From: a virus
DNA: 64,000 nt
IMG/VR virus record: IMGVR_UViG_3300042507_004311
Coordinates: 1-64,000 of that record
Reading direction: 5' to 3' (one strand)
Made by a program: the position numbers and the translations under genes. Within the stretch, counting starts at the first letter, position 1. Each line of letters starts with the position of its first letter. The notes under the pieces were generated by a model that did no database searches, was not told the DNA's origin, and saw only the letters and a list, made by a program, of their open reading frames with translations. Shown here one piece after another: positions 1-64,000 of this stretch.

Positions 1-554
1 ATTGCTTTAGATATACATCATCACAGTTTGATCTATGCACAAAAGAAACTTATGATCAATTGATACAGTGTTTCAAGATAGACCAGATGGAGGGGTTTTT
101 GAACTTTGAAACTTTGCAAGCTATGAAAGAAGAGTTTCATGATCCATATACTTTTAACTTTGATGCTCGCATTAAAAGTACAAAGCAAGCAAAGAACAAT
201 GATTTCAATAGGCAAATGTACGGTGACAAAACAAATCAAAAGTATAAAGAACACATAAGCAAAGAGTATGAAAATTATCCTAGAAACACGCTATATTTTG
301 ACTGTGAACGAGGGCAACACCCAACACAGAAGCCCGTTGCGTTGTTTGAATATTTAATAAGAACCTACAGCAATGAAAATGAAGTAATCTTAGATAATTG
401 TTCAGGGAGCGGGACAACAGCGATTGCGTGTTTAAACAGTAATAGGCAATATATTTGCATAGAACGGGATGAAACCTATTACAAGCGATCACTTGAGAGA
501 ATAGCGAACCATGAACCCCTTTTACATTTAGCGAGTAGTAACAATGAAAATTGA
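1..554 (+). CDS. DNA methyltransferase, C-terminal part (cut by window start)
   Basis: This is the end of a DNA N6-adenine/N4-cytosine methyltransferase. The frame is open from base 3 with no stop, so the gene begins before the window; the TTG at 60 is not a credible start. It shows HPTQKPVALFEYLI, then DNCSGSGTT (AdoMet-binding motif I), then ICIERDETY. Motif I lying C-terminal is the beta-type order, with the catalytic DPPY-like motif expected in the missing N-terminal part. The same C-terminal block is nearly identical in the genes at 51711 and 52469. The final 158 bases of the window encode the N-terminal part of the same family, so the two may be one gene across a circular junction (inference). 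Its 3' end overlaps the next start by 11 bases. Confidence 0.85.
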   Translation, partial: CFRYTSSQFDLCTKETYDQLIQCFKIDQMEGFLNFETLQAMKEEFHDPYTFNFDARIKSTKQAKNNDFNRQMYGDKTNQKYKEHISKEYENYPRNTLYFDCERGQHPTQKPVALFEYLIRTYSNENEVILDNCSGSGTTAIACLNSNRQYICIERDETYYKRSLERIANHEPLLHLASSNNEN

Positions 555-798
555 CCGCTTGGAGTTCATAGAACAAAGAATAGAGGCGTCGGAACCATTG
601 ACACCCTTAGAGATCATAGAACTATATTCTAAACCATTCACATCAACAAAGCCCCTTTCACCATTGCCAGATGAAGCGGTGAAAATGTATCATGCGGGGG
701 CGTCGTATTCAGAGATCGCCCGTTTCTTGGGGTTGCATGCAAGTTCTGTACGGGGGCGCTTCATTTCCCATGGCATAGCACCAAATAAACGCAAATAA
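544..798 (+). CDS. small helix-turn-helix protein
   Basis: An 84-residue protein whose second half (about residues 44-77, from DEAVKMYHAGASYSEIARFL to RGRFISHGI) has the pattern of a homeodomain-like or resolvase-type helix-turn-helix. It probably binds DNA. The ATG overlaps the end of the upstream methyltransferase by 11 bases, so translation is likely coupled. It could regulate the head operon that follows or act in packaging; neither role can be shown from sequence. Confidence 0.7.
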   Translation: MKIDRLEFIEQRIEASEPLTPLEIIELYSKPFTSTKPLSPLPDEAVKMYHAGASYSEIARFLGLHASSVRGRFISHGIAPNKRK

Positions 799-834
799 AA
801 CTTGCTTAATTGGTTTAAAGTGTTACATTGCTAC

Positions 835-967
835 TTGATACATGTCTCTTTTTGTGAGAGTTGAACGAACGAGACCCATGTAATGCGTAGCACCTTTTAG
901 GCATGTATCAAACTAGTATCAAAGCGCTTGTTTTGTTTTCTGCTTTAGTTTCAAGTGCTTTGATACT
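835..967. promoter_or_regulatory. two large hairpins in the 244-base gap before the portal gene
   Basis: The gap at 799-1042 holds two inverted repeats. The first pairs TTGATACATG (835-844) with CATGTATCAA (902-911). Within it CATGTCTC (841-848) can instead pair with GAGAcccATG (871-880), so the two folds compete. The second is a 16-base stem, 915-930 with 952-967, with one G-T wobble and a 21-base loop. A TATACT-like -10 follows near 1014, with AAAGGAG ahead of the portal start. The region could be a structured leader, a terminator plus promoter, or a packaging site. No tRNA fold fits. Confidence 0.45.
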
Positions 968-1042
968 TTCTATCTTTATCTTTGTTTCTCAATGTGAAAT
1001 CGTTTAATTTGTTATACTAGAAACAAAAGATAAAGGAGTATC

Positions 1043-2635
1043 ATGACAAAACTTAAATCAACGATTCACCAATTGGCGGAGCTTGCCGATATCTCAGAAG
1101 AATTGTTACAAAAAGCCCTAAAAACAGCGGAGGCAGGGGGCAATGTTGAACCTTCTGCATATGATCTTGACCCATCAAACTATTCCGCTTATACAAGTTC
1201 AGATAGTTACCGAGGTTCAGAGCATGAGGGGACAAGTCAACTTGATTACGATATTATGACTTATATGTCACGCGTCCCAGTGGTTTCATCGATCATTCAA
1301 ACTAGAATCAATCAAATCGCTGAGTTTTGTATCCCCCAAGAGGATCAATTCAAGGCGGGTTATGTAATCCGATTAAGAGATAAGACAAGAGAACCAACAG
1401 ACGAAGAGCGCAAAGAAATACAGACGCTTAGCGCATGGTTAGAAACTTGTGGGGAAGGTTACAAGTTTGGCGGGGCATGGGATTTTGAGAGCTTTGTAAG
1501 AATGATCGTAAGAGATAGTTTAATCTATGATCAAGCATGCTTTGAAATCATTAAAAATAGGGGCGGGGCAATCATTGGCTTCATCCCCGTAGATGCAACG
1601 ACCATTAGACGGGCAAGTGTTACCGAGGAAGAAAAAAATAGTGGTCATCGTGATTGGGTTGATAGTGCCTTTATTCAAGTGATCAATGGTAAGCGTGTAG
1701 CGACTTTTGACAGTGATAAATTAGCTTTTTGTATTCGTAGGCCTAGAACATCCATTGTTTCACGTGGTTATGGTTTCCCAGAACTTGAAGAATTGGTTAA
1801 AGTAGTAACGCACTTAGTCAACGCTGAAACCTATAACGCCTCTAATTTTACAAATGGGATACATGCCAATAGTATCTTAGCGATCAAGAGCAAGATGAAC
1901 CCTCAACTATTTAGAGCGTTTAAGCGTGAGTTCTATGCTAATCTTTCAGGCCCCGCCCAAGCAAAGAGAACGCCTATTATCCAACTTGACCCAGAAAGCC
2001 AAGAAGAGATTGAAAGCGTGAACTTGGGGGCAACAGCTGAAGAGATGGGCTACAAAGATTGGCTAGGATACTTAACAAAAGTAGCGTGTTCAGTGTATCA
2101 AATTGACCCTGCAGAATTGGGCTTTGTGTTTGGTACAGAAGGGCAAACAGGAGCATTAACCCAACAAGGACCCGGCGCACGAATACAAGCATCAAAAGAT
2201 AAAGGGCTTTACCCACTACTAAGAAGCGTTCAGAATTGGATTAATAGGCATATCATTCACCAAATCAATGAGAAATATGAACTTAGATTTATGGGGTTGG
2301 ATGCAGACACAGAAAAAGACGCCTTAGCTTCCGATATTCAGAGGGTTTCCAATTACATGACAATCAACGAAATCCGAGCAAAACACAGCTTAGAAAAGAT
2401 TGAAGGGGGTGATGTCATCTTGAACCAAGCATACATCACCGCCTTGGGCATGAGTCAACAACAAGCACAAGAACAACAAGCCCCCCAAGATCAAGAAGAG
2501 GATGATTATGACCAAGAAGAAGGGCAAGAAGAAGGCGGTGAAACACAGGATCAAGAAGAACCCACGCAAGAGGATAACAAGGAAGAGGCGGTAACTAAAT
2601 CACTAAATAAAAATAAATTCACAGTAGAAATTTAG
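1043..2635 (+). CDS. portal protein
   Basis: A 530-residue protein, the usual size for a phage portal, which forms the dodecameric ring at the capsid vertex for DNA entry and tail joining. Supporting features are an N-terminal segment with VPVVSSIIQTRINQIAEFC, the GFIPVDATTIRRA stretch typical of portal wing/stem regions, and an acidic Q/E-rich tail (about residues 470-520). It is followed by MuF-like, protease and capsid genes, the normal head order. The start has a good ribosome site (AAAGGAG). Its last codons lie in a 40-bp direct repeat that recurs after the next gene. Confidence 0.85.
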   Translation: MTKLKSTIHQLAELADISEELLQKALKTAEAGGNVEPSAYDLDPSNYSAYTSSDSYRGSEHEGTSQLDYDIMTYMSRVPVVSSIIQTRINQIAEFCIPQEDQFKAGYVIRLRDKTREPTDEERKEIQTLSAWLETCGEGYKFGGAWDFESFVRMIVRDSLIYDQACFEIIKNRGGAIIGFIPVDATTIRRASVTEEEKNSGHRDWVDSAFIQVINGKRVATFDSDKLAFCIRRPRTSIVSRGYGFPELEELVKVVTHLVNAETYNASNFTNGIHANSILAIKSKMNPQLFRAFKREFYANLSGPAQAKRTPIIQLDPESQEEIESVNLGATAEEMGYKDWLGYLTKVACSVYQIDPAELGFVFGTEGQTGALTQQGPGARIQASKDKGLYPLLRSVQNWINRHIIHQINEKYELRFMGLDADTEKDALASDIQRVSNYMTINEIRAKHSLEKIEGGDVILNQAYITALGMSQQQAQEQQAPQDQEEDDYDQEEGQEEGGETQDQEEPTQEDNKEEAVTKSLNKNKFTVEI

Positions 2636-2644
2636 TTTATTATA
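2605..2644. repeat. 40-bp direct repeat, copy 1
   Basis: An exact 40-base match to 3546-3585. It spans the last codons of the portal gene, its stop and the start of the intergenic region, including a TATA-rich stretch. With copy 2 it flanks the gene at 2691-3527. Confidence 0.95.
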
Positions 2645-2690
2645 TAATCTAATAAAGACACATAGAAACTTAGTACAAAGGATTAAAATT

Positions 2691-3527
2691 ATGATGCGCT
2701 TTACAGAAATTGCCGATGATCTTATTAAGGCGATTGGCCATAAATACATTCGTAGAATACCAAAGGGTGTTACGAAAACTGGGGGAACAAAATACGTATA
2801 TGTTTACGCAGGTAAGGAAGGGCGTAACACTACACAAGACGGGCATAACGACATCAAACAAAAGGTCAAAGAACAAGAATCCGCAGATATTATGCACACC
2901 ACGGTTTCCGATAAAACAAAAACTAGGCGACCGAACAAAAAACAAGCTCCCTCAATTCCATTTACTACTGCTATGGCAAACTTAGAACGTGTTCGGCAAT
3001 TACAACAAACACCACCTGAGTCATTTGATGATAAATTTAAACGATTAGTAGCAAATCCCAAGCAATTATCTAGGCGTGTTACTGATATGAAAGAGTTACC
3101 TGTATATTTATATGCACAGCATGCCGATCACGTTATTGATAAATATTTATCTGATCCTAAATTGGGGACTAAATACAACGATATTCCTAATGTGCGTGAT
3201 ATGCTAAAAGAACAGATACGGGCTAAACAGGGATCAAGTATTTTAGGCGAAAAAGATTTTAAACAACTAAAAAACACAGTGGAATTTATTGCATTAAGAA
3301 ACGAGGAGATATCTTTTACTTCACCTCTATTTTCTTTTTTGCTAGAACCTTCGGCACTCAATAATCTATTTGATAGGCACGCACTTGACGAAGCACGAGC
3401 TTTTTCCGAAAATAGTTCTTCTTACACCAACAAAAAACAAGCTCCCTCAATTCCATTTACTACTGCTATGGCAAACTTAGACCGCGTTCGGCAATTACAA
3501 CAACGCCCCGCAAAAAAAGAAGGCTAG
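2691..3527 (+). CDS. cargo-like protein with shared N-terminal domain (paralog 1)
   Basis: A 278-residue protein of unknown function. Its first about 45 residues (KYIRRIPKGVTKTGGTKY, VYAGKEG) match the N-termini of the proteins at 7008 and 8905, so the three share a module joined to unrelated C-terminal parts. A 25-residue segment (from NKKQAPSIPF to RVRQLQQ) occurs twice, at about residues 82-106 and 247-271. The gene is bracketed by exact 40-bp direct repeats, suggesting gain by duplication or recombination. By position among head genes it may be a minor capsid or injected protein; this is inference. Confidence 0.6.
   Translation: MMRFTEIADDLIKAIGHKYIRRIPKGVTKTGGTKYVYVYAGKEGRNTTQDGHNDIKQKVKEQESADIMHTTVSDKTKTRRPNKKQAPSIPFTTAMANLERVRQLQQTPPESFDDKFKRLVANPKQLSRRVTDMKELPVYLYAQHADHVIDKYLSDPKLGTKYNDIPNVRDMLKEQIRAKQGSSILGEKDFKQLKNTVEFIALRNEEISFTSPLFSFLLEPSALNNLFDRHALDEARAFSENSSSYTNKKQAPSIPFTTAMANLDRVRQLQQRPAKKEG
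2934..3009. repeat. 76-bp intragenic repeat, copy 1
   Basis: Copy 1 of a 76-base repeat within the cargo-like gene. Copy 2 differs at two bases in the part I compared. Both are in frame and encode a 25-residue segment. Confidence 0.9.
3429..3504. repeat. 76-bp intragenic repeat, copy 2
   Basis: Copy 2 of the repeat at 2934-3009, placed at the extreme 3' end of the same gene. The encoded segment changes only E to D. Confidence 0.9.
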
Positions 3528-3545
3528 TAGTATATACAAAGACAA

Positions 3546-3585
3546 AAATAAAAATAAATTCACAGTAGAAATTTAGTTTATTATA
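3546..3585. repeat. 40-bp direct repeat, copy 2
   Basis: Exact second copy of 2605-2644, now wholly intergenic. It carries a relic of the portal 3' end and leads into the gene at 3622. Recombination between the copies would delete the gene at 2691. Confidence 0.95.
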
Positions 3586-3621
3586 CAATGATCCTTGATA
3601 CTAGAAACAAGGATAGGAAAC

Positions 3622-4419
3622 ATGTTTAGATTTAGTCCCTTGATTAAAAGTTTATTCCCGTTAGATTTGCATGCACATGCACGATTTGACGAGTTAAAAA
3701 TGATCATTGCAGATAAGCCAACAGAATACACAGAGAAGCAAGTATACGATATTGTCAAAGATTGCATACTTAACGAATTTTCTTTTTATATGGATTACTT
3801 GGAAGATCAAATTACTTTTTACTCTGAAATGGATTCCCCGGGTTATTTGGCATATGTGAAACTATTAAAAGAGAAAATACTTGACCCCGAATTTATGGGC
3901 ATGGTTGCCAATGAAATCTATGAGGATGTAAATCTAAACAACTTTGATTTAGATTTGCCTACTAGCTTTGATGACAAAGAGATCACAGCATGGGCAAGAA
4001 ACTTTTTAAAACAATGGTTGACCGCTTCAGGGATACAAGTCCTTAAATCTCAAAAGTTTCAAAAGTCAATGAGTTTCAATGTACCCCAAGCGGTGAGAGA
4101 GCAGGCTAAAAGAGGCTTAGAACTTCGTAGGGAAAACAAGCGGGGCGGGCTGAGTAACGAGCAAGCAAGCAATTTAGGCATAGGTTCAGGCGTGCAAAGA
4201 GCGGTGAACCTAAGTGAAGGCAAAGTATCACTAAAGACATTGAAACGCATGAAGTCATTTTTTGCCCGTCATAGAGTATACAAAGAAAAGGGATATCACA
4301 AAGACAAGACTAGTGCGTCCTATATCTCTTGGCTTCTTTGGGGCGGTGATGCGGGTGATGCGTGGGCAACTAGAACCCTTGAGCAACTAGAAAAGAAAGA
4401 GAACCATAATGAAAATTAA
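3622..4419 (+). CDS. phage head-region protein with RGG/GGDAG conserved domain
   Basis: A 265-residue protein. The chosen ATG at 3622 follows an AAGGATAGGAAAC ribosome site; the open frame extends to a TTG at 3595. Residues about 155-260 carry AKRGLELRRENKRGG, then KRMKSFFARHRVYKEKG, then SYISWLLWGGDAGDAWA. This pattern is a domain of unknown function common in phage head regions, often next to or fused with prohead proteases. The N-terminal 150 residues are acidic and unrecognised. It is probably a structural or maturation accessory protein. Its end overlaps the next start by 11 bases. Confidence 0.7.
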   Translation: MFRFSPLIKSLFPLDLHAHARFDELKMIIADKPTEYTEKQVYDIVKDCILNEFSFYMDYLEDQITFYSEMDSPGYLAYVKLLKEKILDPEFMGMVANEIYEDVNLNNFDLDLPTSFDDKEITAWARNFLKQWLTASGIQVLKSQKFQKSMSFNVPQAVREQAKRGLELRRENKRGGLSNEQASNLGIGSGVQRAVNLSEGKVSLKTLKRMKSFFARHRVYKEKGYHKDKTSASYISWLLWGGDAGDAWATRTLEQLEKKENHNEN

Positions 4420-4651
4420 ATTAGAACTAAGCGATGAAGAACTTAGTAAATTTAATCAAGTGACTTTAGAAAATCATATCATTGCACATGCTGATAAGAT
4501 TGCAAAGTCCGTATTTAAAGACACTTTAAGCAAAGGTTTGAGAGGTGGAGAGATTCAATTGATTGATGATCTAAGCGCCAAGATGGTTGATCTCTATGAG
4601 CAAAGATTAAAAGTACTTAGTACAAATATCATTAAGGAGTCCACAAAATGA
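4409..4651 (+). CDS. small hypothetical protein
   Basis: An 80-residue, charged, probably all-helical protein with no motif I recognise. Its start overlaps the preceding gene by 11 bases and its stop overlaps the next start by 4 bases, so all three genes are probably translated in one coupled unit. Confidence 0.65.
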   Translation: MKIKLELSDEELSKFNQVTLENHIIAHADKIAKSVFKDTLSKGLRGGEIQLIDDLSAKMVDLYEQRLKVLSTNIIKESTK

Positions 4652-4890
4652 GAACCCATTTACTAGAAAACAAATCAACACTATTCAAGGCCGTAGAAAA
4701 CAATGAACATGACATTGATATCTATGTAGATGATGAACTTTGTTACACAGTGCTACTTGGTACAAAGCAACTTGTAAAACATGGCTTTCAAGGCCTGTTT
4801 AAATTTGATCTTGTAAAAGAGCAGCAACTAAGAATCGTTGATCTATTAGAAGAAGAAATTAACTTATGGCAAAGTGATACAGAAGATTAA
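4648..4890 (+). CDS. small hypothetical protein
   Basis: An 80-residue acidic protein of unknown function, starting MRTHLLENKS. It is coupled to the upstream gene by an ATGA overlap, with an AAGGAG ribosome site inside that gene. It is the last gene before a new promoter at 4935. Confidence 0.65.
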   Translation: MRTHLLENKSTLFKAVENNEHDIDIYVDDELCYTVLLGTKQLVKHGFQGLFKFDLVKEQQLRIVDLLEEEINLWQSDTED

Positions 4891-4934
4891 AATAGTCACC
4901 TATAAAAATATTTAAAAATAATTTGTAAAATCTC

Positions 4935-4979
4935 TTGACAAAGTGAAAAACATAAGCTATTCATAAAAGCACCTTAACC
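4935..4979 (+). promoter_or_regulatory. sigma70-like promoter with CACCTTAACC box
   Basis: TTGACA (4935-4940), a 17-base spacer and TATTCA (4958-4963). The box CACCTTAACC (4970-4979) falls where the transcript should start. The promoter is nearly the same as the reverse-strand one at 58190-58218, including flanking bases (CTCTTGACAAAGTGAAAA). It drives the single gene at 5002. Confidence 0.8.
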
Positions 4980-5001
4980 AACCAACAAAGGAAAAGCAAA
5001 A

Positions 5002-5361
5002 ATGAACGCTTTATTTCAAAAAATCAAAGATACTTTCACCCAAGCACAAGGCAAGAGAGTAACCACACAAGGCACTTATGTCACAGTTGTATCTGTTGAG
5101 CATGTTAGACACAATGCAGGCAGCGCAAGACTTGTAAATCGTAGATGGTCGGATGACATGGCACATGATGAACTTATTGTAACCTTTAGATCAAAGAATG
5201 GGACTACTCAATTGATCCTTACAGCTTTTGATCATGATACTGATGATGTACGATACGCACATTTACAAAACAACATTGTTTGCTTCTTTGGTAAGATCGT
5301 AGATGAAGATGATATTGATGTCAAAGGTTGGAGCGTGGAGCATGTAGCCATCACAGAATAA
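5002..5361 (+). CDS. monocistronic hypothetical protein
   Basis: A 119-residue, probably beta-rich protein of unknown function, starting MNALFQKIKDTF. Its ribosome site is AAAGGAAAAG. It has its own strong promoter and its own terminator inside the head cluster, so it is a self-contained unit expressed separately from structural genes. The promoter belongs to the group that also drives polymerase and primase genes, so early expression is likely. A takeover or anti-defence role is possible but unsupported by any motif. Confidence 0.75.
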   Translation: MNALFQKIKDTFTQAQGKRVTTQGTYVTVVSVEHVRHNAGSARLVNRRWSDDMAHDELIVTFRSKNGTTQLILTAFDHDTDDVRYAHLQNNIVCFFGKIVDEDDIDVKGWSVEHVAITE

Positions 5362-5400
5362 ACAAGTCCACCAGAAACCAAGCGCACACACAACCAATCA

Positions 5401-5426
5401 AAAAGGGGCTTAATTGCCCCTTTTTT
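5401..5426 (+). terminator. rho-independent terminator
   Basis: The stem AAAAGGGGC / GCCCCTTTT has a short TTAATT loop and runs into six Ts. It closes the transcription unit of the gene at 5002. Confidence 0.9.
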
Positions 5427-5498
5427 CATTTATACTCTCTAAATCGTGTAATATGTGCATAATATAGCTTAGAAAATATGCACAAAGAGAGTATGATT

Positions 5499-6950
5499 AT
5501 GCATAAAGACGAATTAATCAAGAACGCAAGTGAACAGGTAAGAGAGCAGCACGATGTTTTTTTAGTTCAATTGCTTGGCGTGGAAAATAGCGGCCTAGAT
5601 GCCCAAAGAATTAAAGATTTATATGATCGTGGTTTGATTGATTTACAAGATCAAGGTTTACAGATTGGGGGCATTGACCCGTTCACATTCCTACAAGTTG
5701 CGGGGAGAATATTTGATAGCGTGGATCATGATACTAAAGCAAACATGCGAACATGGTCGATCAATGAATGGAGAACCCCCGTAAAAAAAGAACTTGAACG
5801 CATGGTAGGCAAGTCCGCCCCTGTTGGTATGTCACAAATGCCCACGCCCCCAATCAACCAAGTAACAGACTTAAGCCCGCCCCAAAAGATACCCGCTTGG
5901 ATGTCCCCCGCTGAAAAGGGTGCTTATGTGTCCGCTATCACAAGGGCGGGATCATACGCAAGAGGACTAGGCAACAAACTAGACGAGGACTTATCAAAAG
6001 TAATCGCTGAAGGGTGGCAAGGTGAACAGATTAGTGAGGAGGTTAACCCCGCCCAAAGAAATTATATGCTTGAAACAATTCGCAATGAAACAGCGAATGA
6101 GTTCATAGGTTCAAGAGATGCTAAAGTCTTAGCTTCTAGGCTTGCAGATATAACCAAGTACTATTCTCACAATTGGGAAAGAATCGCACAAACTGAGTTA
6201 CAAGCAAGTCACAATGAAGGGAGGTTCATTGATGCCATGCAAAACGATGATCTAGTGGCAAGAGTACCAGACTCAAACGCATGTGAAACTTGCCTATCTT
6301 TGTTTGTTGGTGGAGATGGCAACTTAATCATCTTTGACCCGTCAGAACTTGCACAAAATGGTACGAATGTAGGCAAAGCAAAGGGAGAACATAAAGCGAC
6401 CCTTTTCCCTGTTCATCCTAATTGTCGATGTGATACGATCCCAGTGCCTAAAGGTTTCTATGCAACAAGGGACGGACGAATAAGAAAGATCAGGGTTGAG
6501 GATGTTACTAAAGCGATCAAGGTACCTAGTAAATACCTAGCGGGGTTATCTGAGAGTGATAAGCAAGCACGCAAACAAGAGATTAGGCAAAGAGTAAAGG
6601 GCGGGGAAGAGAAAAGAACCTATGCCCCTATGAAAGGCGATGACGACGCCAAGACAAAGCCATCAAAGTACACAAGAACACAGCTAGCAAGCAAAGTAAG
6701 AGAGCAAACTAAGACCAATACAACAGAGGAGTTTATTAGCGTTGCTTCTAAGGTTTCAGGCGTTCCAAGATCAATTATTGCAGAAGTTCACAAGCGAGGG
6801 GCGGAGGCGTGGAGCATTGGGCATAGACCGGGGGCGACTCAAATCGCATGGGCAAGGGCAAGAGTTTACTCATTCTTGACTGGTGGGAAAACAAGACAAA
6901 CAGCGGATAAAGACTTGTGGTCAAAATACTTAGAAACTAGGAAATCATAG
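5499..6950 (+). CDS. MuF-like head morphogenesis protein
   Basis: A minor head protein of the Mu gpF / SPP1 gp7 family, which binds the portal and enters the capsid. The conserved core (about residues 215-315) has RIAQTELQASHNEGR, the SNACETC cysteine pair and the closing HPNCRC. The C-terminal region adds WSIGHRPGATQIAWARARVY and FLTGGKTRQTADKDLW, another domain widespread in phages. Starts at 5478 and 5493 are possible; 5499 has the best ribosome spacing (AAAGAGAG, 7 bases). At 483 residues it is longer than a bare MuF core because of the tail domain. Confidence 0.85.
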   Translation: MHKDELIKNASEQVREQHDVFLVQLLGVENSGLDAQRIKDLYDRGLIDLQDQGLQIGGIDPFTFLQVAGRIFDSVDHDTKANMRTWSINEWRTPVKKELERMVGKSAPVGMSQMPTPPINQVTDLSPPQKIPAWMSPAEKGAYVSAITRAGSYARGLGNKLDEDLSKVIAEGWQGEQISEEVNPAQRNYMLETIRNETANEFIGSRDAKVLASRLADITKYYSHNWERIAQTELQASHNEGRFIDAMQNDDLVARVPDSNACETCLSLFVGGDGNLIIFDPSELAQNGTNVGKAKGEHKATLFPVHPNCRCDTIPVPKGFYATRDGRIRKIRVEDVTKAIKVPSKYLAGLSESDKQARKQEIRQRVKGGEEKRTYAPMKGDDDAKTKPSKYTRTQLASKVREQTKTNTTEEFISVASKVSGVPRSIIAEVHKRGAEAWSIGHRPGATQIAWARARVYSFLTGGKTRQTADKDLWSKYLETRKS

Positions 6951-7470
6951 ATAAAAAGTTACGATTGAACATAATAGAAAATATACAAAGAAAAGGATTA
7001 AAAAAAGATGTTTAGATACTCATTACTCTTAGATACCTTGTTTAAGGCATTGACACATAAGTATATTAGACGAGTACCCAAGGGAGTAACCAAGACGGGA
7101 AAAACAAAGTACATGTATTACTATGCGGGGCAAGAGGGGCATGGGCGGGGCATAGCACACGAAGAAGAACTTGTTACAGGTGCATCTTTTGCATTCGGTG
7201 AAGTAGGAAAAACAAGATACCATGCACATATTACAAAAGTAGACGGTGACAAGATCACAGTAAAATATGATGACGGCGCTAAAAAAGGCACTGAGGAAAC
7301 TATGACAAAGAGGCAATTTCAAGCCTTAGTACATGGTGAACACGCAACAGGGATTAAAGAGGCACAAGCAAAATCTGAGAAACAATTAAAAGATTTCCAA
7401 GCGGGCAAAGAAAAGGGCGTAAAGGTCAAACAAAGTACACTTGATAGACTTGCTCAAAGGGTGGCAAATT
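6941..7470. repeat. duplicated segment, copy 1 (leader plus N-terminal domain)
   Basis: This segment is strongly similar to about 8836-9365. The similarity runs from the shared leader (ATCATAGATAAAAAGT, then AATAGAAAATATACAAA, then AAAAGGATTAAAAAA) through about the first 155 codons of both genes. It marks a tandem duplication with later replacement of the 3' parts. Edges are approximate. Confidence 0.85.
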
Positions 7471-8831
7471 TAAAAGATTTAGTTAGTCATATGGACAAAC
7501 CCGCCCCAATTGAAGCCCCTTGGATGAGTGAACGAGAACGACGAGTATTTGAGGGACAAAATCGTCTTTTTACATTGCTTGAGAACAAAGAAATCACCGA
7601 GGCACTTTTAAAAGATAGAACAAACGGGCCAATTGTTGTAGACATGATGAAAAATGTTATCACATCCATTTTTAAGTACAAAGACACGTCAAAAATGCTT
7701 AAAAAAGATTTAAAGATTTTAATAGATGCAAATAAACTAGCATATAAAAATCGAACAAAAACATATAATGCCGTTGAAACAACCATAATTACACTCTCTC
7801 AATTATGGCAGAAATTACCCTATGCACAACAAGAGAAAAATAAAAAAGTAAGTCGCTTAGATGTGATTCATGCTGATTTAGCAACACAGACAATTGAGCA
7901 AAAAAAGAAAATGGCCGTTCACATTGAGGCGGTAAAGCAAGCACAAGATGCAATGCTCAAAACCAATTCGTCTTTGTCAAAAATTATTTATGGAAATATG
8001 ATTTTTACTCAAGTTACAGATAAAAGCGGAATAGGTAAAGATGCACAAGGTTTCTTTTCTTCGGGGATACCTTCCCACGCAATTCATAATGTTACAACAA
8101 AACTTGATACAGTGTATCATTCCGCAGATGTGATTTATATGGATACACAAGATCATTTTGATCGTGGGATAAATTCTTTTTCATCAATCCCCGAAAAAGC
8201 TAAAACATATCTTCAAACACAATATGTGAAATCTGTTGTAATTCATGAACTTGCGCATCGTTTTTCAAAGTCTTTAATAGAGCAGAAAAATAGCAATTTT
8301 ATTAGTGATTTGGATTCCTTTTTTCGTAGATATTCAAGAAAAAAACGAGATGTACAGTCTATCATAAAAAAACCCGTACAAGAATTTGCCCCTTTTTCAT
8401 CAGAGGCAAGCCGAATAGTATCAAGTATCTTACAATCACCAGAATTTAACCATACAACCAATGAGATTAAGGGCATTTTGCAGAAAGATAACATATCAAA
8501 CAAAGATCATACAATTAAATTTGCAGATATAAATTTTGAGGCATTAGGAGAAAGCATGATACTAGACTCTGATGGGAATAGCTCTAATTTACAAGTTCCA
8601 TTAAATGATGGAAATACATTTATTGTCGCAATAAGAGATACACCCAATAAATTTTTGTCTAGGTTTAATGAAAAATTATCCCTATTACCAACAACATATT
8701 CACATGAGGACATGGAGGAATGTTTTAGTGATATGATGGCTTCTGTATGTGATCCGAACTATAAAGACGAACCAATGAGAACGGAATTTTTGGCAATTGT
8801 GAACAAGTATATAGGAGATTTTGGTGCATAG
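7008..8831 (+). CDS. cargo-like protein with HExxH metalloprotease signature (paralog 2)
   Basis: A 607-residue protein. Residues 1-155 form the module shared with the gene at 8905 (KYIRRVPKGVTKTGKTKY, YYAGQEGHG, GEVGKTRYHAHITKVDGDKI) and end in a lysine-rich coiled segment. The C-terminal half contains VVIHELAHRF, an HExxH zinc site with H413, E414 and H417. A downstream EECFSDMM at about 570-577 could supply the third (glutamate) ligand, as in gluzincin-type proteases. Anthrax-lethal-factor-like peptidase domains are known in phage polyvalent proteins; assignment to that group is inference. Its place beside MuF suggests a capsid-carried protein delivered to the host or used in head maturation. 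Confidence 0.7.
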   Translation: MFRYSLLLDTLFKALTHKYIRRVPKGVTKTGKTKYMYYYAGQEGHGRGIAHEEELVTGASFAFGEVGKTRYHAHITKVDGDKITVKYDDGAKKGTEETMTKRQFQALVHGEHATGIKEAQAKSEKQLKDFQAGKEKGVKVKQSTLDRLAQRVANLKDLVSHMDKPAPIEAPWMSERERRVFEGQNRLFTLLENKEITEALLKDRTNGPIVVDMMKNVITSIFKYKDTSKMLKKDLKILIDANKLAYKNRTKTYNAVETTIITLSQLWQKLPYAQQEKNKKVSRLDVIHADLATQTIEQKKKMAVHIEAVKQAQDAMLKTNSSLSKIIYGNMIFTQVTDKSGIGKDAQGFFSSGIPSHAIHNVTTKLDTVYHSADVIYMDTQDHFDRGINSFSSIPEKAKTYLQTQYVKSVVIHELAHRFSKSLIEQKNSNFISDLDSFFRRYSRKKRDVQSIIKKPVQEFAPFSSEASRIVSSILQSPEFNHTTNEIKGILQKDNISNKDHTIKFADINFEALGESMILDSDGNSSNLQVPLNDGNTFIVAIRDTPNKFLSRFNEKLSLLPTTYSHEDMEECFSDMMASVCDPNYKDEPMRTEFLAIVNKYIGDFGA

Positions 8832-8835
8832 AAAC

Positions 8836-9365
8836 TAAGAAATCATAGATAAAAAGTCTACTTCAATCATAATAGAAAATATACAAATAAAAGGATTAAA
8901 AAAGATGTTTAGATACTCATTACTCTTAGATACATTGTTTAAGGCAATGACACATAAATATGTTCGTAGAGTACCCAAGGGAGTAACCAAGACGGGGGCA
9001 ACTAAGTACATGTATTTCTATGCAGGGCAAGAAGGACATGGTAAAGGGATTGGGCATGAAAGTGAACTTGTTACCGGCGCGTCTTTTGCATTTGGAGAAC
9101 ATGGAAAAACAAGATACCATGCACATATCACAAAAGTAGACGGTGATAAAGTTACTGTAAAATATGATGATGGGGATAAAAAAGGGACTGAGGAAACTAT
9201 GACTAAGAAGCAATTTCAAAGCATGATCCACGGTGAACATTCCACAAGTATTCAAAGCGCAAAAGAAAAAGCGACTAAGCAATTAAAAGACTTCCAAGCA
9301 GGCAAAGAAAAGGGCGTTAAGGTTAAGCAAGAAACACTTGATAAGCTAGAACAACGAGTTAAGAA
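8836..9365. repeat. duplicated segment, copy 2 (leader plus N-terminal domain)
   Basis: Partner of about 6941-7470. The start codon context (AAAAGGATTAAAAAAGATG) and the first 15 codons are almost unchanged. Confidence 0.85.
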
Positions 9366-9933
9366 CCTTGATGCGCTTACCGCCAAGAAAGAGGAGGCAC
9401 AGAAACCAGAAGCCCCAATCCAGATGATCAAAGATATGATCAAAAACACAATAAATGATAGAGTACAGATTAAACAACATGATGAGGGTGCATCTATTGG
9501 AATGAATGGCTTCTTATCTGTAGCGAAACAATTGATCAACAAAATCAATGCACCATCATTCAAATATAGACCGTTTACTATTCAAGATGATATGCTTGAT
9601 GATGTTCTTGACGATGATATATTTCATGAAATAATGATGACGGATTCTATCTTTGAAGAATTAGAGCGTAAAAATAAAGATATCATAAAACAAAAAAGTG
9701 ATGAAATTAGACATAAGTTTGGGGGCGTTGGTAAAAGTAATTTACAAACAGGTTTTTATAAAACTATTTATGAAAAAGTATTTACGCCATCCTTTAAAAA
9801 AAATGTATTAAAGGATATATTTGATAATCTTTCACAAGACACACCAAGAAAGAATTTAGACTTGTTTATATGGCGAAAATTAAGAACAGAACTTCAAAAC
9901 GCTTTTGATGATGAGGTTGCTAAGTTACATTAG
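8905..9933 (+). CDS. cargo-like protein with shared N-terminal domain (paralog 3)
   Basis: A 342-residue protein. Residues 1-155 closely match the N-terminus of the gene at 7008, including the beta-rich HITKVDGDKVTVKYDDGDKK stretch and the helix around KDFQAGKEKGVKVKQ. Residues 165-342 are unrelated to either paralog, acidic and helical, with no motif I recognise. The conserved front and variable back resemble a targeting module carrying exchangeable payloads. Function is unknown. Confidence 0.7.
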   Translation: MFRYSLLLDTLFKAMTHKYVRRVPKGVTKTGATKYMYFYAGQEGHGKGIGHESELVTGASFAFGEHGKTRYHAHITKVDGDKVTVKYDDGDKKGTEETMTKKQFQSMIHGEHSTSIQSAKEKATKQLKDFQAGKEKGVKVKQETLDKLEQRVKNLDALTAKKEEAQKPEAPIQMIKDMIKNTINDRVQIKQHDEGASIGMNGFLSVAKQLINKINAPSFKYRPFTIQDDMLDDVLDDDIFHEIMMTDSIFEELERKNKDIIKQKSDEIRHKFGGVGKSNLQTGFYKTIYEKVFTPSFKKNVLKDIFDNLSQDTPRKNLDLFIWRKLRTELQNAFDDEVAKLH

Positions 9934-10029
9934 GTTAGAAATGAAATAACATACACACAAATAAAATAAGCAAGAAACTTCTTAACTTTGTAAAATGCAA
10001 GTATATAACAAATGAACAAGGGTTAAGAA

Positions 10030-11055
10030 ATGCCATTTAAGAATGAACACGCATCAAGACAAACAGACCCCCAACAATACAAAGAGTTCAGACGCTACCA
10101 ACCTAAAGGGTTTCCCAAGGGCGTATCTGTAATCTTAGGTATTGATGACAAGGGTAAAACTGAGATTCAAAGTATTCGAGCAAACAAAGATGATATGTCA
10201 CCATCTCAATTTAAACAGTGGTTGAAAGATCATGATTTCAAAGATGAAGTAGAAGAAGCCCAACTTGAGAAGGGTAATTACTTCGCTACTTGGATTCCAT
10301 TCACTACATTATCCAAAGCTAAAAAGGACGATGAACAGGATATTATGGATGACAGTGTGGGCATGATTGCGGGGATCGTATCCACGGATGACATGGACTT
10401 TGAGGGGGAAAAGATTAATCAAAGCGGGCTTGATTGGTCATATTTCCTAAAAAATGGGTGGTTCAATCATGAACATCGCCCCGGCCCTGAAGCGGTATTA
10501 GGTCACCCTACAAAGATTGAAAAGGTGGATGATCACAAGACCCGTGTAGAGGGCAAACTTTACCTATCTAAACCCCTTGCCAAAGAGTGCTATGATACAG
10601 CGGTAGCAATGCAAAAAGCGGGCGGGGAACGTTGTTTAGGTTTCTCTATTGAGGGGAAGATCACACTACGCGACCCCATTCAACCTAAGAAGGTGCTTAA
10701 AGCGAATGTTATCAATGTTGCTATCACATCGCACCCCGTCAACCCTAATACAAATTTAGAAGTTATTGCCAAGTCAATGAGCATAGGATATCAAGAGGCT
10801 ACAATTCCAGATGCAGACGCCTCTATGAGTGCATTGGTAGAACAATCACTTGAACAAAAAGTATCAAACGCAACATATGGAAACACCGATAAAAAGAACA
10901 CTAATCAAAAAAGAATGATTAGTAAAGAAGCCTTGAAAAACAAGCTAAAAGAACACTTTAGCGACTATACCAACGAAGAACTTGAACGATTGATGAACTT
11001 GATCATTGAATCGGCAAAAAACAAAAGTCAAGAAAAACTAAGAGATTATGAGTAA
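10030..11055 (+). CDS. prohead protease, XkdF-like
   Basis: A 341-residue head maturation protease fused to an N-terminal domain. Residues 1-75 (KNEHASRQTDP, then the SQFKQWLKDHDF end) match the XkdF-like front domain. The protease region has GWFNHEHRPGPEAVLGHPTK (candidate catalytic His near 146), GGERCLGFSIEGKI (candidate Ser near 205) and NVAITSHPVNPNTN (second His near 234). These are the His/Ser/His elements of herpesvirus-type prohead proteases. It sits just before the scaffold and capsid genes, as expected, and would cleave both during maturation. Confidence 0.85.
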   Translation: MPFKNEHASRQTDPQQYKEFRRYQPKGFPKGVSVILGIDDKGKTEIQSIRANKDDMSPSQFKQWLKDHDFKDEVEEAQLEKGNYFATWIPFTTLSKAKKDDEQDIMDDSVGMIAGIVSTDDMDFEGEKINQSGLDWSYFLKNGWFNHEHRPGPEAVLGHPTKIEKVDDHKTRVEGKLYLSKPLAKECYDTAVAMQKAGGERCLGFSIEGKITLRDPIQPKKVLKANVINVAITSHPVNPNTNLEVIAKSMSIGYQEATIPDADASMSALVEQSLEQKVSNATYGNTDKKNTNQKRMISKEALKNKLKEHFSDYTNEELERLMNLIIESAKNKSQEKLRDYE

Positions 11056-11111
11056 AAAGTTTGAAAAATACTTTGAACTCTAAAACAATGATCTATATAG
11101 GAGATTTTACG

Positions 11112-11819
11112 ATGAACAACGATTTAATCAAGCACCTTATGAATAAAGGTATGTCTGAGGCTGATGCTATTAACATCGCCCAAGACTTTAACGCTGAATC
11201 TGTCAATGTTGACGATTTAACAAACGCCCTTGATAGTTTATCTAAGGCGATGAAGATGGACGATCAAGACCAAATGAAAGCCAAGAAAGCAAAGAAGGCC
11301 AAAACTCAAGGTTCTTTGTTTGAAAAAGGTGATGAAGATGGTTCTTCTTCTGAAGATGGTTCTTCTTCTGAAGAAGAAGAAGATGAAGATGAAGATGAAG
11401 ATGATGACAAGATGGAAAAAGCCATGAAAGAAATGGCAAAGGGTACAGACGCCATTTTAGACGCCATGGATAAACAATATAAGGCGATGATGAAGGCCGT
11501 TGAAGCATGTACAAAAGAACTCAAAGCCATGAAAGAAAACGGCAATGGGAAAATGCAACAAATGGAAAAATCTTTAAGCCGTGCTTTACTTGAACCTGTT
11601 GCACCTACTTCTATCAATTTCAATAAGATTCCATATATCGAACAACCAAAAGCACAAGCCTTCACAACTCAAGATGTTATGAACAAGGCTTTGTCATTGG
11701 TTAAGAGTGAAAATGATTGGTCAAGAAAAGCTGAATTGACTAGCGCAATTTCCCGCTTAAGTGCTGGCGTCAATCCTCAAGACATCATCACCGAATACAA
11801 CATTAACATGAGTAAATAG
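11112..11819 (+). CDS. scaffold protein
   Basis: A 235-residue helical protein between protease and capsid genes, the standard scaffold position. The start at 11112 follows TAGGAGATTTTACG; an upstream ATG-like extension at 11061 lacks support. The middle is a striking acidic run (about residues 73-98: serine/glutamate repeats, then alternating E and D) followed by a methionine/lysine-rich coiled segment (about 99-155). The acidic run is encoded by short GGTTCTTCTTCTGAAGAT repeats. Scaffolds direct capsid assembly and are then degraded; the role here rests on position and composition. Confidence 0.75.
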   Translation: MNNDLIKHLMNKGMSEADAINIAQDFNAESVNVDDLTNALDSLSKAMKMDDQDQMKAKKAKKAKTQGSLFEKGDEDGSSSEDGSSSEEEEDEDEDEDDDKMEKAMKEMAKGTDAILDAMDKQYKAMMKAVEACTKELKAMKENGNGKMQQMEKSLSRALLEPVAPTSINFNKIPYIEQPKAQAFTTQDVMNKALSLVKSENDWSRKAELTSAISRLSAGVNPQDIITEYNINMSK

Positions 11820-11833
11820 TAAAGAGAGTAAAA

Positions 11834-13264
11834 ATGAGTTTCAATTCATTAAACATTCCACAAGCAAACGGGCTTGTTTCTGCTGCTGATTTAGCCGAAT
11901 TAAATAGCGCACTTCGTAAATCTGCGACTGTTGGATATCAAACCCCCGCCGGTACTTCTGGCGGTGATACAGGTTCTTTAAGTCCATTAGTTCCACAAAG
12001 CATTGAAAACATTCTAGCAAGTGCAACTTATAGCATGAAACAATTGGCTTTGTGGCCTGCTATGCCAAAAGTATCTGTGACCAATACTTTACATGAATAC
12101 GCTGTTGTAAATTCTCATGGTTTAGACCTTGATCCATTTATTAGCGAAGGTTCTGCCGGTACTACCAACCGTTCTGAATATCAAAGAAAATCAATCCGTA
12201 TCAAGTATTTAGCTGAAAGACGCGAAGTCACCGATGTTGGTACACTTGTTGGCTTGATTGGTGCTAATCAAAATGCGATCGCTTTAGAAACTGAACGTGG
12301 TACATTGTCTTTACTTGGTAAACTCGAAAAATCTTTGTTCCATGCTAAAGAAAGCAACAATTCATTACATTTTGATGGTATTATTCATCAAATTGAGTCA
12401 TATAACAGTGGTTCAAATGTGTTTGATGCTCGTGGTGCAAGTCCATCCCCAAGACTTTTACAAGAAATCTTAGCTAAACTTTATTCTGCTCCTTTATATG
12501 GTACTCCTGACTGTATCTATGTCACCCCTGACATTCATGGTGAATTGATTAAGTTTGCTGTTCAATTTGGCCGTCATGATCAATTGGTACTTACTCAAAG
12601 TTCTGGTATTACATACGGTACTCAAGAAATTTCTATCATGGGACCCGTTGGCCCCGTACCTGTTAAGAGCGCCCCATTCTTATCAAACAATGCAAAAGCT
12701 CCAACTTCTGCAAGTGGTACAACAAGCGCCCCCGCAACTCCTACTTTGACTTCTGCGGTCGTTGCTAGTGATTCCGCCTCTCAATTCGTTGCCAATGATG
12801 CGGGTGATTATTTCTACAAGGTTGTAGCAATGAATAACAGTGGTTATTCTGCCCCTGTAACCTCTGCATCTAAGACTGTTGCGGCCGGTGAAAAGGTAAC
12901 TTTGACCATTGCACAACAATCTGATGCTGTATATTTCAAGATTTTTAGAACCCCTGTTGATCGTCCTGCAAGTGAAGCCGTCTTGATTGATGAAATCTCT
13001 GCAAATGTTGGCGGTGCTACTGTTTGGGTTGATCGCAATGAAAACATTCCTAACGGTCATAAGATTGTATTTGTTCAACATTCTTCTGAGATTATGGAAT
13101 TTGCCAAGTTGCTTGATTTCTTTAGACGCCCACTTGCCGAAGTTCAAACTAGCAAGCCTTTCTTACTCATGCTTTTTGGTTCACCTATTGTCAAAGTGCC
13201 TTCAAAGTGTTGGGTTGTAAAGAATGTTCGTGTTGGTGCAAGTTTGATTGAAACTTTAGGTTAA
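11834..13264 (+). CDS. major capsid protein with Ig-like insertion
   Basis: A 476-residue protein. Its position after the scaffold and its terminator support the capsid call, as does codon use with many T-ending codons, unlike its neighbours and typical of very highly expressed genes. Residues 1-280 and 395-476 form the capsid body. Residues about 295-395 (ATPTLTSAVVASDSASQF, then DYFYKVVAMNNSGYSAPV, then VYFKIFRTP) look like an Ig/fibronectin-type fold inserted before the C-terminal strand, a feature known in several phage capsid proteins. The insert may be exposed on the capsid surface and aid stability or surface binding. Confidence 0.85.
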   Translation: MSFNSLNIPQANGLVSAADLAELNSALRKSATVGYQTPAGTSGGDTGSLSPLVPQSIENILASATYSMKQLALWPAMPKVSVTNTLHEYAVVNSHGLDLDPFISEGSAGTTNRSEYQRKSIRIKYLAERREVTDVGTLVGLIGANQNAIALETERGTLSLLGKLEKSLFHAKESNNSLHFDGIIHQIESYNSGSNVFDARGASPSPRLLQEILAKLYSAPLYGTPDCIYVTPDIHGELIKFAVQFGRHDQLVLTQSSGITYGTQEISIMGPVGPVPVKSAPFLSNNAKAPTSASGTTSAPATPTLTSAVVASDSASQFVANDAGDYFYKVVAMNNSGYSAPVTSASKTVAAGEKVTLTIAQQSDAVYFKIFRTPVDRPASEAVLIDEISANVGGATVWVDRNENIPNGHKIVFVQHSSEIMEFAKLLDFFRRPLAEVQTSKPFLLMLFGSPIVKVPSKCWVVKNVRVGASLIETLG

Positions 13265-13317
13265 TTGAGTAACTAAGAATATAAATATCAAAATATCTTA
13301 TTGAATATGTTATCATA

Positions 13318-13350
13318 AGGGCATAGATTAATGATCTAATGCCCTTTTTG
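13318..13350 (+). terminator. rho-independent terminator after capsid gene
   Basis: The stem AGGGCATAGAT / ATCTAATGCCCT has one bulged base, a TAATG loop and five Ts. It would limit read-through from the capsid gene into the connector genes. Confidence 0.88.
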
Positions 13351-13378
13351 TATTGGCACTAGATAAAAGGTTGCCCTT

Positions 13379-14347
13379 ATGAGTACTACAACTTTACTAG
13401 ATATTATCACGCCCGATTATCTCAAGAAAACCTCTTTACTAGGCGTTGACTTGACCACAGACGACGGCGCGCCTTTTCCTAATGAGATTTATGAAACATC
13501 AATTCAAGCATCTATACAACATATTGAAAACGATATAGGTATCAATTTAGAACCGTTTAAGGTATCACAAGAAACGCATGACGCTGAAAGACAAGGGCGA
13601 TTCTCTTATTGGCCTATGAAACTTGATTATCGCCCCATCGTATCTATTGATAAGGTTCGTATTAGATTCGGGTCGTTTCAACCTGTTGATCTTCCTGTAT
13701 CATGGATTCGTATGGTTTCGGCAATTCATGGGCAAATGCACATCATCCCATCTCAAGAGAGTTTAGGATCATATTTTTTTACGGCGGGGATGCCTATTTT
13801 AGGGAATTATGGGATTTTCTATGAAGGGCGTGACTTTATCCCCGGCTACTTTGAATTTGATTACACAGCGGGATTTGAGACAAGAAAAGAAACTATCACA
13901 TTTCCGGCGGGGCAAACACAATTTACAGTGAATTTAAGTAAACATTGTTTCTTAAAATATCGCATCGCTTTAACCTTGCCTAGTGGTATAACAGGCAAAG
14001 CCATCACATTGGGACAAGATTCTTTTGTGATAGAGTTAAACACCGCCCCCGTAACAGATATTCAGATAACTTATCTACTTGATACCTTACCAAGTGACAT
14101 TAAGCATATGATCACATTGAAGGCCTCAAGTAACATGATTTTACAAGTAGCGGGGGATTTGATTCTTGGTGCGGGTATTGCCTCAAGTTCTATTGGGATT
14201 GATGGCTTATCTCAAAGTATTCAAACCACCTCTTCCGCTATGTACTCGGGCTATTCTTCTCGCGTGGATTACTATGAAAAACAGTATGACACACTAAAGA
14301 AAGCGGTAAAAGCTCAGTACAAGATCAACCAATTTGGAGTAATTTAA
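13379..14347 (+). CDS. head-tail connector (adaptor) protein
   Basis: A 322-residue protein directly after the capsid gene. The N-terminal part (TSIQASIQHIENDIGINLEP) and the tyrosine-rich C-terminal helix (SRVDYYEKQYDTLKKAVKAQ) resemble gp6/gp15-like adaptor proteins that sit under the portal. A beta-rich segment at about residues 170-235 (TITFPAGQTQFTVNLSKHC onward) appears inserted in that frame. The role is assigned from position and pattern; sequence similarity cannot be measured here. Confidence 0.6.
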   Translation: MSTTTLLDIITPDYLKKTSLLGVDLTTDDGAPFPNEIYETSIQASIQHIENDIGINLEPFKVSQETHDAERQGRFSYWPMKLDYRPIVSIDKVRIRFGSFQPVDLPVSWIRMVSAIHGQMHIIPSQESLGSYFFTAGMPILGNYGIFYEGRDFIPGYFEFDYTAGFETRKETITFPAGQTQFTVNLSKHCFLKYRIALTLPSGITGKAITLGQDSFVIELNTAPVTDIQITYLLDTLPSDIKHMITLKASSNMILQVAGDLILGAGIASSSIGIDGLSQSIQTTSSAMYSGYSSRVDYYEKQYDTLKKAVKAQYKINQFGVI

Positions 14348-14348
14348 A

Positions 14349-15176
14349 ATGACTACTATCAACCCTAGAGTTCCTACAAAATTACGCCCCCGCGTGGATT
14401 GGCTAAATGAAGAGTTTAGAAAGCAATTCTTTACAAGATCAATGCTTGTATCTTGGGAAATGTGCGCTGAATGTCCATGTTCAAACAAAGGCGACAATTT
14501 AATCTTAGATTTACCAGATATCAACGCAAACTTAGAGAAACATGGTGAAGTTCGCTCAGATTGTCAACTATGTAAAGGGATTGGCTATTTTTGGCATAGT
14601 AAACAAGACACTAGAGCTTTGATCACAAGCGCAAGTTCTGATGAATCAAGATTTCATGAATATGGGGAATATGCTCGTGGGATGGTCAACATTACTCTAC
14701 TACCTGAAACACTGCCTTCTTTCGGTGATCGTTTTACAATGGTAGATTCTAGCATGATTTTTAAGGAAACTAGGACACGCAAGGCGGGGGCGGTGCAATC
14801 ACTAAGAAATCCAATCGTTCCCCGTGTACTAGATACACAAGGCGGGGCAACAACGCTTAGGGTGCTTCATCTACATGTTGCCAATAGCACAGGTTTAGGC
14901 GTGGTCAATGGTGAATTGCTTGAGGGCGTTGACTTTGATGTCAATGTAAATGGTGATATTGATTTCTCTAAGGGCGATTTGAATGGTAAAGCCCCCTCCG
15001 TGGGCGTTCGTTTCTCTATTGCCTATTATGGTCATCCTCGTTACTATGTTGCTGACAACCCCCATACACATAGAGATTCTAGGTATGTACGCAAATCAAC
15101 AGATGAACAAATTCGCTTGATGCCTGTTCAATGTAAGGCAACCTTAGAATTTATGGGGGCGGGTTTAAATGGTTGA
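14349..15176 (+). CDS. head-tail joining protein with Cys cluster
   Basis: A 275-residue protein one base after the adaptor gene. Residues 38-78 contain two cysteine groups, MCAECPCSN and DCQLCKGIGY, a likely structural zinc site. The rest is beta-rich with no motif I recognise. Cysteine-bearing neck proteins occur at this position in several myophages. The end overlaps the next gene by 8 bases. Confidence 0.55.
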   Translation: MTTINPRVPTKLRPRVDWLNEEFRKQFFTRSMLVSWEMCAECPCSNKGDNLILDLPDINANLEKHGEVRSDCQLCKGIGYFWHSKQDTRALITSASSDESRFHEYGEYARGMVNITLLPETLPSFGDRFTMVDSSMIFKETRTRKAGAVQSLRNPIVPRVLDTQGGATTLRVLHLHVANSTGLGVVNGELLEGVDFDVNVNGDIDFSKGDLNGKAPSVGVRFSIAYYGHPRYYVADNPHTHRDSRYVRKSTDEQIRLMPVQCKATLEFMGAGLNG

Positions 15177-15951
15177 CATTAAAAAGTTGTCGATCGTTGA
15201 CTTGATCAACGGATTAGGCTTATCACAAACAGATCAAAAGAAGCGTTCAAGACAATTGGCGGATTTGATTCTTGCTGAATGGTCGGCTGAGGCGCGTAGT
15301 TCCCTTAAAGGCAATGTTCAACAAAGCTATCTACGATCTTTATCTATAAATCAAGCGGATGAACATGGCATCTCTGTATCTTTACCTAAGCCGGGGCAAA
15401 GCGCAACACTTGCCCTTATGTATGAGTTAGGCATGGGACCCGGTGGCATTGGCACAACAGGGCCGTATGACATGAGAAAATTTATGTTACAAGAGAAAAC
15501 TAGAAACATACGACGGGATAAAAAGGGCAATTTATACTTGAATGTTCCCTTTAAAAAGAGCGCTCAGAAACTACAATCTGAGAATGAAGATGTTTATAAG
15601 AAAGCTAAGAAACTCACCCCTATGATTTCTTTTCATGCAAATGCGGGGAATGTCACGCCCCAAGGTAGCCCAAGAGGTGCAAAAGGTAGCCAATTACCTA
15701 GGGGTTTAGTCCCCAAGAAAGCGCCCCATCATGCCGTGGATATCTATGCAAATATGAGAAGGCAAGCTAGTACATATTCAAATAAGCAAGGTAAACCAGT
15801 GACACAGACAAGCGGGTACATTACTTGGCGTAGGATGACTATTAATCAAAAGCCCCCTAAGTGGATGCACCCCGGCATCAAGCCTTTAAATTTGGCGGAT
15901 CGTGTTTTTAATGTACTACCTCAACTAATTGATGAAGTGTATGGAGTATAA
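15169..15951 (+). CDS. putative neck / tail completion protein
   Basis: A 260-residue basic protein between connector and sheath genes. It has a glycine-rich MYELGMGPGGIGTTGPYDM segment, then KKSAQK and PRGAKGSQLPRGLVPKKAP, ending in a W-rich tail (TWRRMTINQKPPKWMHPGIK). This C-terminal pattern is seen in HK97 gp10-like or neck proteins, where 'W.HPGI' precedes the last helix. It likely joins head to tail. Confidence 0.55.
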   Translation: MVDIKKLSIVDLINGLGLSQTDQKKRSRQLADLILAEWSAEARSSLKGNVQQSYLRSLSINQADEHGISVSLPKPGQSATLALMYELGMGPGGIGTTGPYDMRKFMLQEKTRNIRRDKKGNLYLNVPFKKSAQKLQSENEDVYKKAKKLTPMISFHANAGNVTPQGSPRGAKGSQLPRGLVPKKAPHHAVDIYANMRRQASTYSNKQGKPVTQTSGYITWRRMTINQKPPKWMHPGIKPLNLADRVFNVLPQLIDEVYGV

Positions 15952-15954
15952 TCT

Positions 15955-16599
15955 ATGTTTGATCTATTACTACTTGAAACCCTACATAATGGGTTTGAAT
16001 ACTACCTACAAAACAAGAGTGCTTTTAAAGCGTTATTCTTTGGTTTAAAGGATGCCACGCTTGAATCGTGGTTTAGTTTATTTGTTGCTCAAAAGCCTGT
16101 ATTTCGTGCAAGATATGCACAAGGCACAGCGCAAGCCCCCATGATCACCGTTTTAACAGGTCAAGAGGATGTACAAGATAAATTCATGGGAAAAACTGAA
16201 TATAGAGATACCGACGGGCGTTTAGTCGTGGGTTACAATGTTTCAGAAAATGCCCAAGTTGTCATCCTTGCTAAATCCCCTGAACTTGCTAGAATTTATT
16301 TCATTGTATTGCGTGCTTGCTTTGAACAAGGTGCAAGAGCAATTATGAAAGCGGGGTACTCTCAAACAGCTTATGAAGGGACTACGCTACTTGATCCAGA
16401 AGAAGAACTATCTAGTGAAGAACTTGGTATATATGTACGTAAGATGAACTTTAGTGCAAGCTATCCCGTTCAAATCAAATTAACTAAAGATGCAGAGTTT
16501 GGGGATCAACCCACATACTCAAGTATTGATGATTTGCTGATTTTAGCAAGCGATCAAGAGAAGAATGGTATCAAGGGCGGGGTTATACCTGAAAATTAA
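15955..16599 (+). CDS. putative tail terminator protein
   Basis: A 214-residue protein between the neck gene and the sheath gene, where the tail terminator normally lies. It has no catalytic motif. The KMNFSASYPVQIKL stretch near residue 163 fits the beta-sheet of terminator proteins. The assignment is positional. Confidence 0.5.
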   Translation: MFDLLLLETLHNGFEYYLQNKSAFKALFFGLKDATLESWFSLFVAQKPVFRARYAQGTAQAPMITVLTGQEDVQDKFMGKTEYRDTDGRLVVGYNVSENAQVVILAKSPELARIYFIVLRACFEQGARAIMKAGYSQTAYEGTTLLDPEEELSSEELGIYVRKMNFSASYPVQIKLTKDAEFGDQPTYSSIDDLLILASDQEKNGIKGGVIPEN

Positions 16600-16664
16600 G
16601 AAAAACTACAAAAACAAGTATGAAATATTTTATACTATGAAAGAAAGATAATAGGAGTTTACAC

Positions 16665-18605
16665 ATGCCAAGTTCTTTAAACCTCAATGGCCTTAAAATC
16701 TATAAACCCGGCGTTTATGCAACAGTCGATGCAAGCGCTTTAGGTGGTCAAAATACAAGCACAGGCAATGTTTGCCTAGTTGGTGCTTTTCCAAGTTTTG
16801 AAGCTGACAATCCGCTGACCTTTACAAGCGCAGGAGCGCTAAGGGATTATGACAGCACAGACAAAGAATTAGCACTACTTGGTAAACTTGCCTTTGCCCC
16901 TAGCGTGGATGCTCGTGTCCCCGCCGGCGTTAATTCATTGACCGTTTTAAATGTTCAAACATGCACACAAGCAAAATATGATCTAGTGAATGATAACGCT
17001 GATACAGTAGCGACCTTTGAGGCGTCTGTATGGGGAAACAAGGGAAACAACACTTATGTGACTTGTTCTTTTGATGGTGCGTTTGATGTTACTTTAAATC
17101 GTAATGGACTTGCAGAAGAATATTTAAATGTAACAAGTGGCGATGTATGTTCTTTTGAGTATACAGGTACAGCGCTCACAACAGCAAGCCTTGATCTTAG
17201 TGATACAAATAATCTTGTTATCAATTGGACTAAAACCGTTGATCTTAGTTCAAACAATGCCAGTGTTAACGTTACCGATATGAAAACTGTTGCGGGGCTT
17301 GGCTTCCAATTGGATGAAGCACCAAACGCAAATGTTGTAATTGTGATTAGTGGTTATAATGTTGATGGTGTAGCTAGTACACAAACCATCACTTTGAGTA
17401 ATACAACTAAGGTTACAAGTAACGTATTTTCTCAAGTCTATGGGTTATCAATCACCAATACAGCACAAGCCGGCTTAGTACTTACAATTAGCGGGGTCGC
17501 TTTTGATCTTGATCTCTCAACCTTTGAGAGTGCGGGGCATGTTGTGGACTTTGTGAACCAAGCTAGTACAGATTACCATTTTTCCGCCAATTATTTAGCA
17601 AGCAAGTTATATGATGCCACTGTTTTAGATGGGTTTAGACTTGCTCAAAATATCAAGGGCGTTGAGTCTATTGTCACCGCCAATTTACAAGAACTTATTG
17701 ACACTTTAGCATCCTCTAAAGTTGTTTCTTTAGTTCGTGTTGGTTCAAGTGCATGTGATGATTTTACCAATATTACAGGGGCTTTTTTACTTGGTGGAAC
17801 TCAAACCCTTCCCGTATTAAATGATTGGAAAGCATCTTTAGAACTGATTGAAACAAGTGATATTCAAATCGTAGTACCTTGGTCAAGTGATGTAGATGTA
17901 CATAAGGCAATTCTTGAACATTGCACAAAATCCGCCGTTGCAGGTAGTGAACGTAATGCGTGGGTGGGTGCTAGCGCTAATCAATCAATCACAAATATCA
18001 AAGATACTTGGGTTAAGGCGTTGAATAATAGAAATATGGCAATCGTTGGGCAAAGTGTAAAAGTCACTAATCCACAAGGCATTATTCAAACCCTTGAACC
18101 TAAGTATCTTGCTTTGATTTGTGCATCTATGCAAGCGGGGACACCTGTATCAACCCCATTGACAAGAAAACGCCCTGATGTGGTTGATGTGCTTGGTTCA
18201 TGGATTGCAAATAGAGATGTAACAGATGCAATTAAAGCGGGGATTTGTGCTTTAACTTCCGATAATCAAGGGTGGAGAATTGAACGCTCTGTAACTACTT
18301 GGATTAAAGACAATAACCCAATTTATTCAGAAGTTTCCGCTAATGAAAGTATCAACACAAGCGTAAGAGATTTGAGAAACGCACTAGATATTTATATAGG
18401 TGATAGAAATCTAAATGTAACTAGTGCAAGAATCTTAGGCATTGTTTCCGCCCGCCTTGATCAACAAGTCTTAAATGGTATTATCAAAGCATATAAGAAC
18501 ATCGTGCTTGAAAACATTGGTGATACTCTCAAAGTAAATTACACAGTAGCAGCAGTAGAACCTTTGAATTTTATTGCAATCACCGCCAGCGTAAGCAGAT
18601 TTTAA
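16665..18605 (+). CDS. tail sheath protein
   Basis: A 646-residue contractile sheath protein, followed at once by the tube gene as in other myophages. The N-terminus YKPGVYATVDAS is typical of sheath proteins. The middle holds variable beta domains (about residues 130-290). The C-terminal third shows the conserved order: PLTRKRPDVVDVLGSW, then ERSVTTWIKDNNPIYSEVS, then NESINTSVRDLRNALDIYIG. The promoter-like TATACT at 16631 and AGGAG support separate, strong expression. This gene is the key evidence for a contractile tail. Confidence 0.9.
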   Translation: MPSSLNLNGLKIYKPGVYATVDASALGGQNTSTGNVCLVGAFPSFEADNPLTFTSAGALRDYDSTDKELALLGKLAFAPSVDARVPAGVNSLTVLNVQTCTQAKYDLVNDNADTVATFEASVWGNKGNNTYVTCSFDGAFDVTLNRNGLAEEYLNVTSGDVCSFEYTGTALTTASLDLSDTNNLVINWTKTVDLSSNNASVNVTDMKTVAGLGFQLDEAPNANVVIVISGYNVDGVASTQTITLSNTTKVTSNVFSQVYGLSITNTAQAGLVLTISGVAFDLDLSTFESAGHVVDFVNQASTDYHFSANYLASKLYDATVLDGFRLAQNIKGVESIVTANLQELIDTLASSKVVSLVRVGSSACDDFTNITGAFLLGGTQTLPVLNDWKASLELIETSDIQIVVPWSSDVDVHKAILEHCTKSAVAGSERNAWVGASANQSITNIKDTWVKALNNRNMAIVGQSVKVTNPQGIIQTLEPKYLALICASMQAGTPVSTPLTRKRPDVVDVLGSWIANRDVTDAIKAGICALTSDNQGWRIERSVTTWIKDNNPIYSEVSANESINTSVRDLRNALDIYIGDRNLNVTSARILGIVSARLDQQVLNGIIKAYKNIVLENIGDTLKVNYTVAAVEPLNFIAITASVSRF

Positions 18606-18618
18606 AGGAGCTTAGAAA

Positions 18619-19056
18619 ATGGAAAAAGTTTTTAGTGGTGCAAGAGCAAAGCTTTATTTTAACACAGCATTAGGGCAAGTAGAGGCGGGCTTTGCCACAG
18701 GTATTAGCGTTAATGAATCCCACCAATTACAAAGAGTTAATGTACTTGGAAACATTGATTCAGAAGAAATCATTCCTACATCTCGTTCTGTTGATGTTCG
18801 TTGCGATTTAGTTCGTATTAGCGGGCGTTCACTTCGTCAATTGGGGATTTGGCCTAAAGGTCAAACTGTTGATGTTCTTAGTTTCCCAGAACTCACCATT
18901 GTTGTCTATGATGGCGTGGAGAATAAGATCGTTGCACAAATTGAAGGGGCAAGATGTGAAACAAGATCATTTCAAGTTCAAGCGGGGGCGGTGGTTTCTG
19001 AGAATGCAAGTTTCCAAGCTAAACGCCTTAAAGATGAAGCTGATTTGACCTTGTAG
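18619..19056 (+). CDS. tail tube protein
   Basis: A 145-residue protein immediately after the sheath gene with an AAGGAG ribosome site. Size, position and pattern (GARAKLYFNTALGQVEAGFA, then RVNVLGNIDSEEI, then DVRCDLVRISG) fit the inner tube protein of Mu-like or T4-like contractile tails. Tube subunits stack as hexamers inside the sheath. Confidence 0.85.
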   Translation: MEKVFSGARAKLYFNTALGQVEAGFATGISVNESHQLQRVNVLGNIDSEEIIPTSRSVDVRCDLVRISGRSLRQLGIWPKGQTVDVLSFPELTIVVYDGVENKIVAQIEGARCETRSFQVQAGAVVSENASFQAKRLKDEADLTL

Positions 19057-19065
19057 GATTTGATC

Positions 19066-19281
19066 ATGGATGAACAAACCAATCAAACAACTCTTAGCGT
19101 TCCTAGTGAGGACATTGCACAAATCAAAGACTTGATGCAAGTAACTCAAAACAATGTGCCTTTGGCGCTTGCTATCTTTGCCGTTCTATTGGTTAACAAG
19201 CTAAAGAATAATCAAGTAAAATCTGAACTTGAAACAAAGATTAATGCGCTTGAGGCACGACTTGACAAATTAGATAAATAA
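19066..19281 (+). CDS. small membrane protein with coiled coil
   Basis: A 71-residue protein. The ATG at 19066, preceded by TAGGATTTG, is preferred over the TTG at 19060. Residues about 31-47 (VPLALAIFAVLLVNKL) can span the membrane, and the C-terminal third is a heptad-like helix (LETKINALEARLDKLDK). Holin-like or tail-associated roles are possible; neither is proven. It is the last forward gene before two antisense genes. Confidence 0.6.
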   Translation: MDEQTNQTTLSVPSEDIAQIKDLMQVTQNNVPLALAIFAVLLVNKLKNNQVKSELETKINALEARLDKLDK

Positions 19282-20964
19282 TCAAAGAAACTTATTAAAC
19301 AATATTCTAAATGCGATTTCGGCGGTAGCAGGTACGACCCCATTACCTAGTAAAGCTATTTCATCCACGATACTTGTATAACTGTTGCACAATTCTTCAT
19401 AGTCCAACCAATTGGCAAGCCCATGAGCATTTCTACCCATCTCGGATTCAACATTTCTCTGTAAGTCAAGAGGTTGATTTCTTCCTGTGTTCTCTCTGAT
19501 TCCGGCTTGGCTAGTGCTTGTTCTCTCATCGTCCGTAGTTCCGTGAATGTGAGCGTGTTTGATCTCAATGCTTGCAGTGCTGTTGAGTCTTGTCCCTTCT
19601 TTCGATTCGACAACCTCTCTACCATTTCCGGCGTCCTCATTGCATCGTTGAAATCCCGTTTCTGTGGTGTTGCCCAAGTCATCGTTGATTTGTTGGTGTC
19701 TGATCTCAATGCTTGCATTGCTATTGAGTCTTGATGTCCCTTGTCTAAGCGATTCATCACTGCCTCGGGTGAATAACTCATGTGCTTGTGAGCCGCCTTG
19801 GTGGGAGTTGCCCAAGTCTTGATCTGTTCGTTCATCGCTTCTAAGTGCACTTGTCTTGAAATCTTCGAATCCGTCCGATCTATGCTTGCATGTTCCTTGA
19901 TCGGTGTTGTCATGCTCGCATCTTTTGAATCGCTCTTTGTTGGGGTTGTCCAAGTCTTGATCTGTTCCGAAGTATTCCATTCGTTCATCGTGACTTGGTG
20001 GGCTAATTGCATTTGTTTCTTGTCTTTTCGATCCCCCGAATCGGTCATCTTCAATTGTCGATCTATAATTTGTGAGGGGGTCATCGTCATTTGTGTTTCG
20101 TTGGTGCTTGGTGTTGCCCAAGTCTTTTCTAAGAGTTCTAGGGGGTTCAAAGAATTGTTGCTCTCGATCTCTACCGCTAGGCGTGCAAATGCTTGAGGAT
20201 TCGATTCTTTCAATGCTAAAAGTTGACTCAGTAATCTTTTGTAATAAGACGGTTGGGTCACTTGCCCCATTTGCCCCCTGATCATTGTGATTTGTTGATT
20301 CGCATAGACTAGCTCTGTCGCCGTTGAGTGGGCATGTGATGTCTTTACAACTGTCATGAAAGTACTCGGAAAACTCTTTAAGCCTAGAATTTGTAATATC
20401 TGTTCTTTTTCCCAAGATAAAGACTCTTTGCCTAAGATGGGGAAGGCCTGTTTCTCTCGCTGAGAATATGCCCCAATGGCATTCGTAACCGATTCTTTCC
20501 AACTCTCTAATGACATGCAACAAAACCGGCGTATCTTTGGGGTCATTCCATTCTTCTGATTGGAGTTTTGAGCTGATGATTCCTCTAACATTTTCCAAGA
20601 GAACAAAGGCAGGTCTTGACTCAATGATTCCTTGCTTGATAAAGGGAAATAGGTGTCTTGGGTCTGTATCGCCGTTTCTTCGTCCGGCACTTGAAAAAGG
20701 TTGGCATGGGAAACCCCCAGAGAGGATATCCACGCAGCCACGAAACTCTTTGAATGGGAAAGTTTTAAGGTTCGACCAAATAGGAGCGGGCGGGATGATT
20801 CCTTTTTCCATCTTGTCAATAAGGTTTTCGATTGCGTAAAGTTCGATCTCACAGTAAGCGATGGCGCGCAAACCTTTGATAACTCTTGCAAGTCCAAGAT
20901 CAATGCCTCCGTATCCTGTACAAAGGGAGATATGATTAAATTTTTTGGTAGTATCCACATTCAT
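19282..20964 (-). CDS. DNA (cytosine-5) methyltransferase
   Basis: A 560-residue C5 methyltransferase that would methylate phage DNA. It has motif I (LCTGYGGIDLGLA, residues 14-26), motif IV with the catalytic cysteine (PCQPFS, C87), ENV (124-126), LRQRVFILG (about 176-184) and motif X near the end (GNGVVP, 540-545). The long target-recognition region (about 190-500) is very hydrophilic. It repeats DLGNT, DLDNP, LGNSH and DLGNTT about every 50 residues, like LADTNS-type repeats of phage Dcm enzymes. The whole gene is overlapped by a second long open frame at 19356-20960. It lies antisense inside the tail cluster, so it is probably an independent moron-type insertion. Confidence 0.9.
   Translation of the reverse strand: MNVDTTKKFNHISLCTGYGGIDLGLARVIKGLRAIAYCEIELYAIENLIDKMEKGIIPPAPIWSNLKTFPFKEFRGCVDILSGGFPCQPFSSAGRRNGDTDPRHLFPFIKQGIIESRPAFVLLENVRGIISSKLQSEEWNDPKDTPVLLHVIRELERIGYECHWGIFSARETGLPHLRQRVFILGKRTDITNSRLKEFSEYFHDSCKDITCPLNGDRASLCESTNHNDQGANGASDPTVLLQKITESTFSIERIESSSICTPSGRDREQQFFEPPRTLRKDLGNTKHQRNTNDDDPLTNYRSTIEDDRFGGSKRQETNAISPPSHDERMEYFGTDQDLDNPNKERFKRCEHDNTDQGTCKHRSDGFEDFKTSALRSDERTDQDLGNSHQGGSQAHELFTRGSDESLRQGTSRLNSNASIEIRHQQINDDLGNTTETGFQRCNEDAGNGREVVESKEGTRLNSTASIEIKHAHIHGTTDDERTSTSQAGIRENTGRNQPLDLQRNVESEMGRNAHGLANWLDYEELCNSYTSIVDEIALLGNGVVPATAEIAFRILFNKFL
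19356..20960 (-). CDS. overlapping alternate-frame ORF with second Dcm-type signature
   Basis: A 534-codon open frame, shifted +1 relative to the methyltransferase and beginning 4 bases after its start. The back half does not look like a random shadow. TWATPST, TWTTPTK, TWATPTK and TWATPQK recur about every 50 residues (near 281, 335, 382 and 429). It closes with LNPRWVEMLMGLPIGWT near 503, the C-terminal signature of 'WPTPTA-repeat' phage cytosine methyltransferases. The same bases read as DLGN repeats and as GRNAHGLANWLD in the main frame. It could be translated separately, joined by frameshift, or be an evolutionary remnant. No clear internal ribosome site was identified. Confidence 0.4.
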   Translation of the reverse strand: MWILPKNLIISPFVQDTEALILDLQELSKVCAPSLTVRSNFTQSKTLLTRWKKESSRPLLFGRTLKLSHSKSFVAAWISSLGVSHANLFQVPDEETAIQTQDTYFPLSSKESLSQDLPLFSWKMLEESSAQNSNQKNGMTPKIRRFCCMSLESWKESVTNAIGAYSQREKQAFPILGKESLSWEKEQILQILGLKSFPSTFMTVVKTSHAHSTATELVYANQQITMIRGQMGQVTQPSYYKRLLSQLLALKESNPQAFARLAVEIESNNSLNPLELLEKTWATPSTNETQMTMTPSQIIDRQLKMTDSGDRKDKKQMQLAHQVTMNEWNTSEQIKTWTTPTKSDSKDASMTTPIKEHASIDRTDSKISRQVHLEAMNEQIKTWATPTKAAHKHMSYSPEAVMNRLDKGHQDSIAMQALRSDTNKSTMTWATPQKRDFNDAMRTPEMVERLSNRKKGQDSTALQALRSNTLTFTELRTMREQALAKPESERTQEEINLLTYREMLNPRWVEMLMGLPIGWTMKNCATVIQVSWMK

Positions 20965-21029
20965 GCTTATCTTTCATGCTTGGTTGATTTGTAAAACAGT
21001 ATATAGGAATTATGTATAAGTATATAAAA

Positions 21030-21656
21030 TTAGATATATGAAATTTCTCTTTTTACTTGATCTAATGCTGAAGCAAGTTTGTCAAAATATGTATTCATGG
21101 CAATCGTATACACATCCAATTTTGAACAAATATCATGTGCAAGATCATCATGATCCACATCTACATCTACATATTTAGTAAAATCATCATGGCTCTCACC
21201 TTCGATTGATAGGCGATATGTATTCTTTTCAACAGATATAGACACAAGCATATAAGCCCGCCCGTCTTTGATCTTTAATACACGTTCTTGTGTATCGCTA
21301 TGGACTACAATTACTTCATAACCATGTTCTAAAGCATAGTTGATGATGTTTCTGCTGTCCGCTGTTTGCCATGGTTGTAAGCAGGGTTCAGATTGAATCT
21401 CTTTGTCAATAACAATATTATTGATTACTAATTGCCCTTGGGCGTCATTGCGATTCCAACGATTCAAATAGTCATTGAACTCGGACTTTTTGATAAAACA
21501 TTCAGGTGCGCAACCATAATCATGGGAAATGATAAATTCGTATTTATCCCCATTTTCTTGCCATGAATAGATATCTAAACAAGCGGATAAACAAGATAGA
21601 GCGCTGTGGCTTCTTTTCCTAGAGAGATTTGTTAGATCGAAGTTAAAAATTTTCAT
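21030..21656 (-). CDS. hypothetical protein under box promoter
   Basis: A 208-residue protein of unknown function, starting MKIFNFDLTNLSRK. A cysteine-containing N-terminal half (HSALSCLSACLDIYSW) is followed by an alpha/beta segment and an acidic DVDVDHDDL stretch. A promoter of the CACCTTAACC type lies just upstream (21673-21716), and the ribosome site is AAAAAGGATTC. The cytosine methyltransferase follows on the same strand, so the two probably form an operon. Confidence 0.7.
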   Translation of the reverse strand: MKIFNFDLTNLSRKRSHSALSCLSACLDIYSWQENGDKYEFIISHDYGCAPECFIKKSEFNDYLNRWNRNDAQGQLVINNIVIDKEIQSEPCLQPWQTADSRNIINYALEHGYEVIVVHSDTQERVLKIKDGRAYMLVSISVEKNTYRLSIEGESHDDFTKYVDVDVDHDDLAHDICSKLDVYTIAMNTYFDKLASALDQVKREISYI

Positions 21657-21670
21657 ATGAATCCTTTTTA

Positions 21671-21716
21671 GTGGTTAAGGTATAAGCATAGTAATTCATG
21701 AATTTGTAATTGTCAA
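21671..21716 (-). promoter_or_regulatory. sigma70-like promoter with ACCTTAACC box
   Basis: On the reverse strand: TTGACA (21716-21711), a 17-base spacer, TACTAT (21693-21688), then the box ACCTTAACCAC (21681-21671) at the expected start of the RNA. It drives the gene at 21656 and probably the methyltransferase behind it. Confidence 0.8.
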
Positions 21717-21795
21717 CAAATTTTACAAGTATTTATATTTTTATTTTGTCATTGAATTGCTTAGAGTATCTAAGAAACCATGAAAGGATTTAAAA

Positions 21796-22224
21796 ATGGA
21801 TTTAAGAAACTTAGTAACAGAACAAGAAACAATCAAACCCCTAGTAAAAAGAGAACTTCCGTTAATTGTGACATACATAGACCCAGATGGCGAGCAGCAT
21901 CAAGATACATTGATCTCAAAAGTGCCTGATGGTGATGGTAAATTGATGATTGATAGAAAGATGGCAATGCTTGCGGGTGGTGCGTGGGAAAATTTGAGTC
22001 CTATGGCAAAGCTAAGAATTGAAGCAATCGCAACTTTAAGCGTTCAATTGGTTTCCCCCCCTGATTGGGTTAACAAGTGGGCAGTGATTGACGATGAACT
22101 TCTATTTGACTTAAGGGAGCAACTTGGCAAGCATGCTAATTTATACTTTCGCCCAAACGTTGGACAGGGTCAAGGAGCTAAGGAGGTCGCAAGGGTGGCG
22201 ATTTATTCAAAAGAGCTTGCCTAG
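21796..22224 (+). CDS. tail assembly chaperone (upstream frame)
   Basis: A 142-residue protein between the tail tube and tape measure genes, the fixed place of tail assembly chaperones (lambda gpG-like). It is overlapped in the +1 frame by a second ORF that lacks its own good start, which suggests that a longer fusion product is made by ribosomal frameshifting. The C-terminal part (FDLREQLGKHANLYFRPN) is helical. Confidence 0.75.
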   Translation: MDLRNLVTEQETIKPLVKRELPLIVTYIDPDGEQHQDTLISKVPDGDGKLMIDRKMAMLAGGAWENLSPMAKLRIEAIATLSVQLVSPPDWVNKWAVIDDELLFDLREQLGKHANLYFRPNVGQGQGAKEVARVAIYSKELA

Positions 22225-22429
22225 TTCGTTTCCCAACTCACAGTTTAACCCCCTTTATTCGGTGCTTTCTGAAAATGATTACTTTGAAACATGGCTTTTA
22301 TCCCTATCTGATGAAGATTATGATAAAATCCAACCAAGATACACAGTAAACCAAGATAAAACCATTAAGCATGAAAACCCAATTGACGATCAATGGGAAA
22401 AAGATTTTTGGGATAAAGAAAGGGGTTAA
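22124..22429 (+). CDS. tail assembly chaperone, frameshift extension
   Basis: This frame overlaps the end of the upstream chaperone ORF and continues for about 70 codons beyond its stop (NPLYSVLSENDYFETWLL onward), ending two bases before the tape measure start. The relative frame is +1 (equivalently -2). An AAGGAGG Shine-Dalgarno-like sequence (22180-22186) lies in the overlap. A TCA AAA GAG site (22207-22215) would allow Lys-tRNA to slip from AAA to AAG. The fused product would correspond to lambda gpG-T. The ATG at 22124 is probably not used. Confidence 0.65.
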   Translation: MASMLIYTFAQTLDRVKELRRSQGWRFIQKSLPSSFPNSQFNPLYSVLSENDYFETWLLSLSDEDYDKIQPRYTVNQDKTIKHENPIDDQWEKDFWDKERG

Positions 22430-22431
22430 GT

Positions 22432-24390
22432 ATGACAAGCAAACGAGTTGAAATTATCCTTGATCTAAATGATCAAGAGGCAATGAACGCACTAAAAGCG
22501 TTTCAAGAGCAATTCAAAGAAACAGCACAGATTAAAGAAAAAAGTTCTAAGCAAGACGAACAAGCTATTAAACAACAACAAAGAGAACAAGAGAAACTTG
22601 CTAAAGCTCAAGAGAAACAAGCACAAGCACAACAAAGAGAACAAGAGAAACTTGCACAAGCACAAGCAAAGCAAGTACAAGCACAAATTAGAGAACAAGA
22701 GCGTCTTGCACAGGCACAAGCTAGAGAAAATCAAAAGATACTAGAGCAAAAGCAAAAAGAAGAACAAGTAAGAAAAGCAAATCAAGAGAAACAATATCAA
22801 GCACAACAAAAAGAAAATCAAAAGATATTAGAGCAAAGAGAAAAAGCAAAACAGCAAGAGCAAAAAGAATATGAAAAAAAGATACAACAAGAAAAAGCAC
22901 AAAAAGAACAAATTGCACGACTAGAAGAATCTGAACGAAATAAGCAATTAAGGCATGAAGAAAAATTAAAATTTATGCAAGAGGCACAAGCAAAAGCCGA
23001 GGAAAAAGAGCGTCAAAAAGCCGAACAAAATGCGGACAAAGTTTTGAAGGCACAAGTACAAAAAGAAGAAGCCCTTTTGAACAAAAAAAAATTAGCATAC
23101 ACAAATTTTGGGGGTGCGCAAGTTCTAGCGGGTGCCGGGGCGGTCATGGGTTCGATTACAAGCACAGACGCAAGCGGGGTTATTAACGCCCTTAGTGGAG
23201 GAGCGGGGCAAGGGATTAATGCGCTTGGTGGTTTACTCAGTAATCTAGGTATGCAAAAGACGGGGTCAATTGTACAGACCGCCGGCGCATTAGTCCCAAT
23301 CGTTGGGCAGGGGGTCGCTCAAGCAATTGGACAAGTTTATTCTAGGTTTACAGAGGTTGCACAATATGAATTGCCTAAAATGTTTGCCCGTTATCGTGTG
23401 GGGTCGGATTTCGTGGATAAAATACCTCAAAGAGGGGAGGCTTTCGGCTTTTCAATGATGGATTCTTTGAATAATATTAATGCGTATGCATCGGCGTATG
23501 GAAGTAGTACGGTTTTGAATAGTACAGGTATTAATAGACTATTTAAGGATATACGAAGCTCTGAAATGCTTGGTATCAATCCCATGGCAATCCCTCAATT
23601 TGCTTCTTTAGGTGGTATGGGTGGCGCAATGCAGAACGAAGAACAAATGGCGGGGATTGCTAGAGGCGTTTTACAATACGCAACTAGTAAAAATATGCTA
23701 GGTTCACAAGCTGAAAAGTTATTAGGTGCTATTAATGCGGGGATTCAAGGGATGGCATCAAAAGGCTTGGCGGTAGATGCTCAATCACTAACTAGCTTTA
23801 TTATTGGGGTATCAAATGCGGGGATTAAGTCGGTTCAAGGTGCGGGGGCTTTGCGAGCAGTACAAGGCATTGAGTCAATTGCGGGACAAGCTAAGGGGGG
23901 TTATTTAGGCAATTTCCAAGGTTTAGCAATGCAAGCCCTACAAGCTGAGGCTTCAAGTCGTAGCGATGGAACACCTTTAGGCATGATCAACATGCTAGAA
24001 CAGTTTCAAGCTGATCCAAGACTAGCAACGCAAATCATTAAAAAGCGCTTAGGGTCGACAGTTTCCCGCCTTGCACTTGGTGGGGCGGGGTTATCACAGG
24101 CACAAATTAGTGCATTATTTGGGGCGGGGGCGGGTGACATTGGTGGGACTTTTGATTTGACGGGGCAAATTGGGGATCAATTGGATGTGACAAAGAAACT
24201 TAATAACTTAGAACGCCAACGAGTAGAACGAAACTTTGATTTCTCACGCACACAAGAAGGCACTTCACAGCTTGAAACTTTGTTAAATATCCAACAGAAA
24301 CTTGAGATCATGATTGAAAGCGTGGGAACAAGTGATCTTGCTAGATCATTAACAAGTCTTGCAGATGCCATTTTAGATTATTTACGATAG
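22432..24390 (+). CDS. tape measure protein
   Basis: A 652-residue protein that sets tail length. Residues about 20-225 are an extreme Q/K/E/A-rich coiled coil built from short QAQQREQEKLA-like repeats. Residues about 225-340 are glycine/alanine-rich and hydrophobic, as in tape measure membrane-interacting regions. It follows the chaperone pair, as usual. The modest length implies a short tail, roughly 100 nm by the usual residue-to-length rule. Confidence 0.85.
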   Translation: MTSKRVEIILDLNDQEAMNALKAFQEQFKETAQIKEKSSKQDEQAIKQQQREQEKLAKAQEKQAQAQQREQEKLAQAQAKQVQAQIREQERLAQAQARENQKILEQKQKEEQVRKANQEKQYQAQQKENQKILEQREKAKQQEQKEYEKKIQQEKAQKEQIARLEESERNKQLRHEEKLKFMQEAQAKAEEKERQKAEQNADKVLKAQVQKEEALLNKKKLAYTNFGGAQVLAGAGAVMGSITSTDASGVINALSGGAGQGINALGGLLSNLGMQKTGSIVQTAGALVPIVGQGVAQAIGQVYSRFTEVAQYELPKMFARYRVGSDFVDKIPQRGEAFGFSMMDSLNNINAYASAYGSSTVLNSTGINRLFKDIRSSEMLGINPMAIPQFASLGGMGGAMQNEEQMAGIARGVLQYATSKNMLGSQAEKLLGAINAGIQGMASKGLAVDAQSLTSFIIGVSNAGIKSVQGAGALRAVQGIESIAGQAKGGYLGNFQGLAMQALQAEASSRSDGTPLGMINMLEQFQADPRLATQIIKKRLGSTVSRLALGGAGLSQAQISALFGAGAGDIGGTFDLTGQIGDQLDVTKKLNNLERQRVERNFDFSRTQEGTSQLETLLNIQQKLEIMIESVGTSDLARSLTSLADAILDYLR

Positions 24391-24400
24391 GAACTAAGAA

Positions 24401-25969
24401 ATGATTAAATTTGAAATCAAATTAACACAATATAAACAAGATATCTACATCCAACCTAAGCAACTTGATACAAAAGATATTAGTGACTATGTCACAGAAA
24501 TCCAATACACCTATTCAATCAAAGCACCCTATGAACAAGCTACTTTACGGGCAAAAATGCCCTTCCCTGAAATGTATGCACAATTGGGGAAAACAGTAAC
24601 CCCGCCTAATAGTGCTTTCTTAGATTTTATAACTATGTATGCGGATGGGTGGGCAACGATCTATGAACTAGATACCGAAGCAAATACAAGGCAACTTAGA
24701 TTTTTTGGCGTGGTTTCCTCTATAAATTCGGGGTTGGTTGCTGATCAAAATGGCTTAAAAAGTACCATTGATTTAACCATTAGTTTAAGTTCATGGATTT
24801 CTGTTTTACAAACACCTATTAAACTAATTTTATCAAGTTATTACACAGCCAAGGCGTTAACAATTAATAGCGGGGCATCTAGTGAACTTGCATACTATGA
24901 GAAACTAGAGGCCATCTTAAAAAACTTCCTTGATCCAAAAGATGCAATTAAACAATGGTATTCTTTATTTTCTAGTTTTATGCCAGATACACAGATTACA
25001 AATAAATCTTTGATGGATGTGATCTTTTTGACAAGAAACACCGATTTAAAGAAATATGGAGTATCTCAAAGAACCTTGACGGATATCGTTACTTTTAACT
25101 TTGATACCTTATTCCCCGCTTTAAACAATTCAATTCTTAGTGCTATGACTTCATCGTTTCAAGGTGAAATGGATTCAGTGATTGAATTATTTCCTAGCTA
25201 TGAAGAAGTAACAACGAATGAGGGCGTCTTCTCTGATCAAGTGGAAACAGCCCCCCCAAAAAAACAAATACAACCTGTTCTTATTTATCGTTATAGACCA
25301 TTACCAAGTAACTATCAACGCTCTGTATCCGCTATCAATGTTTCACTAAATGAGGGCGAAATTCAAAGTGAAACAAAAGTAAATGAACAAGGACAATATG
25401 AAGTAGTGTACACACGAGAAGGCGGATCATTGAATTTTACATCTATCAAACCAGATACAAGAAAACCAATAGAGATTAACACAGTGAACAACTTATCAAT
25501 CTCTTGGAGTGCGGGGAATAGATTAAATTTGATCAATGTATCCACGCGAGCAAGTGGAGTAAATAACATTTTAGGCGTTACTACTGATTTCTATATAGAT
25601 GAAGAATCAATTAAAAAGTATGGCGTGTTTTCATATGAAGCCACTTATCCATTTTTCGGATCAACTAAAGAGAATGAGAAGATTAGAGATTTTGCCAATG
25701 AACTAACTACCTATGTGCGTTTATTGCTTGGGAGTGGTGAAACTTATGGCAACGCTCAATGTGTGTCATACTATGAACCCAAGATAAAACAGGGGGAATT
25801 TGTTCGTATTGGGGTTTCGTATGGCGTGACTAATGTAGACTATCCTAATGAGTATTACATTGGTTATTGTACACAAGTAACCCACAATCATAAAGCGTTA
25901 CCAGATGGACGCATACAAAGAACATCAAGTTTCACATTAGACCGTCTACAAGTATATCAAGAGGCTTAG
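24401..25969 (+). CDS. baseplate hub protein
   Basis: A 522-residue protein after the tape measure. The N-terminus (DISDYVTEIQYTYSIKAPYE) and the later YYIGYCTQVTHNHKALPDGR near the C-terminus fit the beta-barrel hub proteins of the Mu gp44 / T4 gp27 type. These form the trimeric core that carries the spike. The middle segment (about residues 160-300) is less typical. Confidence 0.65.
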   Translation: MIKFEIKLTQYKQDIYIQPKQLDTKDISDYVTEIQYTYSIKAPYEQATLRAKMPFPEMYAQLGKTVTPPNSAFLDFITMYADGWATIYELDTEANTRQLRFFGVVSSINSGLVADQNGLKSTIDLTISLSSWISVLQTPIKLILSSYYTAKALTINSGASSELAYYEKLEAILKNFLDPKDAIKQWYSLFSSFMPDTQITNKSLMDVIFLTRNTDLKKYGVSQRTLTDIVTFNFDTLFPALNNSILSAMTSSFQGEMDSVIELFPSYEEVTTNEGVFSDQVETAPPKKQIQPVLIYRYRPLPSNYQRSVSAINVSLNEGEIQSETKVNEQGQYEVVYTREGGSLNFTSIKPDTRKPIEINTVNNLSISWSAGNRLNLINVSTRASGVNNILGVTTDFYIDEESIKKYGVFSYEATYPFFGSTKENEKIRDFANELTTYVRLLLGSGETYGNAQCVSYYEPKIKQGEFVRIGVSYGVTNVDYPNEYYIGYCTQVTHNHKALPDGRIQRTSSFTLDRLQVYQEA

Positions 25970-25971
25970 AA

Positions 25972-26685
25972 ATGCTTAATATAAGAAAACCCGGTACATG
26001 TACAGCAAGAGTACAAGGCCAACCTTTAAAGATCAATAATCAACCTGTTATAGGTACAACAGTTTTTAATGGTTCTGCATCAAAATACACGCCTATCATG
26101 GGGCTTGGTGGTGGATCATCGTTTATCTATGCACCCCCAGCCGATCAATCTGATGCGTTCATAGAATACAATGATAAAATCTCAAGAGGCTTCTATGTAT
26201 CCTCTACAATTCCCAACGTGGAGGATTTAGAGGAAAAAACAAATGTAGCAAGTACCGATCAAACCTATGTAGCCTCTTTACAAGATGTTCTTATGAAACA
26301 GGGGGCTAATGTGATTTCTGTATCAAAAGATAACGGGGTTTGCTTAGATACCTCAAACAGTGATCAAACCATACGAATACAACTATCAAACGAGGGGAAA
26401 TTAAGAATATCATCCAATGGGGTCAGTGATGACTTTGTACTAATTGCCAGTGATACAATGAACTATTTAACACAAGAAACCCAAAAGCATGTTTTATTGA
26501 TTAGTACGTTGTCTGCAATTATTCAAAGTATGCTTGCCACCCTTACCAATTTAGGCCCCGCACCTGTTACAGGTGGTATCTTGGCGGGATTGATTACACC
26601 TATTCAAACTATTTTGAATAGTACAAATTTATCAAATCCACCTACAAGTATGGTATCATCTAAAATAAAGATACCAAGAGGATAA
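25972..26685 (+). CDS. baseplate spike / puncturing protein
   Basis: A 237-residue protein, two bases after the hub gene. It has a small beta domain with repeated short strands (GVCLDTSNSDQTIRIQLSNE), typical of spike tips of the Mu gp45 / P2 gpV class. A hydrophobic C-terminal helix region follows. The call rests on order (hub, spike, wedge) and beta content. Confidence 0.55.
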   Translation: MLNIRKPGTCTARVQGQPLKINNQPVIGTTVFNGSASKYTPIMGLGGGSSFIYAPPADQSDAFIEYNDKISRGFYVSSTIPNVEDLEEKTNVASTDQTYVASLQDVLMKQGANVISVSKDNGVCLDTSNSDQTIRIQLSNEGKLRISSNGVSDDFVLIASDTMNYLTQETQKHVLLISTLSAIIQSMLATLTNLGPAPVTGGILAGLITPIQTILNSTNLSNPPTSMVSSKIKIPRG

Positions 26686-26694
26686 GGGGGTTTT

Positions 26695-28272
26695 ATGCCT
26701 AGTTCAATGCCTATGGGCGTTTCTGTACCTAAGACGGGGCGTCTAGGTACATTGTTCAAAGTACCTATTGATTACATACTTGAAACCAATCAAGGGGATA
26801 TGATCACCCTACCGAATAAACCCACAATGTACATGCAATCAAGGCCAAGTGCTTCGCTTCTTACCTATACACTAAATTCTTATGTTAAAGAGAATATGCG
26901 GTATAGAAACACACATATCGAGTTGCGGGGGGCAAGTGGTTATATGGAACGAGCGGGGTATAATCGCAAAGGTGATGTGATCTTTCAAAATGGTTTGATT
27001 ATCCTAGAAGAGTTTGATCATTGGCTTAATGAGTGGCAAAAGAACGCAAATAATAGAGATTACCTAGTATTTAGAAGTTTAAATGAGGGCTTTGCATACA
27101 AAGTAAGCGTTGAGAAATTTGAATGGTCAAGAGATGCTGATCAATCTAAATTTTCATATCAATGGAGCTTATCACTACATGCGTACGATGACGCACCAGA
27201 AAGCAAATTAACACCGATCTTTTCACCCATTACCGAAACAGTCAAGGCAATTACTGACCAATTAGATATAGCAAGCGCAAGCATTGCCATCTTAGACAAT
27301 GCTATTCAAAACACAAATAAAGAGGTTTCCCAAATTATACGGGGGCCAATTCAAGCCGTGAATCGTGTTGCTCTTGCAATTAGACAGGTTGCCAATAGTG
27401 TTGATGGTATTCTTTTACAATTGCCTAGTTCTGTTTTATCCGATATTTTCAAAGTGGTTGGGAATGCAATTGAAGCCGTCCGCACTGTAAAAGGTACAGT
27501 TCAAGGCGTCTTAGGTATAGATCAAACATTTGACCCCTATAAAGATCAAGTTGATGAATTACTGAGTGAAACGCAAGCTATGCAAAATTCAGTGATTGAA
27601 TTGGCGGGCGTAACAGGGGCGTTAATTGTACCAAGTGCAAATACACAAGCACAAATTGAATTAGTCCGTACAAATAATCAAGTTTCACTATTATACACAA
27701 TTAGACCCGGCGAAAGCATTAGAACCATTGCACAAAGACAATTGAACAATGAAGGGGCGCTAGGTATCATTTTAACGCTTAATAACCTAAGAGATCAATA
27801 CACTTATGCAAATGGTCGCCCTGTTCTTCCCGGTGATGAAATATTACTTCCTATCTTAGAGATTGGTAACGGTGGCAATTTTAAATTTAGACAAGATGAC
27901 TATTTTTACACTGATTTCTTATTGGGGGATGATGGTGATCTAAAAATCAAGGGCAATGATTTAATCTTAATAACTCAAGAAAATAATTTAGTTCAAGCAA
28001 TCAAGAATCGAGTTCTCACAGAGAAAGGGAGTGCAAGAACCATGCTTGATTATGGCTTGCCCGTCTTGATTGGCGGTTCGGTGAATAATCGAACAAGCGC
28101 ATTTTTAACTATGCACATCAAAGAACAGTTACTTAAAGACCCTAGAATCTCAAGCGTTGCACAAGTTCAAATACTAGTACAAGGCGATCAAATAGCTATT
28201 GAATGTAAAGTAACCAGTGTTCAAGGCGTTTCCCTTCCCCTAATCGTACCTATTAAAAGAGAGATAAACTAA
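26695..28272 (+). CDS. baseplate protein: LysM domain fused to gp25-like wedge
   Basis: A 525-residue fusion. The N-terminal 250 residues form a tail protein domain. Residues about 342-390 are a LysM-like module (LYTIRPGESIRTIAQ, ending LPGDEILLPI), used to bind peptidoglycan or baseplate parts. Residues about 405-525 match the T4 gp25 / Mu gp46 wedge (FYTDFLLGDDGDLKIKGNDL, then ENNLVQAIKNRVLTEKGS, then LPVLIGGSV). In many phages these are two or three separate genes. It is followed by the J-like wedge gene, as expected. Confidence 0.75.
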   Translation: MPSSMPMGVSVPKTGRLGTLFKVPIDYILETNQGDMITLPNKPTMYMQSRPSASLLTYTLNSYVKENMRYRNTHIELRGASGYMERAGYNRKGDVIFQNGLIILEEFDHWLNEWQKNANNRDYLVFRSLNEGFAYKVSVEKFEWSRDADQSKFSYQWSLSLHAYDDAPESKLTPIFSPITETVKAITDQLDIASASIAILDNAIQNTNKEVSQIIRGPIQAVNRVALAIRQVANSVDGILLQLPSSVLSDIFKVVGNAIEAVRTVKGTVQGVLGIDQTFDPYKDQVDELLSETQAMQNSVIELAGVTGALIVPSANTQAQIELVRTNNQVSLLYTIRPGESIRTIAQRQLNNEGALGIILTLNNLRDQYTYANGRPVLPGDEILLPILEIGNGGNFKFRQDDYFYTDFLLGDDGDLKIKGNDLILITQENNLVQAIKNRVLTEKGSARTMLDYGLPVLIGGSVNNRTSAFLTMHIKEQLLKDPRISSVAQVQILVQGDQIAIECKVTSVQGVSLPLIVPIKREIN

Positions 28273-28273
28273 A

Positions 28274-29659
28274 ATGGCTTATGTACAAAGAACAAAAGAT
28301 GAAATCTTAACAAGTTTACTTGCTAGAATGGTTGCTAGAAGCACAGTATCGGACATTGTAGAAGGAAGCGTTTTATATACGCTTATGAGTGCCATAGCTG
28401 AACAGATTGCTGATTCAGAATATAAACTAGCAAAACTTAGGCAACAATTTACACTTACAAACACCAATGGGACAGATTTAGATGATCGTGCCTTGGAGAT
28501 TGGTTTAACCCGTCTACCTGCAACCAATGCAACGGGCGTTATTACCTTAACAAGATCAAGTATTGGGGCAAGTTTAACACTAGATGCGGGCTTAATCGTG
28601 GCAAACCCCAGTAATCAATCACTAGTTTATTACACAAGAGAACAAGCGGTATTTGCATCCAACAGCTTAACTACAAATGTGTCTATTATTGCGGGCATCT
28701 CAGGAGCGGTAGGCAATGCACTAAATAACTCAATCACAAGTTTACAGAATTTTCCTAGTCAAGTTATCGCTTGCACAAATACCAACGCTTTGACTAATGG
28801 GAATGATGAGGAAACAGATGATCAATTAAGAAATAGATGCAAGCAAGCAATCCAATCCCTAGCAAAAAGCCAACCCCAAGCCATAGAAACATTTGCTAAG
28901 TCCTACATAGCAACAGATGGCACAAGGGCAATTAATGCAAGTATCTATGAAAATGAGAATGTCCCCGCTTATTGTGAGCTTTTGATTGATGACGGTAGTG
29001 GCTTATATAACAATGTAACCACCGAAACAATTACTAGTACGTCTTTTTCTGTATATGGGGATCAAAGCCCCTTAATCATGCCTTTGTCTAATCCTATCAC
29101 AGATACATCTAATATTGTCCTCACAAGATCAAGAGGTAGCTTAGTGATTAATCCTAGTAAATATAGAATTGTGCATGAACGGGGGCTTGTGATCTTTATG
29201 GATCGTAGTGATTTGGTAGATGGTGACATAGTAACCACAAACGCATATACAATCTACACAGGGTTAATTAGTGAACTACAAAACTTGATTGAAGGTTCAC
29301 CCGCTGATCCTATCAATAATCCCGGCCAAAGAGCGGTGGGCGTTCGTGTTCGTGTTCTACCTGCACCAATCACACTAGTATCTTTTGATCTACAGATCAC
29401 GGCATACAATGGAGTGGATTTAGTAGCCTTACAAGCACGACTTCAAGGCATTGCAACGGGCTTTGTAAATGCACTAGAAGCGGGGCAACCTTTACTTATT
29501 GCACAACTCATTGATTCTTTGATGAATGATACAGATTTACAAAATGTTAAAGTATACTCAAGCGCTAGTTTAAATCTTAGTCCCGATATTTACCCAATCA
29601 CACCAAGACACATTTTAAAGGCTGATACAATTAACTTGTTTGTCAGTACAAGGAGATAA
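28274..29659 (+). CDS. baseplate wedge protein J-like
   Basis: A 461-residue protein of the P2 gpJ / Mu gp47 / T4 gp6 family. The start (TKDEILTSLLARM, then GSVLYTLMSAIAEQIADSEY) and the GTDLDDRALEIGLTRLPATN motif are diagnostic. Later DEETDDQLRNRCKQAIQSLA marks the conserved core. It forms the wedge ring that holds the sheath in the extended state. Confidence 0.88.
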   Translation: MAYVQRTKDEILTSLLARMVARSTVSDIVEGSVLYTLMSAIAEQIADSEYKLAKLRQQFTLTNTNGTDLDDRALEIGLTRLPATNATGVITLTRSSIGASLTLDAGLIVANPSNQSLVYYTREQAVFASNSLTTNVSIIAGISGAVGNALNNSITSLQNFPSQVIACTNTNALTNGNDEETDDQLRNRCKQAIQSLAKSQPQAIETFAKSYIATDGTRAINASIYENENVPAYCELLIDDGSGLYNNVTTETITSTSFSVYGDQSPLIMPLSNPITDTSNIVLTRSRGSLVINPSKYRIVHERGLVIFMDRSDLVDGDIVTTNAYTIYTGLISELQNLIEGSPADPINNPGQRAVGVRVRVLPAPITLVSFDLQITAYNGVDLVALQARLQGIATGFVNALEAGQPLLIAQLIDSLMNDTDLQNVKVYSSASLNLSPDIYPITPRHILKADTINLFVSTRR

Positions 29660-29661
29660 AA

Positions 29662-30936
29662 ATGGATAAAATTAAAGTATACCCACAAGAACGCTTAGAT
29701 ATTGTTGATGTTGATGCTTTACAAACACTAGTTTATAACTATGTTCAAGAGGCTATGGGGTCGCTTATTGGCCCCGCAAGAGGTTGCTTATCTCAACCCG
29801 GCGTTATTTTTACTAATGGAACACCTGATAAGATTTCTTTTACTGATTTTGCTTTTATCGCTAGTAAACCAATTGGCACCGCTCTTTTAGGTATCAAACA
29901 AAACAATTTTTCAACCCAAGTTGTCACATTTGACAGCACAAAACAAGATCATGGGAATTATCCCATTTCTTTAACAGGCGTTGATAATACCATGTTTCTT
30001 TGGGCGCGTCCCTTAATGGTTGATACTGATCTTGCTAATCGTAGAAAATGGGATGTTTCACAAGGTTCAGAAGTCACTTTTTCAGATGAAACCAGAACCC
30101 GCATGCGTGTTGAATTTGCTTTTAGTGCAACTGATCCAACGATTACAGGGGATGATTTCCAATACTCACCAATCGCAAAAGTAACTGCGATTACAGGGAC
30201 TAGTATTAATTTAACTTTTATTTCCGCTTTTGATTCGGCTGATGCGCAAGCGGTAACAGGTGAGAGCGGTACTTTTTACGATAGTTCAAATACAAATGCA
30301 ACGGCGTTTAGTGGCATGCTTCCTACTTATGTATCAAATTCATATGATATCAATGTAGGTTTGTTAAGTGTTTTTCATGCTCTTGGTCGAATGGTGAGAC
30401 AAATGCACGCAAAAGGGGAAAATGATCCAAGTGGTACAAGCACCCCCGCCCAATGGTATAACACACAGCCTAAAATCTCTTTGAATGGTGCATACAAGGC
30501 AATTGATAAATTAGAAACAGATGTAAATTTCTTATTTCAACAAACATTCTTTAGGAATGTCGTACCTTTTGCATATTGGATTGTGGAAGGAAGCCCTAAT
30601 GAAGCGTATAAATGGCGGGTTGTTCGTGGTACTACAACAATCATGAACGCCGTATTTAATATGTCATTTGAGTTAAGTATGACTGACGAAATGAAAATAG
30701 GTAACGGCTTCTTAGTAAATGGTTTTAGTATCCAACAAGCACGTGTATCTAATGTTTTAAATCGTGTTGTTGGTCAAATGGCATGGTTTAGCACCGCAAC
30801 AAGTCATACTGATTGGCTTGGTGCGGATAGTAATCTACCTTCGTTTACATTCGATCTAAGCACTATTACAACATCGCACAATTTAAATGAGAAAATTACA
30901 CTATTGATCACTTTACATGGTCGCCCATTAATTTAA
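29662..30936 (+). CDS. tail / baseplate peripheral protein
   Basis: A 424-residue protein directly downstream of the J-like gene. It starts MDKIKVYPQERLDIVDVDA and includes beta-rich middle segments. T-ending codons are abundant, as in other well expressed structural genes here. No family is recognised with certainty. The location suggests a baseplate-to-fibre connecting protein. Confidence 0.6.
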   Translation: MDKIKVYPQERLDIVDVDALQTLVYNYVQEAMGSLIGPARGCLSQPGVIFTNGTPDKISFTDFAFIASKPIGTALLGIKQNNFSTQVVTFDSTKQDHGNYPISLTGVDNTMFLWARPLMVDTDLANRRKWDVSQGSEVTFSDETRTRMRVEFAFSATDPTITGDDFQYSPIAKVTAITGTSINLTFISAFDSADAQAVTGESGTFYDSSNTNATAFSGMLPTYVSNSYDINVGLLSVFHALGRMVRQMHAKGENDPSGTSTPAQWYNTQPKISLNGAYKAIDKLETDVNFLFQQTFFRNVVPFAYWIVEGSPNEAYKWRVVRGTTTIMNAVFNMSFELSMTDEMKIGNGFLVNGFSIQQARVSNVLNRVVGQMAWFSTATSHTDWLGADSNLPSFTFDLSTITTSHNLNEKITLLITLHGRPLI

Positions 30937-30947
30937 AGGATTAGTAA

Positions 30948-31694
30948 ATGGCAAACTTAGAGATAAGTCCATTATCCTCTTTGATTGGGGATGATGGTGG
31001 TTATTTGATCTATGTAATCGGTGATTATTTCACAAATAACACAATTACAAATGATCAAGAGATTAAGATTAGGTTAAAGAATACAAGTACGCTTGCTTTT
31101 ACTCAGTATCTTTATTCATGCCTACCCGGTCAGGGCGTCAAATGCCAAGTACAAAGGGGGCAATATGTTCTATGTTCATCGCCTATCTTAGAACCCGGAA
31201 TATATGATCTAGTTTTAAGCTATGGCGTGCAAGATTATACAGTATCGGCAGGCGTGCAAGTAAAGCGCAGACTAAGAAACCTTGAAACCTATGAACTACG
31301 GGCATCCCTTCCCCCTTTGTATAAGGCGGGGGAACGCCTATTAAATCAAGATACGTTGTTTTCATATGCTAGTACTTCACTTGATACAGATGATCTTGGC
31401 GTACTAGAAGCATTGACTTCGTGCATAGGTCAAGAGTTGAACACACTAAAAGGAATAGGGAAAACAAGGGTCACAGATACAACACTACTTTCTGAGATTA
31501 TTGGGTCAAGTGATGATGTTTTACTTAAGCTAGAAAGTAATCTAGGGTTAGATGTGGATCAAGTGATCTTTGTACAGGGCATTAAATGCTTGGTTACTAG
31601 TATTGCAGGCAATGCCGTCTATGTGCAAACAGAACAACCATACAGCACAATTCAAAAAGGGGCGGAGGTGAGCTATGCTACTATCACAAATTGA
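30948..31694 (+). CDS. hypothetical tail protein
   Basis: A 248-residue protein with a beta-rich first half (ending VQDYTVSAGVQVKRRLRN) that could be an Ig-like domain, and a helical second half. It overlaps the next start by 20 bases. It is probably part of the baseplate or fibre-attachment set; function is unknown. Confidence 0.6.
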   Translation: MANLEISPLSSLIGDDGGYLIYVIGDYFTNNTITNDQEIKIRLKNTSTLAFTQYLYSCLPGQGVKCQVQRGQYVLCSSPILEPGIYDLVLSYGVQDYTVSAGVQVKRRLRNLETYELRASLPPLYKAGERLLNQDTLFSYASTSLDTDDLGVLEALTSCIGQELNTLKGIGKTRVTDTTLLSEIIGSSDDVLLKLESNLGLDVDQVIFVQGIKCLVTSIAGNAVYVQTEQPYSTIQKGAEVSYATITN

Positions 31695-32586
31695 CAAAGC
31701 AAGACATTCAACCATTTTCACAAGTGCAACTAGTACCGACTTAGATAGACTTAGTTTTTTCTATGATCTTGCTCGCCCCGCTTCTTTTCCCCGTGCTTAT
31801 TGGGCAAAAGTCATGCAGGCGATTATTTACCAACCAAAAGGCACTTATCCCCAACTTTTTAACGCGTTATATTGGTTATTTAAGCCATGGATTGATCAAG
31901 AAACTTATGAGGATGTTTTAATCAATGTAAATGGGCGTTTTGCCTTGCCTACAGGTGACATCTCAGACGGTAGGGTTCATAAGCTAATTCGTGTTACTCT
32001 TAGCGATGGATCAAGTAAGATTTATATGGTTCGTTCTATACATGAAGCAGGGACGCCCCCTATCGTGGTTAGAACTTACCAACTTGTTACTAGTCCAACA
32101 ATGAATAATCCTATGTTTCAAGCATACACAACAGGGCAAAGCACCACAGTAAAACAAATGGAATTTCTACCCTTTTTAATCTTTGAAACAACAAGCGGGG
32201 GACTTGGTAACCAAAACCAAGCAAACGATTTAAAGAATGGCAAATTTACAATCTACCTTGATTCTACACTAGCAAAAGCACCGCCCACATATTTAAAAGA
32301 GGATGGGGAAGAACGGGATGAAGGTGAACCATTTGGCGGGCAACTTTTAAACCTGTTTGATCTTGATCCAGATACAGAGGACTATGGCAATCAAATCACT
32401 GGGCCTTTTCCGCTTTATTTAGGCGGTACAAATTTAGATGGTGTGTTTGGTACTATTCTAAAAAAGTGCATTGTTGCAGGAATCAAATATGAAGTACTAA
32501 GTCAAGATTGGGATACCTCGCTTGAGTATCAATCACTAAGTATCTATGCACAACAAGGACTTTTCCCATTTCCACCTAAGATTTAG
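31675..32586 (+). CDS. hypothetical tail protein
   Basis: A 303-residue protein, last of the forward structural operon. It starts MLLSQIDKARHSTIF with GGAGGTGAG just upstream, inside the previous gene. The segment SFPRAYWAKVMQAIIYQPKG is conserved-looking but unassigned. Likely a baseplate or tail fibre attachment component. Confidence 0.6.
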   Translation: MLLSQIDKARHSTIFTSATSTDLDRLSFFYDLARPASFPRAYWAKVMQAIIYQPKGTYPQLFNALYWLFKPWIDQETYEDVLINVNGRFALPTGDISDGRVHKLIRVTLSDGSSKIYMVRSIHEAGTPPIVVRTYQLVTSPTMNNPMFQAYTTGQSTTVKQMEFLPFLIFETTSGGLGNQNQANDLKNGKFTIYLDSTLAKAPPTYLKEDGEERDEGEPFGGQLLNLFDLDPDTEDYGNQITGPFPLYLGGTNLDGVFGTILKKCIVAGIKYEVLSQDWDTSLEYQSLSIYAQQGLFPFPPKI

Positions 32587-32860
32587 TTAAGATTAGGGGG
32601 GATTAGGGGAGATGTTTTTATAAATCCCCCCTAAAAATTTATCAATAAATACAATGACTTACGGAGATGGTGAAGATAGTGAAGATGTTTTAAGCATTTC
32701 ATTTATCTTGGTAATATATACATACATAGGATTCATATGTGTATTGTGTATATATAGGAGCAAGGGAAAAATGAATAATATCGTCATCATCCCCATAAGT
32801 ATATGAAATTAAAAAGAAAGATGTGATTAAGATCTTTTTTCAAATCCCCCCTGATCTTTT
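32587..32860. other. non-coding element A (phased repeats and inverted repeat)
   Basis: The 337-base gap before the primase gene has no supported gene. It contains GGGGGGATT / AATCCCCCC (32596-32604 with 32623-32631), and AAATCCCCCCT recurs at 32622 and 32842. A core ATCAATAAATACAATGACTT (32641-32660) is followed by GGTGAAGATAGTGAAGATG. This core and a downstream ATATGTGTATTGTGTATATA stretch match the element at 58.8 kb. The first inverted repeat could also end the tail operon transcript. An origin-type role is proposed. Confidence 0.6.
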
Positions 32861-32864
32861 TAAA

Positions 32865-32909
32865 TTGACAGATTAGCTTTTTTCCTATATTTTAGATCAA
32901 CCTTAATCC
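32865..32909 (+). promoter_or_regulatory. promoter of the replication operon with ACCTTAATCC box
   Basis: TTGACA (32865-32870), a 17-base spacer and TATTTT (32888-32893); a TATATT two bases earlier is an alternative. ACCTTAATCC (32900-32909) lies at the expected start of the RNA and differs from the box of other promoters by one base. ATAGGAGAAACT then leads to the primase-helicase start. Confidence 0.7.
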
Positions 32910-32923
32910 ATATAGGAGAAACT

Positions 32924-35900
32924 ATGACAACCCGCACAGGTTTATTTTATCCTTATCTCTCTGAACAAGATTTAAATGCTTGGTATTCTGAACCCCTCGC
33001 ATGTTCTGTTTTGCCAAATCTCAAAGTCAAGGCCGGCCAATATGGTCAAGTCTATCATATGGACTTGAAACAAGCGCTTAGAACCCTCTTTAAGACAGAT
33101 GCACAAATGCAACCCGCCCACGCTTCACAATTGATCAAAAGCGATGGGCAAACATGGCGTTTATCTGTTGACCAATTGAAAGATGTTCAAGTACAGATTG
33201 ATTTCATTGCTCTTGATTTTGATGCCAAGCAAATGGACAACCCTCGTGAAAAATGGGCATGGTCAAATGATGATTTCACCGCTTGCGTTGTATCTTGGTC
33301 AAGTCACCCAATTCTTGGCAATTCATTGACCTACAAGACTAAGCACGGCCTTCGTTGTATCATCCCATTAGAAGCGCCTTTTATCTTGGATAAGGATTTA
33401 AAGGGCAAAGATTGGGAAAAGGTTTATGAACAGATTTTAGCCATGCTTCCAAAGTCAACTTATGGGGCGTTTGATGTGTCTTGTGATACAGTGGTAAAAA
33501 CTTACCGCCTGCCCCAAGTTGTGAGAGAAAAAGAACCTTTACAATCTTTTTTCTATGTCCCAAATAAACAATATGTTCATAAGTTCGACCGATTAAGTCT
33601 ATTCTCTGATATTTCCTACATCACAGCACAAAGACAAAGCATTAGGGGCGTGAATAATGGCGTGATCGAAGTGTTCAAAGCAAGCAATTTATATCTTGAA
33701 CCAATGAACAAACAAATCAATGGTGAATTAGTTCATAGGGTTCAATGTCCATGGCATACATTACATTCATCCACAGATGACAAAAGCACCGCAAGCGTTC
33801 TTTTCCTTGGTGATAATGGGTGGGTGTTCAATTGTATGCACGCGTCTTGTAAAGCTGAGCGCACAAAGCCCAATGCCTTAAGGAATAAATTCCCTAGAGA
33901 ATGGGGCGATTTTGTACAAGATGGCTTTGAATTTGAATATGATAGCACAGATGGGCAAGGCATCATCAAAAACTTAGTAGAGATTCTTAAATCTGCTAAA
34001 GAAGCCCCTTTTTACCAAAGAGGCCATGATATTGTTCGCGTCAAGATGAACGCTGAAATTGACCAAGAAGTCATGTATATCCCAAGCGTTGAAGAAATCA
34101 CAGGGTACATTTTACAATTCTCTAAGTTCTATACGGTCAAGGTAAACAAAGAGGGGATGACAAGAAATTACATAGCGCTGCAAACAAACACAATTAAGAC
34201 TTATTACGCATATATCAAAGATGAACTTCCACGCATTGAGGGGATTACTAGCCTGCCACCTATCAACAACGCTTTTGAACCCTTACAAGCACATAAAGGC
34301 TTTTGCGAAGCTCAAGCATGTTTCTATGCACCTGTAAAGCATTTTAATGCGAGTTCTCTTTTAAATATTCCCTCTAGTATTAAAGAGGCTAAGGCGTCCG
34401 CATTACGATTACTAGATTTGTTTTGTGATTTCCCATTCGCACAAGAATCATATCGTCTTATGGCACTAGCAACGCTTTTCACAGCGGGATTTAGAAAGAA
34501 AATTGATGCTCCCGCCCCCTTGTTTCTAGTATCTGCCAATTCAAAAGCAACGGGGAAAACTACATTTATTCAAACAGCTTTAGCGGGTGTATATGGTATC
34601 AAGCACCCATCAATCATCATCCCCCCAGAGAAAACAGAGGAACTTGAAAAGCGCTTAGATGGCCTTCTTTTAAGTGGTGAAGATTATATAGTGATTGACA
34701 ATATCACCAATTCACTAGGAACAGGCGGGCTTGATGCTATGCTAACAAGTACCGTATATAAAACCCGTAGACTTGGTTCAAGTGAGATGACATCTGTAAA
34801 GATTAAAACATTCTTTGCGGGAACTGCAAACAATGCCGTTCTTAAAGCTGATACAGATAGACGCGTTATCACTGTTCGACTAGTATCTGATCTTGATAAC
34901 CCCGCTGAACGAAGCGACTTTAAACACAAAGACATTGTGAGTTATGCTTCTCAAAATACTAGTTCTATTTGGCGGGACATGCTTACTATTCAAAAGAGTT
35001 TTCAAGAACATGCTGATCTTGATGCCTTGAGTATTGAACTTAGTTCAATAGGCAGTTTTACCGAATGGGCTGATTGGGTTCAATATCCTGTTGCATGGGT
35101 TGGAAAGCTGCTAGGATTTGAAAAGATTGATATTGTTGAAATGTCCCGCTCTGAAATTGTATCAAGGGAAAATGATGATCTTTCAAATCTTTTTCAATCT
35201 TTATACGCCTATCAAAAAGATGTGGGTGTTGGTCAAACTTGGACAAGTCAAGACTTATTAAACGCTCTCAAGACTAAGAAACAAGATGATTCACATCTTG
35301 AAATGCTACAAGAAACTTTATTACTGGGCGTTTCTCTTAATATTGTTAATTTAGGTCGTAGATTGATGCGTTATAAAGATAAAGTCTGCAACGGCTATAA
35401 GTTACAATTACATAGATTACCCGGTAGAAATAACGCTTTTAGTCTTGTAAAGGTATCACCCCCAAGAAAAGAAACCTTGCCAACAGACTTTACACAATAC
35501 CCAACGCCAAAGGTTGAGGCACAAGCACCAATACAACAAGCACAAGCACCAATACAACAAGCACAAGTAAAAGCGCTTGAGAGTGTACAAGTCGACCCCC
35601 TACAAGCGATTTTACAAGCATGTGGATATAAAGAGGATACAGACAAAAAGCAAGCATGTAACTTTTTACAAGCGGGCAATAATTGCGGGCTTTCTAGTGA
35701 TCGTTGTGAGGCTGAATTTATTTATCAAATACAAGAACCTGTCAAACAAGAACCCATCAAACAAGAACCCATAGAGGAAGAAACACAATTGTTTAATGTT
35801 CCCTCTATTGATCCTTTAACACGCGTATTCACTGAGCAATTAAAACTTAGATTATCCACACTACTCAAAGAACTTAAGAAACCCGCTGAAATCGTGGATA

Positions 35901-36292
35901 TCCTGATTAAAGAGAATTTCCCAGTTGATAAAAACAAATGGACAAGCATAAAAGTGAATAAAGCGATCGAGTTCTTTGGCCTTAGCAAAGAGAAAAAGAG
36001 CGGGGCGGAGTTGAAACTTGAAAAGCGTGGTGTTTATGATCATAGGTGGCTTCAAGGTTTCCCTACAACAAGAGTTTCTAAAGAAGTCTATTTATCACAG
36101 TATGCGGAAGGCGTTCCAATGGGCGGGGTGACTTGTGACGCAAATAGCACTAAAAAGAGTATCAAATTTGATGCTAATGATTTGATCAAAAGCGTTCTAG
36201 GCGTTAGCAGCGTCAAAGATGCACTTGCTAAAGCGACAACCCCCGAACAAAGAGAACAGGCATCAAAAGAAAAGTACGGTGATAAAGAATAA
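32924..36292 (+). CDS. primase-helicase, multidomain
   Basis: An 1122-residue replication protein. Residues about 85-200 resemble an AEP-type primase-polymerase: FIALDFDAKQ carries the acidic pair, and TKHGLRCIIPLEAPF the later conserved strand. A zinc-binding segment follows (CPWHTLHSS to FNCMHASCKAE, about 275-312). A helicase-type ATPase has Walker A SANSKATGKTTF near 540 and Walker B EDYIVIDNI near 587. The C-terminal third holds low-complexity QAPIQQAQ and KQEPIKQEPI repeats around a second Cys cluster (QACNFLQAGNNCGLSSDRCE). It opens the replication operon and overlaps the next start by one base. Confidence 0.8.
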   Translation: MTTRTGLFYPYLSEQDLNAWYSEPLACSVLPNLKVKAGQYGQVYHMDLKQALRTLFKTDAQMQPAHASQLIKSDGQTWRLSVDQLKDVQVQIDFIALDFDAKQMDNPREKWAWSNDDFTACVVSWSSHPILGNSLTYKTKHGLRCIIPLEAPFILDKDLKGKDWEKVYEQILAMLPKSTYGAFDVSCDTVVKTYRLPQVVREKEPLQSFFYVPNKQYVHKFDRLSLFSDISYITAQRQSIRGVNNGVIEVFKASNLYLEPMNKQINGELVHRVQCPWHTLHSSTDDKSTASVLFLGDNGWVFNCMHASCKAERTKPNALRNKFPREWGDFVQDGFEFEYDSTDGQGIIKNLVEILKSAKEAPFYQRGHDIVRVKMNAEIDQEVMYIPSVEEITGYILQFSKFYTVKVNKEGMTRNYIALQTNTIKTYYAYIKDELPRIEGITSLPPINNAFEPLQAHKGFCEAQACFYAPVKHFNASSLLNIPSSIKEAKASALRLLDLFCDFPFAQESYRLMALATLFTAGFRKKIDAPAPLFLVSANSKATGKTTFIQTALAGVYGIKHPSIIIPPEKTEELEKRLDGLLLSGEDYIVIDNITNSLGTGGLDAMLTSTVYKTRRLGSSEMTSVKIKTFFAGTANNAVLKADTDRRVITVRLVSDLDNPAERSDFKHKDIVSYASQNTSSIWRDMLTIQKSFQEHADLDALSIELSSIGSFTEWADWVQYPVAWVGKLLGFEKIDIVEMSRSEIVSRENDDLSNLFQSLYAYQKDVGVGQTWTSQDLLNALKTKKQDDSHLEMLQETLLLGVSLNIVNLGRRLMRYKDKVCNGYKLQLHRLPGRNNAFSLVKVSPPRKETLPTDFTQYPTPKVEAQAPIQQAQAPIQQAQVKALESVQVDPLQAILQACGYKEDTDKKQACNFLQAGNNCGLSSDRCEAEFIYQIQEPVKQEPIKQEPIEEETQLFNVPSIDPLTRVFTEQLKLRLSTLLKELKKPAEIVDILIKENFPVDKNKWTSIKVNKAIEFFGLSKEKKSGAELKLEKRGVYDHRWLQGFPTTRVSKEVYLSQYAEGVPMGGVTCDANSTKKSIKFDANDLIKSVLGVSSVKDALAKATTPEQREQASKEKYGDKE

Positions 36293-37443
36293 TGGGCGAA
36301 TTTAAGCATGTTTCCGCATCACAGATTAAAACTTATCTTGATTGCCCCCGCAAGTGGTATCTTCAAAAGATTGTAGGTTTGCCAAGTCCATCTAGTCCAT
36401 CCACTGAGCTAGGTAAAGAAATCCATAGCGTCATTGAGGCCTATTTTAGAGATGGCTTAGATATCCCTGATTCGGATATTGGGCAAATTGCCAAGCGTGG
36501 GCTTGAGTTTCTCCCAAATCCTAGTGAGGATTTATCAATAGAACTAGGTATTCATGAGGCACTACCAATTAAAGAATCCCCTATTCCCATTATGGGATTT
36601 ATTGACTTGCTCCATAAGGGTCAGGGGTTTGTAAGAATCATTGACCATAAAACCACAAGTTCAAAGAAGTATACAAAGACTTCAAAAGAATTGGGTTATG
36701 ATGTTCAAATGAATATCTATGCTAAGGCCGTTTTTGACAATATGCCAATGCTTGAACAGGTTGAACTTGTGCATGTGTACTATGGTACAAAAACGCCCTC
36801 TTGGTCATCTAGTGTTTCATATGTACTTACTAGACAAGAGAACGAAGAGCAATTTATCGAGATTGTAAAAACTATTGACAAGATGAAATTGGATGCTATA
36901 AAGGAAGAAACCACTATTGAAAAGAACTTAGATTCTTGTTTCAAGTTTGGCGGTTGCCCTTATCGCTCCGAATGTCTTTTAAAAAGAAAAGAGATTGACA
37001 CTATGACACAGACACAAGGCCAAGACCTAGCAAGCAAGTTAGGACTCACAGCACCAAAAACACAAGTTGCACCAGTTGCACCAGTTGCCCCCCAAGTAGA
37101 GGCTAAGATTCAATCACAAATTGAAAAACCTTTAGCAATTGTTCCACCATATGAACGCCGATCATTGTTTATTGGTTGTATGCCACAAAAAAGCACCATC
37201 GCCCCCATATCATTCTATGAAGCGTTTAAAGAAGAAATTCAGATGATTTGTACTCAGTTTCAAGTGTTTCATTTATCTCAAGTTGATTATGGGAAAGGGT
37301 GGAATGCTTTCCAATCGTTACTAGCTTCACAAGGTTGGTCAAAGACAACAGCAAGCATCTACATTGATCCAATGAGTGATGAATATACAAGAGTAGGAAG
37401 TCTTTTAATTGCCAATGCAAACACAGTAATTCGAAGAGTCTAA
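36292..37443 (+). CDS. PD-(D/E)XK nuclease, RecB/Cas4-like
   Basis: A 383-residue protein. It begins with SASQIKTYLDCPRKWYLQKI, the typical RecB/Cas4 nuclease opening. ELGKEIHSVIEAYF and GFIDLL with IIDHKTTSS (the D and the D-x-K) follow, and then GGCPYRSEC, whose cysteines with the early Cys may hold an iron-sulphur cluster. After a VAPVAPVAP linker (about 258-266) comes an extra C-terminal domain of unknown function. It starts in the stop codon of the primase gene, so the two are coupled. It probably processes DNA ends in replication or recombination. Confidence 0.82.
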   Translation: MGEFKHVSASQIKTYLDCPRKWYLQKIVGLPSPSSPSTELGKEIHSVIEAYFRDGLDIPDSDIGQIAKRGLEFLPNPSEDLSIELGIHEALPIKESPIPIMGFIDLLHKGQGFVRIIDHKTTSSKKYTKTSKELGYDVQMNIYAKAVFDNMPMLEQVELVHVYYGTKTPSWSSSVSYVLTRQENEEQFIEIVKTIDKMKLDAIKEETTIEKNLDSCFKFGGCPYRSECLLKRKEIDTMTQTQGQDLASKLGLTAPKTQVAPVAPVAPQVEAKIQSQIEKPLAIVPPYERRSLFIGCMPQKSTIAPISFYEAFKEEIQMICTQFQVFHLSQVDYGKGWNAFQSLLASQGWSKTTASIYIDPMSDEYTRVGSLLIANANTVIRRV

Positions 37444-37450
37444 TATAAAA

Positions 37451-39082
37451 ATGATTGCTACTGAATGGGAACGGTTAAAATTAGTTCCCCTAGATAAAAT
37501 TGAACATAATCAAGATTTAACAAAATACCTAAAGAAACCAGAAGGCAAACAAACGCTTAGGCCTATTCAAAATGAAATGTTATGGCAAGCAATTGATCGA
37601 AAAGGTTTACTAGGATTTGTTGCATGTGGTGAAGGTAAAACACTAGTATCTATGCTTCTCCCTACTGTTTTAAGATCGGAACGCCCGCTTTTATTGCTGC
37701 CTGCGTTCATGATTACTCAACATCTCTCAGATAGAACTGCGTATGGGCAACATTGGGATTTTAAAGATATGAAAGTTTTATCTTATGAAACCCTTAGTTC
37801 TCCCAAGCGATTAAAAGAGCTTGAGGATTATGCCCCCGATCTTATTATATGCGATGAAGCGCATTGTTTACGCAATTTAAAGAGTGCAAGAGTAAGACGA
37901 CTAGATAACTATATGATCAAGTTTATGCCTAAATTTTGCGCTTTAAGTGGCACATTGGTCGCAAGATCAATCAGTGACTATTCGCATTTGGCATCTTGGG
38001 CGTTGGGGGTTTATTCCCCAATTCCTAGGATTGCCCAGATCGTACAAGAATGGTGCTTATGTATAGAGGAAGGACTTCCATCTAAGTTAGTAAGCAATAT
38101 TGTTAAGGGTGGATCAAAAGACGAGTATTTAGCACGCTTACAAAGATCAAAAGGGATTGTTATTACTAAGAGTCAAGAGGTTGGGGCATCATTGATTATC
38201 AACAAAGAAAAAATTAGCATGCCTACTAGTCTTAAAAAGAGTATTGCAATCGCTATGAGTACGGGGGATATCGTAAGCGCAACGAATGAGATACTTGATA
38301 ATGAACAGCTTGAAGCCATGTTTCAATCAAGCGATTTATGGACGCCAAAAGATTCATTTATGCTTAGAGTATGGGGGCAAATCTCTTGCGGGTTTGTGTA
38401 TACGTGGGATTGGGAAGATAGAGAAATTGATCAACAATGGATTGAGTACAAAAGGGCGTGGGGGCGTGCTTCTTTTCAAATGCTTGAACGATCAAGTTTT
38501 GATAGTGTTTCTTTGATTTCACAGTATGCAGAAACCCCCCAAGCGCCTAAATCTCTTGCGATTGCATGGCAAAATTGGAAAAGTGTAAAAGATAGAGAAC
38601 CCCCTAAGACAAAAGCGATTTGGCTTGATACATATCTTATTGACTTTGTGAAAAAGTGGACGCTTGAACAGTCTGAACCTGTTTTAATATGGTGCGCATA
38701 TTCCGCCCTAGCGCATAAGCTCAAAGAGGCTTTGAATTGTGAGATGTATGGTGCAGGTGACGAGGATGCTAAAAGATTGGATACAAATAAACACATAGCA
38801 CATACGGCAATCATGAGTATTCAAGCACATGGCACAGGGAAGAATTTACAATCTTGGCACAATCAAATCATCGTTCACCCATTAGCACACCCCAGCACTT
38901 GGGAACAATTACTAGCAAGAACACACAGACCGGGGCAATTGGCGGATGAAGTGCATATGTCAATTTTAAACATGGGATTATTTGCTAAAGCGTTTAATAA
39001 GGCTTTGAAAGATGCCCAATATATCCAAGATACAACAGGGCAAAAACAAAGATTGATCTATGCAACAAAGAATAATAAATAA
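37451..39082 (+). CDS. SF2 DNA helicase (DEAH type)
   Basis: A 543-residue superfamily 2 helicase. Walker A is VACGEGKTLVSM (near residue 57), Walker B is LIICDEAHCLRN (near 136), followed by ALSGTLVAR (motif III). The C-terminal lobe has QAHGTGKNLQSW and a late ARTHRPGQ (motif VI). This pattern is close to SNF2-like helicases of phage replication modules. It lies between the nuclease and the SSB-like gene. Confidence 0.85.
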   Translation: MIATEWERLKLVPLDKIEHNQDLTKYLKKPEGKQTLRPIQNEMLWQAIDRKGLLGFVACGEGKTLVSMLLPTVLRSERPLLLLPAFMITQHLSDRTAYGQHWDFKDMKVLSYETLSSPKRLKELEDYAPDLIICDEAHCLRNLKSARVRRLDNYMIKFMPKFCALSGTLVARSISDYSHLASWALGVYSPIPRIAQIVQEWCLCIEEGLPSKLVSNIVKGGSKDEYLARLQRSKGIVITKSQEVGASLIINKEKISMPTSLKKSIAIAMSTGDIVSATNEILDNEQLEAMFQSSDLWTPKDSFMLRVWGQISCGFVYTWDWEDREIDQQWIEYKRAWGRASFQMLERSSFDSVSLISQYAETPQAPKSLAIAWQNWKSVKDREPPKTKAIWLDTYLIDFVKKWTLEQSEPVLIWCAYSALAHKLKEALNCEMYGAGDEDAKRLDTNKHIAHTAIMSIQAHGTGKNLQSWHNQIIVHPLAHPSTWEQLLARTHRPGQLADEVHMSILNMGLFAKAFNKALKDAQYIQDTTGQKQRLIYATKNNK

Positions 39083-39095
39083 TTTGTAAAAATAT

Positions 39096-39123
39096 TTGAC
39101 AAGTTAGAAAACTATGCTAAATT
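39096..39123 (+). promoter_or_regulatory. promoter of the SSB-like gene
   Basis: TTGACA (39096-39101), a 16-base spacer and TAAATT (39118-39123), preceded by TG as in an extended -10. The leader has CAACCCTTAAAAGG, only a partial match to the shared box. Confidence 0.6.
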
Positions 39124-39164
39124 GAATTTATCAAACATGCTCAACCCTTAAAAGGACATGACAA

Positions 39165-39677
39165 ATGACATTTGACATTAGTAAATATGCTGCACAAATT
39201 GCACAAGCAACACAAGCACGCGTTTCCCGTGATAACATCGCTCAAGGTGATCACATCCTACAAATCGAAGCCGTTAAAGGTTTAACATCTCAATCAGATG
39301 GATCAGATTACATCATCATTGAGGCGTCTATCGTATCAAGCACAACCATGAAAGCAGGTACACCTGTTAAGCATATGTATAAGCTCACAGGCGTACCCGC
39401 TTGGAAACAAAAAGGTAACATTGAGGCTCTCAAGTCTTTTGTCTGTGCTGTCTTGCCACCTGAATACAGAGCGCAAGTGACCGCTGAAATCGTGATCAAT
39501 GCTTGTAATGGCGGTTCTGAATCTGTGCTTGTTAATCATCAAGTTCGTTGTCGTGTGATCGAAAAGAAAAGCAGAAACGATAAGGCGTTTCTTGAAACTA
39601 ATTGGATGTCACTTGACACAAGCGCAGCAGTTCAAGCCCAAAGTGATGAAGATGATGATGGTAACTTGCCATTCTAA
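39165..39677 (+). CDS. single-stranded DNA-binding protein-like
   Basis: A 170-residue protein, probably an OB-fold ssDNA-binding protein. It ends in DEDDDGNLPF, the acidic tail with terminal Pro-Phe typical of SSBs, which recruits partner proteins. Its position between helicase and polymerase supports the role. The body (KMYKLTGVPAWKQKGNIEA) resembles phage DNA-binding proteins rather than bacterial Ssb. It has its own promoter, so it can be made in larger amounts than the operon. Confidence 0.75.
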   Translation: MTFDISKYAAQIAQATQARVSRDNIAQGDHILQIEAVKGLTSQSDGSDYIIIEASIVSSTTMKAGTPVKHMYKLTGVPAWKQKGNIEALKSFVCAVLPPEYRAQVTAEIVINACNGGSESVLVNHQVRCRVIEKKSRNDKAFLETNWMSLDTSAAVQAQSDEDDDGNLPF

Positions 39678-39706
39678 AAAAAAGTGCAAACCTATGAAAT
39701 AAATGC

Positions 39707-39736
39707 TTGACAAACTTGTTACATAGGATATATTCA
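39707..39736 (+). promoter_or_regulatory. promoter of the candidate small RNA
   Basis: TTGACA (39707-39712) with TATATT (39729-39734, 16-base spacer) or TATTCA (39731-39736, 18-base spacer). It lies just after the SSB-like gene and only about 75 bases ahead of a terminator, with no standard gene between. Confidence 0.7.
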
Positions 39737-39740
39737 AATT

Positions 39741-39812
39741 ATCTCCTTTCGAGGGGGTTAAGGTGAAAAGAAAGCCCGTGCGTCCATTTCTTGGCCGTGC
39801 GGGTTTTTTTTT
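39741..39812 (+). ncRNA. candidate phage small RNA ending in a terminator
   Basis: The predicted transcript is about 72 nt. A 5' hairpin CTCCT-TTCG-AGGGG (39743-39756) is followed by an A-rich unpaired linker starting GTTAAGGTG (39757-39765). Then comes a terminator stem CCCGTGCG / CGTGCGGG (two G-T pairs) and nine Ts. The linker is complementary to CACCTTAAC at the 5' ends of several phage mRNAs. A GTG at 39763 could open a short peptide frame with GAGGGGG ahead, but its codons run through the terminator. At minimum this is a terminator. Confidence 0.6.
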
Positions 39813-39835
39813 ATTTATTTACTTTTTAAAATTTG

Positions 39836-39877
39836 TTGACAAAGCTAAAAACATTTCATAGAATAAAGCACCTTAAC
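39836..39877 (+). promoter_or_regulatory. promoter of the polymerase gene with CACCTTAAC box
   Basis: TTGACA (39836-39841), a 17-base spacer and TAGAAT (39859-39864). CACCTTAAC (39869-39877) is at the expected transcription start. ACCAAAGGAAAACT supplies the ribosome site. Confidence 0.8.
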
Positions 39878-39893
39878 ACACCAAAGGAAAACT

Positions 39894-41780
39894 ATGAAAT
39901 TCATCGCCATCGACACAGAAACCCACTTAATCGTGGATAACAATGTTCCCGCCCCTGTATGCTTGACCGCCTTTTTACTTGATGATCAAGGGCAATCAGA
40001 ATCCTTTATAGCAAGATTTGATCAAACCTTGTACGCTTGGTTAAAACATGTCTTTGCAGATACCAATAAAACAATCATCATGCACAATGCAGCATTTGAT
40101 TTATCGGTAATTTGTGCAACGTACCCAAGCCTATATCCCCAAGTTTTCAAAGCGCTTAAAGATGGGCGTGTTCATGATACTGGTATCATTGAGAAACTCC
40201 ACAAAATCGCACATGGGGGCGAGGGCGTGGGCGTTATGGATGTCAACGGGACTAAAGTCGCTAAACTAAGCCTAGCGGGACTAGTTTACAAGTACTTCAT
40301 GATTGATATTGCTTCATCTAAACAGGCGGATTCTGTAAGGTATCAATACGATTCTTTTCGTAATCAATCGCTTGATATTTGGTCACAAGAAGCAAAGATT
40401 TACGCCGTCTATGATGCAATGTACACTATGCTTGTTTATCAAGTACAAATGCAACAAATCCCCCAAGATGAAATTGTTGGGCATGCTAAACAAGTATCCT
40501 ATGATTTTGCTTTACGATTGACGGGATCGCATGGGATATGTGTTGACCCCTCTAAAGTTTCATCTGTAAAAAAGAGCTTAGAGGATGCGATCAAAGAACA
40601 AGAGCAGCCTTTACTTGAACTTGGTATCTTAAAGGTTGAGAAGAACGAGATCAAAGAAAATAAGACGATTATTAAAGCACGGGTTCAACAAGCCTATGAG
40701 AGCATGAAAAAAGAGATTAAAAAGACCGATTCCGGTGCTATTAGTATGGATAAATCTGCACTAGAGGAAAGCGAAGACCCAGAACTCTTATCGCTCTTAG
40801 AATATCGAGAAGTGACCAAGCTACTCAGTACATACATTGATAGTGTTGAGATGGTCAATTTGCCTTTGATGGATGGGCGTTTAAGATGCGATTATGAAGT
40901 ACTTCAAGCAACAGGGCGAACAAGCTCCCGTGATCCCAACCTTCAAAATTTGCCCCGTCGTGAAGGCATCCGAGATTGTTTTGTACCTAGTAAAGGTTTT
41001 GTATTTGTTGCATGTGATTATGACGCAGCCGAACTTAGAACACTTGCTCAATGTCACTACTCAATGACAGGCAACGAAAGCCCTTTATTAAGCATGTACA
41101 AGCATGATTCGGGGTTTGATCCGCATACATGGTTTGCATGTAAAATGCTAAATATTAGCTATGAGGAAGGTATGACTAGGAAATCACAAGGCGACAAAGA
41201 AATCAAGAAACAACGACAAAGGGCAAAGGCTTGTAATTTTGGCTTTCCCGGCGGTATGGGGGCAAGTTCATTTATGGCGTATGCTAAGGGTTACGGCGTT
41301 ACTTTGACTAAAGACGAAGCACAAGACCTAAAGAACCAATGGTTTGACGCTTGGCAATTATGGGATTGGTTGGATCATGCCCAAGACGCCCAAGAAGAAG
41401 GATTTGTTATTATCCCCCAATCACACAGAAAGCGGGGGCGTGTGTCCTTTACTCAAGCCTGTAATACGCCGTTTCAAGGCTTGGCAAGCGATGGGGCAAA
41501 AGAGGCATTATTTAACGTTGCGCTTGAGTGTTTCGCTGATTCTGATAGTCCCTTGTACAATTCCCGCCCTGTTGTCTTTATTCATGATGAAATCATCATT
41601 GAATCACCTGAAAACAATGCACAAGCAGCCGCAAGACGCTTACAACAAATCATGATTGCTTCTATGCGTTCTTTTTGCCCAGATACACCCATAGAGGCGT
41701 CGCCCACGCTTATGCGTTCATGGTCAAAAAATGCTGAAAGTAAATTAGATGTCAATGGTAATTTTACGATTTGGGAATAA
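39894..41780 (+). CDS. DNA polymerase I-like (family A) with 3'-5' exonuclease
   Basis: The 628-residue replicative polymerase. The N-terminal DnaQ-like exonuclease has IAIDTETHLI (Exo I) and MHNAAFDLSVI (Exo II). The polymerase part has TGRTSSRDPNLQNLPRR, motif A DYDAAELRTLAQ, motif B around KKQRQRAKACNFGFPGGMG and motif C FIHDEIIIE. No 5'-3' exonuclease domain is present, as usual for phage enzymes. It has its own box-type promoter and is the last gene of the forward replication block. Confidence 0.93.
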   Translation: MKFIAIDTETHLIVDNNVPAPVCLTAFLLDDQGQSESFIARFDQTLYAWLKHVFADTNKTIIMHNAAFDLSVICATYPSLYPQVFKALKDGRVHDTGIIEKLHKIAHGGEGVGVMDVNGTKVAKLSLAGLVYKYFMIDIASSKQADSVRYQYDSFRNQSLDIWSQEAKIYAVYDAMYTMLVYQVQMQQIPQDEIVGHAKQVSYDFALRLTGSHGICVDPSKVSSVKKSLEDAIKEQEQPLLELGILKVEKNEIKENKTIIKARVQQAYESMKKEIKKTDSGAISMDKSALEESEDPELLSLLEYREVTKLLSTYIDSVEMVNLPLMDGRLRCDYEVLQATGRTSSRDPNLQNLPRREGIRDCFVPSKGFVFVACDYDAAELRTLAQCHYSMTGNESPLLSMYKHDSGFDPHTWFACKMLNISYEEGMTRKSQGDKEIKKQRQRAKACNFGFPGGMGASSFMAYAKGYGVTLTKDEAQDLKNQWFDAWQLWDWLDHAQDAQEEGFVIIPQSHRKRGRVSFTQACNTPFQGLASDGAKEALFNVALECFADSDSPLYNSRPVVFIHDEIIIESPENNAQAAARRLQQIMIASMRSFCPDTPIEASPTLMRSWSKNAESKLDVNGNFTIWE

Positions 41781-42059
41781 TTAGATTGTTTTCTTTGCTT
41801 GTAGGTTTACTAATCTCTCTTCAATCCTACCAAGTAAAACTTTAATATCTGAGATTTCTGAGACAAGTTTATCTTGCTTTGTATCCATAGATTTAAGCTC
41901 TTGTTCAATAGAAACATGTTTATCTGATAAACTCTTGATCTCTTGCTCTAGTCTTACTAATCGTTGTTCTTTGTCACTTAGTGATTTGTAGATAGGATAC
42001 ACAGAGGAAATCAAAGTAGATAAGCCCGCAATTGAAATTGTAATTGTTTGATTATCCAT
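41781..42059 (-). CDS. coiled-coil protein, possible holin-type
   Basis: A 92-residue protein. A weak N-terminal hydrophobic stretch (ISIAGLSTLISSVYPIY) is followed by a long heptad coiled coil (EQRLVRLEQEIKSLSDKH onward). It follows the endolysin gene on the same strand, with four bases between, so a lysis role such as holin or XhlA-like protein is plausible but unproven. Confidence 0.5.
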   Translation of the reverse strand: MDNQTITISIAGLSTLISSVYPIYKSLSDKEQRLVRLEQEIKSLSDKHVSIEQELKSMDTKQDKLVSEISDIKVLLGRIEERLVNLQAKKTI

Positions 42060-42063
42060 CTTG

Positions 42064-42546
42064 TCACCCCTTCCATTGTGTCAATGTTCCACGAACATCA
42101 TAATGTACAAAAGTTTCATAGATACCTACCCCGCCTTTTTTCATCTTGCCTTGATCAATCAAGCGTAGAATAGTTTGTTGTACCTGTAAAGGTGATAAAC
42201 CATCTACACGGATATCCGAGGCCTTTGCTTGTAGGTGCTGACTATTCTTTGACCCCTTGCATTGTGCATTTAATTGAGCATCCCTATAACCACCGCCGGG
42301 GATGATCTTGATAGGGCGTTTTAATTCGTTTCTCAAAACTTGTAGGTTCTCAAGCACTTCTTGGGCGTTGTCCATTAGCTCGCTTGGGATAACACAATTT
42401 GCATACTCCATCTCTTTGATAGAGAAGTTTTCTGTTCCATAGGTTTTATTTTCCAAAGGCACAGAATCCCCCTGCAATTGCTCCAATTGTACTAAATCCG
42501 AGATTGAAGTATTCTGAGATTTTGATGTTCTTGTTCTCACAGCCAT
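42064..42546 (-). CDS. endolysin, peptidase M15 (D-Ala-D-Ala type)
   Basis: A 160-residue peptidoglycan peptidase. Zinc ligands appear in SQHLQAKASDI (H104, D111) and VHYDVRG (H148), the M15 pattern, with GGYRDAQLN before them. The first 50 residues are an extra, non-catalytic segment. No signal peptide is seen, so release would need a holin. The start lies inside the upstream spanin-like gene, with an AGAGG site. Confidence 0.85.
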   Translation of the reverse strand: MAVRTRTSKSQNTSISDLVQLEQLQGDSVPLENKTYGTENFSIKEMEYANCVIPSELMDNAQEVLENLQVLRNELKRPIKIIPGGGYRDAQLNAQCKGSKNSQHLQAKASDIRVDGLSPLQVQQTILRLIDQGKMKKGGVGIYETFVHYDVRGTLTQWKG

Positions 42547-42724
42547 TTAAAGCCTCTTTCAGTTCGTCATTTTGTTGTTTTAGTTGTCTATTCTCTTCTT
42601 TTTGTCTTGCAATCTCAAGTTTCAAGTTTCTAAGCTCTTGAGCAAATAAATTCACTAAGGCATCCTCGTCGCTTGCTTGTATGGGTGACAAAAGAATCAA
42701 TGTAAAAAGTACTAGGTTTTTCAT
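42446..42724 (-). CDS. spanin-like / lysis-associated envelope protein
   Basis: A 92-residue protein with a signal-like start (MKNLVLFTLILLSPIQASD). A coiled coil (NLKLEIARQKEENRQLKQQN) and a glycine-rich hydrophobic end (TIGAIAGGFCAFGK) follow. Signal, coil and overlap with the endolysin gene (101 bases) suit a spanin or similar envelope protein for a Gram-negative host. The second hydrophobic segment is unusual for a spanin. Confidence 0.5.
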   Translation of the reverse strand: MKNLVLFTLILLSPIQASDEDALVNLFAQELRNLKLEIARQKEENRQLKQQNDELKEALNGCENKNIKISEYFNLGFSTIGAIAGGFCAFGK

Positions 42725-42725
42725 G

Positions 42726-43622
42726 TTAAATCTTTACAAACTCATTTTGAGAGATCGGAACTTCTACCCATCTAATTCCCGACCATACCCATTTAAAACT
42801 AGTTCTCATTCCTTGATCTGAGCTGAGGCCTGTTGTTGAATACCCTCGTACACTACTGACAAGCGTTTGACCTGACGGTGGGCTTGTGATTGTGATTGCC
42901 CCCGTGCTTGGATTCAATTGCATAAGACCAAACCAATCCCCCGCTTGTGTTGGTGTCGGTGCATTATATGTAGCGGATGTAGTAGTTGACGTAGTATTAA
43001 CCCAAAATTTGTTAAGTGTGATGCTTGATGCTTTTTCAGAAGCATCTAAAGTTCTAACTGTCGGGTTTTGGTAGGTTGTAGCATCAATCGCATAGATTGT
43101 AATGTTTGATCGATGATTAGCGGTGGGGGCTGAGGATGTTTGCTTATTATCAAAATAAACATTTCCCATACTTGCCCAACCTGCCCCCCTTGCGATTAAT
43201 TTTACAGTTTGGCTACTTGCTGAACAATCTAAGAACCTAAGCCCACGATATGATCCATTTGACGCCCCAGCCCCCTCATTACCATTTATATAATGACTTT
43301 GAAAGCGGGGTAATACATCTGAACCGTTGATGTTCCATGTTAAATATGGAGATCCATTATATGTAGTTCCTGATGAATAATAGAGGTATGGATCAAGTAC
43401 AAAGTACCAACCTTGAGGGAAAGTAATGCCGTTTGTGTTTACTATGATACCTTCAATATATTTCCCAATATAATGAGCTTGAGTAGTAAAAAATTGATGT
43501 AATTCTACACCGTCTAAAATGCGGGGGTTATATGTGGGGTCTTGTGTGCCGGGGGTAGATTGAAAAGTGGTTTCAAGTGCAAAAATTGATTGCCCCGTTG
43601 AAAGATTGGGGATATACGACAT
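42726..43622 (-). CDS. tail fibre / appendage protein
   Basis: A 298-residue beta-rich, Ser/Thr/Gly/Asn-rich protein, starting MSYIPNLSTGQSIFA after GGGAGGTTT. The frame extends 5 codons upstream without a ribosome site. It lies downstream of the long fibre gene and probably forms part of the receptor-binding apparatus. The aromatic C-terminus FKWVWSGIRWVEVPI resembles fibre tip ends. Confidence 0.6.
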   Translation of the reverse strand: MSYIPNLSTGQSIFALETTFQSTPGTQDPTYNPRILDGVELHQFFTTQAHYIGKYIEGIIVNTNGITFPQGWYFVLDPYLYYSSGTTYNGSPYLTWNINGSDVLPRFQSHYINGNEGAGASNGSYRGLRFLDCSASSQTVKLIARGAGWASMGNVYFDNKQTSSAPTANHRSNITIYAIDATTYQNPTVRTLDASEKASSITLNKFWVNTTSTTTSATYNAPTPTQAGDWFGLMQLNPSTGAITITSPPSGQTLVSSVRGYSTTGLSSDQGMRTSFKWVWSGIRWVEVPISQNEFVKI

Positions 43623-43624
43623 AA

Positions 43625-44002
43625 TTAAACCTCCCAATCTGTTCTTGCGGTTTCGCTATTACTAGTTTGATTTGAAAAATTATCATGGCCAATATATCTA
43701 CTAGATGCGATGCCTTGTGAGATGGGTGGATAGTATTTTTCTGAAGCGGTCGCATTAGTGAACCACATACATCTATGAGTCAAATGAGTATTTGATCCTA
43801 AAGTATTTTCAAAATTATTAGATACCGCTGAAGCTGAGAAAGAGGCGTCTAAATCCATTCTAAGAAATGTCACCCCAAACGTGTTTGTATGTCTTCTAGT
43901 ATTATGAAACGTACTCATATTAGGGAAAACTTGAGTGTACACGTTTGAATAGAAATGATGCACGAATTTGTGATTTCGTGAGGTTTGTCCATCATAGCTC
44001 AT
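43625..44002 (-). CDS. small tail fibre-associated protein
   Basis: A 125-residue protein, starting MSYDGQTSRNHKFVHH after GGAGGTTT. It is rich in His, Asn, Thr and aromatic residues, and sits among the fibre genes. It is likely a fibre tip or assembly protein. No family recognised. Confidence 0.55.
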   Translation of the reverse strand: MSYDGQTSRNHKFVHHFYSNVYTQVFPNMSTFHNTRRHTNTFGVTFLRMDLDASFSASAVSNNFENTLGSNTHLTHRCMWFTNATASEKYYPPISQGIASSRYIGHDNFSNQTSNSETARTDWEV

Positions 44003-44418
44003 AGCGGAAACCTCCAAATAATGAGAGAAGAAGATTGACTTTCATACGCCGTTGCGATTTGAGAGATGGTACTATCACATGGGGAATCAAATGTAATTGT
44101 GGCCTCTAAAAGTTGCGTGGTTGCAAACGTACTATTAGCTTTATTTGCCAATGCCTTAGATCGTACTATTGCGGAAGTTGTAGATAAGACCGCCTGCAAG
44201 TTTTTAGTATTAAATGAAACAACCGAATCATTTAACGCCCAATTCCATTGAATGAAATAGCGGAAACCACCTTGAAGGGTAACTGTATCATTACTAGTAT
44301 TGATTGTAGGGGTAAAAGTACCACCTTGAAGAGTCCATGTGTTGCTTGCACCTATTCCCGTTCGATTAAGAATACAAACACCAACATGTCCCGTATATTG
44401 TTTAATGAGAAAACTCAT
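43999..44418 (-). CDS. tail fibre-associated beta-rich protein
   Basis: A 139-residue protein starting MSFLIKQYTGHVG after AGGAGCAACC. The open frame extends upstream to 44475, but the ribosome site marks 44418. It has alternating beta-type sequence (TFTPTINTSNDTVTLQGG) and is Ser/Thr-rich, and it slightly overlaps the next gene. It probably belongs to the fibre complex. Confidence 0.55.
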   Translation of the reverse strand: MSFLIKQYTGHVGVCILNRTGIGASNTWTLQGGTFTPTINTSNDTVTLQGGFRYFIQWNWALNDSVVSFNTKNLQAVLSTTSAIVRSKALANKANSTFATTQLLEATITFDSPCDSTISQIATAYESQSSSLIIWRFPL

Positions 44419-44429
44419 GGTTGCTCCTA

Positions 44430-47400
44430 CTAGATAATAACCCAATTTGTACCAGTGGACTGAATGGTCAAACAAGCATATTGTTGAATGATATCTGTAC
44501 CCGCTGTTAAGCCATCAATAGTAACGCCTGTACTTGGATTCACAGTAACAAGAAATGAAGTTATTTTTTTAAAATTCAACTTCATGCCTTTGTTGCCCGC
44601 ACTTGGTACGATATTCGTTAGTGTCACCGTTGCGTTTGCTGTTGGGCTTAAAAGATATGTAACTTCTAAAGTACCAGATGCGGGGGCGCTTGGAACATAG
44701 GCATTACTTGTAGTACTAATGACATCGGGCAAAGTACCTGCACCACCTCCCCCGCTAATTGTGCCGGGTTTCCATTGGGAACTTGCACTTTCCCAAACAA
44801 GCGCTTGGCCATTGGTTGGGGCTACTGTAGCGGTGTCCACATCCGACAAAGCATTAACAGAGAACCCACTAAGCGAAACAGTTGAATTAATCACATTTGA
44901 ATTGTCGACATATGAATAACTTATTCCGGTATGTGTTCCACCTGTAAACAACGAAGCACTAGCATCTTGCGCAAGTTCGTCGGTATATTGAGTTAAAGTA
45001 GTACTAATGACCCCCGTAGCTTGAGTATAGACGATTGGGGAAGTTGCACTTAATAAAGCACGTACATTTGTTGCGCTTGCATACTTGTTTGTAGTGCCTT
45101 CTGAAAGGTCATCAGTAGTTCTTAAAGCACGATCATTTGAAACAGTCACATCCCATTGAGCGTAGACAGTACCGCTAATAGTTCTTCTAGTACATATTAG
45201 CTTATATTCCCCCGCCTTTGTGAGTACTACAGACTTAACGCCGTTTACTGTTCCACTATCTGCATAAACAATAAATTCACCACCTGAAACGCCCGTAGCA
45301 TTTAAAGTAACTTGCCCCGTTCCACGAATACGAAGATACGTAATAGCACCGGTTCCTTGTGTAACGAGTCGGGCGGGGACATTGATTGAGATGTTACTTG
45401 AACCATCATATAAATAATAAACACCCGCTTGCATGGTTGCACCATTGCCAATATTTGACACGGCTACCCCTCCACTAGCTAATCCGCTTTCAGTGTTATC
45501 AATAACAATGAAATCAGTAGCTTGAACAACACCCCCAGATACATCAGAAACAAACACAATTTGATCATTTGTAGTAAGAGAAACGCCCGCTAATGTACCA
45601 CTTACGGAAACTTGATAGAAAAAGCCCTTTTTCGCACTTGTAAGGCTTGGAGCGTTTGTGGTTGCGTTATATGTACCTTGATAAACTAGTATACCGCTTG
45701 CCCCTATATTTGCTTGAATACTAGCAATCGCACTATCTACATACTTTGAATTAACGGAATTTGTAGAATTGTCATTAGCACTTAGATCGGGGACTATTGG
45801 GGAAGATGAAAAAGTCTTAACCCCTGCAATAGTTTGATCAGTTGTCATACGAACAAAATCACTTGAATCAAGGCCATCAAGTAAATCGGCATCTAGTCCA
45901 CTACCTGCACCATCAACAGTTTTGATCTTGGTAAGTACATCGCTTGCGGTGTAGCTTGTACTATCAAGTTTCCCCGCTAAACCATTGTCAACATATGTAG
46001 TTGTGGCAAAGGTCAAAGCACTAGTTTCTAGTGTATCTACACGGGAATCAAGCGCATCTGTTAAACCTGTAACATATAGCTTGACTGTTGGGGCGTTTGG
46101 CGCTTTGCTTAGATCATCAATATCGTTTGTTACTGAAGCACTTAAAGCCCTTGAATCAGTGAAATAAAGTTTACTTGCTTCACCTTGCGCCCCTTGCCCT
46201 TCTGAAATATCCCCTGTATACAAAGTCACCGCCCCAATTTGACCGTTTACACTAGATACGGGGGATGTTGAATTATAAAGAGCAATCCAACCGGGGGCGT
46301 CTGAATCATAGATATAATTGCCATTATTGGCGGGGGTTGGATCATTGACCACGATAGCAACATCACCCGTATTAATCCCTGTTAATGCGTCACGTTCTGC
46401 AATGGTTTGCACTACATAAGGCTTTGTAAGTGCAAGCGGTGGAATGTGGTGATTGGGAATCAAACCATTAGCATCCAATTCCGCAACGCCATTAGCAACG
46501 CCTTTATCTGAGGTTCTAAGTAAATCAGCGGAATCGGTCAATTGTGTGCTAGCTGTGACTAATGTTGGTTTATCCCTTAGTTCGGTGTAGCTACCTGTAA
46601 AAGATGTTTCAACGCCTAAAGCACTAATAAAATTTGATGATGTAGTGAATGTTTTTACTGTATTGTTTGAATACCCTGTACGCCCAACAATCGCAATACC
46701 ACTTGTTAAATTGGTTTGTAATGCGTTTAATCCAGAACACTCTGAAACAATAATTAAAAAGGGTGAGGCAACATTTGAGGGGATTATTCTTAGATTGTTT
46801 AGATTGCATCGATTAAAGTAAATTGTGCAATTGGTGATATTAGAAATCAGTACATTTTGACTTGCAAATTCACAATCGGTGAATGTCATAAATGTAGAAC
46901 TTGTATCTGTCACCCCGTCAATTGTAAGACCTCCCAAAAATTGCACACTTTGGAAAATATGCCGTCCCTTTGTGCCTGTGATGCTAGTAGCCCCCTCAAT
47001 CTGTAGATTAGTAATGCGAACGCGTTCACTAGTTCCACCAATAGAGAGGCCACGCCCGCCCGCTAGTTCACAAATTGTGTTGCCAGCATTAGGGCAAATA
47101 ATCCCTAGATTTACTTTGTTTGTAATGTCTAAGGTTGCCCCGCCAAAAGACCCAGCGGACGCATAAATAACATTGCCTTGATCTGCTCCGATTTCTGTTA
47201 AAATGGTTTGGAAATCATTGATTCCATCGTTCACATAATAAGAATTACTATGTAAATGATGGGCTTCTACATCGTCCAATCTTAGATCAAGTGCATTGTC
47301 TGCATTGGTTCGATTTGTGATTTCACTTTGTAAATCGGCTTCTAGCGCTCTAAGATCAACGCCGGCGGTCAATGCAAGAATGTCCGCTTGTAAAGTATCA

Positions 47401-48041
47401 ATATCAGATTCGGCGGTAGTTACTCTTGTTGCCAAGTCTGTTACCGATTGGGATGATGCTTTATTAACGATTTCACCCTCTAAACTTGTTACTCTTGTAT
47501 CTAAAGCACTAAGATCGTTATTTGATGCCTTATTAACAATTTCACCCTCTAAAGTTGTTACTCTTGTATCTAATGCACTCAGATCATTATTTGATGCTTT
47601 ATTAACGATTTCACCCTCTAAACTTGTTACTCTTGTATCTAATGCACTCAGATCATTATTTGATGCTTTATTAACGATTTCACCCTCTAAACTTGTTACT
47701 CTTATATCTAATGCACCATCTGCATTTGTTCTAGAAAGTATTTCATCAGAGAGATCACTTTCTAATCCAATGATGGATTGGGAAATAACTGAACTCGCAT
47801 CATCAAATCTTGTTTGAGTCCAATATAAATTAGTGCCTTCTGCAATGTTTGAGGTTGTTATCACAACATCCCCATTCACATCAGGGGAAACACCATTAAC
47901 AGAATCAACAGTTCCTTGACCCAACCCGCCGGGAATTTGTGCAAGTGGTACTTTTCCATTTTCATCTAGTGTTGCAACGCCTCCCGCTTGCCCTTTTTCA
48001 GATTCAGGGATGCCACCTTTATTCTTATACAAAGTTGCCAT
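44430..48041 (-). CDS. long tail fibre protein
   Basis: A 1203-residue trimeric fibre, the largest gene in the window. The start (KNKGGIPESEKGQAGGVATL) and later ELDANGLIPNHHIPPL are standard fibre attachment repeats. Residues about 105-205 are an in-frame 23-residue coiled-coil repeat (NNDLSALDTRVTSLEGEIV...), a trimerising stalk. A pectin-lyase-like parallel beta segment follows (about 280-470). Repeated VNGQIGAVTLYTGDISEG-type and TNKYASATNVRALLS-type shaft motifs lie toward the end. It should recognise the host surface. Confidence 0.85.
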   Translation of the reverse strand: MATLYKNKGGIPESEKGQAGGVATLDENGKVPLAQIPGGLGQGTVDSVNGVSPDVNGDVVITTSNIAEGTNLYWTQTRFDDASSVISQSIIGLESDLSDEILSRTNADGALDIRVTSLEGEIVNKASNNDLSALDTRVTSLEGEIVNKASNNDLSALDTRVTTLEGEIVNKASNNDLSALDTRVTSLEGEIVNKASSQSVTDLATRVTTAESDIDTLQADILALTAGVDLRALEADLQSEITNRTNADNALDLRLDDVEAHHLHSNSYYVNDGINDFQTILTEIGADQGNVIYASAGSFGGATLDITNKVNLGIICPNAGNTICELAGGRGLSIGGTSERVRITNLQIEGATSITGTKGRHIFQSVQFLGGLTIDGVTDTSSTFMTFTDCEFASQNVLISNITNCTIYFNRCNLNNLRIIPSNVASPFLIIVSECSGLNALQTNLTSGIAIVGRTGYSNNTVKTFTTSSNFISALGVETSFTGSYTELRDKPTLVTASTQLTDSADLLRTSDKGVANGVAELDANGLIPNHHIPPLALTKPYVVQTIAERDALTGINTGDVAIVVNDPTPANNGNYIYDSDAPGWIALYNSTSPVSSVNGQIGAVTLYTGDISEGQGAQGEASKLYFTDSRALSASVTNDIDDLSKAPNAPTVKLYVTGLTDALDSRVDTLETSALTFATTTYVDNGLAGKLDSTSYTASDVLTKIKTVDGAGSGLDADLLDGLDSSDFVRMTTDQTIAGVKTFSSSPIVPDLSANDNSTNSVNSKYVDSAIASIQANIGASGILVYQGTYNATTNAPSLTSAKKGFFYQVSVSGTLAGVSLTTNDQIVFVSDVSGGVVQATDFIVIDNTESGLASGGVAVSNIGNGATMQAGVYYLYDGSSNISINVPARLVTQGTGAITYLRIRGTGQVTLNATGVSGGEFIVYADSGTVNGVKSVVLTKAGEYKLICTRRTISGTVYAQWDVTVSNDRALRTTDDLSEGTTNKYASATNVRALLSATSPIVYTQATGVISTTLTQYTDELAQDASASLFTGGTHTGISYSYVDNSNVINSTVSLSGFSVNALSDVDTATVAPTNGQALVWESASSQWKPGTISGGGGAGTLPDVISTTSNAYVPSAPASGTLEVTYLLSPTANATVTLTNIVPSAGNKGMKLNFKKITSFLVTVNPSTGVTIDGLTAGTDIIQQYACLTIQSTGTNWVII
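47455..47710. repeat. 69-bp tandem repeats in the fibre gene
   Basis: About 3.5 near-identical 69-base units, each encoding one 23-residue coiled-coil repeat of the fibre stalk. Neighbouring copies differ at a few silent or conservative sites. Unequal recombination between them would change stalk length. Edges are approximate. Confidence 0.85.
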
Positions 48042-48042
48042 T

Positions 48043-48363
48043 TTATAAACCTCGTTCCCATGTGGTTAGTGTTGCGGTAACATCGCCCATATTATCATTG
48101 AATACAATTTTCACTTGATCAAACAAAGGCGCGTCTTTACCTGCAATCATGACAGTATCGTCTTGGGTTGCTCCTAAAATATGCGATTTGAACAATGATT
48201 CACCGCATGGCAAGATATAAACGTCAAAAGTACCAATTCCCAAACCACTACAAGAAACTTGAGCGTTTGAGGGGTAATCTGCAAAACTTGTACTTGTATT
48301 GCTTCGTTTAAAAATGACTTCGGTGGATGAAGTCAGCTTTGTTGTCTTATAAAATGAACTCAT
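48043..48363 (-). CDS. small fibre-cluster protein
   Basis: A 106-residue beta-rich protein, starting MSSFYKTTKLTSSTEV after AGGAG. It is transcribed just before the long fibre gene, whose start follows its stop by one base. It may be a fibre attachment or decoration protein. No family recognised. Confidence 0.55.
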   Translation of the reverse strand: MSSFYKTTKLTSSTEVIFKRSNTSTSFADYPSNAQVSCSGLGIGTFDVYILPCGESLFKSHILGATQDDTVMIAGKDAPLFDQVKIVFNDNMGDVTATLTTWERGL

Positions 48364-48401
48364 AATTTTTACTCCTATCTTAGATCATATTAACTTAGTT
48401 A

Positions 48402-50105
48402 TTACTTTTCATCATCAAAATCATTTACAAAATCCCAACTTGTCAAGATTTCATGTAAATCTTTGTTTTCTTGATCACTCAACCCGTTGACCGTGTTATC
48501 AAGATCATCTATGTATTCACGATCTCCAAAACTAATCACATGTTGAAACCTTTCTTCTCTTAGTACACAATGTGCGATCCATAAAGACATGACTGTATCA
48601 TCGTGCTTTTCCCTACCTAAGCCCCAAAGCTCTTGAATCAATGGGTCACTAAGCTCTTTATCAATTGTACTCCTGCTAGGGATGATCACTTTACCATTCT
48701 CAAAAAGTACAGATAGAGAAGTAACACCATCCCATGGACTTGCCTTTTTTGCCCCCGTTGTCAAGTGTGGACGCAAAGGTAAATCAGTAGTTTGTTTCAA
48801 TCCTACATAGTGCAATTCACCAAACGCATTACGCTCAACAGCTACGGCGTAAACTTTGCCCCTAAAGCGTTCATATTCTCTTACTACGGCGTTTTTTAGT
48901 TCGCTTGTACTCATGCCCCGCTTTCTAAATAAACCTAGTAAATAGTGATCGCCCGTTCGTCTATCTCTTGCCCATGTAGTCCCAACGGTGAAATCGCTAT
49001 CTTTTGATTCGGCATGTTGGGCGTTCTGTACTAGTGAAAAATCCCACCCTTGCACAATATCAAGTTGCTCAGCGTTAATATGCGCGGGGATTTCATAGAA
49101 ACTTAGATTTCTTCCTCTCTCTTGTGCTTGTTGTAACCATTCCCATTTAAAAGCGGAGGCCGAATCGTCTTGAACTTGGTTTAAAAATTCCCTTGCAAAC
49201 ATTTGCGACCCTATGGTCATCCGCTCCTCCATAAGCATCTCAAAAGGCCTATGTTCTTTCCACAAGACGACGGGGTCACCCACAACCTTGACCCCTGTTA
49301 TTCTTGCCTTACCATTGATTTCTTTTGTTTCATATTCATAGCTTTCAGGCCATTTTATGATAGCGGGGTTCTCAAGTACCGACCATGTAGGATCAACTTT
49401 TAAATGCCCATAGAGATCATCATGATGCTTCCTTGTACCGATTACAATCATCAGCCCGCCGGGTTCTAACATTGGTTGAACAGTACCACGAAACCACCGC
49501 CTTGTTTTCTCTCTACTGGTTAAAGAGTAGACTGTGTCATCATCCTCCAAGTCATCCGCTAAGATAATATCAAAGTGCGCCCCTGTAATTGCTCCACCTG
49601 AACCAATCGCTTGAATCGTAGGATCAACGCTATGATTTTTTCTTTTTACATAGATTTGTCTTTGTGTCCAACTTTCCCCGCCACCTTCAAAAGGTAAACA
49701 ACCCGCATCTAAATCACTTGCCCAATCTTCTATGATCTTTTCACTTTTAAGAAGTTCTTTAACGCGTGACATACGGCGTTCAGCTTGGGGGGCGCTTGCA
49801 CAAATCCACAAGATACGAACATCCCTATTTAAACAAATTGCTCTTAGTGCATATGTTACCGCTAGTTCTGTTTTACCATGAGAGCGGGGGGCAAGTAGTA
49901 GGATTCTATTTTTTCGCCGTTCTTTGATTGCTTGGTTGCGTTCATCCTCCAACCTTTTAAGCCAATCCGCTCTATGCTTTGCGTATTGCATACCACAATA
50001 ATAAACATCAAAGAATAAAGGCGAATGGGATGCAAGTAAACGCCGTTCTGTTGGTGTACTTGGTAAAATCATTTTAGGATTTGACATTTTACTTTCATTT
50101 GCCAT
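48402..50105 (-). CDS. terminase large subunit
   Basis: The 567-residue DNA packaging motor. The ATPase has Walker A LLLAPRSHGKTE (about 69-80), Walker B FDIILADDLEDDD (about 178-190) and the VIGTRKHHDDLY coupling segment. The C-terminal RNase H-like nuclease starts with VQGWDFSLV and includes DFTVGTTWARD. It is far from the probable small subunit (59223) and on the strand of the fibre genes, an unusual order. Confidence 0.92.
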   Translation of the reverse strand: MANESKMSNPKMILPSTPTERRLLASHSPLFFDVYYCGMQYAKHRADWLKRLEDERNQAIKERRKNRILLLAPRSHGKTELAVTYALRAICLNRDVRILWICASAPQAERRMSRVKELLKSEKIIEDWASDLDAGCLPFEGGGESWTQRQIYVKRKNHSVDPTIQAIGSGGAITGAHFDIILADDLEDDDTVYSLTSREKTRRWFRGTVQPMLEPGGLMIVIGTRKHHDDLYGHLKVDPTWSVLENPAIIKWPESYEYETKEINGKARITGVKVVGDPVVLWKEHRPFEMLMEERMTIGSQMFAREFLNQVQDDSASAFKWEWLQQAQERGRNLSFYEIPAHINAEQLDIVQGWDFSLVQNAQHAESKDSDFTVGTTWARDRRTGDHYLLGLFRKRGMSTSELKNAVVREYERFRGKVYAVAVERNAFGELHYVGLKQTTDLPLRPHLTTGAKKASPWDGVTSLSVLFENGKVIIPSRSTIDKELSDPLIQELWGLGREKHDDTVMSLWIAHCVLREERFQHVISFGDREYIDDLDNTVNGLSDQENKDLHEILTSWDFVNDFDDEK

Positions 50106-50108
50106 ACT
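50081..50108 (+). promoter_or_regulatory. promoter for the transglycosylase-clamp operon
   Basis: TTGACA (50081-50086), a 16-base spacer and CATACT (50103-50108), inside the start of the antisense terminase gene. CTTAACCACC follows at 50107-50116, a partial match to the shared box shifted onto the -10 region. Confidence 0.6.
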
Positions 50109-50140
50109 TAACCACCTTTCACAAACACAGGATTAAATTT

Positions 50141-50617
50141 ATGCTATGTTATTTATTCATCTTATCACTATTTTCACATGATCAATCTGTTGCTTATTCA
50201 AAGAAATTAGGCGCTTCTTTTCAAGATCGATTAGAAACTTGTAGACTTGTGGTCAAAGAAGCAAAGGATCAAGCTGTTGATCCTATTTTAGCCGTTTCAA
50301 TCGCTTTCCAAGAATCTAAATTCACAAAAAACGCCGTTGCTTTTGACGGTAAAGGCTTTGGGGCTATGCAGGCAACGCCCCGCCTATGGTGTGAAAAAAA
50401 GAAATTTGAAAATTGCGATTTAATTAAAGCCGGTGTAAAAGCATTAAGAACTTACCTAGAGTTACATGATTGGGACGAGTACAAAGCCATAAAAGCCTAT
50501 GCCGGCAAAGGCAAAAAAGCCCATGAGTATGCTCTGAGGATTATGAGGATCAAGACAAAAACGAAAACCCTACTAAAGGATTTGAACGATGAAAATCTTA
50601 TTATCATTGAAAACTAA
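50141..50617 (+). CDS. lytic transglycosylase (SLT type)
   Basis: A 158-residue exported muramidase-like enzyme. The ATG at 50141 follows CAGGATTAAA; an upstream TTG frame start at 50081 would overlap the promoter. A signal-like start (MLCYLFILSLFSHDQSVAYS) precedes the SLT core: VSIAFQESKFTKNAV (catalytic Glu), GFGAMQATPRLW and KAGVKALRTYLE. It could cut peptidoglycan during entry or lysis. Its coding frame overlaps the clamp gene by 29 bases. Confidence 0.85.
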   Translation: MLCYLFILSLFSHDQSVAYSKKLGASFQDRLETCRLVVKEAKDQAVDPILAVSIAFQESKFTKNAVAFDGKGFGAMQATPRLWCEKKKFENCDLIKAGVKALRTYLELHDWDEYKAIKAYAGKGKKAHEYALRIMRIKTKTKTLLKDLNDENLIIIEN

Positions 50618-51695
50618 TACTAAGGCACTAAAGGAAGTTATCACAGTTGCTAAGAGAAAGAAAACCCCCGACTATTTAGCTTATGTTCAACTTGATTGCA
50701 TTGTTGACGGTGGCAATAAATTTATTCGTGCATCTAGTACAGACTTAGAAACTACGATTACTCATAAGCTTGTAGATTGTGATTTTGATAGTGATAGCTC
50801 TTTTAGTGTGTTGGTACTTGGTGAAGCCATTGCCAAGCTCCTAACAGCCTATAAAACCATTGAAATCCATGATACAAAGATCAAGGCAGGACAAGCAGAA
50901 ATCACGCATCAAGTACTTGATTCAAAAGATTACCCAGATATTACAAAATCACTTGAAAAAAAGGGGTTTGATGATGCCCATGTACTTAATGATCAAGAGA
51001 TCATTGAACTTAAAGACGCATTGGCAACTTGTGTTATTGCTACAGGTCAAGAAGAATCAAGAATTAGATTGACGGGGGTTTATGTTGCCACCAATTCAGA
51101 GAATAAGCAAATTGTATGCGCAACAGATGGCTACCGCTTAACTCACTATACAATGGATTTCAACGCAAACTTGACCGCCTTAATACCAAGGGGGCAAATT
51201 GCTTTGATTTGTGATGTTTTGAATGGCAACTTTGACATTCGGATTTGGTCAACTAAGAACGCTTTGTTTATCGCAAGAAATGATGAATTTATCCTCTCCG
51301 TTCAATTGATTAATGAGGACTTCCCAGATTACAAAGCCATCATTCCAAAAGATAATGACTATGAGATCAAATTCAACCAAGCACATATCCACTCAATCAA
51401 AGAAGCCTTATTATTTGCACAAGATAAAGCCAATTCACCGTTGACCATTGCACACCAAGCACAAGGCAATAAATTTTGTATCACCTTAAACGATGCTTCA
51501 GGAGTTTCTTATGAATCAAAAGATGATGGTTTCACAAGCCACGATCGCAAGATTACCTTTTCCCCCAAGTATCTCTTGGATGCCCTACAAACCACGCCCA
51601 TCATGCTCTTAGGTACTAACCCACTAACCCCCGCCCTTTGTATTGAGGACGCAGGGAAAGTGAAAAATGTTGTGATGGCACGAAGAGCAAACTAA
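50589..51695 (+). CDS. DNA polymerase sliding clamp (DnaN-like)
   Basis: A 368-residue beta-clamp, the normal length for DnaN. The N-terminus (MKILLSLKTNTKALKEVITV), FIRASSTDLETTI, ICATDGYRLTHY and a late EDFPDYKAIIP match the three-domain clamp fold. It would tether the phage polymerase to DNA. A phage-encoded DnaN-type clamp paired with a family A polymerase is uncommon. It starts inside the transglycosylase gene. Confidence 0.88.
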   Translation: MKILLSLKTNTKALKEVITVAKRKKTPDYLAYVQLDCIVDGGNKFIRASSTDLETTITHKLVDCDFDSDSSFSVLVLGEAIAKLLTAYKTIEIHDTKIKAGQAEITHQVLDSKDYPDITKSLEKKGFDDAHVLNDQEIIELKDALATCVIATGQEESRIRLTGVYVATNSENKQIVCATDGYRLTHYTMDFNANLTALIPRGQIALICDVLNGNFDIRIWSTKNALFIARNDEFILSVQLINEDFPDYKAIIPKDNDYEIKFNQAHIHSIKEALLFAQDKANSPLTIAHQAQGNKFCITLNDASGVSYESKDDGFTSHDRKITFSPKYLLDALQTTPIMLLGTNPLTPALCIEDAGKVKNVVMARRAN

Positions 51696-51710
51696 TTCTT
51701 TCGGTGAAAC

Positions 51711-52475
51711 ATGCTAGAAGAAAACAAGATACACCTTGGCGATTGCCTTGACCTTATGCCGTCCATTCCCAGTAAATCGGTGGATATGATCTTATGCGAT
51801 TTGCCTTATGGTACGACTGCCTGCGAATGGGATTCGATTATTGATATGGATAGGCTTTGGCAGGAGTATGAGAGAGTGATCAAGGATAATGGGGCTATTG
51901 TTTTGACTGCCAATGCGGTTTTTACTTTTACGCTGTATAATTCAAATCCCAAGCTTTATGGTTATAGAATTATATGGGATAAAAAGATAAAAGTAGGGCA
52001 TTTGTTAGCTAATTATCAACCCATGCGACAATATGAAGATATTTTAATTTTTTATAAAAAAAGGCCTTTATATAATCCTCAAAAAATGAAAGGCAATCCA
52101 TATCTTATGAAAAGAAGGGATAAGATAGAGTATGTGGAATACAATAAAACAGTAACAAAACGAATTGATACAATAAATGATGGGGATCGTTATCCATCGG
52201 ATATTATACAAATTGATTCAAATGTATTCTCTAGAGATAAGGGAATGCATCCAACACAGAAGCCAGTAGCCTTGTTTGAGTACCTAATCAAAACCTATAC
52301 CAATGAAGGCGAACTAGTCTTAGATAATTGCAGTGGATCAGGTACAACGGCCATCGCGTGCATGAATACCAATAGGCGGTTTATTTGCATTGAAAGGGAT
52401 GAAACCTATCACAAGAAGAGCATTGAACGAATGAACAACCATGAACCACTGTTTCACTTGGGGGGCAAATGCTAG
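51711..52475 (+). CDS. DNA adenine/N4-cytosine methyltransferase (sister 1)
   Basis: A 254-residue beta-type methyltransferase. The N-terminal DMILCDLPYGTTACEWDSI carries the catalytic motif IV variant (DLPY). The C-terminal HPTQKPVALFEYL and DNCSGSGTTAIAC carry motif I. The first about 67 residues and the last about 70 are almost identical to the next gene, while the central part (about 68-170, target recognition) differs. It is expressed after the clamp gene and overlaps its sister by 7 bases. Confidence 0.9.
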   Translation: MLEENKIHLGDCLDLMPSIPSKSVDMILCDLPYGTTACEWDSIIDMDRLWQEYERVIKDNGAIVLTANAVFTFTLYNSNPKLYGYRIIWDKKIKVGHLLANYQPMRQYEDILIFYKKRPLYNPQKMKGNPYLMKRRDKIEYVEYNKTVTKRIDTINDGDRYPSDIIQIDSNVFSRDKGMHPTQKPVALFEYLIKTYTNEGELVLDNCSGSGTTAIACMNTNRRFICIERDETYHKKSIERMNNHEPLFHLGGKC

Positions 52476-53212
52476 AAGAAAACATGATACATCTAGGCGA
52501 TTGCCTTGACCTTATGCCATCCATTCCTAGCAAGTCCGTAGATATGATCCTTTGCGATTTGCCTTATGGGACGACAGCTTGCGAATGGGATAGCATCATT
52601 GACATGGCTAGGCTTTGGCAAGAGTATGAACGAGTTATCAAGGATAATGGAGCTATTGTTTTGACGGCTAATTCTCACTTTGTTTTTACTTTGCATGCTA
52701 GTAATCCTAAGTTGTATCGTTATAAATGGGTATGGTCTAAAAATATGATTTCCGGCGTTTTAAATGTAAATATAGCTCCATTGATTTCTCATGAAGATGT
52801 TTTAGTTTTTTATAAAAGCAAGCCATCATATTATCCTCAAAAAACTTTTAATAGTAAATATGTTGGCACTGTTTTTAATACAACAAAATACGAAGGTTAT
52901 GGAAAAACTGATCAATCATATAAAAAGACAAGTGACGGCTTTTTATATCCGAGAGATGTGATTTATTTTGACTGCGAACGAGGGCAACACCCAACACAAA
53001 AACCCGTTGCGTTGTTTGAGTACCTAATCAAAACCTATACCAATGAAAACGAATTGATCTTAGATAATTGCAGTGGTTCAGGGACTACAGCCATAGCTTG
53101 CATGAATGCAAATAGGCGGTTTATTTGCATTGAAAGGGATGAAACCTATCATCGCAAATCTATTGAGAGAATAGCTAATCATGAACCGTTGTTTCACTTG
53201 CCAACGGAATAA
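52469..53212 (+). CDS. DNA adenine/N4-cytosine methyltransferase (sister 2)
   Basis: A 247-residue paralog of the preceding gene, with the same ends (DMILCDLPYGTTACEWDSI and DNCSGSGTTAIAC) and a different middle. In the C-terminal part, DCERGQHPTQKPVALFEYL matches the methyltransferase at the window start even at base level (52971-53020 with 301-350). It probably modifies a different target from sister 1. The gene ends 60 bases from the convergent reductase gene, with no terminator seen. Confidence 0.9.
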   Translation: MLEENMIHLGDCLDLMPSIPSKSVDMILCDLPYGTTACEWDSIIDMARLWQEYERVIKDNGAIVLTANSHFVFTLHASNPKLYRYKWVWSKNMISGVLNVNIAPLISHEDVLVFYKSKPSYYPQKTFNSKYVGTVFNTTKYEGYGKTDQSYKKTSDGFLYPRDVIYFDCERGQHPTQKPVALFEYLIKTYTNENELILDNCSGSGTTAIACMNANRRFICIERDETYHRKSIERIANHEPLFHLPTE

Positions 53213-53272
53213 TAAAATGATCAATGTAATAGAGAAATTAAGTGAATTAATATATAAAAAGTTATCAAATTT

Positions 53273-55444
53273 TTAGATGATACAAGCCCCGCCGGCGCAT
53301 GCTACTTCTTGGGCTTGCACTGTTTCATCTGTACCCTCTAAAACGCTATCAAAATCAACTGAGTTGCTTGATCGTAAAGAGTGCCATAGTTCAAATGCTT
53401 CTGTGCGTTCTTGCTTGCGATTGGTGGCAAATTTCAAAGCGTTTTTATACCTATCTTCATCTTTATGTTCTAAGTATGCTTTTTCAATCTGTTCAACTTC
53501 ATCAAAGTATAAATTTTGATTCTCAATGTGATCATATACCGCTTTGAATGGGGGTTGTTGGTAATCATAATCCCCTGTCATACCAAGGAAAGAAACACCG
53601 CAAAAATAGGCTTGATTATCAAAGACAAATTCGCCCGCCTGCTCCCACTCATCAGAACGAACATTACAGGTATTTGAAACATTGTGACAAGCCCCCTCTA
53701 GTGATAAAGGCTTTGCTGTGCCATGCTTAACCCATGAATTATAGACCATTTTAACCAAGCTCAAAAACTCCGTAGCTTTGAGATCATTTTTAAACACATT
53801 TTCGGGGTTGCATTCGACCGCAAAGATCAAACATTTATCTGTACCATTGGCAGACCATACACTAGTTTTCACCGCTTGGGGGTTTAACTCTTCAAACTTT
53901 TGAACAAGTGCAGAATCAGCAGGAACTTGAACATGTCTTAAGAAACGGCGGGCATGTTCGGGGTGAATACCAGATGCACAACCTAAGATCACGGAAGCCG
54001 TTCCACTTGGTTTTACACAAGTGATTCTTGCTGCTTGGTTTATCCCTATTTTCTTTGCAAATTGTTTATTGATTACGATGGCAAACTCAGCAAGTGACTT
54101 AAGTAAAAAAGAAGCTCGTTCTTCTTCATGCTTAAAGAAAAATGCAGAATTAGCAAGCCCCGTTAGTGATACACCTAGCAACGCTTCACGCTCTACGATT
54201 TGTTCGGATACCTTGCCCAAATACTCCGATTTAGTATAACTTGCTTGCAATGTGCCAAGTTTAACAGCGTTCTTCACAGCAATGTAAAAAGCATCAATGG
54301 AATCAATAGAGAAGTCTTTAAACTTGGATGCGTTTACCTCTGTCAAATTGCATGCTTGCCAACCACTTTCAAAAGTATACCCATTGGATACATGCTTTGC
54401 TCTATTTTCGGGGTTGATCAAGTCTAATGAGTACTCTTCCACAATTTGCCCATGTGCATCTTTGATTAGCATAGGACACATAGAGATTTCCACGCACGGA
54501 TTGAAACAGAACTCTGTTGACTCTGTAAATACGAAACCCGGCTCGCCCCATTGGGGGACATTGTCAAGGAATAGTTTCATAAATTCCGATTTGTCAAGTT
54601 TATTTTTAACAGCGACCGCAGAAATATTAGCTCTTGCTCTAAATGGGTGCGTTGCCCACCAATTGCCAGTTTTAGCAGTCCACATATCTTTGTCATCCAT
54701 GCTAAAAATTGCAATGGTTGCACTCCTACGAACGCCACCACTTAAAACACAGTCGGATGCAATGCAAACGATATCTAAACAGTCAATGCTTCTTAGTTTT
54801 TGCCCCGCTCTTGAAACAAGCACTTTTTCAATCATTTGTAAACTAAACTTGAGAGGAATAGGCCCCGGCGCCTTCCCGCCATGTGATAGGGGTGATCCTT
54901 TCTTACGAATCAAAGAATAGTTAAAAATGGGCATGGTTTCAGATTGACCAAGATAAAACTGAATTAGGGCGTCAAGCGCATCAGCCCACCCCTCAATCGT
55001 ATCTTTGATCATGATGATCTTCATTTGTGCATTGTTAATTTGCTCTGAGGTGATAACCCCGGGGAGTTTGTCAACATGGTGCTTTTGTACAGAGTAACCA
55101 ACACCACAACCACATAAGAGCAGCCACAAGGACTCAGCAAAGAAGCGGGGGCGGTCACAAAATGAAGTTGTACAATTAAAAATGCGCCAAGGCTTGTCAA
55201 GTATTGCCTTGCCACCGAATTGTAAAGATCGTTGAGAACCTAAGATATCTTTGTTTCTTAGTGAATCTTCGATGTCATTCAAATCCTCAAAGATTTCTAA
55301 GTTGTCAATGAACTTGGTTGCGTGCATGTTCATTAAACGATCTACAGACTCTTCCCAGTTCTCACGGCGTCGCTTGTTTGGTAGGTATTTTGCGTAAGTC
55401 TGTTTGAATGTAAAATTTGCTAAATTGCTTCTTTGGATATCCAT
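53273..55444 (-). CDS. adenosylcobalamin-dependent (class II) ribonucleotide reductase
   Basis: A 723-residue monomeric class II reductase, close to Lactobacillus leichmannii RTPR in length and pattern, making dNTPs from NTPs with B12. RSLQFGGKAILDKPWRIFNC holds C91, and CGCGVGYSVQKHHVDKLP is characteristic. NPCVEI gives the thiyl cysteine C316 and E318. ACNLTEV gives partner C364. C716 and C721 in the C-terminal CAGGAC tail pass electrons from thioredoxin. The gap between C316 and C364 is longer than the usual 11 residues. It needs host B12. Confidence 0.93.
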   Translation of the reverse strand: MDIQRSNLANFTFKQTYAKYLPNKRRRENWEESVDRLMNMHATKFIDNLEIFEDLNDIEDSLRNKDILGSQRSLQFGGKAILDKPWRIFNCTTSFCDRPRFFAESLWLLLCGCGVGYSVQKHHVDKLPGVITSEQINNAQMKIIMIKDTIEGWADALDALIQFYLGQSETMPIFNYSLIRKKGSPLSHGGKAPGPIPLKFSLQMIEKVLVSRAGQKLRSIDCLDIVCIASDCVLSGGVRRSATIAIFSMDDKDMWTAKTGNWWATHPFRARANISAVAVKNKLDKSEFMKLFLDNVPQWGEPGFVFTESTEFCFNPCVEISMCPMLIKDAHGQIVEEYSLDLINPENRAKHVSNGYTFESGWQACNLTEVNASKFKDFSIDSIDAFYIAVKNAVKLGTLQASYTKSEYLGKVSEQIVEREALLGVSLTGLANSAFFFKHEEERASFLLKSLAEFAIVINKQFAKKIGINQAARITCVKPSGTASVILGCASGIHPEHARRFLRHVQVPADSALVQKFEELNPQAVKTSVWSANGTDKCLIFAVECNPENVFKNDLKATEFLSLVKMVYNSWVKHGTAKPLSLEGACHNVSNTCNVRSDEWEQAGEFVFDNQAYFCGVSFLGMTGDYDYQQPPFKAVYDHIENQNLYFDEVEQIEKAYLEHKDEDRYKNALKFATNRKQERTEAFELWHSLRSSNSVDFDSVLEGTDETVQAQEVACAGGACII

Positions 55445-55478
55445 AAAAATGATCCTGTAAAAGTGTTGAAAGTTCTTA

Positions 55479-55507
55479 ATATTACACCTTTAAACACAGG
55501 TAAACAA
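55479..55507 (-). promoter_or_regulatory. promoter of the reductase gene
   Basis: On the reverse strand: TTGTTT (55507-55502), a 17-base spacer and TAATAT (55484-55479). The -35 is weak and the shared CACCTTAACC box is absent. Confidence 0.45.
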
Positions 55508-55510
55508 TTT

Positions 55511-55891
55511 TTACTTTGAAAATTCTATCTCTATGAGTTCCGTGATTTCTTCGTTAACTTCGTTCAATTCTGTTTCAATCAAATCTTTTAAATCTTTGAA
55601 GTCTTGTGATGCTTTTGAAGTCTTATACACAAATGCCCCAATGCAACCCAGTATTAAAGCGAATTGGGAAAAGGTAGGCAAAGAAAGCATATCTACAAAG
55701 ATCAAAGGCACAAGCGACAATAAGAAAAAAATGTATAAGGTTGTCAAAGAACTTTGCCATTGTCTAAAGACGTCTTTTTCCATAAGTAACACCTTTTCAA
55801 GTGTCAACCTATACACCATCAAATTTAAGAGTTCTACGCTTGCGTTCTTTAAAAGCGGTTCATTGGGGTTTGGTAGTCTTGGGATTGTCAT
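55511..55891 (-). CDS. small membrane protein (two TM segments)
   Basis: A 126-residue protein. The start at 55891 follows AAGGATAAAA; the frame extends to 55933 without a ribosome site. Two adjacent hydrophobic stretches (LYIFFLLSLVPLIFVDML and FALILGCIGAFVYKT) form a membrane hairpin, followed by an acidic coiled tail (LIETELNEVNEEITEL). A superinfection-exclusion or holin-type role is possible; nothing decides it. Confidence 0.6.
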   Translation of the reverse strand: MTIPRLPNPNEPLLKNASVELLNLMVYRLTLEKVLLMEKDVFRQWQSSLTTLYIFFLLSLVPLIFVDMLSLPTFSQFALILGCIGAFVYKTSKASQDFKDLKDLIETELNEVNEEITELIEIEFSK

Positions 55892-55946
55892 TTTTATCCT
55901 TTTTGTAAGTTTCTTTGATCCATTGTTTAACAACCCATGCAGTCAT
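55860..55946 (-). CDS. possible 28-residue coupled ORF
   Basis: A short frame (MTAWVVKQWIKETYKKDKND...) whose ATG overlaps the stop of the upstream gene as ATGA and whose end overlaps the next gene start by 32 bases. The arrangement suggests coupled translation. Short length makes chance occurrence possible. Confidence 0.35.
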   Translation of the reverse strand: MTAWVVKQWIKETYKKDKNDNPKTTKPQ

Positions 55947-56248
55947 TTTTGTTCATCTTTATTAGTGTCTAGGATAAAATGATTATTGATTCCCTTGATA
56001 GTGAAACTTGCCTCACTATTGGCGGGGTGGATTTTTACTATGAATTTACCACAAACCACAGGGTGGTAATTGATCTCCCAAGTATCATAGATTCTTTGAA
56101 TATTCTTATCAGTCACTTCGGCAACCAGTGTAGCCGATTCAATCAAAGAGTACATAGATTTAAAGACCATTGGCAAGCCTTCGGATTGGTGCAGATCACA
56201 CTTATTCACAAAGTCAATTTCAAACTGTTCAATCTCTCTACGGGACAT
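55943..56248 (-). CDS. small hypothetical protein
   Basis: A 101-residue protein of unknown function, starting MSRREIEQFEIDFVNK after GGAGTAAAT, inside the end of the thyX gene (11-base overlap). The upstream extension to 56281 lacks a ribosome site. It is probably co-expressed with thyX. Confidence 0.6.
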   Translation of the reverse strand: MSRREIEQFEIDFVNKCDLHQSEGLPMVFKSMYSLIESATLVAEVTDKNIQRIYDTWEINYHPVVCGKFIVKIHPANSEASFTIKGINNHFILDTNKDEQK

Positions 56249-56954
56249 ATTTACTCCATAACTCAGCCTTGAGGGGGTCAAGTTCTTTTTTAATCTCTAT
56301 TGATTGATCTAGTAAACGCATAGATTCGGGGAATAATGTACAAACGATTTGCTTGACCGCTTGCGCAAATTCTCTAATTTCCTCTTGTGCATGTTCATCA
56401 AGCCTCAAGGCTAAAAAGTGCATGATCGCTTGTAAATCAGCTTTCCAAATACAACTAGAGTACATCCCAACAGGTAACAAAACCCGTGCTTGCTCCCTAC
56501 AAATACCATGTTCAAGCATCCATTTGTAATTAGTGTAAGCTAGTGCGTAACTAGCCTCTAGGCGTTCAAAAGCCTCGCAACTTAGTTCTTCATTGACTTG
56601 GCCATAACTTGATTGCTTGCTTGTCTTATGTTGTAGTCGCCAAGTAACAGGCTTAAAAAACTCTTCTTTGATTTCTGTATACCTAGCAGAGGCCTCATTC
56701 CAAGAGCATCCGATTACATGCTTCATCCATTGCCTAAGAACGAACACTGGCGCTTTTACTCTAAATTTCACGCTTGCCATTCTAAAAGGTGATGTATGAT
56801 CATGTTGCCATAGATAACGCATGAGTTTCTTATCTCTCTCTGTAAACTCGTCAGTTTGTGCGCCAAAAGATACACGGGCAGAATTGACAATAGAAAGATC
56901 ATCGCCAAACACATCCACCAATTCCACAAAGCCATCAAAGACATCAATTTTCAT
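56238..56954 (-). CDS. thyX: flavin-dependent thymidylate synthase
   Basis: A 238-residue ThyX, which makes dTMP from dUMP using FAD and methylene-tetrahydrofolate. The diagnostic motif appears as RQWMKHVIGCSWNEASARY (residues 74-92), with FGAQTDEFTERDKKLMRYL and HDHTSPF upstream and CREQARVLLPVGMYS downstream. The position normally held by the second Arg of the RHR motif is Val here. With the reductase and dCMP deaminase it supplies dTTP. The ribosome site is AAGGATAAAAG. Confidence 0.93.
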   Translation of the reverse strand: MKIDVFDGFVELVDVFGDDLSIVNSARVSFGAQTDEFTERDKKLMRYLWQHDHTSPFRMASVKFRVKAPVFVLRQWMKHVIGCSWNEASARYTEIKEEFFKPVTWRLQHKTSKQSSYGQVNEELSCEAFERLEASYALAYTNYKWMLEHGICREQARVLLPVGMYSSCIWKADLQAIMHFLALRLDEHAQEEIREFAQAVKQIVCTLFPESMRLLDQSIEIKKELDPLKAELWSKYVP

Positions 56955-56981
56955 CTTTTATCCTTAGTTTAAAAGTTTAGA

Positions 56982-57512
56982 TCATTCTATGTTTCTTAGT
57001 TGTAAAGCGTTTATTTTAGATATTAAATCAGGTAAATCAGTTTGTTCGATCAATGGGACATAGAAACGCTTTAAATCTGTAGTATTCAAAGATTTCTTTG
57101 TACTATGTGTAAACGCATCAATGGGTACTAAGAACCATTGATCTTCTTCACCCTTGGGGGATAGGCAAACTAAAACCATGCCAATAAACCCCCAACGATT
57201 CAAAAGTGCTAGTTCCTCGACTTGCTTAGCTTGTAAAGCGTCTAGGGTGATCATTTTACTACTACGATATTTCAATTCAATTAGGCCACTACGCCCATCA
57301 CTTAAAAAGATTTCAAAGTCCGCACCAGATGCACCAGTATTCACCGCCAAAAATCTATTTTTACTTAGAGTCCTAGACACTCTTGCATATGGTTCAAATC
57401 GCTTTTTGAGCATACCTAGATCATTTTTTAAATAGTAATCGCTTAGTCTATTTACTAAGCGTTCATAGTAATCGCCCGTTTTCTTTGATTTATATTTATT
57501 CTGTTCGTCCAT
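56982..57512 (-). CDS. Holliday junction resolvase / RecU-like nuclease
   Basis: A 176-residue PD-(D/E)XK nuclease. GADFEIFLSDGR and LIELKYRSS give the D...E-x-K core, followed by LDALQAKQVEELALLNRWGF, the RecU-type helix. It should cut branched phage DNA before packaging. Upstream on the same strand are a TATACT -10 and a small GCTCTC / GAGAGC hairpin (57520-57540) in the leader. Confidence 0.8.
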   Translation of the reverse strand: MDEQNKYKSKKTGDYYERLVNRLSDYYLKNDLGMLKKRFEPYARVSRTLSKNRFLAVNTGASGADFEIFLSDGRSGLIELKYRSSKMITLDALQAKQVEELALLNRWGFIGMVLVCLSPKGEEDQWFLVPIDAFTHSTKKSLNTTDLKRFYVPLIEQTDLPDLISKINALQLRNIE

Positions 57513-57553
57513 TTATGCAGCTCTCTTGTTTTATGAGAGCATAGTATAACATT

Positions 57554-57802
57554 TTAATTAAAGAAGCCTAAATATTTGATAAACAGGCCTAGCGCCACAG
57601 GAGCAAATAAAAAAAGGAATACGGCAATTTGCATAAGCACCAATTGAACGACTGTTACAAAGGCTTCCAAAAGTGTCACTAAGACATATTTACATGCAAA
57701 TACAACGGGGTGAACTTCTGTAGGTTCATCAGCTTGTTCAAATTTTTCTAGTTTGACGATGGGGAAAAGTCCACATTCTTCAGGGCGTCTATTTTTACTC
57801 AT
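57554..57802 (-). CDS. small membrane protein
   Basis: An 82-residue protein, starting MSKNRRPEECGLFPI after GAGAGGAAGC, one base after the previous stop. The second half is very hydrophobic (LLEAFVTVVQLVLMQIAV, then FLFLFAPVALGLFIKYL), giving two membrane spans. Function unknown. Confidence 0.6.
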   Translation of the reverse strand: MSKNRRPEECGLFPIVKLEKFEQADEPTEVHPVVFACKYVLVTLLEAFVTVVQLVLMQIAVFLFLFAPVALGLFIKYLGFFN

Positions 57803-57803
57803 T

Positions 57804-58148
57804 TTATTTGCTTCCTCTCTCTTGGGTTTCATAGGCAATGACTAAATCATGGATTTGTTGGGCAGTGTCCTCAATTGCAGATAAGTATGTCTGTTCTTCT
57901 GTCAATTCAACACGAATATGCTTTTGTACTTGTGCTTTACCTAAATACAAAGCGAAATGAACATATCTCACATAATCCAAGAAAACACAGCTCACTATTA
58001 AATCGCTTTCACTGATTCCAATTACAAATCTACTTTCAAGCATGATTTGACCATATAAATCAAATTCAGGGCATACTTCAAATTTACAAGGTTCAAGGCC
58101 TTGTGTTGCTAACGTGTCATAGATCGCTTGTGTTGGTATAGTACTCAT
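57804..58148 (-). CDS. hypothetical protein under box promoter
   Basis: A 114-residue protein of unknown function, starting MSTIPTQAIYDTLATQ. It is the first gene of the reverse cluster behind a promoter of the shared-box type, with AAAAAGGAC as ribosome site. It may be an early regulator or accessory protein; no motif decides. Confidence 0.65.
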   Translation of the reverse strand: MSTIPTQAIYDTLATQGLEPCKFEVCPEFDLYGQIMLESRFVIGISESDLIVSCVFLDYVRYVHFALYLGKAQVQKHIRVELTEEQTYLSAIEDTAQQIHDLVIAYETQERGSK

Positions 58149-58171
58149 TTACTTTGTCCTTTTTGACGTGG

Positions 58172-58218
58172 TTGGTTAAGGTACTTTTAGTAATAGCTCA
58201 AGGTTTTCACTTTGTCAA
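58172..58218 (-). promoter_or_regulatory. sigma70-like promoter with TACCTTAACC box
   Basis: On the reverse strand: TTGACA (58218-58213), a 17-base spacer, TATTAC (58195-58190), then TACCTTAACCAACC at the expected RNA start. The flanks match the 4935 promoter closely (CCTATAAAAAT upstream, CTCTTGACAAAGTGAAAA, GAGCTATT), so one was copied from the other. Confidence 0.82.
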
Positions 58219-58315
58219 GAGATTTTACAGATTATTTTTATAGGCAACCTAGCCCCCCTATTTTCTTTGATATATGCACCTATTCAAACTAAGATCAAAT
58301 AGAAAGGATTTGACC

Positions 58316-58705
58316 ATGTACAATGAACATTTAAAGATTTGTGAAATAGAATATACCCCGCCCAAGGTTGGGCAAGCGATTATGTACCAAGCACCAAAAG
58401 AACAGGGGGCGGGGTTGCCTGTATTAACCCCCATGAACTTCTTAGTTCTAAATGCACCCTTAGCGATCGTGATTCTTTTTACTATGCTTGCTAAGCTGCT
58501 AAGTAAACCCGCAAGCAAGATTGACCACTTTACTATCCAAACAGATATACGAATTAACCAATTGAGAATGAGAATTGAAACACTAGAACAAAGATCAAAA
58601 AGCGACCCCCTAAACCTAAATGCAAAGATTGACAGGTTGGAAGGGATACTTAGATCATTAGAAACCCCAGCACCCTATAAAATTGACCAAGACGGGGAAA
58701 AATAG
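58316..58705 (+). CDS. small membrane protein with coiled coil
   Basis: A 129-residue protein. The ATG at 58316 follows AGAAAGGATTTGACC; the open frame extends to 58274. One membrane span (LVLNAPLAIVILFTMLAKLL, about residues 42-61) lies between a polar N-terminus and a coiled C-terminal part (RINQLRMRIETLEQR). It could be a holin or envelope protein. It is transcribed away from the 58148 gene. Confidence 0.6.
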   Translation: MYNEHLKICEIEYTPPKVGQAIMYQAPKEQGAGLPVLTPMNFLVLNAPLAIVILFTMLAKLLSKPASKIDHFTIQTDIRINQLRMRIETLEQRSKSDPLNLNAKIDRLEGILRSLETPAPYKIDQDGEK

Positions 58706-59222
58706 GCAAATCAGCCCAGTTTTTGAATGTGGACTATGAACAGGGGCGTTTTAGTGAAGATGTTTACTTGTTAGTGATGATCTTTTACTATGATCTTCAC
58801 TAAATTTTTATCAATAAAAACAATAACTTGCGAAGATAGTGATGATAGTGATGATCTTTTTAATCAATGCTATGAAAAATTTATATTACATGATTCCTGT
58901 ATATGTGTTTTGTGTTTATATAGTGGGAATGATAAAAAAATCAAAAGATCATCACTATCATCACTAAAAACTTATAACATGTTGAAAAATATATGCTTTT
59001 TCTTAGTGATGATCTTTTTATGATCTTCACTGATCTTCACTAATCATCACCATCTTCACTAATTGCACTTTTATACAGCATCATAGAGTAAAAGAATCGG
59101 GCAACAGTGACCCAGATGCTCCGCCCTTTTGAAAATTGGGGCTTTGTACTAGATCAATGTAGAACATTGTATAAGTTTGAAAAATGGTATCTTAGAAACA
59201 TGCTTATAATTGGAGGATAAAG
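58706..59222. other. non-coding element B (iteron-like repeats, 24-bp inverted repeat)
   Basis: A 517-base region with no convincing gene. TTAGTGATGATC / GATCTTCACTAA form a hairpin (58771-58782 with 58792-58803). A perfect 24-bp inverted repeat lies at 58837-58860 and 58943-58966, built from phased AGTGATGAT units. More GATCTTCACT copies follow at 58991-59059. The core TTTTTATCAATAAAAACAAT matches element A at 32.6 kb. Between 59100 and 59150 only weak GGGC/GCCC hairpins are seen. Origin, partition or regulator-binding function is possible. Confidence 0.6.
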
Positions 59223-59753
59223 ATGATTGCTAGTGAATATTTTGATCGATTGAATGAAGGCGGGTGGCCAATTAGTAACCTAGATACTTTTCTAAGAGAA
59301 GTTCAGAATGGTTCTACTTTGAAACAAGCGGGCGTACTTGCAGATTTCACGCCTAAAAAGATTAAACAGGTTGAGAGTATCTACGCCCAATTTTGTGAGG
59401 ATGAACTTGATGAATTTTCTATTGAGTTCATAGTTGGTTTCTATGTATCAAAGGCCATTGCACAAAGAGATAAACGGTGGCTTGGATTTGTAGAGGCGGG
59501 GGGCAAGCAAGCCAGTGCGGGCATGTGGCTTTTAGAACGCCGTGTAGGTGGTGAATTTGGCGCACCCGTCCAAAAAGTGCAGCAAGAGATCAAAGCGGGG
59601 GTTATGTACTCAAGCGTTCAAGAAGCCATAGAGGCAACACAAAAGAAACTAGGTATCAAACAGATTGAGGAGCAGGGGGATTATTGGGCAAAGCTACAAA
59701 CAGCCATCGCCCTTGATCAAGAGCTTCCAGCCTTGCCCATTGAAAAAAAATAA
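59223..59753 (+). CDS. putative terminase small subunit
   Basis: A 176-residue protein. The N-terminal third has a helix-turn-helix-like pattern (STLKQAGVLADFTPKKIKQV). Residues about 95-115 (GKQASAGMWLLERRVGGEF) resemble the 'A.W.LERR' motif of small terminase and related DNA-binding proteins. It would recognise the packaging site. Its distance from the large subunit (9 kb, opposite strand) is unusual. The ribosome site is TTGGAGGATAAAG. Confidence 0.6.
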   Translation: MIASEYFDRLNEGGWPISNLDTFLREVQNGSTLKQAGVLADFTPKKIKQVESIYAQFCEDELDEFSIEFIVGFYVSKAIAQRDKRWLGFVEAGGKQASAGMWLLERRVGGEFGAPVQKVQQEIKAGVMYSSVQEAIEATQKKLGIKQIEEQGDYWAKLQTAIALDQELPALPIEKK

Positions 59754-59872
59754 CACTTGACCCCCTTAGCTTGTTATCATGCTTTAGTTTGATCTGAAAC
59801 CTATCTAAAAACGATCAAAATCGCCTTTGGCATGGGTTGACCTACATACACATTTAAGAATGAAAAATAGCT

Positions 59873-60595
59873 ATGAAAAAACTATATACAAGGGATTTTG
59901 TTAAACCTAAAAGCACATGCGAAGGGGCGCTTATCACAACACGCCGGGCGTTGGCTGATTGTGAGGTGCGTGGGTGGGTGGCTGATGATCTTGGCGTCCC
60001 TTATTCAAAGTTTTGTGAGTTCTTATCTACTAAGAACATTGAGAACGCTGAGATCATTAAAGCATGGTCAAAAAAATGGGAAATTGCACCATCGATCATT
60101 AAGAAAATTGTTTTGATTGATCCCAATATACCGAGCATTTTAAAGACTACTAGAATGACAGATATCAAGGCCTCAGAAGTCTTAGCAAACTTAAAGTTTT
60201 GTGTATCCATAGTTCAAAGAAACCTAAATCAACCCATTGACGAGCAAAAGCGGGCGATTCGTAAATGGACGGGGTTAAATAGTGAATATGCAATACTTTC
60301 CCCCAGCTTGTACCATTGTTCAGAGATACTTATTGATGCAAGTATAGATGAAGGTGCTTGTGAGTGCCATATTGACGAACGGATTCTTTTTATGGTGGCA
60401 ACTTGGGGCGGGTGGCAACTAAGGGCGGAAATTGAACATTGGTTAACACATATTGCAACGATCTTTAGGGGCGTTTCACTTGGTTATTATCCTGTTGACC
60501 ATATGCCAGAATTTACCACGTGTTCAATGAAAAAAGCGCCCATTGATGCACTTGAGAAACATAAGCTAGATTGTATTCAAAAAATCTTTATTTAG
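59873..60595 (+). CDS. hypothetical protein
   Basis: A 240-residue protein of unknown function, starting MKKLYTRDFVKPKST. The early part (ADDLGVPYSKFCEFLSTKNI) looks like a helix-turn-helix of the Cro/CI type. The C-terminal part is W- and H-containing (WGGWQLRAEIEHWLTHIATI). It could be a DNA-binding regulator. Confidence 0.55.
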   Translation: MKKLYTRDFVKPKSTCEGALITTRRALADCEVRGWVADDLGVPYSKFCEFLSTKNIENAEIIKAWSKKWEIAPSIIKKIVLIDPNIPSILKTTRMTDIKASEVLANLKFCVSIVQRNLNQPIDEQKRAIRKWTGLNSEYAILSPSLYHCSEILIDASIDEGACECHIDERILFMVATWGGWQLRAEIEHWLTHIATIFRGVSLGYYPVDHMPEFTTCSMKKAPIDALEKHKLDCIQKIFI

Positions 60596-60658
60596 GCATG
60601 CCTATGAAAACTTTTACTTATTGGATTTGTTTACATAGCACAAAACAAGGAGAACCGA

Positions 60659-61528
60659 ATGAAACCCATGCTTAAATATCCCGGCGGTAAATCAAGAGAA
60701 TTGGATATCATAAACCCCAAGAACCTTGATCTATTCTCAACCCCGCATATTCCCAAGTTCAAAAGATTTATTGAACCATTTGTAGGTGGTGGCGCTTTGT
60801 TTTTTGATCTTGCCCCAAAGCATGCGATCATTAACGATGTCAATAGTAAGTTAGTCAACTTTTATAGAGATGTAAGAGATAACTATGATTTGATGATTGC
60901 CCAATTAACGACAATTAAGGCGGTATATGATACTAATTCTAAACATCTACAAAAAGAAATTGAGAAGAACCCAGATGTAAAACATCGAGATCAAAATAAA
61001 GAACTTTATTTTGCGTTGAGAGAAGAATTTAACCATTCCACGGGAAGATATCTTGAAAGCGTCCTTTATTATTTCATAAACAAAACAGCTTTCAGTGGAG
61101 CAATCCGATATAACCGAGAAGGATTTTTTAATCAATCTTTTAACTTTTCGCCAACCTTAAACATTTCTATCACTGAGGCACATTCAAACTTATTGAAAAA
61201 TACAGATATATATAATGCGGATTATTCTACTATTTTTGAAAAAACAAGTACGGATGATTTTATGTTTTTAGACCCCCCATATGATTGTATATTTCATGAA
61301 TATGGAAATCTTAAAACACTAGACGCCAATAATGAAGAGTTTCAAAGACGATTAGCAAGCGATTACAAAAATCTACATTGCCCCGCTCTGATGGTGATAT
61401 CTAAAACGCCTTTGATACAAGAGTTATATGCCCCCTATATCACGCAAACATATGAAAAAAGATATTCAGTAAACTATAAAAACGCTGTTAATACTACGGT
61501 GGATCATGTGATCATAAAAAACTACTAA
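60659..61528 (+). CDS. Dam-type DNA N6-adenine methyltransferase
   Basis: A 289-residue D12-class (alpha-type) methyltransferase. The start KPMLKYPGGKSRELD, motif I RFIEPFVGGGALFF (about 38-51), INDVNSKLVNFYRDV and the catalytic FLDPPYD (near 204) are all present in order. GATC is common in this genome, so GATC methylation is plausible but not shown. The ribosome site is ACAAGGAG. Confidence 0.92.
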   Translation: MKPMLKYPGGKSRELDIINPKNLDLFSTPHIPKFKRFIEPFVGGGALFFDLAPKHAIINDVNSKLVNFYRDVRDNYDLMIAQLTTIKAVYDTNSKHLQKEIEKNPDVKHRDQNKELYFALREEFNHSTGRYLESVLYYFINKTAFSGAIRYNREGFFNQSFNFSPTLNISITEAHSNLLKNTDIYNADYSTIFEKTSTDDFMFLDPPYDCIFHEYGNLKTLDANNEEFQRRLASDYKNLHCPALMVISKTPLIQELYAPYITQTYEKRYSVNYKNAVNTTVDHVIIKNY

Positions 61529-61609
61529 ATACAGATTTAAAATTAACAAGTAAGCAAATAAACATTGTAAAAAGTGTTAACAAATAACAAACCACAAGGA
61601 AAAAGTACA

Positions 61610-61921
61610 ATGCGAAAGATCAAGCCCTCAATCAAGCAGGTTATCCATTTAGACCGCCCCCAAACAGCCATTTTAAAGCTGATTGCCATGATGGGCAATG
61701 TATCACAGAAAGAAGCGATCATCTCAATCTTTAACATGTCTTTAGGTTCACTACTCAAAGCGATCAATGATAAAGATGATATCCAATTCCTAGCGATGCT
61801 TAAGACTTATGGCAACGAGGACACAACAAACCATTTATTCAATGAGCTTTTCAAACTCAACGATCAAAGGACTAAAGCAAAAGATGAACGCTTACAACCA
61901 GACGAAACTAGAAATCTTTGA
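61610..61921 (+). CDS. small hypothetical protein
   Basis: A 103-residue helical protein, starting MRKIKPSIKQVIHLDR after AAGGAAAAAG; the frame extends to 61574. The N-terminal part up to SQKEAIISIFNMSL could be a ribbon-helix-helix-like segment. Function unknown. Overlaps the next gene. Confidence 0.55.
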   Translation: MRKIKPSIKQVIHLDRPQTAILKLIAMMGNVSQKEAIISIFNMSLGSLLKAINDKDDIQFLAMLKTYGNEDTTNHLFNELFKLNDQRTKAKDERLQPDETRNL

Positions 61922-62486
61922 ATTTCTTTGTTGTAAAGACCATTTAGACGAGAGCAGCACCATGAGAAACAGAACGCTTTATGACGATCTAAACAATGAA
62001 CTAGCGACCTCAAAAGATATCGCTGATCTTTGTGATCGTGCATCAATCTTGCTTAGTAACATTATCAAAATTGCAGACAACCCCGACGCCTTGGATATAT
62101 TCACAAAACAAGCAGAAGTATTAAGCCACATGTTCAAAGATATGTCCTATAAATGCCCTAAAAAGTCCGTTCGTTCGCTTGTTTCTGAGTGGATTAGGGA
62201 AGAAAAGACGCTTAGGGAAATGGCTGAATTACTCAATCAACAGGGATTGACCACCAACACGGGCAAGCCTTGGACTCATGCGCTTGTTGCCTATGCCTTC
62301 AAAGATTTATTTGATGCCAATAAAGAAAACCCCGCAGGGATTACAGCGTCAACCCGTGCAAAAGAATTACGAGATAGAGGGTGGAAATTAGAAGCTATTG
62401 CCAATGCGCTTAATGATGAAGGCTTCAAGACACAGCGGGGCGGGGTTTACACGTCCGGCACTGTTCACCACTTACTAAAGGATTAA
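61887..62486 (+). CDS. protein with two recombinase-type DNA-binding repeats
   Basis: A 199-residue protein. The ATG at 61887 is preferred; an earlier ATG at 61809 would overlap the upstream gene by over 100 bases. The C-terminal half holds two copies of the pattern found in the 'recombinase' domain of serine recombinases. These are AELLNQQGLTTNTGKPW (about 118-134) and ANALNDEGFKTQRGGVY (about 175-191). There is no catalytic resolvase domain. It is probably a DNA-binding protein. Confidence 0.6.
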   Translation, partial: NAYNQTKLEIFEFLCCKDHLDESSTMRNRTLYDDLNNELATSKDIADLCDRASILLSNIIKIADNPDALDIFTKQAEVLSHMFKDMSYKCPKKSVRSLVSEWIREEKTLREMAELLNQQGLTTNTGKPWTHALVAYAFKDLFDANKENPAGITASTRAKELRDRGWKLEAIANALNDEGFKTQRGGVYTSGTVHHLLKD

Positions 62487-62493
62487 GAAACTT

Positions 62494-62778
62494 ATGAATG
62501 ATGAAACTAAATTGATCATAGCTAGCTTAGATTTACTTGGCCAAATCGCTGAACCACTTCTAAGGGATGATCCACAAGTCCAAAAAGATGTCATAGATTT
62601 TATTGGTGCTTTGAAACACCATACACAAGAACAAGCCTTGATAGTACAGGGGGCAAAGATTAGAGGAAAAGTATTGAGTCAACAAGGCTTGCAATTACTG
62701 AGATCATTAGCGCCTAGAATCCTTAGAGATAATACACAAGTTCAACAGGCGTTTATTAGTTTCTTAGATACAATTTGA
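62494..62778 (+). CDS. small hypothetical protein with internal repeat
   Basis: A 94-residue helical protein with two similar halves: LGQIAEPLLRDDPQVQKDVI and LRSLAPRILRDNTQVQQAFI. It may form a helical hairpin or dimer. Function unknown. Confidence 0.6.
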   Translation: MNDETKLIIASLDLLGQIAEPLLRDDPQVQKDVIDFIGALKHHTQEQALIVQGAKIRGKVLSQQGLQLLRSLAPRILRDNTQVQQAFISFLDTI

Positions 62779-62844
62779 TTTTAAAATTCATAGTTCAATG
62801 TAATGAATGTATACAAATAAGCACAATACAACGAGGAATACAAC

Positions 62845-63105
62845 ATGAACCCCCAAGACGCTTTTAATCATATTCAACCCTTGCCGGGGTTTGTTATCAT
62901 AGATTTCATTGCAACAGTTGATAATAATAAATCTTTAGCGGAAGTGATCGCTAAATCACCATGTGAAACACAGCTTCAAAGAACAGATAAGGTGCTTGTT
63001 CTGTTGGATGATCATGTAATAGGTTTCACTTTTAATGGTAAATATTACCATCGTATCAAGATGGATAATATTATTGGTATCTTGACACAACGCAATAACC
63101 AATAA
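62845..63105 (+). CDS. small hypothetical protein
   Basis: An 86-residue protein, starting MNPQDAFNHIQPLPGF after ACGAGGAATACAAC. The beta-type pattern (PLPGFVIIDFI, then DKVLVLLDDHVIGFTF) resembles a GroES-like beta barrel (co-chaperonin), as found in some phages, but it is shorter and lacks a clear mobile loop. This is only a suggestion. Confidence 0.55.
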   Translation: MNPQDAFNHIQPLPGFVIIDFIATVDNNKSLAEVIAKSPCETQLQRTDKVLVLLDDHVIGFTFNGKYYHRIKMDNIIGILTQRNNQ

Positions 63106-63116
63106 ACAGGAGTATC

Positions 63117-63593
63117 ATGAAACCCGATCACTTAAAACAAAGAATGAATCAAGTCTTAGTACTTGCTGAAAGTTCAAGATGCCCCCGTAAAAAGTTCGGT
63201 TGTTTGATCATTGACCCCTTGAATAATCGTGTGATTAGTGACGGGTGGAATGGTGCGCCTAAAGGTGCTGAGCGTCTTTGTGGGGGTGAAGTATGCTTAC
63301 GAGATCAAGCATGTATCCCCAGCGGGTCAAGTCCTCATGTTGGTTGTCACCATGCAGAAATGAACGCTATTTGTAATTCGGCATCTATGGGATCAAGCAC
63401 TAAAGGCGCTTGGGCTATTGTCAACGGTGAACCTTGCCTTATGTGTGCTAAGATACTTCATCACGCCTTGATTAGTACCGTTGTTATTATTCGAGGGGCG
63501 TACTTAGGTGCAAAACTTACAGGGGACGAGGGCGTCCAATATCTTTTAAATCATGGGGTCAATGTAGTTTTTGAAAGGGTGGAGCATGTTTGA
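63117..63593 (+). CDS. dCMP deaminase
   Basis: A 158-residue zinc deaminase that converts dCMP to dUMP, the substrate of ThyX. HHAEMNAICNS gives the zinc ligand H79 and catalytic E81. PCLMCAK gives C107 and C110. The extra Cys/His-containing insert before it (RLCGGEVCLRDQACIPSG) fits T4-type dCMP deaminases. The ribosome site is ACAGGAGTATC. It overlaps the next gene by 8 bases. Confidence 0.9.
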   Translation: MKPDHLKQRMNQVLVLAESSRCPRKKFGCLIIDPLNNRVISDGWNGAPKGAERLCGGEVCLRDQACIPSGSSPHVGCHHAEMNAICNSASMGSSTKGAWAIVNGEPCLMCAKILHHALISTVVIIRGAYLGAKLTGDEGVQYLLNHGVNVVFERVEHV

Positions 63594-63837
63594 TTTTTTA
63601 TATAGTTTCAATGGTTGCGTGTTTACCACCGCTATTTTATACCTGTCTATTTGGCTTCTTAAGTCTTGGTATGATCTAAGATTTATTAAGTTCAATAAGC
63701 TACAAGTTACCTCTGTATCGGTGCTTGTGGGGTTTCTAATTTGGTTTGTATACCTATTAAGCGTTCAGATGCCGGGAATGGTCGCAACTTTTATGTTTGT
63801 CAATTTGATCATTGGTTCTCTTGAGGCTAAGGAGTAG
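63586..63837 (+). CDS. small membrane protein
   Basis: An 83-residue protein with two or three hydrophobic spans (CVFTTAILYLSIWLLKSW, then VSVLVGFLIWFVYLL, then MVATFMFVNLIIGSL). The ATG at 63586 follows GGGTGGAGC. Function unknown; its stop lies five bases before the methyltransferase start. Confidence 0.6.
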   Translation: MFDFLYSFNGCVFTTAILYLSIWLLKSWYDLRFIKFNKLQVTSVSVLVGFLIWFVYLLSVQMPGMVATFMFVNLIIGSLEAKE

Positions 63838-63842
63838 GAGCA

Positions 63843-64000
63843 ATGAAAACTAATGAAATTTTACATGGTGATTGTTTAGACTTGTTGCCAAGTATACCAG
63901 ATAAAAGTATAGATATGATCCTATGTGATTTGCCTTATGGTACAACAGCGTGTTCATGGGATTCTATTATTGACATGGGCAAACTTTGGGCTGAGTATGC
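63843..64000 (+). CDS. DNA methyltransferase, N-terminal part (cut by window end)
   Basis: Codons 1-52 of a beta-type methyltransferase: ILHGDCLDLLPSIPDKSIDM, then ILCDLPYGTTACSWDSI with the motif IV variant. The start follows AAGGAGTAGGAGCA. It is the same family as 51711 and 52469 but clearly more diverged. The open frame continues beyond the window and may be completed by the fragment at 1-554 if the genome is circular. Confidence 0.85.
   Translation, partial: MKTNEILHGDCLDLLPSIPDKSIDMILCDLPYGTTACSWDSIIDMGKLWAEY

Follow-up and report, generated by a model that had tools for sequence, protein, structure and literature searches.

How can one stretch of phage DNA read as a cytosine methyltransferase in two overlapping frames, and does the second reading encode a protein? 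The locus lies on the minus strand of a 64,000-nucleotide stretch (positions 1 to 64,000 of IMG/VR virus record IMGVR_UViG_3300042507_004311), which we call the window. A preliminary description had reported a 560-codon methyltransferase frame and a 534-codon frame shifted by +1, and had proposed three possible readings: overprinted genes, a fusion made by frameshifting, or a relic. Both frames were confirmed, and both start with ATG. The main frame, here alpha (19282..20964, 560 aa), encodes a C5-cytosine methyltransferase catalytic chain; the +1 frame, here beta (19356..20960, 534 aa), encodes a target-recognition region and motif IX. The span of 19356-20964 given originally is correct for the overlap of the frames and too short for the whole gene, as the main gene continues to 19282. 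The methyltransferase gene and a 208-aa ORF of no known identity (21030-21656) sit as an inserted minus-strand module among genes of a contractile-tailed phage, with a tail sheath gene on one side and other plus-strand genes of this type in the flanks (16665-19056 and 21796-24390). In the region upstream of the methyltransferase gene, a scan for promoters and terminators returned nothing on the strand of the gene.

The 3' half of the gene is repetitive. Its repeats follow the form GACTTGG(G/A)CAACnCC, which is read as DLGN or DLDN by alpha and as TWATP or TWTTP in the +1 frame. Of four repeats described originally, three match GACTTGGGCAACnCC exactly, starting from 20124, 19818 and 19680: repeat 1, GACTTGGGCAACACC (20110..20124; DLGNT in alpha, TWATPS in beta), repeat 3, GACTTGGGCAACTCC (19804..19818; DLGNS and TWATPT), and repeat 4, again GACTTGGGCAACACC (19666..19680; DLGNT and TWATPQ). 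Repeat 2 (19942..19956, from 19956) is a variant, GACTTGGACAACCCC, that gives DLDNP and TWTTPT, so that the DLGN/TWATP double reading holds for three copies. At the 3' end, a single run of bases is read as GRNAHGLANWLD in the main frame, together with motif X GNGVVP, and as WVEMLMGLPIGWT in the +1 frame, just as had been claimed.

Over the methyltransferase gene, the +1 frame contains one stop codon, the TGA immediately before the beta ATG, versus about 10 in synonymous shuffles; for the +2 frame the corresponding values are 53 and 49. For comparison, 20 further long genes in the window carry 11-91 stops in their +1 frames, with open stretches of at most 108 codons. When viral contigs were scanned with the second frame, 37 relatives were recovered, all open in both frames over the matched region. 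Since a choice of loci based on the second frame was to be avoided, a second viral set was picked by the main-frame catalytic half only, giving 80 loci, or 78 after duplicate removal. Stops in the second frame of close relatives had been named at the outset as evidence that would speak against it; in the catalytic region of these mutually related loci, whose counts are not independent events, we found 5 versus 239 expected from synonymous shuffling, a procedure that breaks neighbour effects between codons. The frame was open over this region in 75 of the 78 loci versus 2.5 expected, and the +2 frame of the same loci held 628 stops versus 633 expected.

Alpha matches Pfam PF00145 with an E value of 9e-34, over residues 9-198 only, and TIGR00675 over profile positions 2-163 of 329, i.e. 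motifs I to VIII. Its TIGR00675 score of 96.4 lies slightly below the cut-off of 100.65 set for whole proteins, which is what a partial match should give. Motif IV (GGFPCQPFS, with the catalytic Cys; 20692..20718), motif VI (ENV; 20587..20595) and motif VIII (RQRVFILG; 20410..20433) fall in invariant alignment columns, and the occurrence of motifs I, IV (PCQ), VI (ENV) and VIII in one chain identifies alpha as the catalytic chain of a C5-cytosine methyltransferase. Motif X (GNGVVP, residue 540; 19330..19347) completes the alpha set of I-VIII plus X. Motif IX is missing from the alpha frame in the window, where it thus does not precede motif X as in a single chain of the Dcm type, and it was found in that frame in 0 of 120 loci. 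In an AlphaFold model of alpha, made with 47 relatives, pLDDT values are about 90 for most of residues 11-200 and 83-94 for residues 541-560, motif X being part of a confident helix, and mostly below 50 over residues 208-537. The solved structures closest to the model are those of M.HhaI and M.HaeIII. Judging from the model, the mid-gene stretch (19354..20343), which is predicted to be disordered and overlaps the beta target-recognition region, looks like a linker to motif X.

The missing motif is found in the other frame. The beta C-terminal element LNPRWVEMLMGLPIGWT (19401..19451) lies a short distance upstream of motif X and is built like motif IX of C5 methyltransferases, of which KLTPRECWRLQGFP is an example from single-chain controls. 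An IX-X profile of beta, built from seven loci with a short alpha and from the corresponding chains found in phage Bora and on a Streptomyces plasmid, aligned with canonical single-chain enzymes IX-to-IX and X-to-X (hhalign score 20.9, P 0.0015), the best score among 20 column shuffles being 14.0. The preliminary description had missed that WVEMLMGLPIGWT is methyltransferase motif IX, absent from the main frame. Because the main frame lacks precisely this motif, the two frames are best read as two subunits of one enzyme and not as two enzymes.

In the viral loci selected by alpha, the motif IX element occurs in the +1 frame only, never in the alpha frame or in +2, and in most loci it lies 16 or 29 codons upstream of motif X. 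A prokaryotic set, with one genome per species, was found by the peptide NPxWVExLMG alone, a strict pattern that samples one subtype and leaves the frame of the motif free to vary; alpha could be recognised in 79 of these loci, and motif IX was at +1 of alpha in all 79. These independently found loci support both the overprinted gene pair and the earlier proposal that one DNA, read in different frames, gives rise to the LADTNS-like and the WPTPTA-like family. In the single-chain controls (CHPC1175, phi1207.3, CUB-EPI_14, Javan78 and Soondubu), motif IX is in frame and the +1 frame has 10-38 stops. Phages C72C1, R23.9, Shelly, ABMM1, Yong-M2-251 and BS-TP4 show the same arrangement as the window, and Bora and Float294 have the short-alpha form. 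In N15, K1G, S9-5 and VLCpiS13e, a sequence similar to beta is found in the +1 frame with an unchanged offset, with no match to the simple motif pattern.

We then compared substitutions by codon position, the third codon position of beta being the first of alpha. Across 32 disjoint locus pairs, differences at alpha positions 1, 2 and 3 were 1129, 745 and 1760 in the catalytic half and, in an alignment guided by the +1 protein, 1804, 1124 and 1012 in the recognition half. The catalytic half thus shows the normal main-frame pattern and the recognition half the normal +1-frame pattern. The same switch is seen when the window and locus L007 are aligned by the main protein, with 51, 29 and 25 differences at positions 1, 2 and 3 over residues 401-525. 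The beta target-recognition region, with its TW(A/T)TP repeats (19452..20345), has substitutions mostly at beta wobble positions, which shows beta to be the constrained frame there. Within the catalytic half, amino-acid conservation of beta exceeds that of synonymous shuffles with a z value of 108; the +2 frame is also above shuffles (z 57), which indicates that part of the nucleotide conservation reflects shared ancestry. The +1 excess is clearly greater than the +2 excess at both ends of the catalytic half, and not around alpha residues 82-126.

We note that the window and locus L004 (4001-5680) are identical over alpha codons 1-280 and again nearly identical at the end, and differ at more than 100 positions in the recognition region (codons 281-525). 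To judge from the two sequences, this looks like the exchange of a target-recognition segment between close relatives.

Relatives of beta are 25-96% identical to it over the full length. The match of beta to PHROG 1008 ('DNA methyltransferase') is weak for the window (E 0.0045) and strong for the +1 chains of relatives, indicating that the +1 chain has been called as a protein-coding gene in other genomes. Searches of beta against Pfam and NCBIfam gave nothing meaningful, its profile matched none of the solved structures, and beta alone in AlphaFold (42 sequences) had a mean pLDDT of 55, too poor for use. Conserved stretches of beta that face the catalytic domain in the other frame, among them CEqSLmWRSKPSpsRTWLrRWKRdSW and SSetWKkWVTeQRGEYSQR (within residues 1-180, about 20420-20960), matched no known domain. 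In three of the 78 loci (L053, L059 and L085), beta is interrupted near codon 100, at the same place in all three, by one stop each in L053 and L085 and by two close together, with a rejoined frame, in L059. The frame is then open again and continues with TP repeats and the LNPxWVExLM element. An ATG lies just downstream of the stop in these loci, where beta may restart internally; given the position of the stop, the first third of beta may be optional or dispensable.

Both frames open at nearly the same point. An overlapping start, (A/G)TGTGG, is present in 61 of the 78 relatives and provides an ATG (or GTG) for the +1 frame and, two bases later, a GTG for the main frame; 36 of these 61 loci have no other main-frame start codon before that GTG. 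A purine-rich, Shine-Dalgarno-like tetramer precedes the start in 38 relatives. In the start cluster of the window, ATGAATGTGG (20955..20964), the main frame has its own ATG at 20964, the beta ATG is at 20960 and an alpha-frame GTG is at 20958, so that the alpha and beta starts are 4 bases apart. As the beta start nearly coincides with that of alpha (ATGTG in most relatives), a single ribosome-binding site probably serves both. Other families, represented by K1G and Shelly, have a +1 frame that begins only tens of codons into alpha.

The openness and constraint of both frames, the distribution of motifs between them, the location of the constraint and the conserved start are computational observations. 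We consider it highly probable that the locus is genuinely overprinted and that its two genes encode the subunits of one split C5-cytosine DNA methyltransferase, similar to M.EcoHK31I. From these observations we infer that beta is translated, that the chains assemble and that the assembly methylates DNA. The two chains would be started from essentially the same place, in most relatives with ATG for beta and GTG for alpha. Alpha would supply the AdoMet-binding and catalytic motifs I-VIII, form a disordered linker over the mid-gene stretch and pack its terminal motif X on the catalytic domain. Beta would bring the target-recognition region and motif IX, building the small, DNA-reading domain. 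Neither chain would be a complete enzyme alone; together they would hold the normal motif set.

Three other explanations were weighed against two overprinted subunits. The +1 frame could be an untranslated relic, or be open through codon usage or repeats, and the repetitive 3' half of the gene would suit such an artefact. However, synonymous shuffles that preserve codon usage give about 3-12 stops per gene, the 5 stops seen versus 239 expected come from the catalytic part, which is not repetitive, and recognition-half substitutions favour beta third positions; we give this explanation virtually no chance. Shuffling with codon usage preserved rules out both the relic and the codon-usage artefact, and the relic that had been proposed is excluded by a +1 frame that is open and conserved in relatives with catalytic domains of about 50% identity. 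It is also conceivable that beta is an independent protein, such as an inhibitor or accessory factor, that overlaps the methyltransferase by chance. Its N-terminal half indeed has no similarity to methyltransferase domains in Pfam and NCBIfam, but alpha is devoid of motif IX in all 120 loci and the motif stands in beta where it would be expected, making the chains complementary, and some betas carry motif X as well. We regard an independent beta as very unlikely.

A single polypeptide made by programmed frameshifting deserves somewhat more weight. A +1 slip near motif VIII would add the recognition region and motif IX to the catalytic half, with or without a slip back for motif X, and would thus join I-VIII, IX and X as in ordinary enzymes; the frame offset, which is +1 in every case, fits this proposal. 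Frameshifting does not, however, require an open +1 frame upstream of the slip, yet this frame is open in 75 of 78 loci; it does not account for the conserved +1 start, and it would need two slips in most loci, where motif X is in the alpha frame. Openness across the whole catalytic half and a start of its own likewise disfavour the frameshift fusion considered in the preliminary description. Overall, frameshifting appears improbable.

In the original 1995 paper on M.EcoHK31I, the small-chain gene reportedly lies inside the large-chain gene in another frame. Two-chain C5 enzymes with such motif splits are proven for M.EcoHK31I and M.AquI (PMC3404938). M.EcoHK31I (YGGCCR) has motifs I-VIII and X in its large chain, in which the predicted target-recognition domain was also placed, and IX in its small chain; in M.AquI (CYCGRG) the first chain ends after motif VIII and the second carries IX-X (PMC3404938). 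The locus resembles M.EcoHK31I in that the large chain holds I-VIII and X and the second chain IX, and in that the beta frame, out of phase with alpha, overlaps it and is subject to selection. It differs from M.EcoHK31I in that beta spans nearly all of alpha, with start codons of the two that overlap or adjoin, and in that substitution patterns put target recognition in beta. The locus is not of the AquI type: unlike in M.AquI, motif X is retained by alpha, here as in most relatives, and the second frame extends across all of alpha instead of lying downstream. Seven loci (L034, L054, L056, L098, L110, L118 and L120) are AquI-like, with a short alpha and motifs IX and X in the +1 chain.

Nested +1 frames like that of the window are annotated in Escherichia phage K1G (gp34/gp35) and in Paenibacillus phage Shelly (gp55/gp56, 'g55 internal gene'), with both products called 'DNA methyltransferase' in each case. 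Unlike in the window, beta starts tens of codons inside alpha in these two phages, and no function is assigned to the overlap in either annotation. In the ShiLan element, a phage methylase gene also holds a second protein out of frame, an HNH endonuclease (PMC11855218). That endonuclease belongs to a mobile insertion, whereas the second frame described here extends over the original gene itself and specifies a part of the enzyme. Four loci, L011 (1422-3095), L016 (4001-5869), L048 and L052, have a +1 frame that runs beyond motif IX and the alpha stop, in L011 and L016 with more WPTP/WSTP-type repeat units, and L052 matches the motif IX pattern twice; the extra units are possibly spare recognition cassettes. 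In Stenotrophomonas phage SOVA965 (L126, 1489-1989), the annotation 'DNA-cytosine methyltransferase' is given to the motif IX frame alone, and an ENV motif is in another, unannotated frame.

Split C5 methyltransferases, an internal overlapping gene and two unexplained phage annotations of the nested frame are already known. A search of the open-access literature found no papers on an end-to-end overlap with overlapping start codons, on a switch of constraint between frames at a domain boundary, or on how general the +1 arrangement is among viruses and prokaryotic genomes. It is likely that the C5 methyltransferases of phages and prophages include a large class, present in viruses and in prokaryotic genomes of many phyla, that is encoded as overprinted subunit pairs, with complete overlap and ATGTG starts in the clade of the window. 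Under this proposal, single-gene annotation has recorded half-enzymes, and recognition evolves in the +1 frame while alpha carries its out-of-frame reading as a disordered linker.

If this is true, many 'complete' entries for phage and prophage cytosine methyltransferases would describe the catalytic half only, with the DNA-reading part in a frame that is usually unannotated, and recoded cloning of the annotated gene would abolish activity. The low-complexity 'LADTNS' and 'WPTPTA' proteins would be explained as two readings of the same DNA. These loci would also constitute a widespread natural system for the evolution of two full-length proteins on one DNA, in which constraint switches frame at a domain boundary and two overlapping starts share one ribosome-binding site.
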